Shown here: in pieces, positions 1 through 34,778 of the stretch
How the letters are laid out: the number at the start of each line of letters is the position of its first letter
Numbering within the stretch: position 1 is the first letter of the stretch
From: Bacillota bacterium
GTDB lineage: Bacteria; Bacillota; Negativicutes; Sporomusales; CTSoil-080
Assembly: GCA_017889725.1 (NCBI GenBank)
Contig: JAGGAE010000033.1
Coordinates: 1 to 34,778, forward strand
Reading direction: 5' to 3'
DNA length: 34,778 nt
The notes under the pieces: model-generated
What the model saw: the letters and a program-made list of their open reading frames with translations, nothing else
Told to the model about the DNA's origin: nothing
The model's database searches: none
Position numbers and translations under genes: made by a program

Positions 1-368
1 TTATGAACAACTACCCGCTCGTGGGTACCGCGTCCGATTACGCCACAATCATCGCTGGCAACAATATCGAAGAATAGCCGGTCACCAACGATATCTTTTA
101 ATGTTGCCTTCATTCTGAGCTTCATGCCTAGGCTGGTGGGCATATCATGAGTAAATGCCATGGAACGTCCAACAGATACTAAGCCTTCGGGCAGACGATC
201 TTCAACGGTTTTTACTGCGGTGTCAATCATCATGCCAACATAAATAGGAGATGCAATTAGATGGCCAAGCTGTGTGCTTCCAAAGTGGGCGGCTGTGTCG
301 GACTCGGAAAGCATTTTTTCGATTACGAAATCCATTCCGGGACTTAATACGCTTTTTAAATCAAACAT
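1..368 (-). CDS. FlK-type hot-dog thioesterase family protein (3' end cut by window edge)
   Basis: 122 codons are visible from ATG at 368 to the window edge; the frame is still open, probably only a few residues short of the usual ~130. The protein looks like the single-domain hot-dog thioesterases related to fluoroacetyl-CoA thioesterase FlK: an N-terminal helix region, the ASPIYVGMMIDTAV helix (residues 39-52), a conserved H74 in the AFTHDMPTSLG strand, and a C-terminal GVIGRGTHERVVVH strand. In FlK the catalytic residues are Thr, Glu and His; here the equivalent positions look like S40, D49 and H74, so acyl-CoA hydrolysis is plausible but the substrate is unknown. The start was chosen because an AAAGGAG lies 12 nt upstream (a little far) and the ATG at 376 is in another frame with an early stop. 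It is divergent from the YhcH gene. Confidence 0.75.
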   Translation of the reverse strand, partial: MFDLKSVLSPGMDFVIEKMLSESDTAAHFGSTQLGHLIASPIYVGMMIDTAVKTVEDRLPEGLVSVGRSMAFTHDMPTSLGMKLRMKATLKDIVGDRLFFDIVASDDCGVIGRGTHERVVVH

Positions 369-405
369 ACTCGCATATGTCTCCTTTAATGGTATTTATG
401 ATTTG

Positions 406-435
406 ATTATACCACTAGATACTAATAACAGACAA
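406..435 (-). promoter_or_regulatory. Sigma-A type promoter for the thioesterase gene
   Basis: On the minus strand, TTGTCT (435-430) and TATAAT (411-406) are separated by 18 nt. The -10 is perfect and the -35 is moderate. It sits about 40 nt upstream of the thioesterase start. Confidence 0.55.
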
Positions 436-532
436 TAATATTTATAGCTACTTGTAGAAAATTTTAACAAGGAATTAGCCGCATGAGCAGAGAAAAGAAT
501 AAAGGAATATTACTTGCAAAGTAGGTGCAAAC

Positions 533-1012
533 ATGTTAATAGGATACTTGCCCAATATGAAAGAAGAAATGGCTTTATATCCTGAGGCGATTAAAACAGG
601 GTTAGACTTTTTAGCAAAGCAAGACCTTTCAGCCTTAACGATTGGTCAGCATGAAATAAAAGGAACGGAGATTTACGCCATTGTTTCAGAATATAAGACG
701 CAGCCTAAAGACGAGCGCAAACCGGAAGCGCATGGAAAGTATGTAGATATTCAGTATATTTGTTCCGGGAAAGAAGCCATTGGCGTTGCACCGCTAAAAC
801 TTGGTCCGGAGATTGAGGAAGACTGTTTATGTGAGCGGGATGTGGTTTTTTTTCGCGGGGTAGAATCGGAGACGATGGTAACGTTGTATCCGGGCATGTT
901 CGGGGTATTTTTTCCATGGGATGTTCACCGGCCGAATTGCAATGCCGACGACCAACCGGCTCAAGTTCGCAAGATTGTTGTTAAGATTGCGATCAGTGTG
1001 ATCGGTCTATGA
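533..1012 (+). CDS. YhcH/YjgK/YiaL family protein (EbgC-like, DUF386)
   Basis: 159 aa, the normal length for the YhcH/YjgK/YiaL (EbgC beta-subunit-like) family, small cupin-like proteins linked to sugar and sialic-acid metabolism. Family hallmarks visible are EAHGKYVDIQYICSG (about residues 64-78), the FFRG turn near 106 and the FPWDVHRPNC metal-site region near 127-136. The enzymatic role is poorly defined in the family; sugar isomerase or mutarotase-like activity has been suggested. The start ATG follows AGTAGGTG. The stop TGA overlaps the start of the next small gene (ATGA), so the two are translationally coupled. No sugar-catabolic genes lie nearby, so the substrate cannot be inferred from context. 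Confidence 0.85.
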   Translation: MLIGYLPNMKEEMALYPEAIKTGLDFLAKQDLSALTIGQHEIKGTEIYAIVSEYKTQPKDERKPEAHGKYVDIQYICSGKEAIGVAPLKLGPEIEEDCLCERDVVFFRGVESETMVTLYPGMFGVFFPWDVHRPNCNADDQPAQVRKIVVKIAISVIGL

Positions 1013-1269
1013 TCTTAAAGCCTATACAAAAAGTAGCAGTCTTTATACTCATGCTGGGTTTTGAGCGGGGAGCCGCGGTTATAGCACAGATGGATAGCCG
1101 AGAGATTAACCGGGTTGTGGCCGAAATCGGAAAGATGAACGAAATATCCGTCGCTACGCAGCAGATTGTTTTGGAAGAATTTAAGCAATTAGGCTATCAG
1201 GATGATATGAATGCCATGCAAACATTAGACATTATACGCTTCCTGTTTAATGGCAGTCAGATACATTAA
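1009..1269 (+). CDS. Small stand-alone FliG N-domain-like protein
   Basis: 86 aa, starting at an ATG that overlaps the stop of the YhcH gene by 4 nt. The sequence resembles the N-terminal domain of flagellar switch protein FliG: KVAVFILMLGFERGAAVI (residues 8-25) matches the K-A-A-hhhh-h-G-E-x-A-A-x-h helix, MDSREINRVVAEIGKM (28-43) matches the D-E-E-h-E-x-h-x-x-E-I-A segment, and VLEEF (54-58) closes the domain. FliG's middle and C-terminal domains (~250 residues) are absent. There are no flagellar genes in the window. It might be a small regulator or interaction module, but no function can be assigned. The relation rests on motif pattern only; FliG_N, MgtE_N and related helical repeats are hard to separate by eye. 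Confidence 0.6.
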   Translation: MILKPIQKVAVFILMLGFERGAAVIAQMDSREINRVVAEIGKMNEISVATQQIVLEEFKQLGYQDDMNAMQTLDIIRFLFNGSQIH

Positions 1270-1283
1270 TAAGGCATAGAAGG

Positions 1284-1324
1284 ATAACCGATTCCTGGAT
1301 TTTTGAGGGGCCGGTTATTTTTTC
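1284..1324 (+). terminator. Intrinsic terminator after the YhcH/FliG-N pair
   Basis: ATAACCG (1284-1290) pairs with CGGTTAT (1312-1318), with an inner CCT/AGG pairing, and is followed by a run of seven T. Confidence 0.7.
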
Positions 1325-1388
1325 TTGTGTTTCGGCGTTGCCTTCGCCTGGGGATTGTGGGATAATATTGAGATATGGTGGTGATGTT

Positions 1389-2558
1389 ATGTTACATAGG
1401 ATCAGGACGGTCCCAAGACAGATTTGGCTGATAGCCATAGGGCATGGGGTGACTGATTTAGCTCCTGGCGCATTATATGTTGCTTTGCCTTTTTTTAAGG
1501 CGAAACTGGGACTAAGTTATGCTGAGGTAAGTGCTATAGTTTTGATGCAAAATATCACTGCGTCTCTTACCCAACCGGTTCTGGGTTATTATAGTGATCG
1601 TAAGCCGCGCGCCTGGCTTATGCCGGCGGGATGTATGCTGTGTGGCTTTGGTCTCTTGGCTTCTTTATTAGTGGAAAATTATGCCCTGGTACTCTTATTT
1701 ACCGCCCTTAGTGGCCTGGGTAACGCTGCGTTTCACCCCGAGGGGGCGAAGCTTATTAATCGTCTCAGTGCCGGTTCTGTAGGCAAGGGGGCGAGCTTAT
1801 TCAGCGTTTGGGGCAGTATCGGGGTTGCGGTAGGTACGGTATTTTTAGCCTTTTTGCTGGAAAAAGGGGCAGGGGTATTGCTTTTTTTGTTAGCCATACC
1901 GTTTGTATTAAGCGGTATAGCGCTTATGTATGCTTCTTCTAGTATGCCGAAGGTAAGTGGAAGTCCGAAAAGCGGATTACGTGGGTTAAAGGCTTCTATG
2001 AATTGGTCGATTTTATCATTGCTGGGCATGGTTGCTTCAAGATCTACGGTATCCGCTGGCATTAGCGCTTTTGTACCGCTTTATTACGTGTCTTATTTAA
2101 ACGGTAGTTCGCTATATGCGAGTTCGCTATTGACGGTGTATATGGCCGCCGGCGCGGCGGGCACGATACTGGGCGGGTTTATGAGTGATAAGTACGGCAG
2201 TAAACCCGTTATGATTTATTCAGTATTGCCGCTAGCTTTCTTGCTTTACGCTTTTCGTTTTTCCTCCGGGGTATGGCCGTTTGTTATTCTGGCGGTTTCG
2301 AGCATATTGCTTTCGGCCACTTTCACAAGCAGTCTGGTGTTGATTCAGAAAATGATGCCCGGCAATGTGGGGATGGCCTCCGGGTTGAATCTAGGCTTCA
2401 GCGTGGGCCTGGGAACGCTTGGGGTGCTGCTTTTGGGCAAAGTTGCTGATGTGTACAGCATTCCTGTTATTTTTGATGTCTTGTCATTTTTGCCTGTTAT
2501 AGCCTTTCTATTGACTCTATTTATACAAGAACCGAATGCAAAAAAAGCGTTAGCCTAA
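1389..2558 (+). CDS. MFS transporter, fosmidomycin-resistance (Fsr)-like
   Basis: 389 aa from the ATG at 1389; the frame is open upstream to 1338, but the upstream stretch is not MFS-like and GGTGGTGATG precedes this ATG. About 12 hydrophobic segments are visible. The start of TM1 carries the GHGVTDLAPGALYVALPF signature typical of Fsr-type MFS proteins, followed by the loop 2-3 motif GYYSDRKPRAW (MFS motif A variant) and FHPEGAKLINRLS, the Fsr-family 'F-H-P-x-G' segment near TM4. A second motif A-like GGFMSDKYGSKP marks the C-half. The role is proton-driven export of small molecules in the cytoplasmic membrane; the substrate is not predictable. The last nine codons and the stop lie inside a terminator hairpin. 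Confidence 0.85.
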   Translation: MLHRIRTVPRQIWLIAIGHGVTDLAPGALYVALPFFKAKLGLSYAEVSAIVLMQNITASLTQPVLGYYSDRKPRAWLMPAGCMLCGFGLLASLLVENYALVLLFTALSGLGNAAFHPEGAKLINRLSAGSVGKGASLFSVWGSIGVAVGTVFLAFLLEKGAGVLLFLLAIPFVLSGIALMYASSSMPKVSGSPKSGLRGLKASMNWSILSLLGMVASRSTVSAGISAFVPLYYVSYLNGSSLYASSLLTVYMAAGAAGTILGGFMSDKYGSKPVMIYSVLPLAFLLYAFRFSSGVWPFVILAVSSILLSATFTSSLVLIQKMMPGNVGMASGLNLGFSVGLGTLGVLLLGKVADVYSIPVIFDVLSFLPVIAFLLTLFIQEPNAKKALA

Positions 2559-2590
2559 CTGGCTGACGCTTTTTTTGCATTCGGTTCTTT
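2529..2590. terminator. Long bidirectional terminator shared by the MFS and YitT genes
   Basis: A near-perfect inverted repeat has left arm 2529-2555 and right arm 2561-2587 (27 nt each, one mismatch) with a 5-nt loop. An A7 tract in the left arm and a T7 tract in the right arm allow it to work as a rho-independent terminator for both convergent genes. The MFS stop codon (2556-2558) is in the loop and the YitT stop (2589-2591) lies just past the right arm. Confidence 0.85.
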
Positions 2591-3440
2591 ATGATTTTAA
2601 GATTTGCGGGAGGGTAAACCCTTTTCCTAGCACTTCAGCTGCATCGGAAACAATCATGAAGGCGTCAGGATCGGCGGTATGGACCAATTGCTTAAGCTGG
2701 GTAATCTGCGTAAGGTTGACTACAACAAAGATGACTTGCTTACTTTGACGGGTATAAGCGCCGACTCCGTTTAAAATCGTTGCCCCGCGTCCCACCTCGC
2801 GAATGATGGATTCTACAATTTTTTCAGGGGTATAAGAGATAATGTAGATACTCTTTTTGTTGTTGAACCCCTGAACCACCTTATCGGTTAATTGGGCGCC
2901 GATAAACATGGCAATCAGGGTGAGCACCGCCAGTTTCAGTCCGAAAAAACAGGCGGCAAAAAGCATAATGAACAAATTAATACCGAAAGTAACCAAGCCG
3001 ATGTTAAAAGAATAATATTTTTTTATTATGGAAGCAACAATATCCAGCCCTCCGGCACTGCCGTTAACCCGGAACATGAGTCCGGCACCAAGTCCATTGA
3101 TGATACCTCCGGTTATTGCTGAAATGATGGGGTCGTCGATGATTGCTGTATGCGATAAAAAACGAGTGGCGTCGATCGCAACTGATAAAAAAACAGCTCC
3201 ATAAATAGTGGAAAGTACGTAGGATTTGCCAAGAAGACGATAGGCCAGAAAGAATATGGGTAAATTCATAATTAGCATTTGGATGCCGATGGGCCAGGTG
3301 TAGAGGTAATAAAAGATAATGGCTAATCCGCTTATACCATAACTAAGTAAATGATGGGGAACAAAAAATACGTTAATGGACACAGCAGCCAATATACATC
3401 CCACAGATATCATTAAATATTGGAGGAGCTTTTGAGGCAT
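2589..3440 (-). CDS. YitT family membrane protein (DUF161 + DUF2179)
   Basis: 283 aa, typical of the YitT family. Five to six hydrophobic segments occupy about residues 1-200, including the VNGSAGGLDIVASIIKKYY segment conserved in this family. The C-terminal soluble DUF2179 domain (about 205-275) has the usual RGATILNGVGAYT and pattern leading to DAFMIVSDAAEVLGKGF. The family is common in spore-formers; function is unknown, and a transporter or small-ligand sensor is often assumed. The start ATG at 3440 is preceded by AAAGGAG at proper spacing. The gene is monocistronic, with its own promoter and a shared terminator. Confidence 0.9.
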   Translation of the reverse strand: MPQKLLQYLMISVGCILAAVSINVFFVPHHLLSYGISGLAIIFYYLYTWPIGIQMLIMNLPIFFLAYRLLGKSYVLSTIYGAVFLSVAIDATRFLSHTAIIDDPIISAITGGIINGLGAGLMFRVNGSAGGLDIVASIIKKYYSFNIGLVTFGINLFIMLFAACFFGLKLAVLTLIAMFIGAQLTDKVVQGFNNKKSIYIISYTPEKIVESIIREVGRGATILNGVGAYTRQSKQVIFVVVNLTQITQLKQLVHTADPDAFMIVSDAAEVLGKGFTLPQILKS

Positions 3441-3474
3441 AGTAAGTTCTCCTTTAAATTTTTTAGCTAACTGT

Positions 3475-3504
3475 ATTGTAGTATATTAAACTGTTGGATT
3501 ACAA
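3475..3504 (-). promoter_or_regulatory. Promoter for the YitT gene
   Basis: On the minus strand, TTGTAA (3504-3499) and TACAAT (3480-3475) are spaced 18 nt apart, about 35 nt upstream of the YitT start. Confidence 0.55.
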
Positions 3505-3648
3505 GTAATTAAGAAAAAGAAGTAACATTTGGATTATTCTAAAGGGAATGGAAAAGGTGGCGCATAATAGTCAGGTTTTTTTGTGCGTTAATGCGTACAA
3601 TAAAATATGATTATAGATTATATTTTATATGGCAAAGGAGGTTATCGC

Positions 3649-5139
3649 ATGGAATATAAAGGGCGGCTGACTTATGCCAAGGGGACGTACATGGAGTTTG
3701 TTGTCGCACCTAACCAGCAAGTAGATTTCGGGGATATTCTGGTTGTTGAAGGAAATAACGGCGATCGTTTTTATATTCGTGCTTATGATTTTAAAGTGAA
3801 ATCACGGTGGTCGGGAATGAACAATGTGGGATATCTAATGAGTAAACTTAACGAGGATGGGCAGGTAGAAAATCAGGAAGAACTGGATTTTTATTTAGGC
3901 GGTAATCATACCGTGAAAATCGGTATGGCCGAGCAGTTGTGCTATGCGGATGGACAAGGACATTTGTATAACCCTAAAACTTGCCCCGATTTCTTTTGTG
4001 AAGTTCGCGGTCTTAGTGCGGATGATTCCGAATTGCTTTCAGAGATCAAGGGGGATTTGGAACTTGGTTTCTTAAAAAGCGGCAGGGAAGTACTGGAACT
4101 TCCGGTAGGTATATATGGCTCCAAAGCAATTACCGAGCATATCGGAATTTTTGGCACAACTGGTTCTGGCAAAAGTAATTTGGTAAAAGTACTTGCAGGG
4201 TCAGTGCTTTCAAACGCAAGTTACGGTCTTTTGATTTTTGATGTGCATAATGAGTACTACCGTGATTTGTCTAAGTACCCGCATATCAAGGAAAGGCTTG
4301 TTGTGTACAATACGAATCCGGTGGCCGATTATGCTCGCAGTTTGTCCCTGGATTACAGTACCGTCGGCCCGGATGATATACTTGCTTGTGCCACCTTTAC
4401 TGAACCGCAGCTTGATGCCCTGTACAAGCTGTCGTCGGTATGGAAGGAAAACTGGATGCGGGATGTGTTAGCCTATGATACGCAGGATATTATTGACGAT
4501 TTAAATGCGTCAACCGGTCAGAAATTTCAGCAGCGCACCATTAGCAAGATTAAGAGTATCTGCTGGAATCTGCAGGAGGAGCTGCAGATAGGGGACAATG
4601 AAGCCAATTCGGTTAAGAACATGGTAAAAGATCTGACCCAGGGAAAAGTGGTGTTGGTAGAATTAAAAGATTTATCGCCGCAGGCCGAGCAAGCGCTATC
4701 CACTATGCTTTCTCAACGACTGTTATGTGATTATGCCAGCCGGAACGAACAAGAGCGACTCGAGTCAAAGCCGGTACTCATTGTGTTGGAAGAGGCACAC
4801 CGCTTTTTAGGCAAAAAAGAGCACGCCAGTAATAATGTTTTTGCCCGTCTAGTGAGTGAAGCCCGTAAATTCAATCTGGGATTGTGTGTGGTCGATCAGC
4901 AGCCGCGTCTGTTAGCCGATAAAGTGTTAAGTCAACTAAACACTTTATTCATTTTAGGATTGGCTTCAAAAGCGGACAGAAATAAGTTAGAAGCTATGTG
5001 CCGCAAGGATATACTTCAACAACGGAATGAAATCAAAAATTTGGATTGCGGTGAAATGATTGTTGCTACAAACTATATGCGGTTTGCCGCACCGGTTAAG
5101 GTTCATAAATTCGAAACATTTGTCAACAGCCTGTCTTAG
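3649..5139 (+). CDS. HerA-like ATPase/helicase (DUF87 family)
   Basis: 496 aa from the ATG at 3649, which has AAAGGAGG at good spacing; an upstream in-frame ATG at 3607 has none. The N-terminal ~90 residues look like a HAS-barrel. The HerA/FtsK-like ATPase core follows: Walker A FGTTGSGKSN (about residues 167-176), a Walker B-like LLIFDVHNEY (about 194-203), and a second acidic motif VLIVLEEAHRFLG (about 377-389), as in HerA/DUF87 proteins. A C-terminal arginine-containing stretch is also present. HerA forms hexameric DNA translocases that usually work with the nuclease NurA in end resection; no NurA, Sir2 or other nuclease gene is adjacent here. It precedes yqfC with a 68-nt gap. Confidence 0.85.
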   Translation: MEYKGRLTYAKGTYMEFVVAPNQQVDFGDILVVEGNNGDRFYIRAYDFKVKSRWSGMNNVGYLMSKLNEDGQVENQEELDFYLGGNHTVKIGMAEQLCYADGQGHLYNPKTCPDFFCEVRGLSADDSELLSEIKGDLELGFLKSGREVLELPVGIYGSKAITEHIGIFGTTGSGKSNLVKVLAGSVLSNASYGLLIFDVHNEYYRDLSKYPHIKERLVVYNTNPVADYARSLSLDYSTVGPDDILACATFTEPQLDALYKLSSVWKENWMRDVLAYDTQDIIDDLNASTGQKFQQRTISKIKSICWNLQEELQIGDNEANSVKNMVKDLTQGKVVLVELKDLSPQAEQALSTMLSQRLLCDYASRNEQERLESKPVLIVLEEAHRFLGKKEHASNNVFARLVSEARKFNLGLCVVDQQPRLLADKVLSQLNTLFILGLASKADRNKLEAMCRKDILQQRNEIKNLDCGEMIVATNYMRFAAPVKVHKFETFVNSLS

Positions 5140-5207
5140 TAGAGGTGTTGTATTAGAGTAATAACCCCCTAGTTTGCGCATATATTTTTGGATAGGGGGG
5201 AGTAAGC

Positions 5208-5486
5208 ATGAAAAGCCACCGGCGGGGAAAAATGGAGCGCATAGCTGCGCTGCTTGAGATCCCCGATGATATTGTACTAGATTTGCCGCGGATTACCATG
5301 TTGGGAAATAAACAGCTTCTTGTGGAAAACCATAAAGGAATCATTGAATATACGGCGTCGTTGGTCCGGATTAGGCTGAATCAAGGCGAGCTCATTATTG
5401 CCGGAGAAAACTTAACTTTAGGCAATTTGCAGACGGAACAAATCCTGTTTGAGGGAATTGTTGCGGAAATTAAGTACGAAGTGTAG
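5208..5486 (+). CDS. yqfC: Sporulation protein YqfC
   Basis: 92 aa, the normal length of the YqfC family. The conserved core includes the LPRITMLGNKQLLVENHKG segment and a following IRLNQGELIIAGENL strand, the YqfC/YabP-type fold. In Bacillus yqfC is a mother-cell (sigma-E) gene immediately upstream of yqfD, exactly as here (12-nt gap). The start ATG at 5208 follows a very strong GGGGGGAG, part of which could be hidden in a hairpin (see findings). A CATATATT element at 5180-5187 resembles a sigma-E -10 region, but that is inference only. Confidence 0.9.
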   Translation: MKSHRRGKMERIAALLEIPDDIVLDLPRITMLGNKQLLVENHKGIIEYTASLVRIRLNQGELIIAGENLTLGNLQTEQILFEGIVAEIKYEV

Positions 5487-5498
5487 GGAGGCCGGCCG

Positions 5499-6740
5499 GT
5501 GTTGACACGTAATTTGGCCAACTATACGACCGGTGTAGTCAGGATCAAGATTACCGGTGTGTTCCCGGAAAAGTTTATAAACTTATGTTTGTCCGAGGGG
5601 ATTTTGCTTTGGGGAATAAAAAAAGAAGGCGAAGAAATTTATGCAAATGTAAGACTGCCAGATTTTTTTGCTATCAGAAAACCGGCGTTAAAAAGCAGGG
5701 TAAAGGTACGGGTGCTTGGTGTGCGCGGCCTGCCATTTACCCTGAAACGTGTAAAACGCCGGAGAATGCTGATTGCCGGAGCAGTACTGTTTTTAGTGCT
5801 GCTGCAAATATTAACTTCTTATATTTGGTTTGTTGATGTTGCCGGGGTGAAAAATGTGTCCGGTGACAGGATAAAAAGTATTGCGGCCGCGCACGGACTT
5901 CATCCGGGCGCAGTCAAAAGCGGTATAAAAGCCAAAGAAATCGAAAATAGTATAACCTTAGCTATGCCGGAGGTTGCCTGGGTTGGGGTAAGACTTACCG
6001 GAACCCGGGCTATTGTTGAAATTGTGGAAAAAACCATGCCACGGACGGAAGATAAGAGTCCGGCAGATGTTGTTGCCCTGAAAGACGGGATTATTACGGA
6101 GATCATTGCTCTTAGTGGGCAGCCTATGGTAAAAAAAGGAGATACGGTAAAACGGGGGGATGTTTTAATAAAAGGGATTGTTCCCCCCCCTAGCGAGGAA
6201 AATGCTGAAATTAAAATGCCGGTTAGTCCGCCAACTGAACCGCGTATCCGGGCCAATGGTATTGTTAAAGCGAGAGTGTGGTACGAGGGATACGGTGAAG
6301 CGGGGCTTGTGCGGGAAGAATACCATCGAACCGGCAACCGGAAAATGTCGGTCTCTCTTAAAATTGGTAATACTGTTCTTGACTTGAAAAAAGCGGAGGC
6401 TGAGCCTTTTCCCAATTTTGAGTCCGAAGAAATTTTCAAAAAGTTTCCAAGTTGGAGGAATACTGGATTTGTTGTCGAAACTAAAATAGATATATTTTAT
6501 GAACTTGTCATTGACCGCTTTGAAGTGAGTCCTGAAGAAGCTCGGGATATGGCAAAGGAGCAGGCTGTAAAAATTCTGGAAACTAAAATTCCTGAAACCG
6601 CAGAGGTTTTGGTCCGCAATAGTGAGGTCCTAAGTAGTTCAGAACCAGGATTAACAAGAGTTAAAGTTTTCATAGAAACGGTAGAAGATATTGGCTATAC
6701 CCAGGTTGCTCAGCCGACAAGTCAAGTGCCGGAGGAATAA
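5499..6740 (+). CDS. yqfD: Sporulation protein YqfD
   Basis: 413 aa, the usual YqfD length. It starts at GTG 5499 behind GGGAGG (TTG 5502 is an alternative). An N-terminal ~85-residue cytoplasmic domain is followed by one membrane segment (about 90-112), then a large extracytoplasmic region. That region carries a POTRA-like part (VKNVSGDRIKSIAAAHGL onwards) and the KKGDTVKRGDVLIKG beta-hairpin near residue 210 typical of the family. YqfD is required for normal sporulation in the mother cell. It is in an operon with yqfC. Confidence 0.9.
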   Translation: MLTRNLANYTTGVVRIKITGVFPEKFINLCLSEGILLWGIKKEGEEIYANVRLPDFFAIRKPALKSRVKVRVLGVRGLPFTLKRVKRRRMLIAGAVLFLVLLQILTSYIWFVDVAGVKNVSGDRIKSIAAAHGLHPGAVKSGIKAKEIENSITLAMPEVAWVGVRLTGTRAIVEIVEKTMPRTEDKSPADVVALKDGIITEIIALSGQPMVKKGDTVKRGDVLIKGIVPPPSEENAEIKMPVSPPTEPRIRANGIVKARVWYEGYGEAGLVREEYHRTGNRKMSVSLKIGNTVLDLKKAEAEPFPNFESEEIFKKFPSWRNTGFVVETKIDIFYELVIDRFEVSPEEARDMAKEQAVKILETKIPETAEVLVRNSEVLSSSEPGLTRVKVFIETVEDIGYTQVAQPTSQVPEE

Positions 6741-6890
6741 AATGGGTGGGCACAGGGAATGCTTTTTTTAGTGTTGGGATTTTTTGTCTTTGCAGGAGCA
6801 TCCTGCATGCGGTAAGATAACAAGGCATGCTTGAGAACGCAAATCCGAATACCGGGCGATAGAAGGACCGGTTGAGTTGGAGTTGAGTAA
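6741..6890. other. Intergenic gap where phoH is usually found
   Basis: 150 nt between yqfD and pgpH. In most Firmicutes phoH (~950 nt) sits here; nothing of it is seen. The gap contains a perfect small hairpin GCAGGA-GCA-TCCTGC (6792-6806) and an 18-codon hydrophobic open stretch starting at ATG 6760, which has no clear ribosome binding site and is not called as a gene. Confidence 0.5.
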
Positions 6891-9071
6891 ATGTCATTGT
6901 TTTCGAAGAACATGAAAAAGTTTCTTAGTCAGCCGATCAATTGGCATGTTGGGCCGTTAACGCGCCGTATTGTCTTAGGGCTGGCGTTTTTTTCGGCATT
7001 TATGGTTATACTCTCCGCGGAGTTTCTCCCCGACAAAGTGCCATTACAGGTTGGGCAGGTGAGCGACAGAGATGTCATTGCACCACGCTCCGTGTCTTAT
7101 GTGAATGTAGTTAAAACTAAAAAACTGGAAGAAGAGGTACTGGCAAACGTAGCCAGTGTGTATGATTTTGATGTTTCGGTGGCCCCTAAGGCCGAGGAAC
7201 TGGTTACAACGATTTTTCAGCTGGCTCGAAGTGTAGCGGCGGATAATACGTTAACAACAGTTGAACAGAAATCGGCGAAACTGCAAAACGGATTGCCCGT
7301 TCCTTTACCTGCCAGTACGCTTACTAGCCTTTCAAGCCTGGATACAACGTCGCTTCTGAGGGCGGAAGAGCATACAAAAAGTATTTTACGGAAATATTTT
7401 CAACGCGGAGTTCGCGATGATGGCTATGAGGCAGATCGCAAAAACATTGTGCTTGATACGGAACAACTAGGGCTCGGGAAAAGTGCAGAAGCCGCGGTAG
7501 CAGGTGTAGCGCAGGTTTTACTTAAACCTAACTTCATTATGAATGTACGGGAAACGGATAAAAGGAAGCAGGTGGCGTTGCAGAGTGTTGAACCAGTGCG
7601 GGAAACGGCCAAGAAAGGGGAAATACTTGTACGCCGGGGCGATGTTGTCAGTGAAGAGCAAATTCACGTTATGGAGGAGCTGGGGCTTCACAGGGGCGAT
7701 ATTAATAAGGCGCGAATTTTTGGTTTAACGGTATTTGTACTGCTTTTAATGGGATTTGTTTTAGGGTTTCTCTATAAGTTTGAACAGCAAATACTGCAGA
7801 GTGACTTAAAAATGGCCCTGCTTGGGCTTATTATCGTGGTGTCTTTGCTGGTAGGAAAAGCTGCGCATTATTATTCGGATTTTGCTGCACCGCTTGCTAT
7901 CGGTGCCTTGTTAACTACTATCCTTATTGATGCCAGAATTGGGATTATTGTAAACGTTGCTGTGGCAATGCTGTTTGGCGTGATTGCCGATCATGATCTC
8001 AGAGCCGTGGAAGTGGCCCTTTTTGGAGGTATGGTCGGGATATATAGTGTATCTAAAATGCGCCATGGATATAGTTTGGTTAAAACCGGTTTATATATAG
8101 CGGCGATGAATTTTATTGTTATCGGTGCTACAGGATTAGTGGATCAGGTCAATCCGGCCCAGCTTTTAACGCAAGGAATGCAGGGAATTCTAGGCGGGGT
8201 AGTGGCTGCTGTTATTACGATTGGTCTTCTCCCGTACTTAGAGCATGCGTTTAATGTAACTACTTCGTATAAATTAATGGAACTGGCGAATCCTGGACAT
8301 CCTCTTTTGCAAAGCTTACTCTTGGAAGCTCCGGGAACTTATCATCACAGTTTAGTGGTAGGCAATTTGGCCGAAACGGCAGCGGATTTAATAGGAGCAG
8401 ATCCTGTTAGTGTGCGGGTAGGCGCGTATTATCACGATATCGGCAAGATAAAGCGCCCATATTTCTTTGTGGAAAATCAGGCAGAAGGTGAAAATCCGCA
8501 TGATAAAATCGCGCCGTCTTTAAGTACACTGATTATTACCTCCCATATTAAAGATGGCGTTGACCTATGTCGGGAATACAAATTGCCCCAAATAGTGATT
8601 GATGTTATTCAACAGCATCATGGCACTATGTTGGTATCTTATTTTTATAAACGGGCAACTGAAACGGAACATAGTGAGTGTATTTTTGAAGCCGATTTTC
8701 GTTATGAAGGGCCCCGCCCCAAGACGAAAGAAGCCGCGCTTGTCATGTTGGCCGATGCCAGTGAAGCAGCTGTGCGTGCCCTTTCGCGCCCTAATGTTAA
8801 TCGCATAGAAGCAACTGTACGTAAGTTAGTTCGGCAACGGCTTAATGACGGACAACTTGACGAGTGTGATTTAACACTAAAGGATCTTAATGTAATTGGC
8901 GATGTTTTTACCAGAGTATTATCCAGTATGTTTCATAACCGTATAGAATATCCGGACGCTTTAAAGGAGCTTGAGAGGAGAAAAACGAAGAATGGAAGTA
9001 GTTCTAAGCAACCAGCAGGAAAAGATGCTGATAACATCGCAAATGGAAGAAACAGTGATGGCTGTACTTAG
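6891..9071 (+). CDS. pgpH: 7TM-HD family cyclic-di-AMP phosphodiesterase (PgpH/YqfF)
   Basis: 726 aa. The order is a short cytoplasmic N-terminus, TM1 (about 25-45), an extracytoplasmic 7TMR-HDED domain (about 50-270), a block of hydrophobic segments (about 275-480) and the cytoplasmic HD domain (about 485-690). HD residues are visible: the HH pair near 485, [10 protein letters not shown] near 511-520 (the HD dyad), and further His residues in ITSHIKDG and IQQHHGT. Listeria PgpH and relatives hydrolyse c-di-AMP to 5'-pApA and so influence osmolyte and K+ control. Gene order yqfD-pgpH-ybeY-dgkA is conserved. The start ATG follows GGAG; the 3' end overlaps ybeY by 80 nt. Confidence 0.92.
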
Positions 9072-9465
9072 TAAAGCGGCTGAAGTGCTAACTCTTAGTG
9101 AATGCAGCGAAGTCAGTGTAGTCTTTGTGGATGATGAAGCTATCCGGGAATTGAATCGCGATTACCGGGGCAAAGATATGGCGACGGATGTATTGTCGTT
9201 TGCGTTGGAAGAAGGAGAAGAACCGGAAATCATCGGTGGTCCCGAGGAAGCCTTACTAGGCGATATTATTATTTCGCTGGAAACGGCGAACCGGCAGGCA
9301 CAGGAATATGGACACAGTCCGGAGCGGGAGCTCGCGTATCTTGCGGTACACGGCATGCTCCATCTGGTAGGATATGACCATGAGCAGGAAGACGATAAAG
9401 CGAAAATGCGCCGGCAAGAGGAAGAAATTTTAATGGCCCTTGGTATTAACCGGGGTGAAGAATAA
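8992..9465 (+). CDS. ybeY: Endoribonuclease YbeY (rRNA maturation factor)
   Basis: 157 aa. The diagnostic zinc motif [11 protein letters not shown] (residues 120-130; H120, H124, H130) is present, along with the upstream [10 protein letters not shown] segment. YbeY is a single-strand endoribonuclease acting in 16S rRNA 3'-end maturation and ribosome quality control. I chose ATG 8992, preceded by GAGAGGAG, over the in-frame ATG at 8971. Its first 80 nt overlap the pgpH end in another frame, implying translational coupling. Confidence 0.93.
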
Positions 9466-9477
9466 AAGGGAGTACCC

Positions 9478-9834
9478 ATGACCAGAAGGAATTGGGCCAA
9501 AACATTTTTTTGTGCTTGGACCGGTGTGACCTACGGGTTCGTAACGCAGCGCAATATGAAAGTGCATGCCGCAGTTGCTGTGATAGTGCTTGTGGCTGCT
9601 TGGAAATTGGAGGTTTCACCGGTCGAATGGGTTATCTTGATACTGACTATAGCCGGGGTTATTGCCACTGAACTCTTGAATACCGCGGTGGAAGCGGCAG
9701 TGGACTTATTTTCGCCTGAGTTTCATCCTTTGGCTAAAATAGCCAAGGATACTTCTGCCGGGGCTGTGCTGGTTATGGCAATGGCCTCGGTGGTTGTTGG
9801 CTGTTTGATTTTTATAAGGCGGCTGATTGGTTAA
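9478..9834 (+). CDS. dgkA: Diacylglycerol kinase family protein (DgkA; probably undecaprenol kinase)
   Basis: 118 aa, a small integral membrane kinase with three hydrophobic helices (about 33-50, 53-70 and 93-114). The family signature ELLNTAVEAAVDL (about residues 63-75) includes the catalytic Glu and the NTAxE motif. In Gram-positive relatives the enzyme mainly phosphorylates undecaprenol rather than diacylglycerol, feeding the lipid carrier pool for wall synthesis. It is 12 nt downstream of ybeY with AAAGGGAG before the ATG. Confidence 0.92.
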   Translation: MTRRNWAKTFFCAWTGVTYGFVTQRNMKVHAAVAVIVLVAAWKLEVSPVEWVILILTIAGVIATELLNTAVEAAVDLFSPEFHPLAKIAKDTSAGAVLVMAMASVVVGCLIFIRRLIG

Positions 9835-9854
9835 AGAAGGGAAAGATATATATC

Positions 9855-10259
9855 ATGGAAGAACTACTTAAGGCGGCAAAGCTTGCCAGAACCAAAGCCT
9901 ATGCGCCTTATTCACATTTTTTCGTAGGCGCTGCGGTTAGGGGAGCAAGCGGTAAAATTTATACTGGTTGCAATATTGAAAATGCTTCTTACGGACTGAC
10001 TAATTGTGCTGAACGGACTGCGATTTTTAAGGCAGTTTCGGAAGGAGAAACGCAGTTAACCGCCCTTGCAGTAATAGCGGATTCGCCAGAACCAGTTGCC
10101 CCGTGTGGTGCCTGTCGGCAGGTTATCGCCGAGTTTGGGATTACTACCGTGTTGATGGCTAATACCGGGGGAAAAACATGTACTGTGTCTAGTGAGCAAC
10201 TGTTGCCATGGGGCTTTTCAAAGACAGATTTGCCAGGAAAGGATAAACATCATGAGTGA
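9855..10259 (+). CDS. cdd: Cytidine deaminase
   Basis: 134 aa homotetrameric-type Cdd. Zinc and catalytic residues are visible: C51-A-E53 in NCAERTA, and P-C84-G-A-C87 in VAPCGACRQV. It converts (deoxy)cytidine to (deoxy)uridine in pyrimidine salvage. The start ATG 9855 follows GGGAAAG. The stop overlaps the era start by 8 nt, as in the classic Firmicute order dgkA-cdd-era. Confidence 0.95.
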   Translation: MEELLKAAKLARTKAYAPYSHFFVGAAVRGASGKIYTGCNIENASYGLTNCAERTAIFKAVSEGETQLTALAVIADSPEPVAPCGACRQVIAEFGITTVLMANTGGKTCTVSSEQLLPWGFSKTDLPGKDKHHE

Positions 10260-11142
10260 GGTATTTAAATCAGGTTTTGTTGCAGTAATAGGCCGACCGA
10301 ATGTAGGAAAATCCACATTGGTCAACAGTTTGGTAGGTCAAAAGATTGCGATTATGTCGGATAAACCGCAAACTACCCGCAACAAGATTTTGTGCATTTT
10401 AAATGTTTCGGATGCACAGATTTTGTTTATTGATACACCGGGTATTCATAAGCCCCGTCATAAGCTGGGCGAATATATGGTAAAGACGGCGGAAAATACC
10501 CTGCGGGAAGTGGATGTTATCCTGTTTGTGGTGGATATCACCGAAGAGCCGGGGGCAGGAGAACAATATATACTGGAACGTTTGAAAAACGTGTCTACCC
10601 CGGTGGTTCTGGTCATTAATAAAATTGATAAAGTACCTTACACTCAGGTTCTTCCCGCTATCGACAAGTATCGAGAAAAGCGCGAATTTGCTGCTGTTGT
10701 CCCTATTTCAGCTGCGCAAGAAACAAATCTGGACAATCTTGTGGCGGAAATCAAGAATCATCTGGAACCGGGTCCAAAATATTATCCCGAGGATATGATT
10801 ACAGACCAGCCGGAACGTATGTTGATTGCTGAGCTTATTAGAGAGAAGGTTCTTCATTGTACCAGGGAAGAGATTCCGCATGCCATTGCTGTTGAAATTG
10901 AAGAGATTATTGTTCGCCCCAATGAGGATCTTTATATTCGGGCCGTAATCTATGTGGAACGGGATTCTCAGAAGGGAATTGTAATTGGTGCCGGAGGCCA
11001 AGTACTCAAAGAGGTAGGACAGAAGGCCAGGTTAGATATTGAGAATTTGTTAGGTTCTAAAGCCTTTTTGGATTTATGGGTAAAGGTGAAAAAGGATTGG
11101 CGCAACCGATCAGGGGTACTAAAAAACTTGGGTTATGAGTAG
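10252..11142 (+). CDS. era: GTPase Era
   Basis: 296 aa. The G-domain motifs are G1 GRPNVGKS (residues 14-21), G2 around KPQTTRNKI, G3 DTPG and G4 NKID, followed by a C-terminal KH domain with GIVIGAGGQVLKEVG. Era binds the 16S rRNA 3' end and checks 30S maturation, functionally linked to YbeY upstream. I chose ATG 10252, overlapping the cdd stop, because the frame open from 10192 merely reads through cdd; an AGGAAAGG lies upstream within cdd. Confidence 0.96.
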   Translation: MSEVFKSGFVAVIGRPNVGKSTLVNSLVGQKIAIMSDKPQTTRNKILCILNVSDAQILFIDTPGIHKPRHKLGEYMVKTAENTLREVDVILFVVDITEEPGAGEQYILERLKNVSTPVVLVINKIDKVPYTQVLPAIDKYREKREFAAVVPISAAQETNLDNLVAEIKNHLEPGPKYYPEDMITDQPERMLIAELIREKVLHCTREEIPHAIAVEIEEIIVRPNEDLYIRAVIYVERDSQKGIVIGAGGQVLKEVGQKARLDIENLLGSKAFLDLWVKVKKDWRNRSGVLKNLGYE

Positions 11143-11167
11143 CCGGGGGTAGTTCGGAGGTAGAGAC

Positions 11168-12427
11168 ATGCTGACATTTACAGAGGTTTTTCTAAGTCAG
11201 CTTATTGGCCAATTAGTTATTGATAAGGTCGGGAAAAAAGTGGGAAAAGTGGTGGATGTGCTTATTGTACATGAGCCAGGATTTCCCCGGGTTGTCGGTA
11301 TCAAGGTGAAACGAAGTTTTGAATCGGTAGTAATTGGCGAGTTTGCGCTGGCTATGATGAATAAGCAAATTGTTTCACTGTCCATTTTGCGCAATGACAT
11401 TCAGCCGCTAGAACTTAGTGGCAATGAAATTTTTTTGCGCCGAGATCTTATGGACCGGCAAATTGTGGATATTGACGGGGCTAAGGTGGTTCGAGTGAAT
11501 GACCTCAAGCTTGCCCAAGTCAATAATGAATACCGACTAATGGCTGTGGATATTGGGCTTAGGGGTCTTGTTCGCCGTTTGGGAGTTGAACGTATCTTAA
11601 AGAAAGTAGCGGGCTGGTTTTCCAAAGATGTGTCGGAAAAACTGATATCTTGGGATTATGTTGATATGATTACACCAGATTTATCAGCCATTAAACTTTC
11701 AGTGGCACAAGGAAAGCTGGCTTCGCTTCATCCGCATGATGTAGCGCAAATTGTAAGTGAGCTTAGCGCACCGGACCGGTCGGCTATTTTTCAGACCCTG
11801 AATGCTGAAAAAGCGGCCGAAACATTGGCTGAAATGGAGACAGACTTGCAAGCTTCTATTTTAGAAGAAATGAGCTCAGACCGGGCGGCCGATATTCTGG
11901 AAATGATGGCTACTGATGATGCCGCGGATGTTCTCAATGAAATGGAAGAAGACAAGGCCCAGGAACTCTTAAATAGGATGAAATATGAAGAGGCCGTTGA
12001 AGTCGGTGAACTGCGTGAATATGAAGAGGACGAGGCGGGAAGTCTCATGGCCACGGAATATATCGCCTTGCCGCAACACTTAACAGCGGATGAGACTATT
12101 AATGAACTTAGGCGGCTGGCTCCCGAGGCGGAAACTATATATTATATTTATGTAATTAACGAGGAAGAACATCTTGTTGGAGTACTCTCCTTGCGTGAAC
12201 TCATAGTGGCGCCTCCGCAGGCTAAATTGGCTGACCTGATGCAGCCAAGGGTTATTACCGTGGGGGATGAAGCTGCGGTAGAAGATGTTTTTAATTTGAT
12301 CCGCAAATACGATCTCTTGGCGGTACCGGTGACGGATGTGTCGGAAAAACTAGTGGGTATTATTACTGTCGATGATGTTATTGACGCGGCGTTGCCGCGG
12401 CGCAAACGTAATAAACTAAGATATTGA
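11168..12427 (+). CDS. PRC-barrel / MgtE N-domain / CBS-pair protein (no membrane domain)
   Basis: 419 aa, apparently soluble. There are two PRC-barrel-like regions (about 12-80 and 97-165). An MgtE_N superhelix follows (about 187-285), with repeats of the type SDRAADILEMMATDDAADVL. A CBS pair makes up the rest (about 295-345 and 357-410, ending GIITVDDVIDAA). In true MgtE channels the N and CBS domains gate a transmembrane Mg2+ pore; here the pore domain is missing, so a Mg2+- or nucleotide-sensing accessory role is likely, perhaps with a separate transporter. GGAGG precedes the start ATG. It is 25 nt downstream of era. Confidence 0.85.
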   Translation: MLTFTEVFLSQLIGQLVIDKVGKKVGKVVDVLIVHEPGFPRVVGIKVKRSFESVVIGEFALAMMNKQIVSLSILRNDIQPLELSGNEIFLRRDLMDRQIVDIDGAKVVRVNDLKLAQVNNEYRLMAVDIGLRGLVRRLGVERILKKVAGWFSKDVSEKLISWDYVDMITPDLSAIKLSVAQGKLASLHPHDVAQIVSELSAPDRSAIFQTLNAEKAAETLAEMETDLQASILEEMSSDRAADILEMMATDDAADVLNEMEEDKAQELLNRMKYEEAVEVGELREYEEDEAGSLMATEYIALPQHLTADETINELRRLAPEAETIYYIYVINEEEHLVGVLSLRELIVAPPQAKLADLMQPRVITVGDEAAVEDVFNLIRKYDLLAVPVTDVSEKLVGIITVDDVIDAALPRRKRNKLRY

Positions 12428-12640
12428 CCTGCCGTAAGTCTGAAAAATTAATTATACGTTTGTAAAGCCTAAAGGCTAAAGAATTAGTTCCGCTTGAACA
12501 TTTCTTTAGTCTCTTATTTTATTTGATATGCAGGAGAAGAGCAATAGTCAGTAGCTTTCCTAGGCTTTCTTTTTTACGAATAAACAAAAGGAGATAGGTT
12601 TCCTTTCAATGGGCTTTTTATGTATTACCTTGCTGGGTTA
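12428..12640. other. Intergenic region after the MgtE_N/CBS gene
   Basis: No gene seen. It contains a palindrome AGCCT-AA-AGGCT (12466-12477) that overlaps a possible longer stem CTAAAGA (12476-12482)/TCTTTAG (12503-12509) followed by a T-rich stretch, perhaps a weak terminator. A GCAGGA at 12530 recurs in other gaps of this window. Confidence 0.35.
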
Positions 12641-12669
12641 TTGACCGAAAGGGTACTAGATGGTATGAT
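12641..12669 (+). promoter_or_regulatory. Sigma-A promoter for the DUF502 gene
   Basis: TTGACC (12641-12646), a 17-nt spacer and TATGAT (12664-12669), 19 nt upstream of the AGAGAGGTGA ribosome binding site region and ATG at 12689. Confidence 0.75.
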
Positions 12670-12688
12670 TTGTAAAGAGAGGTGATTT

Positions 12689-13247
12689 ATGAAGTCTCTA
12701 TCTCATTATTTTCTTAGTGACGGTGTTTGCGGTTTATGAAATTTTAAATATTGCTGAAGCAATATTTGGTAAATTTTTGCCGGTTAAAATTCCAGGTCTT
12801 AGTTTGCTGGTAGGAATGGTAGTTATTATTGTAGTTGGCTGGATGTCGTCATTTTGGCTGTCGCAGCGGCTTATTGCTTTTGGCGAGTGGCTGCTCAGTA
12901 CCATACCGGTGGTTAAATTTATTTATAACAGTGTAAAACAGCTTTCTACCGCCGTTTTCGAAGCAGATCGCCTTTTAAATCAGGCGGTACTTGTGCCTTA
13001 CCCGCATCCTGGAGTCAAAGCGTTAGGCTTTATTATGTCGGATTTGCCGGAACATATGTCCTGCCTGCTCGACGAGGAACATGTATGTGTGTTCGTACCG
13101 ATGAGTGTCAATTTAACCAATGGATTTAATATTATCGTGCCGAAGAGGGATATAATATCTTTAGATGTTACAAGCGAAAGTGCTTTGCAATATGTCCTTA
13201 CTGCCGGGGCGGTTATGCCGAGGCAGCAAGAGGACACAAAATCTTAG
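12689..13247 (+). CDS. DUF502 membrane protein, reading frame broken near the 5' end
   Basis: The promoter, the AGAGAGGTGATTT ribosome binding site and ATG 12689 are intact and encode MKSLSHYFLS, which matches the usual DUF502 N-terminus (M-K-x-L-x-x-Y-F-L). That frame then stops at TGA 12737. The rest of the protein (VTVFAVYEILNIAE onwards, 176 aa) is in another frame from about 12714. The family's expected hydrophobic G-L-L-V-L-L-P-like stretch of TM1 is missing, so roughly 25-30 nt appear to be deleted. The remaining part has TM2 (about SLLVGMVVIIVVGWMSSFWL) and the conserved IPVVKFIYNSVKQL and PHPGVKALGFI segments. Family function is unknown. GTG 12717 could serve as a start but has no ribosome binding site. 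Confidence 0.8.
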
Positions 13248-13260
13248 GGAGAGATGCGAT

Positions 13261-14604
13261 ATCGACCCGTCGTTAGGGATTTTTGAGCTAATTATTACAT
13301 TTATATTAGTACTTGTGAATGGTTTTTTTGTAGTAGCGGAATTTTCTTTGGTAAAAATCCGTAAAACCCGCCTGGAAGAACTTTCCCTTCAGGGGAATAA
13401 CCGCGCTAAGCTGGCGATAAAAATATTGGCTACTTTTGACACATATTTAGGAGCTACGCAGCTTGGAATTACTTTGGCTTCTCTGGCATTAGGCTGGTTG
13501 GGTGAACCTGCGATAGCTTCCCTGATTAGCCCGATTTTTACTTCCTATTTTCCTGACTCTTCCTGGCTGGTACATACCATCAGCTTTGCGATTGGTTTTA
13601 TCATTATCACTTTTATGCATATTGTACTGGGAGAGCTTGTCCCTAAGTCAATGGCTATATATCGCGCAGAGAAAGTGGTGCTTTGGATCGTTTGGCCGTT
13701 GTTTATTTTTCATAAATTAGGTTATCCCATTATTGTGCTGTTCAATAAAGCCGCTAGGACTATTATGGCTCTGCTCGGCATAAAACCGGTAAGTGAAGGG
13801 GAATTGGCTCATTCCGAAGAAGAACTACGCATGCTTGTTAATGCTAGCCATCGGGGCGGTGTGCTTGACGAGATGGAAAGTGAGCTTATTGATAATGTTT
13901 TTGACTTTGCGGACCGACTGGCTAGGGAGGTTATGGTTCCCCGGCAGGATATGATTTGTTTGTTTACGGATGACTCTTTCGAAGAAAATATGAAAGTTGT
14001 GCGTGATACAGGGCATACACGATATCCTGTATGCGTGGAAGATAAGGATCATGTTGTCGGCATGATTCATATTCGCGACCTTATGGATATAAATACCTGT
14101 GGGACTGACCAGGATATCAAAAGCATTATGCGGGAAATATTAGTGGTACCCGAAGGTATGTCGGTAGCAAAACTGCTTCAATTTATGAGGCGGAAACGGA
14201 CGCATCTGGCGGTAGTGGCTGATGAATATGGCGGTACCGCAGGGCTGGTAGCCATGGAGGATGTTCTGGAAGAGATTGTAGGAGATATTCAGGATGAGCA
14301 TGATGAAGAGGATATTGATATCCAGCGCTTCCCTGACGGCAGTTTTGAATTTGAAGGCCGGGTACTCCTGGATGAAGTGGCGGAGCTCCTGAATATTGAG
14401 TTAGAGGAACATGAAGAGGATACTATCGGCGGTTACGTGTTTGGTATTTTAGGGCGAAGACCGGAGCCCGGAGATGCGCTAACTATCGGCAATTACACTT
14501 TTACGGTGTTACGGGTCAATGGTTTTAGGGTAGTGCGGGTTAATGCCCAGCCAATTGCCTGTGAGCAGGAAGCGGAAGATGAGCAGAACTCCGACCAGGT
14601 GTAA
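13261..14604 (+). CDS. CNNM/CorC-type transporter (hemolysin-family: DUF21 + CBS pair + CorC_HlyC)
   Basis: About 447 aa. DUF21/CNNM membrane domain (about 1-190, starting DPSLGIFELIITF and including NGFFVVAEFSLVKIRKTR), CBS pair (about 200-325) and C-terminal CorC_HlyC domain (about 340-430, with DEVAELLNIELEEHE and TIGGYVFGILGRRPEPGD). Proteins of this class are linked to Mg2+/Co2+ export. The expected start codon position (13261) reads ATC, with GGGAGAG 7-8 nt upstream; no ATG, GTG or TTG exists in frame between the DUF502 stop and the GTG at 13315, which would delete half of TM1. An in-frame ATG at 13165 lies inside DUF502 and is unlikely. The start is therefore uncertain. Confidence 0.85.
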   Translation: MDPSLGIFELIITFILVLVNGFFVVAEFSLVKIRKTRLEELSLQGNNRAKLAIKILATFDTYLGATQLGITLASLALGWLGEPAIASLISPIFTSYFPDSSWLVHTISFAIGFIIITFMHIVLGELVPKSMAIYRAEKVVLWIVWPLFIFHKLGYPIIVLFNKAARTIMALLGIKPVSEGELAHSEEELRMLVNASHRGGVLDEMESELIDNVFDFADRLAREVMVPRQDMICLFTDDSFEENMKVVRDTGHTRYPVCVEDKDHVVGMIHIRDLMDINTCGTDQDIKSIMREILVVPEGMSVAKLLQFMRRKRTHLAVVADEYGGTAGLVAMEDVLEEIVGDIQDEHDEEDIDIQRFPDGSFEFEGRVLLDEVAELLNIELEEHEEDTIGGYVFGILGRRPEPGDALTIGNYTFTVLRVNGFRVVRVNAQPIACEQEAEDEQNSDQV

Positions 14605-14646
14605 ATGACTTGAATTCAATCTTTACTCGCGGGAAGGATGGGAGCA

Positions 14647-14772
14647 ATGTTGATACAGGATTTAATGTGGGATGTTTTTAGTAATACCGGCGATGTTGCG
14701 GCTTATCTTTTATATCGGAAATACCAGAAGCACCGTTCGGGCAATGAACCAGTAGTTCGTGGCGGAGAGTAG
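14647..14772 (+). CDS. yqzL: YqzL family small protein
   Basis: 41 aa (MLIQDLMWDVFSNTGDVAAY...). It matches the tiny YqzL family: an N-terminal W-x-h-F-x-x-T-G-x-h-x-x-Y-L-L pattern followed by a basic tail. YqzL lies between era and recO in Bacillus, and here it lies directly upstream of recO, supporting the call. ATG 14647 was chosen over ATG 14638 because GGAAGG (14632-14637) ends right against the earlier ATG but is 9 nt from this one. Function is unknown. The stop is 11 nt from recO. Confidence 0.8.
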   Translation: MLIQDLMWDVFSNTGDVAAYLLYRKYQKHRSGNEPVVRGGE

Positions 14773-14783
14773 AGTGAAGGTAA

Positions 14784-15515
14784 ATGGGGCAATATAAAAC
14801 GGAAGCCATCCTGCTGGTTGTGCGTGATTGGGACGACAACTCAAGGATGGTGACTTTGTTTTCAAGGGATTTTGGTAAAATTTCGGCGGTAGCATATGGA
14901 GCCAGGCGTCCTAGAAATCAAATGGCCGGAACGATTCAGCCTTTCGTACAGGCGGATTTATCGTTGTTGCCTGGTAAAACGTATGACTCTATTCGACAAT
15001 GCGAGATTGTGTCTTCGTTTCGGGATATCAGGGAAGATCTTACCAAAATGGCGTATGCTAATTTTCTTGCTGAACTGGTAATTGAATTATGGCCGGAACG
15101 GGAGGCGGAACCGGCGGTTTTTGAGTTGCTTTTAGGGGCGCTTACTATGATGAAAACACGAAATCCGCGTATTACCGCACTGGCTGGAGCGCTTCAACTT
15201 CTGACTTTGGCCGGTTTTAGTCCGTCGATGACAGAATGCGCTACTTGCGGTGAAGCGTTAATTCTGCCGGCTGCGTTTGAAGTGGCGGCTGGTGGGGCAG
15301 TATGCTTGCACTGTGCACAATCGGGGGCAAACGAGTTTTCATGCGAGGCAGCTGCTTTTTGCTCAAGATTATTAGGTCTGGACTGGCAGAACCCCGGTAG
15401 CTTTTCGGTAACGGGTGCTGTATTAATGCAAACGGAGAAGATTTTGTCCGAGTTTATTACTTACTGTTTGGATAAAAAGTTAAAATCGCTTGCTTTTATT
15501 GCCGCTATTTCTTAG
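14784..15515 (+). CDS. recO: DNA repair protein RecO
   Basis: 243 aa, family-typical. An N-terminal OB fold (about 1-80) contains AYGARRPRNQMAG, and a helical C-terminal part carries a zinc-binding C4 motif (C152-A-T-C155 and C174-L-H-C177). RecO loads RecA and anneals single-strand DNA with RecR in gap repair. A weak GAAGG precedes the ATG; probable coupling to yqzL. Confidence 0.93.
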   Translation: MGQYKTEAILLVVRDWDDNSRMVTLFSRDFGKISAVAYGARRPRNQMAGTIQPFVQADLSLLPGKTYDSIRQCEIVSSFRDIREDLTKMAYANFLAELVIELWPEREAEPAVFELLLGALTMMKTRNPRITALAGALQLLTLAGFSPSMTECATCGEALILPAAFEVAAGGAVCLHCAQSGANEFSCEAAAFCSRLLGLDWQNPGSFSVTGAVLMQTEKILSEFITYCLDKKLKSLAFIAAIS

Positions 15516-15577
15516 GGGATAAAAAAGCAGTGCTTGGAGAAAATAGGTATAACCACCATGATGAAGGGGGCGCAGGG

Positions 15578-16015
15578 ATGGAAGAAATCACACTGGCCAA
15601 AATTGACCTAATCCGGGAACGAACAGGAATTTCTTATCGGGAAGCGCGGGATGTTTTAATTAAAACGCAGGGAGATGTAGTGGAGGCGCTCGTTGAACTG
15701 GAAGGACATAAAAAAAACCATTGGACAGAAGAGTTTTCGGTAAAATCCGGTGAAGTCATAGATAAAGTAAAAGATCTTATCCGGGAAGGCAATGTTACTA
15801 AAATCCGGGTTAAGCATGATGACAAGGTGTTGGTAGAAATACCGGTAACTCTGGGCGCAATTGGGGCAGTTGTTTTGCCGCAACTTGCGGCGCTCGGCGT
15901 TTTGGTGGCCGTATTTAAACGTTGCACTATTGAGGTGGTGCGCGGTGAGTCCAGTGAGGAACGGGAGGATATGGTCGGGACGGAAGAACGGGAGTCGAAT
16001 CATAATAAACTTTAA
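15578..16015 (+). CDS. DUF4342 domain protein with N-terminal UBA/EF-Ts-like helix bundle
   Basis: 145 aa from ATG 15578, preceded by AAGGGGG; the frame is also open from 15530, but that start has no good ribosome binding site. Residues 1-45 (IDLIRERTGISYREARDVLIKTQGDVVEALVELE) look like the UBA-like N-domain of EF-Ts. Residues about 50-128 form the DUF4342 part, with IREGNVTKIRVKHDDKVLVEIPVT and a hydrophobic glycine/alanine-rich stretch (about 88-112) that may be a membrane hairpin. The tail is acidic. Function unknown. Confidence 0.8.
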   Translation: MEEITLAKIDLIRERTGISYREARDVLIKTQGDVVEALVELEGHKKNHWTEEFSVKSGEVIDKVKDLIREGNVTKIRVKHDDKVLVEIPVTLGAIGAVVLPQLAALGVLVAVFKRCTIEVVRGESSEEREDMVGTEERESNHNKL

Positions 16016-16040
16016 AGAGTATTGATAAAGATATTGTTAA

Positions 16041-16066
16041 AAATCCCCCAACGGGGGATTTTTTTA
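16041..16066 (+). terminator. Intrinsic terminator after the DUF4342 gene
   Basis: AAATCCCCC (16041-16049), AAC loop, GGGGGATTT (16053-16061), followed by a T tract. It closes the yqfC-to-DUF4342 run. Confidence 0.9.
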
Positions 16067-16159
16067 TTGGCTATTCCTGCCAAAAAGCAGGAGAGTTAAT
16101 CGTAATAGCGAATTACTATAAATAGATAAATTAATTGCAAATTAAAGGATGTGCTAACG

Positions 16160-16441
16160 GTGGTGAATTTAACTCTCGTAGAAGGAAAAGATAGAGGGAA
16201 AATTGTTGTATATGCTTTAAGTACTTGCGGCTGGTGTGAGAAAACCAAACAGTTCTTGCAAGAACAAGGTTTACAATATTATTATGCAAATGTAGATTTG
16301 ACATCGGGTGATGAACGTAAGGAAATTATGGAGGAGATCGGACGCTGGAATTCAAGAAAGTCTTTTCCGACAATCGTGGTAAAAGATAAGATAGGAATTG
16401 TTGGGTTTAATAAAGAGTCGTTATTGGAGGCAGTGGAATAA
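16160..16441 (+). CDS. Glutaredoxin family protein
   Basis: About 93 aa. The redox motif S-T-C-G-W-C-E sits in the first beta-alpha unit, followed by NVDLTSGDERKEIM, the cis-Pro SFPTIVV segment and GFNKESLLEAV, a complete glutaredoxin/thioredoxin-like fold. Start candidates are GTG 16151, 16160 and 16163; AAAGGA at 16144-16149 is best spaced for 16160. The stop overlaps the next start by 1 nt, so this gene and the FTR-like gene form a pair. It probably receives electrons from that reductase instead of from glutathione. Confidence 0.85.
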   Translation: MVNLTLVEGKDRGKIVVYALSTCGWCEKTKQFLQEQGLQYYYANVDLTSGDERKEIMEEIGRWNSRKSFPTIVVKDKIGIVGFNKESLLEAVE

Positions 16442-16932
16442 TGTCTGATAAAGTCGATAAACTATATGACAGGCTGAAAAAAGAGGCGGAAAGCAGCGGG
16501 TATCATTTAAACCCGGATGTCGAGTTTACCAAAATGTTGCTTGACGGCTTGGTTAAAAATGAGGAGCGCTATAGTTATCTCGCGTGTCCTTGCCGTTTGG
16601 CGGAAGGGGAAAAAGAGGTTGATCAGGATATCATCTGTCCTTGTGATTACCGGGATGGGGACCTAAATGAGTTTAATATGTGCTATTGTGGTCTTTATGT
16701 TAGCGGCAAGTATACAAAAAGAGGGGAAGAGATACATTCCATTCCTGATCGCCGCTTGCTGGAGCCGGACAAGACGGATGAAAAATTGGATAGGCGCAGC
16801 TTGTCCCAAGAGTTGCCGTTTCCTATTTACCGGTGCAAGGTATGCGGGTATTTGTGTGCACGGGAAGCTCCGCCGGATACCTGTCCTATCTGCCATGTAT
16901 CGCATGAACGTTTTGAGGTATTCCTTGCCTAG
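16441..16932 (+). CDS. Ferredoxin:thioredoxin reductase catalytic chain fused to rubredoxin
   Basis: 163 aa. Residues about 5-95 form the FTR catalytic subunit: C49-P-C51, C66-P-C68 and C81-Y-C83 supply the 4Fe-4S ligands and active disulfide (the classic motif is CPC, CPC, CHC; the last is CYC here). Residues about 128-162 form a rubredoxin-like iron site with C132-K-V-C135 and C148-P-I-C151. FTR passes one-electron equivalents from ferredoxin to a thiol partner; the rubredoxin domain may take the place of the external donor. There is no variable (FtrB-like) chain nearby. It starts on the stop codon of the glutaredoxin gene, which makes that protein the likely substrate. Confidence 0.9.
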   Translation: MSDKVDKLYDRLKKEAESSGYHLNPDVEFTKMLLDGLVKNEERYSYLACPCRLAEGEKEVDQDIICPCDYRDGDLNEFNMCYCGLYVSGKYTKRGEEIHSIPDRRLLEPDKTDEKLDRRSLSQELPFPIYRCKVCGYLCAREAPPDTCPICHVSHERFEVFLA

Positions 16933-16937
16933 GTCTC

Positions 16938-16967
16938 TTGATTTTATTGGTTAGTATGTGCTATAGT
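16938..16967 (+). promoter_or_regulatory. Promoter of the glyQS T-box transcript
   Basis: TTGATT (16938-16943), an 18-nt spacer and TATAGT (16962-16967), directly upstream of the T-box leader. Confidence 0.65.
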
Positions 16968-16975
16968 AGTGTCAA

Positions 16976-17209
16976 TAATGGGTGATGAGAGAAAAGAGTA
17001 GCCGTGTTTCAGCGAACCGGGGGTGGTGCAAGCCTGGTAAGGCGGTGAAGGCATTTTTGAGCCGCGAGAGGAAATCCTATAGGGAGAGTAAAACTCGCAA
17101 TACAAAGAAGGCGGATCGTATACGATCAATTCAGGGTGGAACCGCGGGAGAAAATAAACTCTCGTCCCTGTAACTTTAATGTTACGGGGACGGGAGTTTT
17201 TATTTTAGT
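16976..17209 (+). ncRNA. T-box riboswitch (glycine) controlling glyQS
   Basis: The hallmark T-box sequence AGGGTGGAACCGCG is at 17133-17146, inside a structured leader directly upstream of glyQS. GGC triplets in the 5' part (e.g. around 17050) are candidate specifiers for glycine; which one sits in the specifier loop cannot be settled by eye. Uncharged tRNA-Gly binding would form the antiterminator and let transcription reach glyQ. Confidence 0.9.
17157..17209 (+). terminator. T-box regulated terminator
   Basis: A long GC-rich stem (about 17157-17173 with about 17181-17197) is followed by TTTTTATTTT. It ends about 25 nt before the glyQ start and is the alternative partner of the T-box antiterminator. 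Confidence 0.85.
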
Positions 17210-17234
17210 AAAGACTTGGAGGCGATAGGAAGTT

Positions 17235-18110
17235 ATGACTTTTCAAGAAATAATTTTAACGTTACAAAATTTTTGGGCTGATCAGAAGTGTATTATTCAG
17301 CAGCCGTATGATGTGGAAAAAGGTGCGGGAACCATGAATCCTGCTTCATTTTTACGGGCACTTGGTCCGGAACCCTGGAATGTCGCTTATGTAGAGCCGT
17401 CGCGTCGTCCGGCAGATGGCCGGTATGGGGAAAATCCTAATCGGCTTTTCCAACATCACCAGTATCAGGTTATTATGAAGCCGTCCCCGGCTAATATACA
17501 GGAACTGTATCTGGAAAGCCTAGAGAAGCTGGGAATTGACCCCGGCAAACACGATATTCGCTTTGTGGAAGATAATTGGGAAGCACCGACGCTCGGTGCT
17601 TGGGGGCTAGGCTGGGAAGTATGGCTGGATGGTATGGAAATTACTCAATTTACCTATTTTCAACAAGTCGGCAGCGTGGATGTAAAACCGGTGGCTGTTG
17701 AAATTACTTATGGCTTAGAGCGTTTGGCCATGTATATTCAGGGCAAAGAAAATGTATACGATCTGGAATGGGTGGCAGGTATAACCTATGGGGATGTATT
17801 CCATCGCAATGAAGTAGAACAGTCGCATTACAATTTTGAAATTGCCGATACAAAGATGTTGTTTAATTTATTTGATATGTACGAGAAGGAAGCTCTTCGC
17901 GTGGTGAATTTGGGTTTTGTTCTCCCTGCCTATGACTATGTGCTCAAATGTTCTCACTCTTTTAATTTGCTAGATGCTCGCGGCGCTATCAGTGTAAGTG
18001 AACGTACGGCGTTCATCGGTAGAGTGCGCAACTTGGCAAGACTCTGTGCGCAAGGGTACTTAGAACAAAGGGAAAAACTAGGTTACCCGCTGCTGAAAGG
18101 GGGAAAATAG
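17235..18110 (+). CDS. glyQ: Glycyl-tRNA synthetase alpha subunit
   Basis: 291 aa, the catalytic class II subunit of the bacterial alpha2beta2-type GlyRS. Signature segments are visible: the N-terminal [52 protein letters not shown] and [20 protein letters not shown]. It makes glycyl-adenylate and charges tRNA-Gly with GlyS. Expression is under the T-box upstream. Start ATG 17235 follows GGAGG; glyS starts 3 nt after the stop. Confidence 0.97.
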
Positions 18111-18112
18111 TA

Positions 18113-20173
18113 ATGGCAAAAGATTTATTGTTGGAAATCGGTACGGAGGAAATGCCTGCGAAGTTTATACCAGGTGCACTTCGGGACCTGAAGGATATAG
18201 CAACCGAAAAATTTAACGACCGGAGAATTTCTTTTAGCGAAATAAAGACTTTTGGCACACCTCGCCGTCTGGCCCTTTTAGTGCGTGATGTAGTTGAAAA
18301 GCAGGCTGACTTAAGCAGTGAGAATAAAGGACCTTCTCTTAAAATTGCCTATGATGCGCAAGGGATACCCACTAAGGCGGCACAAGGATTTGCGCGGGGG
18401 CAGGGAGTCCCGGTGGAACAGCTTGTTGAAAAAGACGGTTATGTGTATGCCCTGGTGCAGGAGAGAGGACGTGAGGTAGAAACTTTACTGCCGGATTTGC
18501 TGCCTGAAATAATAACAGCACTTAGTTTCCCTAAAAACATGCGCTGGGGTGATCTGGATATTAAGTTTATCCGACCGATACGGTGGCTGCTGGCCGCGTA
18601 TGGCAAAAAGAGCATCCCGTTTGAGTTCGCCGGTATTACTTCCGGTATGATAAGCTATGGTCACCGCTTTTTAAGTAAAGGAAAGATTACGATAGAAGTG
18701 GTTGAGGATTATTTTGTCAGGATGACAGAAAACCATGTTATGGTCGATCAAGAGTTGAGGCGCGAGGTCATTCGTGAACAAGTGGAGAAGCTAGCCCTTC
18801 AGCAGGGTGGCAAGGCTGTCATTGACGAAGATTTGCTGGAAGAAGTCGTCTATTTGGTAGAATATCCTACTGCTTTGTGCGGTAGATTTGAAGAAAAATA
18901 CTTAGCGTTGCCGCCGGAAGCCGTTATTACACCCATGCGCGAACACCAACGGTATTTTCCGGTGTTTGACGAAGCGGGCAATTTGCTGCCGGTGTTCATT
19001 ACCGTCCGCAACGGAGGACAAGATTATATTGATATCGTCCGGCAAGGTAATGAGCGAGTTTTAAGGGCCAGACTGGCGGATGCAGGTTTCTTTTTTGAAG
19101 AAGACAAAAAGATTTCATTGGAAGCACGGGTAGAAAAGCTCAAAAGCATTGTATACCAGGATGGTCTGGGGACCATGTTTGATAAAGCAGAGCGGTTAGA
19201 GAAGTTGGCCGGTTTTATTGCTCAAGAAGCGGGAGTGGCCCAAGCGGAACTGCCTGTTATACTACGTGGGGCGCATCTGGCCAAGGCTGATTTAGTAACC
19301 GGTATGGTATGCGAGTTTACCGAATTACAAGGGATAATGGGAAAGGAATATGCCCTTTTGAGCGGGGAATCTCCCGCAGTGGCCCAGGCGATTTATGAGC
19401 ATTATTTACCCCGGTTTGCGGGAGATGTCTTGCCGCAAACGACGGCGGGCCGAATGGTAAGTCTTGCTGATAAACTAGACAGCATTGTGGCTACTTTCAG
19501 TCGCGGGCTGATTCCTACAGGGTCGCAGGATCCATTTGCCCTGCGGCGGCAGGCGCTGGGGATTGTAAATATTATATTGAAAGCCGGTATCAAGCTATCG
19601 CTTACTAAACTATTTGGCAAGGCAATGGATTTGCTAGCCATTACTCAGCCCGAACGTAGGGAAAAACTGGAAGATGACTTAATGGAATTTTTCCGGCTGA
19701 GGCTGAAAAACGTTTTCACTGAAGAAGGCATGAGATATGACCATATTGATGCTGTATTAGCCGCTGGGTTTGGTGATATACTCGATACTTGGCGGAAGGC
19801 AAAAGCTTTAACTGATCTTGGAGATAGTGAAGAGCTAAGACTTACTGTACAGGCACTTACCCGGGTAGGAAACTTGGCAAAGAATGCGGGCAAAGAGTCT
19901 GTTAACCCTGAGGTGTTCGTTACTGAGGTCGAGAAGAAGTTGTATCAGGCACTCACGGATGCCGTTAAGAAAGCTGAGGGTTTCCGGCAGAAACATGACT
20001 ATCCGGGTGTCTTAAAGACAATTGCTTCACTTACCGGACCCATCGACGATTTTTTTGGCGAAGTTATGGTCATGGTTGACGATATTCATGTACGCACTAA
20101 CCGGCTGGCCTTATTAAAAGGAATCGCCGGACTGGCGGCTGACTTTGCGGATTTAACAAAACTTGTAGTATAA
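18113..20173 (+). CDS. glyS: Glycyl-tRNA synthetase beta subunit
   Basis: 686 aa, full length. The N-terminus LLLEIGTEEMPAKFIP is diagnostic; MREHQRYFPVF and the HD-like NGGQD.. core are in the middle, and the C-terminal anticodon-binding part includes FFGEVMVMVDD. It binds the tRNA and is needed for activity of GlyQ. Translationally coupled to glyQ (3-nt gap, GGGGG ribosome binding site at the glyQ end). Confidence 0.97.
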   Translation: MAKDLLLEIGTEEMPAKFIPGALRDLKDIATEKFNDRRISFSEIKTFGTPRRLALLVRDVVEKQADLSSENKGPSLKIAYDAQGIPTKAAQGFARGQGVPVEQLVEKDGYVYALVQERGREVETLLPDLLPEIITALSFPKNMRWGDLDIKFIRPIRWLLAAYGKKSIPFEFAGITSGMISYGHRFLSKGKITIEVVEDYFVRMTENHVMVDQELRREVIREQVEKLALQQGGKAVIDEDLLEEVVYLVEYPTALCGRFEEKYLALPPEAVITPMREHQRYFPVFDEAGNLLPVFITVRNGGQDYIDIVRQGNERVLRARLADAGFFFEEDKKISLEARVEKLKSIVYQDGLGTMFDKAERLEKLAGFIAQEAGVAQAELPVILRGAHLAKADLVTGMVCEFTELQGIMGKEYALLSGESPAVAQAIYEHYLPRFAGDVLPQTTAGRMVSLADKLDSIVATFSRGLIPTGSQDPFALRRQALGIVNIILKAGIKLSLTKLFGKAMDLLAITQPERREKLEDDLMEFFRLRLKNVFTEEGMRYDHIDAVLAAGFGDILDTWRKAKALTDLGDSEELRLTVQALTRVGNLAKNAGKESVNPEVFVTEVEKKLYQALTDAVKKAEGFRQKHDYPGVLKTIASLTGPIDDFFGEVMVMVDDIHVRTNRLALLKGIAGLAADFADLTKLVV

Positions 20174-20174
20174 T

Positions 20175-20212
20175 AAAACTCCTCCGAGAATTATTCTTGG
20201 AGGAGTTTTTCT
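20175..20212 (+). terminator. Terminator after glyS
   Basis: AAAACTCCTCC pairs with GGAGGAGTTTT, with a short internal loop, then a T tract ending at 20210. Confidence 0.9.
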
Positions 20213-20307
20213 ATAGTTAGTATTATCGTTACAATTTTTGCAGGATAATCTGGAGGCTTCGTCAAAAAATAAAGGTATGTATGTAAGTGATAAGGGAGGT
20301 AATTATT

Positions 20308-21126
20308 ATTTCGACAACACCAATCATCTACGCCCTCTCTGACTCTATTGGCGAGACAGCGGAAATGGTGGCCAGGGCGACGGCCAGCCAATATGATTCC
20401 GGTGAATTTGATATTATTCGAGTTTCCTATATTACTTCGGTAACGCAAATTGCTGAGACGTTGGAAATGGCATCCCGGCAGCCTAGTGTGATTTGCCATA
20501 CTTTGGTTTCGCAGGAGCTGAGAGAGGCGTTTAAAGAACTGGCGGCAAACAGTAATGTGCCTATTATCGATATTATGGGCCCGATGATTCAGGCTGTACA
20601 GAAAATTACAAGCTTGACGCCAAAGTTAAAGCCGGGCTTGGTACATCAATTGGATCAAGATTATTTTCGTAGAGTAGAAGCTGTGGAATTTGCCGTAAAG
20701 TATGATGATGGCAAAAACCCTTGGGGTTTAAAAAATGCGGACATTATTCTTGTAGGGGTGTCACGGACTTCCAAAACTCCGTTAAGTATGTACCTGGCGC
20801 ACAAAAAAGTGAAAGTGGCGAATGTACCTTTAGTGCCGGAGGTGGCTCCGCCGCAGGAGCTATATGATATACCGACATCAAAGGTTGTAGGTCTTGTTAT
20901 TAATACCGACAAGCTAAATCAAATTCGTACAGAACGGCTAAGATCAATGGGGTTGGCGTCGGATGCGAACTATGCCAATATTGCCCGGATTGAAGAAGAA
21001 TTGGAATATGCCAAAAGTATTATGAGGAAGCTGCGCTGCCCGGTAATTGATGTGTCCAATAAAGCGATTGAAGAAACAGCCAATCGAATATTGGAAATTG
21101 TCCACAAAAATAGGCAGCAACGCTAA
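20308..21126 (+). CDS. Pyruvate,phosphate dikinase regulatory protein (bifunctional Ser/Thr kinase/phosphorylase, YqfL/PDRP family)
   Basis: About 272 aa. The N-terminal IYALSDSIGETAEMVARA and the P-loop-like GVSRTSKTPLSMYLA (about residues 149-163) are the signatures of the DUF299/PDRP family, which inactivates PPDK or PEP synthase by ADP-dependent phosphorylation and reactivates it by phosphorolysis. AAGGGAGG (20292-20299) points to a start 8 nt later, where the codon is ATT (20308), giving (M)STTPIIYALSD, a natural family N-terminus. The upstream GTG 20287 precedes that ribosome binding site and would add seven unusual residues. The usual upstream neighbour ccpN is not present. Confidence 0.9.
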   Translation: MSTTPIIYALSDSIGETAEMVARATASQYDSGEFDIIRVSYITSVTQIAETLEMASRQPSVICHTLVSQELREAFKELAANSNVPIIDIMGPMIQAVQKITSLTPKLKPGLVHQLDQDYFRRVEAVEFAVKYDDGKNPWGLKNADIILVGVSRTSKTPLSMYLAHKKVKVANVPLVPEVAPPQELYDIPTSKVVGLVINTDKLNQIRTERLRSMGLASDANYANIARIEEELEYAKSIMRKLRCPVIDVSNKAIEETANRILEIVHKNRQQR

Positions 21127-21133
21127 ACACAAA

Positions 21134-21159
21134 AGACTTGGCACTAGCCAAGTCTCTAT
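21134..21159 (-). terminator. Terminator of the LptA-like gene
   Basis: Perfect 9-bp stem AGACTTGGC-ACTA-GCCAAGTCT (21134-21155). Read on the minus strand it is followed by TTTTGTGTTT, so it mainly serves the minus-strand gene; on the plus strand there is no T tract. Confidence 0.65.
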
Positions 21160-21168
21160 GTATGTCCT

Positions 21169-21613
21169 TTATAGAATAGTATTAGTTTCGACGTTGTACT
21201 GCAACGAATTGGTTGTCCAAACGTTTCCATTTTGGTTAACCGTAACATTGCCGGAGAAAGTGCCGATTTTGCTTCGCCAGTTAAATTCGGCTTTGTTTGC
21301 GGTAATAACCAGTCCGGTACGGCTAAAACTTACACCTCCGTCGATTTCTGCCCGATCTTGGGCTCCGTAAACATAAACACTATCGCCGGTAAAACAGATA
21401 TCATCTTGTGTTACTGTTACACCACCGGATCCCCATACTTCAAGTGAACCAACGCTAACTTTTGCTTGATTGGCGGTAATGATTCTATTTTTCACTTGAA
21501 GATACACATTGCCGCTTAGCACGTACAGACCGGTATTTATATCGTAATAAGAGGAATCCGATTGAATAACCGGTTTAGGTAAGTACAGTTAGGATAATGG
21601 AACGGTTTTTCAT
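21169..21613 (-). CDS. LptA/OstA-like protein, reading frame broken in the signal-peptide region
   Basis: From ATG 21613 the minus strand encodes MKNRSIILTVLT, the start of a signal peptide, and then hits TAA at 21577-21575. The next frame, open from about 21576, continues as KPVIQSDSSYYDINTG followed by LSGNVYLQVKNRIITANQAK and repeated beta-strand units (GDSVYVYGAQDRAEIDGG, ANKAEFNWRSKIGTFSGNVT) typical of the OstA/LptA N-terminal fold, which carries LPS across the periplasm in diderms. The hydrophobic core and cleavage region expected in between are missing, suggesting an out-of-frame deletion. GTG 21522 is the first conventional start in the downstream frame but leaves no export signal. 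It stands alone, outside any lpt operon. Confidence 0.7.
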
Positions 21614-21678
21614 AATTTCGATATCCCGCCTTTCCATTGATACTACTATTATATCAAAAGTAAAAGTATTTTTGTATC

Positions 21679-21714
21679 CAGTAAAAAAAAGGATATCAGT
21701 AAAAAAAAGGATAA
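21679..21714. repeat. Tandem repeat, 2 x 18 bp
   Basis: Two adjacent copies of an 18-bp unit CAGTAAAAAAAAGGATAT (21679-21696 and 21697-21714; the last base differs). It lies between the divergent LptA-like and dgt genes. Confidence 0.85.
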
Positions 21715-21747
21715 TCAAATAAAGTAAGAACAGGGAGTGCTGTTATT

Positions 21748-22690
21748 TTGACTATCCGTGAACGAATAGAGCAACTCGAGCTAACGCTTCTTTCGCCGCT
21801 GGCGGCAAAAAGCTGTGAGGCGGTCAGAGACAGGGAAGAAGCCCCTTGCGATTTTCGCAGTGCGTATCAGCGAGATCGGGATCGTATTCTTCATAGTAAA
21901 GCCTTTAGACGTGACGCATAGTTTGGAAACGGCACAAATTTCTAGGACTATTGCCCGGGGATTACGGCTTAATGAGGATTTGGTAGAAGCTATTGCCTTA
22001 GGGCATGATGTCGGGCATACTCCTTTTAGCCACGCGGGGGAAGAAGCGCTTAAGGAAATTTTGGGACAGTATGCTCATAATGAACAAAGTCTTCGCGTTG
22101 TGGAATGTTTAGAGCGGGATGGTCAAGGGCTGAATTTGACCCGGGCGGTTAAGGATGGAATCGCGAATCATACTGGACCGAATAAGCCATATACTTTGGA
22201 AGGAAATATTGTGCGTATTGGCGACCGCATTGCTTACCTTTGCCATGATTATGACGATGGTATGCGGGCAGGATTGCTTAGACAAAGTGATTTACCGCCT
22301 AATGTTAGATGCGTGCTGGGCGAGAAACCTTCGTCTATGATTAGCATTATGGTGGCGGATATGATCCGGGTTTCCGAGACCGCTGGCGAAATAATGTTGT
22401 CGTCGCCCGTGCAGGCGGCCATGGATGAATTTAGGCAGTTTATGTTCCGGGCCGTATATAATTCGGAAAAACTGGACGATGAGCGTCGTAAGGCCAAGTA
22501 TGTTATTCATAAACTTTATGAACATTATATGTCTTTTCCGGAGGCTTTGCCGAAAGAATTTATTGATAAAGAAAGTCGATGGAACATCGAAACCGCTGTT
22601 GTCGACTATATTGCAGGTTTGACCGACACATACGCTATTTACACCTTTGAAAAACTGTTTGTTCCTCCTAATGGAATAATAGCGAGGTAA
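21748..22690 (+). CDS. dgt: dGTPase-family HD phosphohydrolase, reading frame broken near residue 55
   Basis: TTG 21748 behind AGGGAG starts a good Dgt N-terminus: SPLAAKSCEAVRDREE, DFRSAYQRDRDRILHSKAFRR (residues about 36-55). The frame then reads D-A-stop at 21913-21921. The protein resumes in another frame at 21914 with THSLETAQISRTIARGL and the HD dyad in IALGHDVGHTPFSHAGEEAL, and runs to 22690 with a normal C-terminus. Family members have about 20 residues between FRR and THS (the L-K-x-K-T-Q-V-F region); these are absent, so about 59 nt appear deleted. The product would hydrolyse dGTP (or other dNTPs) to nucleoside and triphosphate. ATG 21815 in the downstream frame is not a plausible start. 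Confidence 0.85.
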
Positions 22691-22949
22691 GCTTGTTAAA
22701 AAGGCAGACATTTTATTATCAGCCACGCATCGTTTGTCAAGAGGAAAAGAGGATATTGACGATTTATCTTGAATAGGATTAATCATAAGATAAAAAGTTG
22801 GCTTTAATAATTTTAATTGGAAAGAAGGATAACTGAGCTAATTGCAGAATAAACATTAGGTTCAATTTATGTTTAGTTATTTCGGACTTAAAATAATAGT
22901 AGAGAGCAAAGATAATTTTATAGCACTGTAACACATTAGAGGTGGTGAA
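22691..22949. other. Intergenic region between dgt and dnaG
   Basis: 259 AT-rich nt with no convincing gene. It contains a perfect 7-bp inverted repeat TAAACAT (22850-22856)/ATGTTTA (22869-22875) that could be an operator or hairpin. In Bacillus yqxD lies in this position relative to dnaG; no trace of its start motif was found. Confidence 0.5.
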
Positions 22950-24694
22950 ATGAGAGACACGGGATATGACGGTTTGATCGACGAGGGAAAAATTACTGGG
23001 GTTGTTGTCCGTTTCACCATGAAAAAACGCCGTCTTTTTCTGTGACTCCTGATAAAGGTTTTTTTTATTGTTTTGGCTGTCAGTCTGGAGGAAACGTTTT
23101 TAATTTCTTGATGAAAATTGAAAATCTTGATTTTCCGGATGCGGTAAAATTGTTGGCTAACAAGCTAGGGGTTCCGTTGCCGGAAAAGGAAAAATCCGCC
23201 CGAGACCGGCAGTTAGAACGGGAAATGGCTCAGCTTTACCGTTCTAATGATCTGGCAAGGGATTTTTTTCACTCATGTCTGGTTAATACTGGATATGGGA
23301 AGGAGGCACGAGAATATTTATCTAATAGGGGGATTACCGCCGAAATTATTGATGAATTTAAGTTGGGGTTTAGTCCTCCCGCATGGGATAAACTAACAGG
23401 GGCGCTTAGCGAGCGAGGGGTTATGCCAGAGACGCTGGTTAAAGCCGGGTTGGCGGTACAGCGCTCCGGCAGTGGTGTTTATGACCGGTTCCGGGGGCGT
23501 ATCATGTTCCCGATTAACGATGCACAGGGGCGGGTTGTGGGGTTTGGCGGCCGGGTGCTTGATGTCTCACAGCCTAAGTACTTAAATACGCCCGAAACCC
23601 TCGTTTTTAACAAACGCCATATCCTGTATGGTTTTGATGTTGCTAATTCATTTATCCGGCAAACCGGCAAGGTGGTTGTAGTTGAAGGATATATGGATTT
23701 GATTGCGCTTAGAAATAGCGGGATAAAAAATGTGGTTGCCTCGTTAGGTACGGCGTTTACGCCGGATCAGGCCCGTAAACTGGTTCGTGTTCGGGCCCGG
23801 GAAATCTTTTTTGCTTATGACAGTGATGCCGCCGGGCAGGAGGCAACAGTGCGAGCTTTAAATACGGTTAAAGCCTTGGGATTTGCTGTTCGCATTGTTG
23901 CAATGCCTGATGGTAAAGATCCGGATGAGTATGTCAGGAAACATGGGCAATCGGCGTTTAATGAGTTGATCGAACAAGCTCCCGGGTTACTTGAGTATCA
24001 AGTGAAACGGGCGATTGAGACCACGGATACTTCAGGACTTGAGGGCAAGGTTGCCGTTGTTGCAAAAGCGGTACCGGCGTTAGCCGAGGCGGATAATGCG
24101 GTAGAGGTTGCCAATCATATTCGTAATTTATCTGAGACATTAGCCATTGATGAAGGGGCAATACGTTCCGAGATACGAAAATATATTGCTCAAAGTAAAA
24201 AGGATAAAAATGTAAGTTTAGGGAAGAATATTAATATTTCCAGCCTTTCGCAACGGCCGGGACAAAGCATAGTTGTGGCAGAACGTCAGCTCATTCGGTT
24301 AATGTTTGAAGACTTTTCTATTATTCCTTATGTTGAAACCCAGATCAGTGGAGATGATATTCAGGGACGGGAGCGCAAAATAATAATCAAATCCCTGTTT
24401 GCTGCGTATAATATGGAAAAAAGTTTGATTCCGGACGTTTTTGCGTTAACGCTGCCTGGAGAGGCGGCAAATGAGTTATCCAATATTATGGTTATGGAAA
24501 TGGATTTTGAAGACATAGCCAAAGTGGTTGATGATTTGATTAAGGCCATTCGATTGGCTTGTCTCAAAGGGCTACTGGAAGAACACAGCTTACGAGCTCA
24601 AGAATTAGAACGCATGGGGGATAGCAACTTTCTGCAGGAATTAGCCGAAAGTCAGCGAATACATGATGAAATTAGTAAATTACGCCTGTTATAA
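22950..24694 (+). CDS. dnaG: DNA primase DnaG, reading frame broken near residue 12
   Basis: GGTGGTG and ATG 22950 begin MRDTGYDGLIDE, a normal primase N-terminus, but that frame ends at TGA 23043. The rest reads in another frame from about 22982: RGKNYWGCCPFHHEKTPSF and FYCFGCQSGGNVFNF, the CHC2 zinc-binding domain with its Cys/His ligands. The catalytic TOPRIM domain follows (VVVEGYMDLIAL, about 200 residues further, with FAYDSDAAGQEA), then the C-terminal DnaB-binding part. About 20 residues, normally I-V-x-V-I-x-x-Y-V-x-L-K-K, are missing, corresponding to an out-of-frame deletion of about 61 nt. The next possible start, GTG 23042, would lose half of the zinc site. Primase is essential, so a sequence error or an unusual decoding event must be considered. 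It lies upstream of rpoD as usual. Confidence 0.92.
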
Positions 24695-24747
24695 AGTGAA
24701 ATTAAATGGCACTTTATCTGGGAATGTCTGGGGTGGAGGGGAATAAA

Positions 24748-25857
24748 ATGACTGAAAAAAAGAATGTGCCTACTGAACAAGTAACTGAATTACTGCATAA
24801 AGGAAAGAAGCGCGGCGGCGTGCTTACCTATGCAGAAATAATGGATACCCTCCAAAATGAAGAGTTGACACCAGATGAAATTGATGACATGTATGAGGTG
24901 TTTACCAATAAGGGAATTGAAATCGTCGAAGAGATTCCCGACGTGGAAACTCTTGATGAGGTTGATATTGTCGAAATTGAATCAACTCAGGATGAGGTTG
25001 ACATTGATTTAAGTATTCCGGAGGGCATTAATATTGATGACCCTGTCCGGATGTACTTAAAGGAAATCGGACGGGTACCGTTGCTTTCCGCAGAAGAAGA
25101 AATAAACTTGGCAAAACGCATGGAATTAGGCGATGAAGAGGCCAAGCGGCGTTTAGCGGAAGCAAACTTGCGGTTGGTGGTAAGTATTGCTAAGCGGTAT
25201 GTGGGCAGAGGGATGCTGTTCCTGGATTTAATTCAGGAAGGAAACTTAGGTCTGATAAAAGCCGTAGAAAAATTTGATTACAATAAAGGGTATAAATTCA
25301 GCACATATGCTACTTGGTGGATTCGCCAGGCAATTACCAGGGCGATCGCGGATCAGGCAAGAACCATTCGTATCCCAGTGCATATGGTTGAAACCATCAA
25401 CAAACTGATTCGGGTATCAAGGCAATTGCTTCAGGAATTGGGGCGTGAGCCGAGTGCAGATGAAATTGCCGTTGAGATGGATGTAAGTATCGAGCGTGTC
25501 CGGGAAATTATGAAGATAGCCCAAGAACCAGTATCGCTTGAAACACCTATAGGGGAAGAAGAAGACTCTCATTTGGGTGACTTTATTGAAGACCAGGATG
25601 CGCCGGCTCCGGCGGAAGCGGCTTCCTTCATGCTACTTAAAGAACAATTGGAGGAAGTACTGGAAACACTAACGCCAAGAGAAGAAAAAGTTCTTCGGTT
25701 GCGTTTTGGCTTGGATGATGGTCGCGCACGCACGCTGGAAGAGGTCGGTCAGCATTTCGGAGTCACGAGGGAACGGATTCGTCAGATAGAAGCAAAAGCA
25801 CTCAGAAAACTGCGCCATCCAACCCGCAGCAAAAAGCTTAAAGATTTTCTGGAATAG
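24748..25857 (+). CDS. rpoD: RNA polymerase primary sigma factor RpoD/SigA
   Basis: 369 aa, the short Firmicute form lacking a long non-conserved insert. The order is region 1.1 (about 1-75), 1.2 with [17 protein letters not shown], 2 with [37 protein letters not shown] and [15 protein letters not shown], region 3, and 4 with [16 protein letters not shown] and the helix-turn-helix [20 protein letters not shown]. It directs housekeeping transcription. ATG 24748 was chosen for its GGAGGGG; ATG 24706 upstream has no ribosome binding site. It is 53 nt downstream of dnaG. Confidence 0.97.
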
Positions 25858-25880
25858 TCTTTTACTATTCCAGATTTTTC
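25848..25880 (+). terminator. Terminator after rpoD
   Basis: Perfect 11-bp stem TCTGGAATAGT (25848-25858)/ACTATTCCAGA (25864-25874) with TTTTT following. The left arm includes the rpoD stop codon. Confidence 0.9.
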
Positions 25881-25923
25881 TCTAAGAGAATTCACTAACA
25901 ACGAAAAAGTTTTACATAGTATA

Positions 25924-25952
25924 TTGACATAGTAAAAATGGTGTTATATAAT
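25924..25952 (+). promoter_or_regulatory. Consensus promoter of the tRNA cluster
   Basis: Perfect TTGACA (25924-25929), 17-nt spacer, perfect TATAAT (25947-25952), 20 nt upstream of tRNA-Asn. Confidence 0.92.
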
Positions 25953-25971
25953 ATACTTCGTTGGTGATCAT

Positions 25972-26047
25972 TCCTCGATAGCTCAGTTGGTAGAGCAATC
26001 GGCTGTTAACCGATCGGTCGTAGGTTCGAGTCCTACTCGAGGAGCCA
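25972..26047 (+). tRNA. tRNA-Asn (GTT)
   Basis: 76 nt including encoded CCA. Acceptor TCCTCGA/TCGAGGA, D-arm, anticodon loop CTGTTAA with GTT, T-loop TTCGAGT. Confidence 0.97.
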
Positions 26048-26058
26048 ATTATGATTAC

Positions 26059-26088
26059 AAAACAGGCTTTCTTCGGAAAACCTGTTTT
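26059..26088 (+). other. Hairpin between tRNA-Asn and tRNA-Met
   Basis: AAAACAGG (26059-26066) pairs with CCTGTTTT (26081-26088); inside it, TTTC and GAAA pair around a TTCG tetraloop. There is no long T tract, so it may be a processing or partial-termination element. Confidence 0.55.
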
Positions 26089-26098
26089 ACCTTCTCTA

Positions 26099-26173
26099 GG
26101 GCCTATAGCTCAGCGGTAGAGCAACCGGCTCATAACCGGTCGGTCCCTGGTTCGATCCCAGGTGGGCCCACCA
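26099..26173 (+). tRNA. tRNA-Met (CAT)
   Basis: 75 nt including CCA. Acceptor GGGCCTA/TGGGCCC, anticodon loop CTCATAA with CAT. A paired first base (G1-C72) excludes the initiator form; a tRNA-Ile with lysidine-modified CAT cannot be fully excluded by eye. Confidence 0.85.
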
Positions 26174-26182
26174 ATTTTATAT

Positions 26183-26257
26183 GGCCCGTTGGTCAAGTGG
26201 TTAAGACACCGCCCTTTCACGGCGATTACAGGGGTTCGAATCCCCTACGGGTCACCA
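26183..26257 (+). tRNA. tRNA-Glu (TTC)
   Basis: 75 nt including CCA. Acceptor GGCCCGT/ACGGGTC, anticodon TTC, T-loop TTCGAAT. Only 9 nt after tRNA-Met. Confidence 0.96.
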
Positions 26258-26260
26258 TTC

Positions 26261-26336
<76 letters not shown>

Positions 26337-26350
26337 TATCAAAATTTATG

Positions 26351-26384
26351 ATTAAGCTACTTTTACGAGTAGCTTAATTTTTTT
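26351..26384 (+). terminator. Terminator of the tRNA cluster
   Basis: ATTAAGCTACT pairs with AGTAGCTTAAT around a short loop, followed by TTTTTTT. Confidence 0.9.
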
Positions 26385-26424
26385 ACGTTCTTATTTGGGG
26401 AAAAGCGGGATGCAGGTTGTATTA

Positions 26425-26928
26425 TTATTGGTTTACATCTTCATTTAGTTTAACTGCCAAATCCTTTTGGTAATTTTCCATATACTTTCCTAGATCAAAA
26501 GATAAGTAGGATAACAACCGGAAAAGGGGGTTATTTATTGTAATATGCTCCGTAGAAATAAATTTTGTTCCCTCTTGTTCTGTTTTAATAAATTCGCCAA
26601 CCCAATATCCTTGAACTCCATTTGCTTCTACTATTTCAAATTCATAACGAGAGACAGGTTCTTTTTTTATAGTTCGAAATATAATGGATTGTCCATTCTT
26701 TGAAACTTCTTTCCAGGTTTGAAATTCTCCATCAGACTCTAAGATTTGCAAATCTTTTAAATCACTACGATATCTAAAATCGTTGTTATTTGTTACCACA
26801 TCATATATTGCCTTGGGGGGCGACTTATAAACAAATTCTCTTTTTTCTACTCTCTCTTTTGGCAAGAGGGTGCCAATAATATAAGCAATTATTATCAAAA
26901 CAAAGATTACAACTATTACATATAGCAT
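26425..26928 (-). CDS. SRPBCC (START/polyketide-cyclase-like) protein with N-terminal membrane anchor
   Basis: 167 aa from ATG 26928 (AAGGA 9 nt upstream); ATG 26952 in the same frame with AAAGGAG 12 nt upstream is a real alternative, while the frame's far 5' part (to 27111) is unlike protein. A membrane helix (about residues 1-22, LYVIVVIFVLIIIAYIIG) is followed by a soluble domain with the SRPBCC pattern: KREFVYKSPPKAIYDVVTN, SDLKDLQILE, RYEFEIVEANGVQGYWVGEF and TKFISTEHITINNP. Such folds bind hydrophobic ligands; the ligand is unknown. The region is AT-rich compared with the flanking housekeeping genes. Confidence 0.65.
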   Translation of the reverse strand: MLYVIVVIFVLIIIAYIIGTLLPKERVEKREFVYKSPPKAIYDVVTNNNDFRYRSDLKDLQILESDGEFQTWKEVSKNGQSIIFRTIKKEPVSRYEFEIVEANGVQGYWVGEFIKTEQEGTKFISTEHITINNPLFRLLSYLSFDLGKYMENYQKDLAVKLNEDVNQ

Positions 26929-27199
26929 TATCTGTATTCCTTTATGTGCCATGAAAAACAGCACTCCTTTTCCTTTTGGATTGAGCAAAGGCTGGATTTC
27001 TATCCCAAAGACTGACAAACACGAAGATAAAATAGGAAAAAATAGGTATGCGATGGTTGTATCTATAACCAATCTGGAAAAATGGCAGTAAAAGAGAGGT
27101 GCGTCGTGCACAGCGCTATGGGAAGTAATTTGGGGTATTCGGATTAATAGGTTGAATTAATGTAGCCTAGTTATTAGATAAATAGTTGTTCGAAGAGTT

Positions 27200-27871
27200 T
27201 TACTGCTTTCCCGGCTCTTTGATCCCCCATGGACATGCTAAGATACAATATCCGCAAGTATGTTTTCTACTATTCGTTTTGATATATTCACTCCGCTTTT
27301 TATTACATAATTTATAATTGAGAAGTTCTTCTCTCCTTGATGAGATATTCCAATTTACTCCTTTAATTACTCCCCACGAACAGGCATCAACACAGGCATG
27401 ACAGTTACCACACAGGCTTTCTTTTATTGGCTTCCCGCAAATTAGAGGAAAATCTACTAGAATTGCTCCTAATCGGACCCTTGGCCCAAACTCTCTAGTA
27501 ATCAAGACGCCGTTTTTACCAATCCAGCCAAGTCCTGATTGCACTGCGGCATATTTAAAAGAAAAGGGTGCAACAAGCTCTATTTCATCTGTTTGCGCTA
27601 CTGGCGGTACAAAATTCTTTATACCATACTGATCAAATAAATTTCTTAGGAGATTGATTTTTTGATCAATAGACATTCTTATTTCAAGTATAATATCATG
27701 GTATTCTTTCTCGTCATACTCTGCATTTGATATAAAGTGGTTATAGTGTTGAGCTAAAATAATTGCTCTTGTAAAATCTTCTTTAAATTTAGAATAAGAT
27801 ATATCAGAAATAGACCATAGAGTATCAGACCTATCTCCAACTATCTCTATTATTTTTCCGATTAGCTCCAT
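27200..27871 (-). CDS. QueG-like 4Fe-4S double-cluster protein
   Basis: 223 aa from ATG 27871, which has AGGAGG; the frame is open to 27979 but without a ribosome binding site. A central segment FKYAAVQSGLGWIGKNGVLITREFGPRVRLG resembles the corresponding part of epoxyqueuosine reductase QueG. It is followed by an iron-sulfur motif CGNCHACVDAC (two residues differ from the usual ...CP ending: CS) and by a second cluster motif CGYCILACPWG. The N-terminal half lacks the full cobalamin-binding body of QueG (normally ~340-380 aa), so this is a short relative with probable electron-transfer or reductase function rather than proven QueG. AT-rich, on the same strand as the SRPBCC gene. Confidence 0.7.
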   Translation of the reverse strand: MELIGKIIEIVGDRSDTLWSISDISYSKFKEDFTRAIILAQHYNHFISNAEYDEKEYHDIILEIRMSIDQKINLLRNLFDQYGIKNFVPPVAQTDEIELVAPFSFKYAAVQSGLGWIGKNGVLITREFGPRVRLGAILVDFPLICGKPIKESLCGNCHACVDACSWGVIKGVNWNISSRREELLNYKLCNKKRSEYIKTNSRKHTCGYCILACPWGIKEPGKQ

Positions 27872-28018
27872 ACTAGACCTCCTGCTATTTGTAAGACGGG
27901 CTAGTAATTTTTGTTTATCATGAGACAGCAAAACTTTAGCATTAAAATGTGCTAAGATCGAAAATAGAAAGCAGTACAATTCAACCCGTAGTATTACGAA
28001 GTAGGGGAACCTTGACGG

Positions 28019-28453
28019 TTAAGTAAGCAGAAAATCTAATTTTTGTTGAATGGTTGTCAGTACTTGGCGGAATGTATTGATATCGTCAGCGGCAATTTCG
28101 TGCAGTAAGGATTCAAATGTTTGTTCTGCCAATACGACTAAGTTATCCTGAATCTCTTTACCGGAAGATGTTAGATAAATCAGAAAAGCGCGACGATCTT
28201 CCGGGTCTATTTCTTTACGAACTAATTGTTTACGTTCCAAAATGGCTAGCATGCGGGTAACAATGGCTTCATTTTTGTCGACCCGTTTGGCTAGTTCTTT
28301 TTGATTAATGCCGCTTTGTTCGGCTAAACGGTTAAGGAGATGCCACTGCTCGGGAGTTACATTAAAGGATTTAAACTTAATACGTTGCAATTTAAGCAGT
28401 TTAAGATCCGAGTGATGAAGTATAAACCCAAGCGCATCTTTATTGACTTGCAT
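28019..28453 (-). CDS. MarR family transcriptional regulator
   Basis: 144 aa, with the winged-helix core HLLNRLAEQSGINQKELAKRV (helix 2-3), the recognition helix region NEAIVTRMLAILERKQLVRK and the wing DPEDRRAFLIYLTSSGK, all typical MarR features. AGGAGG precedes ATG 28453 by 4 nt. It is transcribed divergently from the OFA transporter, so it probably controls that gene and itself in response to a small ligand. Confidence 0.93.
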   Translation of the reverse strand: MQVNKDALGFILHHSDLKLLKLQRIKFKSFNVTPEQWHLLNRLAEQSGINQKELAKRVDKNEAIVTRMLAILERKQLVRKEIDPEDRRAFLIYLTSSGKEIQDNLVVLAEQTFESLLHEIAADDINTFRQVLTTIQQKLDFLLT

Positions 28454-28482
28454 GGTACCTCCTGAGAAATTATTCCAATAAC

Positions 28483-28511
28483 ATTATATAAAGAAAGTTG
28501 GCTGTTGTCTA
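28483..28511 (-). promoter_or_regulatory. Promoter of the MarR gene
   Basis: On the minus strand, TAGACA (28511-28506), 17-nt spacer, TATAAT (28488-28483). A near-palindrome TTATTCCAATAA (28470-28481) just downstream is a candidate operator. Confidence 0.7.
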
Positions 28512-28613
28512 ATACATAATATTATGGAAAGTGTCGGATTTACATTACTTTTTAAAATACTATTTTTATGATTTATAAAACCTCATTTTGCATGACTAGT
28601 TTGAGTAACCTCG

Positions 28614-28642
28614 TTGACAGAGCAACTATATCTTCATATAAT
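28614..28642 (+). promoter_or_regulatory. Consensus promoter of the OFA transporter gene
   Basis: Perfect TTGACA (28614-28619), 17-nt spacer, perfect TATAAT (28637-28642). Confidence 0.88.
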
Positions 28643-28646
28643 TGAC

Positions 28647-28668
28647 TTATCAATAATATAGTAGATAA
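28647..28668. promoter_or_regulatory. Candidate MarR operator over the OFA transcription start
   Basis: Inverted repeat TTATC...GATAA (28647-28651 and 28664-28668) with a symmetric ATAT centre, located about +1 to +20 relative to the predicted start. Binding there would block a very strong promoter. The assignment to MarR is inference from position. Confidence 0.45.
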
Positions 28669-28730
28669 CTATTTACAGGTGTTCTTTTTGCAATATTTGT
28701 TATTTTGTAACTATTTTAAGGAGGCTGCAT

Positions 28731-29975
28731 ATGAACTACGATTCGAAAAGATGGTTTTATTTGAGTGTTTGTATCCTTACGAATCTGTGTATCGGTATCT
28801 TTTACGCCTGGAGCGTATTTCAGCGTCCGCTGGCCAGTTTCAATGGATGGGACGGCAAGGAGGTTGCTTTAGTATTTACCATTGTCATGGGGACGGGTTC
28901 TTTCATGCCGTTGGTAGCAGGGAAACTTCAGCAGTATATGGAAGCTCGCTGGGTTATCTTTATCGGCGGTATTTTGTTAACCATTGCGGTTGCCGGTGGC
29001 GGAATAGTAAATTCTCTTGTTGGTTTGTATTTAGTATCAGGGGTACTCGGCGGGATCGGCAATGGGCTTATTTACGGGTCGGGTATGAGCAATATTGTAA
29101 AATTCTTTCCTGACAAAAGCGGAATGGCTTCCGGCTTGCTTGCCGCTGGCTATGGTGCCGGAGCGGTGGTGTGGGCTCCTTTAGCCTCTAATTTGATTGT
29201 AGCTTTTGATGTATCGATAACCTTTAAGATCCTGGCTGGTGTGTTCTTTGTCATTTGCTGCGGCTTATCACCTTTAGTTAAATCGGCTCCCGATCAATAT
29301 CGTCCGGCCGGCTGGCAGCCATCACGCAGTCAAGCGCAAGCCGCCGGAAGTGACAAAACTTGGCGCCAGATGCTTCAAGACACTCAATTCTATATCTTAT
29401 TTTTGATTTTTGTTCTGGGGACTATGTCCGGATTGATGGTGCTTGGTTTTGCATCACCGATTGCCCAGGATACACTCAAAATATCACCGCAGGAAGCGAG
29501 TGTGGTAGTTGGGTATTTAGCATTGGCTATGGTTGCCGGAAAGATATTCTGGTCCGCGATATCAGATAAGATTGGACGGTATCCGGTATTTATTGCCATA
29601 TTTCTTTTAACTGCAATAGCCATGGTGGGAATATCCAATTTTAATACTTACGTCATTTTTGTTTCCTCAATATCTATTGTAGGTATGTCCTACGGCGGAT
29701 TTCTTGGGCTTATGGCACCGGTTACGGCGGACATTTTCGGTACTAAAAATTTGAGCATTAATTTTGGTGTTATGTTTCTCACCATTGGGGTTGCGTCCTA
29801 TATGGGGCCGCGCTTGGCTTCTTTAGGTAAGACCGCAAATAACGGCGATTATACTCAAGCGTTTGTTATTGCGGGAATACTTAGTATTGTCGGTATAGGC
29901 CTAGTGCTTCTGGCAATGTACAAACGCAAAAAAGGCGAAACAATGAGTTTATCTGTACGAACCGAAAGTGTATAA
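28731..29975 (+). CDS. OFA-family MFS transporter (oxalate/formate antiporter-like)
   Basis: 414 aa, 12 hydrophobic segments. TM1 carries LCIGIFYAWSVFQRPL, the OFA-family signature, followed by GGIGNGLIYGSGMSNIVKFFPDKSGMASGLLAAGYGAG (helix 4-5 region, cited in parts: GNGLIYG and FFPDKSGMASGL). The C-half has an MFS motif A-like SAISDKIGRYPV. OFA members carry small carboxylates such as oxalate, formate or lactate; the substrate here is unknown. AAGGAGG is well placed for ATG 28731. Divergent from and probably regulated by MarR. Confidence 0.88.
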   Translation: MNYDSKRWFYLSVCILTNLCIGIFYAWSVFQRPLASFNGWDGKEVALVFTIVMGTGSFMPLVAGKLQQYMEARWVIFIGGILLTIAVAGGGIVNSLVGLYLVSGVLGGIGNGLIYGSGMSNIVKFFPDKSGMASGLLAAGYGAGAVVWAPLASNLIVAFDVSITFKILAGVFFVICCGLSPLVKSAPDQYRPAGWQPSRSQAQAAGSDKTWRQMLQDTQFYILFLIFVLGTMSGLMVLGFASPIAQDTLKISPQEASVVVGYLALAMVAGKIFWSAISDKIGRYPVFIAIFLLTAIAMVGISNFNTYVIFVSSISIVGMSYGGFLGLMAPVTADIFGTKNLSINFGVMFLTIGVASYMGPRLASLGKTANNGDYTQAFVIAGILSIVGIGLVLLAMYKRKKGETMSLSVRTESV

Positions 29976-29985
29976 CTTAGTATTC

Positions 29986-30017
29986 AAGCAGCAAGTCTTT
30001 GGACTTGCTGCTTTTTT
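29986..30017 (+). terminator. Terminator after the OFA transporter
   Basis: Perfect 12-bp stem AAGCAGCAAGTC (29986-29997)/GACTTGCTGCTT (30002-30013) with TTTTTT. Confidence 0.93.
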
Positions 30018-30071
30018 ATGGAGGATTTTACCTTGGATTGCGAGAAATACTATAGAAAAGGAGGCTTGGGT

Positions 30072-30761
30072 GTGAAACTTGGCAATAGAATGGCGGCCAT
30101 CGCTAATATGGTGCCGAGAAGCCGCTGTTTGGCGGATATAGGTACGGATCATGCCTATCTGCCAGTGCATTTGGTAAAAGAATGTATTGTTGACCGGGCA
30201 GTTGCCGGGGATGTCCATAAAGGACCTTACCAGTCGGCAGTTCAGACAGTTGAACAGTTTGGCTGCGCAGAGAAAATATCAGTAAGGCTGGGCGATGGGT
30301 TAGCCGTGTTAAGTCCGTCGGAAGCGGATGTCGGGGTTATTGCCGGTATGGGCGGAACCACGATTGTAGATATACTGTCTAAACGACCGGAAGTTACGAA
30401 AACTTTTCAACGATTAGTACTACAGCCTATGTCTTCCGCCGGTTTTCTTAGGCAATGGCTGATGGAACATGAATGGATGATTGTTGAAGAAGAACTGGTT
30501 GTTGAAGAGGAAATTTTGTATCAAATTATAATGGCCGAACAGGGAAGGACGATTCCCTGCCCGCCTCTTATGTATGAAATCGGGCCTGTTCTTTGGGAAA
30601 AACGCCATCCGCTGTTATATAGACATTTGACGAGTATGGCCAGTCAACTAAAAACGATTCTGGGGTCGATGCAGGCGAGCACACAGGCAGCAGCGTCGCC
30701 TAAATTCAGAGAGTACCAGGAAAAGCTGGCAGCATTGGAGGAAAAAATAGCATGTCTGTAA
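30072..30761 (+). CDS. trmK: tRNA (adenine(22)-N(1))-methyltransferase TrmK
   Basis: 229 aa, class I SAM-dependent methyltransferase. LADIGTDHAYLPVHLV (motif I area), the AGDVHKGPYQSA segment (motif II) and GVIAGMGGTTIVDIL are TrmK signatures; QPMSSAGFLRQWL and the C-terminal coiled-coil (about 190-229) complete the family. It methylates N1 of A22 in tRNAs. GTG 30072 was chosen because AAAGGAGG lies 7 nt upstream; the frame is open from 30018. The stop overlaps the next start by 10 nt, usual for trmK-nif3 pairs, and rpoD is upstream as in other Firmicutes. Confidence 0.93.
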   Translation: MKLGNRMAAIANMVPRSRCLADIGTDHAYLPVHLVKECIVDRAVAGDVHKGPYQSAVQTVEQFGCAEKISVRLGDGLAVLSPSEADVGVIAGMGGTTIVDILSKRPEVTKTFQRLVLQPMSSAGFLRQWLMEHEWMIVEEELVVEEEILYQIIMAEQGRTIPCPPLMYEIGPVLWEKRHPLLYRHLTSMASQLKTILGSMQASTQAAASPKFREYQEKLAALEEKIACL

Positions 30762-31870
30762 AGTGCCAACAGATTATTGAGGCTATAGAAGAGTTAGCTC
30801 CTGTACAATTAGCGGAAAGCTGGGATAATCCCGGACTTATTGTCGGGGGCGTCAATCAGGATATAAGGAAAGTATTGGTGGCTTTAGATGTAACGCCCCA
30901 AGTAGCCCAAAAAGCAGTCGAAGAAGGCGTCAACCTTATCATTGCCCATCATCCACTGATTTTTCATGCGGTTAAAAGTATTAGAACCGATACGCCGCTT
31001 GGAAGTACATTGGCCACTTTGCTAAAAAATGATATTGCTGTGTACGCGGCGCATACCAATTTGGATTCAGCCGCAGGCGGTGTTAACGATTTGCTGGCCA
31101 ACCGGCTGGGACTTACCGATTGTCGCCCTCTTATACCCGGCAATGCTTCTAAACTGATGAAATTAGTTGTATTTGTACCTAAGGAACATAGCGATAATGT
31201 ACGCGAGGCGATTTGCGCAGCGGGGGCGGGACATATCGGGAAGTATAGTCACTGCACGTTTAGCGCTTGCGGCACGGGCACTTTTTTGCCCTTGCCGGGA
31301 ACGAATCCTTATGCCGGTGAAATAGGTAAGCTGGAATCTACGGCTGAAGTTCGCTTGGAAACGGTTGTTCCAGAGGAAAAAGCGGGAAAAGTAATAAAGG
31401 CTATGCTTGCTGTGCATCCTTATGAAGAAGTGGCCTATGAGATGTTTCCCTTGCATCAGACTATGACTAGCAGCGGTATGGGTCGGGTAGGAAAATTGCC
31501 CGAAACGGTAACCTTTGCTGAGTTTGCCCAAACGGTTAAAGCAGCTTTAGAGGTAGACTTTGTTAAGCTGGTAGGCACTGCTGACCGCAAAGTAAAAACA
31601 GTAGCAGTATGCGGTGGTGCCGGATCGTCGTTTATTCGCCAAGCGTTAGAGTTAGGTGCCGATGCCTTGGTAACCGGTGACATAAAATATGATGAAGGAC
31701 AATTGGGCAGGGATTTAGAAATAGGACTAATCGATGCCGGACATTTTGCTACGGAGCGCTTGATGGTGCAAGCGGTTTCGGACTATTTGAAACACTATAG
31801 TGTAAATCATGGTTGGGAGCTTACGGTGGAAGCGGATCCATCTAATAAAGATGTTTTTTATATTGCATAA
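30752..31870 (+). CDS. Nif3-like dinuclear metal center protein (YqfO family)
   Basis: 372 aa, the long form with a middle PII-like insert. The N-terminal LAESWDNPGLIVGG and LIIAHHPLIFHAVKSI (metal-binding HH) are present, AAHTNLDSAAGGVNDLLA follows, the inserted domain (about 125-235, with TAEVRLETVVPEEKAGKVI and VHPYEEVAYEMF) resembles YqfO, and the C-terminal ALVTGDIKYDEGQ and DAGHFATERLMV supply further ligands. Annotated in many genomes as GTP cyclohydrolase I type 2, but the function is not firmly known. Translationally coupled to trmK. Confidence 0.93.
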   Translation: MSVKCQQIIEAIEELAPVQLAESWDNPGLIVGGVNQDIRKVLVALDVTPQVAQKAVEEGVNLIIAHHPLIFHAVKSIRTDTPLGSTLATLLKNDIAVYAAHTNLDSAAGGVNDLLANRLGLTDCRPLIPGNASKLMKLVVFVPKEHSDNVREAICAAGAGHIGKYSHCTFSACGTGTFLPLPGTNPYAGEIGKLESTAEVRLETVVPEEKAGKVIKAMLAVHPYEEVAYEMFPLHQTMTSSGMGRVGKLPETVTFAEFAQTVKAALEVDFVKLVGTADRKVKTVAVCGGAGSSFIRQALELGADALVTGDIKYDEGQLGRDLEIGLIDAGHFATERLMVQAVSDYLKHYSVNHGWELTVEADPSNKDVFYIA

Positions 31871-31872
31871 AG

Positions 31873-31906
31873 AAAAGACAGGTTTGTTGCCTGTCTTTTC
31901 CTTTTG
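31873..31906 (+). terminator. Terminator after the Nif3-like gene
   Basis: AAAAGACAGG (31873-31882)/CCTGTCTTTT (31890-31899) with a following CCTTTT. It may only partly stop transcription, since the next gene starts 29 nt later with no clear own promoter. Confidence 0.8.
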
Positions 31907-31927
31907 CTGGAAAAAGGGGGAGTACCT

Positions 31928-32629
31928 ATGAAAGAACAGCTTAAATTGTTGTATGAACTACAGGCCCTGGAGCAAAAGAAGATGCGACTAGTAAACCAAA
32001 AGTCCAATATCGACGCAGGAGAAGTCCGGCATCTTTGGCAAGAAATTTGTTTAATTACACAGGATGTAGCTACGATACGGGAAAAAAGAGAGTGTCTTGA
32101 AAAGGTGTGTACGCGTCAGCAGGACGATTTGGCTGAGATTACGAAACAATGTGAAGCGGATGAAAATAAATTGTATAGCGGAAACATTACCAAGCTAAAA
32201 GAATTAGAGGAGAGGAAAACAAAGTGTGAAGCAAAGCGCAGAGAAATTGCCGGCTTTGAAAATGAAATACTAAACAATATGGAGTTTTGTGATAAGTTGC
32301 TTGCGGACATAAATGAACAGGAAGAAATACTGGCTAAAAAGCGTCAGGAGCACGGACTAGGGCAGCAAGAACTGGTTAAGCAATTGGCTCACTTTGAGCA
32401 GCAACTTTCGGAATTAGAAACTTCCTGCCGCTCCTTGGAGAAACAGGTGGATAACAAATTATTGCTCAGGTTTCGTGATTTAGCGAGAAGACTACCTAAC
32501 CCGGTTGCCAAAGTGGAAAACAACGCCTGCAGCGCCTGCCGGGTAAGTATACCGTCGAGCCAGCTGAGTAGGGGTGGTAGTGAATTGCTGTATTGTGAGC
32601 ACTGCGGGCGCTTGCTTTTGGTTGACTAA
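31928..32629 (+). CDS. Coiled-coil protein with C4 zinc ribbon (zf-RING_7 family)
   Basis: 233 aa from ATG 31928 behind AAGGGGGAG; the in-frame ATG 31904 lies within the terminator. Residues about 5-180 are a long charged coiled coil (LYELQALEQKKMRL and repeated E/K/Q heptads). The C-terminal zinc ribbon has C-S-A-C near 200-203 and C-E-H-C-G near 222-226. Proteins of this type are conserved next to trmK and nif3 in Firmicutes. Their function is unclear, perhaps nucleic-acid binding. Confidence 0.88.
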   Translation: MKEQLKLLYELQALEQKKMRLVNQKSNIDAGEVRHLWQEICLITQDVATIREKRECLEKVCTRQQDDLAEITKQCEADENKLYSGNITKLKELEERKTKCEAKRREIAGFENEILNNMEFCDKLLADINEQEEILAKKRQEHGLGQQELVKQLAHFEQQLSELETSCRSLEKQVDNKLLLRFRDLARRLPNPVAKVENNACSACRVSIPSSQLSRGGSELLYCEHCGRLLLVD

Positions 32630-32650
32630 ATACAATTTAGGGAGTATACT
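32622..32650 (+). promoter_or_regulatory. Promoter of the thi operon
   Basis: TTGACT (32622-32627), 17-nt spacer, TATACT (32645-32650). The -35 overlaps the last codons and stop of the zinc-ribbon gene. Confidence 0.8.
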
Positions 32651-32669
32651 TGGAAAAAATAATATATGT

Positions 32670-32757
32670 AAGGGAGCTCATGGTATGGGCTGAGAAAGGG
32701 CTAGTAAGCACCTGACCTTTTGACCTGATCGGGATAATGCCCGCGTAGGAAGCGATT
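32670..32757 (+). ncRNA. TPP riboswitch (THI element)
   Basis: Conserved blocks GGGCTGAGA (32687-32695), ACCTGATC (32723-32730), GGATAATGCC (32732-32741) and GCGTAGGAAG (32743-32752) occur in the right order. Located between the thi promoter and a terminator before thiS; thiamine pyrophosphate should switch off transcription. Confidence 0.95.
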
Positions 32758-32765
32758 TTGCGTAT

Positions 32766-32802
32766 AAGCGCACCTAACAATGGGTGCGCTTTATTTTTTT
32801 TC
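32766..32802 (+). terminator. TPP-controlled terminator
   Basis: AAGCGCACC (32766-32774)/GGTGCGCTT (32783-32791), followed by TATTTTTTTT. It ends just before the thiS ribosome binding site. Confidence 0.92.
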
Positions 32803-32821
32803 TTGAAAGGAGGTGAAAATA

Positions 32822-33022
32822 GTGCAAGTGACGGTAAATGGGCAATTGGTACAGGCCACTCCAGAGATTAGCCTCGCGGAGTTGGTAAAAGAAAAAGGCT
32901 GGCAAGCTGAAAGGATAGTCGTTGAACTTAATGATGTCATTATCAGTAGGACGGATTGGGTTCATTGTATTATGAAACAGGGTGACAAACTTGAGGTAGT
33001 TACATTTGTCGGAGGAGGTTGA
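32822..33022 (+). CDS. thiS: Sulfur carrier protein ThiS
   Basis: 66 aa, ubiquitin-like, ending in the required Gly-Gly (FVGGG). The start is GTG 32822 with AAAGGAGG 8 nt upstream; the GTG at 32813 overlaps that ribosome binding site. The C-terminal thiocarboxylate gives sulfur to the thiazole ring made by ThiG. thiG follows after 6 nt. Confidence 0.94.
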   Translation: MQVTVNGQLVQATPEISLAELVKEKGWQAERIVVELNDVIISRTDWVHCIMKQGDKLEVVTFVGGG

Positions 33023-33028
33023 GATAGG

Positions 33029-33805
33029 ATGGCAGAACCCTTGAAAATTGCGGGTTATTCAATTAACAGCCGCTTGTTTATAGGAACAGGTAAATTTGCA
33101 AGCAATACAATTATTCCCGAAGTTATCGCCGCAGCGAGTGCCGAGGTAGTTACTGTAGCGCTAAGACGAATGGATATCAATTTCCCGGATGAAAATATCG
33201 TAAATTTTATTCCGAAAGGCTGTATTATAATGCCAAACACTTCGGGTGCACGTAATGCGGAGGAAGCTATCCGTATTGCCCGTTTAGCCCAAGCAAGTGG
33301 CTGCGGTAATTGGATAAAAATCGAGGTTATAGCAGATAACCGTTACTTATTGCCGGACAACCAGGAGACGATTAAAGCGACGGAAGTATTGGCAAATGAA
33401 GGTTTTGTGGTATTGCCGTACATGAGTCCTGACTTGATGGCAGCCAGAAGGCTGGTCGACGCTGGAGCAGCCGCGGTTATGCCATTAGGTGCGCCTATAG
33501 GTACAAATCGCGGTTTAAAAACCAAAGAGCTTATTCGTATTTTAATTGAAGAAATTCCGCTGCCTATTATTGTTGATGCAGGAATCGGCAAGCCTTCCGA
33601 GGCGGCTGAGGCTATGGAGATGGGGGCGGCGGCCGTCTTAGTCAATACAGCGATGGCTACTGCTCAAAACCCTGTAGCCATTGCTAAGGCTTTCGCTTTG
33701 GCGGTAAAAGCCGGAAGAATAGCTTTTGAAGCAGGCCCAGGAGCGATTCAGGCATACGCCAACGCATCCTCTCCGCTTACCGGGTTTTTGAGGGACTCAT
33801 TATGA
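33029..33805 (+). CDS. thiG: Thiazole synthase ThiG
   Basis: 258 aa TIM-barrel enzyme. [63 protein letters not shown] and [22 protein letters not shown] are its signatures; the Schiff-base lysine should be in the WIKIEV strand. It joins deoxyxylulose phosphate, ThiS-thiocarboxylate and dehydroglycine into the thiazole phosphate. Stop overlaps thiH (ATGA). Confidence 0.97.
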
Positions 33806-34778
33806 GAGAAACTACGTTTTATGATGAAGTAAGTCATTACCAAACCTTTGATTTTGAAGGTTTTTTTCAACAGATACGTGAACAGGATATATTACGGGTT
33901 TTGGAAGCAAATAGGTTAACACCGCTCGGCTATTTAACCTTGCTTTCCCCTATAGCCGAAAAATACTTAGAACAAATTGCACAGAGAGCGCAAGAATTGA
34001 CCGTCCGGCATTTTGGTCGTACGATGCAGTTATTTACTCCTATGTATGTTTCGGATTATTGTATAAATCATTGTGTCTACTGTGGATTCCAGGAAAAAAA
34101 CAAGTTGAACAGGCGGAAGTTATCGCTTGCGGAGGTAGGGCTTGAAGCCCGGTCGATAGTCGAAACTGGATTGAAACACATTTTACTTTTAACAGGGGAA
34201 GATCGCAGGCAAGCCGGTGTTACCTATCTCAAGGAATGTGTTCAAGTGCTGAGACGTAATTTTACGGCTATTGGTATCGAGGTATATCCGCTTCAGCAAG
34301 AGGAATATGTGGAAATGGTAGAAGCGGGAGTAGACAGCCTGACCATGTTTCAGGAAACGTATAACTCCGTCTTGTACGCACGGCTCCATCTGGCCGGTCC
34401 CAAAAGGGATTACCGCTTTCGTCTGGAGGCCCCGGAACGCGCTGGCAAGGCGGGGTTGCGCGGATTAAATATCGGCGCCCTTTTAGGTCTGGACGACTGG
34501 CGGCGGGATGCTTTCTTTACCGGCCTTCACGCAGATTATTTGCAGCGCCGCTTTCCAGATGCTGAAATAAGCATATCAACCCCGAGGATTCGACCTTGTA
34601 TAGGCGACGGTTTTCAACCGGCAGCTAATGTAATAGATAGTAATTTGGTACAATATATCACCGCGTTCCGATTATTTTTGCCAAGAGGCGGAATTACCCT
34701 TTCAACGAGGGAAACCCCTACGCTTCGGAATCATTTACTTGGGTTAGGCGTTACACGGATGTCGGCAGGTGTTTCTAC
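33802..34778 (+). CDS. thiH: 2-iminoacetate synthase ThiH (radical SAM; 3' end beyond window)
   Basis: 325 codons visible of about 370; the frame stays open to the edge. The radical-SAM cluster motif C87-I-N-H-C91-V-Y-C94 is present (CxxxCxxC), with [60 protein letters not shown] and [14 protein letters not shown], all typical ThiH. It cleaves tyrosine to dehydroglycine and p-cresol for ThiG, an oxygen-sensitive route, in line with an anaerobe (aerobes usually use ThiO). Confidence 0.97.

Follow-up and report, generated by a model that had tools for sequence, protein, structure and literature searches.

Short unmarked losses in conserved genes of a Negativicutes draft genome are best read as collapsed assembly gaps

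Draft and metagenome assemblies are generally known to contain scaffold gaps that have been collapsed and N runs that have been removed, and such faults leave clean joins of arbitrary length and frame. Clean deletions of tens of nucleotides are also produced by slipped-strand deletion between short direct repeats, and in translational bypassing, as in gene 60 of phage T4, a gene is read across a discontinuity. The losses described here most resemble collapsed gaps, with which they share not only the clean joins and the arbitrary lengths and frames but also the involvement of conserved core genes, local clustering and absence from relatives; the difference is that here the responsible step is one that we infer. 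They are as clean as slipped-strand deletions, whereas that process requires direct repeats at the deletion ends and the microhomology at these junctions is at chance level. The likeness to bypassing ends with the discontinuity itself, as bypassing skips extra mRNA, whereas here it is coding sequence that is missing.

The window, a stretch of 34,778 nucleotides, is the whole of one contig (C47) of a 1.79-Mb, 108-contig draft genome judged 65% complete. By the glyS protein, the drafts CTSoil_081 (L002) and CTSoil_080 (L016) come closest to it among named relatives; Selenomonadales drafts, Lucifera and Pelosinus come next. Four of its genes, those for a DUF502 protein, an LptA-like protein, Dgt and DnaG, had been reported in the initial annotation to be interrupted soon after their starts, and translation together with comparison to relatives establishes that all four breaks are real and lie close to where they had been placed. 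Each gene begins normally, loses a short stretch and then continues in a different frame.

Measured against one further genome of the same genus (G001) or against L002, the DUF502 gene (12689-13247, forward strand; Pfam DUF502) has lost 29 nt near position 12718, after codon 10, and is out of frame downstream. The LptA-like gene (21169-21613, reverse strand; LptD_N/OstA domain) has lost about 35-38 nt near 21580, within its presumed signal-peptide region; this length is approximate because the region varies among relatives, 38 nt being the sum of four merged gaps. The dGTP triphosphohydrolase gene dgt (21748-22690, forward strand; NCBIfam assignment made on the intact relative) lacks 56 nt near 21912, a gap that comparison with the relative's protein places between codons 55 and 74 of the latter, and the DNA primase gene dnaG (22950-24694, forward strand; assigned by domain search) lacks 61 nt near 22980. 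The lengths estimated earlier for these genes, in the same order, were 25-30 nt, unknown, 59 nt and 61 nt, and domain searches confirmed the family assignments.

In relatives the start regions are unbroken wherever the fetched locus holds the gene: among ten loci, DUF502 is present in six, LptA-like in nine, dgt in seven and dnaG in nine, one of these last being cut by a contig end. Within the part of the window covered by L002, L016 and L005 (~6.9-32.6 kb, the first 6.9 and last 2 kb lying outside), no further broken conserved genes were found. When 127 gene pairs were compared against the window, there were seven frame-changing rows, six of them due to dgt and the seventh to a single distant pair that differs by 13 nt. 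As a control, the window locus was compared among eight other genomes, and frame-changing net differences of at least 12 nt occurred in 3 of 836 pairs. We also note that in this control a gene of L003, another draft, homologous to L004:3748-5106, shows a frame-changing net loss of 56 nt, and unmarked losses may occur elsewhere, in other drafts too.

The initial annotation had proposed looking for the same pattern throughout the genome, and it does recur: a further eight conserved genes, spread over three contigs besides that of the window, are affected in a sample comprising the window and 40 further stretches (41 stretches and 584 kb in all, 579 kb of it readable), compared with part of G001, from which genes were taken from up to 1.21 Mb. 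A first survey used 129 queries with an orthologue-like match, drawn from about half of this 1.21-Mb sequence, and gave eight frame changes: five genes of contig C8, one of C4, dgt, and one 2-nt shift close to the end of a contig. The frame-changing losses of dgt and the six genes outside the window span 47-160 nt.

A DNA-level survey was also carried out. A preliminary pass, in which proteins were at least 50% identical and gaps at least 12 nt, was noisy, with 174 rows for 190 pairs, and was repeated with an identity cut of 68%, which left 144 pairs of genes from this genome and G001 and 123,742 aligned nt. Twenty-four rows resulted, 12 of which were accepted as losses. The other 12 were dropped: two at codon 2 that reflect start differences, two in-frame differences near C-termini, four insertions, an ambiguous in-frame difference of 48 nt in an Omp85/POTRA gene, and three in genes whose similarity was low or whose match was poor. 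The accepted losses comprise the four in the window, six in the first 20 kb of C8 (argH, 74 nt; ilvE, 114 nt; argC, 160 nt; cdaA, 118 nt; a LigB-domain gene, 101 nt; rpsI, 47 nt), one in C4 (a NiFe-hydrogenase gene, 121 nt) and one in C2 (ilvD, 120 nt). Housekeeping genes are among those affected, including dnaG and rpsI. On C8 the losses are clustered, with 6 of 17 pairs affected in the first 20 kb and none of the 30 in the 16 kb that follow (p 0.001); across all contigs clustering is borderline (P 0.058).

The comparison was also run in reverse. A survey of 133 queries gave eight rows, in which all shifts were of 4 nt or less. The corresponding DNA-level survey (14 rows) showed two apparent frame-changing losses in G001 itself, of 67 nt near an ORF start and of 103 nt near a contig end, and these are a point against the reading of the losses as assembly artefacts.

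Net lengths fall into all three classes modulo 3, and 2 of 12 are in frame where one third would be expected (p 0.36), so that in this small sample length appears indifferent to frame. The two in-frame cases, ilvD and ilvE, lack 40 and 38 residues, respectively, and are otherwise 86-87% identical to their G001 counterparts. Microhomology was assessed at every junction except that of the LptA-like gene (11 of 12), and indirectly, as the lost ends were judged through G001; its mean was 0.64 nt, compared with 0.55 nt in 1500 simulated cuts (P 0.39). Direct repeats at these 11 junctions are therefore no more frequent than in simulated random cuts, and repeat-mediated slippage is not seen. Nor did the base composition of the 11 missing segments, as judged in G001, reveal anything consistent.

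The suggestion that the losses share a 5'-proximal character holds for the four window genes and fails outside the window. All four window junctions fall within the first 75 codons, a region that accounts for about 24% of codons in G001 ORFs, as against one of the eight junctions elsewhere (Fisher p 0.010). The outside junctions lie between 18% and 78% of the way along the gene, from codon 51 of 281 to codon 433 of 552, and the positions in these eight genes are consistent with a uniform distribution (KS p 0.74). A process specific to 5' ends was considered and rejected because seven of the eight outside losses lie beyond codon 75. The four window breaks are not independent draws, because three of them fall in a single 1.4-kb patch that contains three gene starts, two of which are divergent. 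An entirely blind gap process would not predict the window's excess at gene starts, a point against it that is tempered by the sharing of this patch.

Signs of ordinary decay were sought among 128 classified queries, of which 100 were intact single matches, nine ran off the stretch, eight showed frame changes, eight were partly covered and three contained apparent stops. This sorting leaves in-frame losses unseparated, and it classed dnaG as intact because its match exceeded 93%. All three flagged stops are at alignment ends, two near the last residues and one ahead of the likely start, and there is no convincing nonsense mutation among the 128. The sole small frame change, that of 2 nt, is close to a contig end and is counted among the eight. 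Two of the partly covered queries correspond to the DUF502 and LptA-like losses, two are the L202 and L203 genes, and four are others. Pseudogene decay is not supported, as it would have left point frameshifts and stops, and among these queries the single 2-nt shift is all that was seen. A search of the assembly for second copies of dnaG, argC and ilvD found none.

One further discontinuity was observed on contig C2 of this genome, where a gene related to L203:4459-4899 (L089:996-1469) matches for the first 54 of 147 codons only, the match ceasing just before the end of ilvD. This break is possibly another join.

The losses recur on other contigs and are indifferent to frame; beyond the window they are scattered along the genes, and microhomology is lacking. 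As losses of this kind are seen in other genes, at many positions and in any frame, the cause is almost surely a fault of sequence assembly, and sequence comparison indicates that the four window breaks are very probably artefacts of this kind rather than biology. Collapsed gaps or removed ambiguous bases were the reading preferred at the outset, and it accords with almost all of the evidence, being strengthened by the occurrence of losses on other contigs, at varied positions, both in and out of frame and in core genes, with chance-level microhomology and no marks of decay. We propose that assembled pieces were joined at several places over short stretches (~30-160 nt) that were uncovered or unresolved, and that the unknown bases were dropped rather than written as N. 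A gene would then simply look short when the number of lost bases is divisible by three, and would otherwise be thrown out of frame. The step itself was most likely either gap-blind contig joining, with no N written, or the stripping of N ahead of deposition, and the missing bases should still be present in the raw reads or the true genome.

The 579 kb of readable sequence from this genome (41 stretches) contains no N, an absence that is compatible with N removal without proving it. N runs are present in 4 of 80 named loci, and another genome, to which one of these loci belongs, retains a gap of 386 positions in its coordinates, as judged from match coordinates. Stripping of N by the sequence collection used here was considered and is thought unlikely, given that these 386 positions were kept at an N run; the loss probably occurred upstream of that collection. 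A literature search returned no title, and no opening part of an abstract, that names such an artefact.

The alternative that the assembly is faithful, and that a lineage or strain mixture has been accumulating short deletions through a hypermutable process or early genome decay, would account for breaks that are clean, locally clustered and without N at their junctions, and for the preference for gene starts in the window. It would require that dnaG was disrupted although there is no second copy in the assembly, that rpsI was hit too, and that ilvD and ilvE lost conserved interior sequence, all while both flanking halves of each gene stayed well conserved and no convincing nonsense mutation arose alongside, the one small frame change being near a contig end. 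With microhomology at chance there is also no trace of repeat-mediated slippage, and we regard real deletions as improbable. A more novel form of this explanation seems to us less probable again: core genes of the sampled population would hold numerous clean deletions of 30-160 nt, non-homologous in origin and caught before selection removed them, for example because of a strong deletion mutator, and in the window these would locally favour gene starts.

Conservation of the gene bodies on either side of the junctions might also suggest that bypassing or programmed frameshifting yields a working protein from the gapped genes. What separates these genes from their relatives is the absence of ~10 to 53 codons and not the presence of extra ones, and no ribosomal hop could supply them; the losses follow no frame rule, their net lengths taking every value modulo 3 and 2 of the 12 preserving the frame, and the relatives carry plain intact genes. 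Such decoding is exceedingly improbable. Collapsed assembly gaps thus remain the preferred reading, under which this draft carries unmarked losses in 12 of 144 compared gene pairs and offers no pointer to new biology. With this proportion of pairs affected, broken or short genes in this genome should not be called pseudogenes, cases of recoding or domain losses without recourse to the reads.

Other features were noted in the window. Upstream of glyQ, at 16980-17175, the sequence resembles a T-box core with a terminator-like hairpin after it; Rfam at gathering thresholds lists no T-box at these positions. An ORF of 86 residues at 1009-1269 resembles, by eye, an isolated fragment of FliG. Finally, Rfam identifies a TPP riboswitch at 32660-32768, and it lies ahead of ORFs that, judged by eye, resemble thiamine genes.

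Follow-up and report, generated by a model that had tools for sequence, protein, structure and literature searches.

A 61-nt Out-of-Frame Gap in dnaG Is Very Likely an Assembly Artifact of a Fragmented Draft Genome

Overview

The dnaG gene carried on the 34,778-nt stretch of DNA analyzed here (the window) lacks 61 nt and is broken out of frame, and on the strength of the sequence comparisons presented below this gap is very likely an artifact arising in the assembly of a fragmented, metagenome-type draft genome. In the organism itself dnaG is very probably intact and ordinary, and the break is almost certainly no real biological feature. The window is contig 47 of the draft genome G000 (G000:C47), an assembly of 1.79 Mb in 108 contigs which is 65% complete, and was compared with the syntenic contig of the closest relative, a genome of the same genus (G001, 3.3 Mb). 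Named relatives suggest that the lineage lies within Negativicutes, near Sporomusa. For the wider survey, stretches amounting to ~528 kb of G000 and ~1.0 Mb of G001 were sampled, and the 193 genes common to both (~158 kb) were compared. The broken genes of the window are listed in Table 1.

Table 1. Broken genes in the window, with their junctions, and the heptamer within dnaG.
Feature	Position	Strand	Remarks
DUF502 gene, first 10 codons	12689..12719	+	Left of 29-nt gap; junction 12719/12720
DUF502 gene, remainder	12717..13247	+	Different frame
LptA/LptC-like gene	21169..21613	-	~43 nt of signal-peptide region missing near 21579
dgt, 5' part (dNTP triphosphohydrolase-like, HD domain)	21748..21911	+	Left of 56-nt gap
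dgt, remainder	21911..22690	+	Different frame; junction 21911/21912
dnaG, true 5' end (MRDTGYDGLID)	22950..22981	+	Left of gap; G001 match, translation
dnaG, junction	22980..22983	+	61 nt missing; exact point ambiguous by 1-2 nt; G001 alignment
dnaG, remainder	22973..24694	+	Different frame; CxxH..CxxC (CHC2) zinc site, catalytic core, DNAG_N, Toprim and DnaB-binding domains
G GGA AAA heptamer	22985..22991	+	In ATG frame; -1 slip leads to DnaG frame; sequence

Disruption of dnaG

Alignment with the syntenic G001 gene demonstrated that exactly 61 nt are absent at the dnaG junction, the G001 dnaG being intact and having, relative to the window, 61 extra nt between ATCGA and CGAGGG. The original prediction of a split in the zinc-binding region, with about 61 nt missing rather than a plain frameshift, was thereby confirmed. 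Translation from the ATG at 22950 gives MRDTGYDGLIDEGKITG with a stop soon after, while the conserved DnaG frame (..RRGKNYWGCCPFHHEK), which is open up to the stop at 24694, is a different one, and no frame continues unbroken from the start codon to the end of the zinc domain. Since a 78% match to G001 dnaG persists over the 49 bp upstream of the junction, start codon included, the start is genuine and no rearrangement has occurred.

The block bounded by DGFID and CPFH measures 37 residues in every relative locus that yielded it (34 or more, a few of which are one genome seen twice). The window DnaG would retain 17 of these, leaving 20 missing, in agreement with the approximately 20 residues first reported as absent. 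Neither a second dnaG nor a second copy of the zinc domain was found in G000, and the missing stretch had no convincing match elsewhere in that genome.

The Zn_ribbon_DnaG (PF01807), DNAG_N (PF08275), Toprim and DnaB-binding domains were all detected above the Pfam cut-off and in order, so that the window gene shares the domains and domain order of bacterial DnaG and differs in that 61 nt encoding part of the zinc domain are absent from the contig. As a result of the gap, the match to the zinc-domain profile begins only at position 25 or 26 of 98. The window and G001 proteins are 79% identical, and the dgt-dnaG-rpoD neighborhood is common to both. To the right of the gap dN was 0.135 and dS 1.45 (dN/dS ~0.09); dnaG is therefore under strong purifying selection.

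Recoding and Downstream Initiation

It had been proposed that, if the DNA is not in fact present, the organism must decode around the break. Programmed -1 frameshifting at the G GGA AAA heptamer would join MRDTGYDGLIDEGK to NYWGCCPFHH.., producing a DnaG minus 20 zinc-domain residues. The phase of the heptamer is right for this and a slip does enter the DnaG frame, but the heptamer is ordinary coding sequence within the conserved RGKN codons, and it is not accompanied by downstream RNA structure. The RNA 3' of the heptamer folds worse than its shuffled counterparts (z = +2.28), with 200 of 200 shuffles folding at least as well. The product would also be without a block found in every relative checked. 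Furthermore, recoding is unable to restore the 20 missing residues, no recoding signal is common to the broken genes, and dgt, rpsI, argH, argC and others, which are described below, would be left unexplained. Frameshifting at this site is considered extremely improbable. The same minimal credence is given to the broader reading that the gaps are real, with -1 frameshifting at GGGAAAA producing a shortened DnaG and internal deletions being tolerated in other essential genes.

A functional shorter DnaG could alternatively begin downstream, at GTG 23042, from which a frame of 550 aa containing all the catalytic domains is open. In such a protein, however, the zinc site would be without its CxxH half, with the Zn_ribbon match reduced to profile positions 49-96, whereas the full zinc domain is kept in all relatives checked, and this possibility is likewise barely credible.

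Further Breaks in the Window and in the Draft Genome

The implication that the break was specific to dnaG did not hold. Within the window the dgt and DUF502 genes are broken likewise, and the LptA/LptC-like gene brings the total to four. The last is a probable further case, the region being divergent, and its reading frame comes to an early stop (MKNRSIILTVLT*) because of the ~43 missing nt.

Comparison with G001 identified ~12 clean deletions of 29-160 nt in G000 within the ~158 kb of homologous coding sequence, a frequency of approximately one per 13 kb. Those on contig 8 affect cdaA (118 nt), ilvE (114 nt), argH (74 nt), argC (160 nt), a Memo/AmmeMemoRadiSam-B-like gene (101 nt) and rpsI (47 nt), the latter encoding ribosomal S9 and being, by whole-genome search, the sole G000 copy, split across two frames. 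On contig 2 a gap of 120 nt takes out a conserved 40-residue stretch of ilvD (named from its sequence), and on contig 4 the gene for the NiFe hydrogenase large subunit has lost 121 nt. Only two of the 11 exactly sized deletions (114 and 120 nt) are divisible by 3, and therefore nothing kept the reading frame.

In the reverse comparison no such clean gap was found in G001, and seven further relatives examined over ~93 kb had zero frame-breaking gaps. As the clean gaps recur across the draft and are absent from its relatives, loss of the missing DNA in assembly is strongly supported, and since a dozen unrelated genes, rpsI included, show similar short gaps, an assembly error is almost certain. 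Of the two outcomes originally put forward for dnaG, assembly error or decoding around the break, it is the former which the data favor.

The sole long gap among the seven further relatives was observed in the dnaG of G002 (CTSoil_080, L034/L029), where 28 residues are cleanly absent, in frame, between the Toprim and C-terminal portions of an otherwise intact gene. This gap may reflect genuine variation or a loss of the same sort in assembly.

True deletions in a decaying genome, which would make real pseudogenes of dnaG, dgt, rpsI and the others, were also considered. Multiple genes are indeed broken, and the G000 assembly is smaller than that of G001, though it is just 65% complete. Decaying genes are expected to carry stops and small indels, and tolerated deletions to favor lengths divisible by three. 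Inside the compared genes (~158 kb) there were, however, no premature stops when non-overlapping best ORFs were checked and no frameshifts of 1-10 nt. Neither stops or small indels nor a preference for multiples of three was seen. The broken set moreover includes the sole-copy essential genes dnaG and rpsI, and strong purifying selection acts on what remains of the sequence, all of which leaves decay a very slim chance. Break sizes indifferent to frame, together with no other signs of decay, are consistent with an assembly artifact.

Two apparent exceptions were traced during this survey. Many "mid stops" in one listing came from antisense ORFs, and the few 1-2-nt frame changes listed were really overlapping or upstream alternative-frame matches.

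Origin of the Gaps

With respect to how the assembly artifact may have come about, the sequences would most likely have been lost where short stretches without read coverage lay between paired contig ends, which were then joined with the intervening N's lost. Such closing-up would be expected to give near-blunt junctions and missing pieces smaller than a typical insert length, with no regard for frame. The loss would have occurred in assembly or clean-up. No N runs were present in the sampled G000 contigs, two contigs having been left out of this count. All six contig 8 deletions (at ~2088, 2703, 4328, 10940, 13614 and 16335 of L118) fall within ~17 kb, and none was found in the other half of that contig (L163, 20001-36246), while four breaks lie together in the window. 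Clustered breaks argue against a uniform error; patchy coverage would yield clusters.

Several more specific mechanisms were tried and dropped. A GACG motif considered as a common junction signal occurs close to the gaps in dnaG, dgt and the DUF502 gene but is absent at the junctions of the LptA-like gene, argH and rpsI. A fixed k-mer length of ~60 was ruled out by sizes spanning 29 to 160 nt, and microhomology-driven joining by the 0-2 nt shared at the junctions that could be read closely, with G001 serving as proxy. Hairpin-driven loss was too weakly indicated, the missing pieces showing a slight excess of structure over G001 pieces taken at random (mean z ~-0.8). A bias toward 5' gene ends, suggested by the window, fails for rpsI, argC and argH.

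A passage of one published report names technical artifacts as one possible origin of apparent pseudogenes (PMC11017572). Like the spurious pseudogenes that assembly or sequencing error creates in draft genomes, the breaks described here interrupt the frame of conserved genes under selection. They differ in being clean losses of 29-160 nt and not single-base indels. The main value of these observations is as a warning that the silent internal losses in this draft mimic pseudogenes or recoding sites. In any scan for frameshifts or recoding, other, unrelated genes of the assembly concerned should be examined for like breaks.

Other Features of the Window

In Firmicutes phoH usually sits between yqfD and pgpH. 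In both the window and G001 the yqfD-like and pgpH-like genes are separated by ~150 bp (6741-6890 in the window), with no phoH between them. Four tRNA genes (Asn, Met, Glu and Val) are located at 25972-26336; two listed ORFs, 25987-26355 and 26162-26377, read through these tRNAs and do not represent genes. The region 15946-16936 contains ~0.8 kb more than the corresponding G001 locus and includes an ORF (16441-16932) which, named by sequence only, resembles the catalytic subunit of ferredoxin-thioredoxin reductase with a rubredoxin-like end fused to it.
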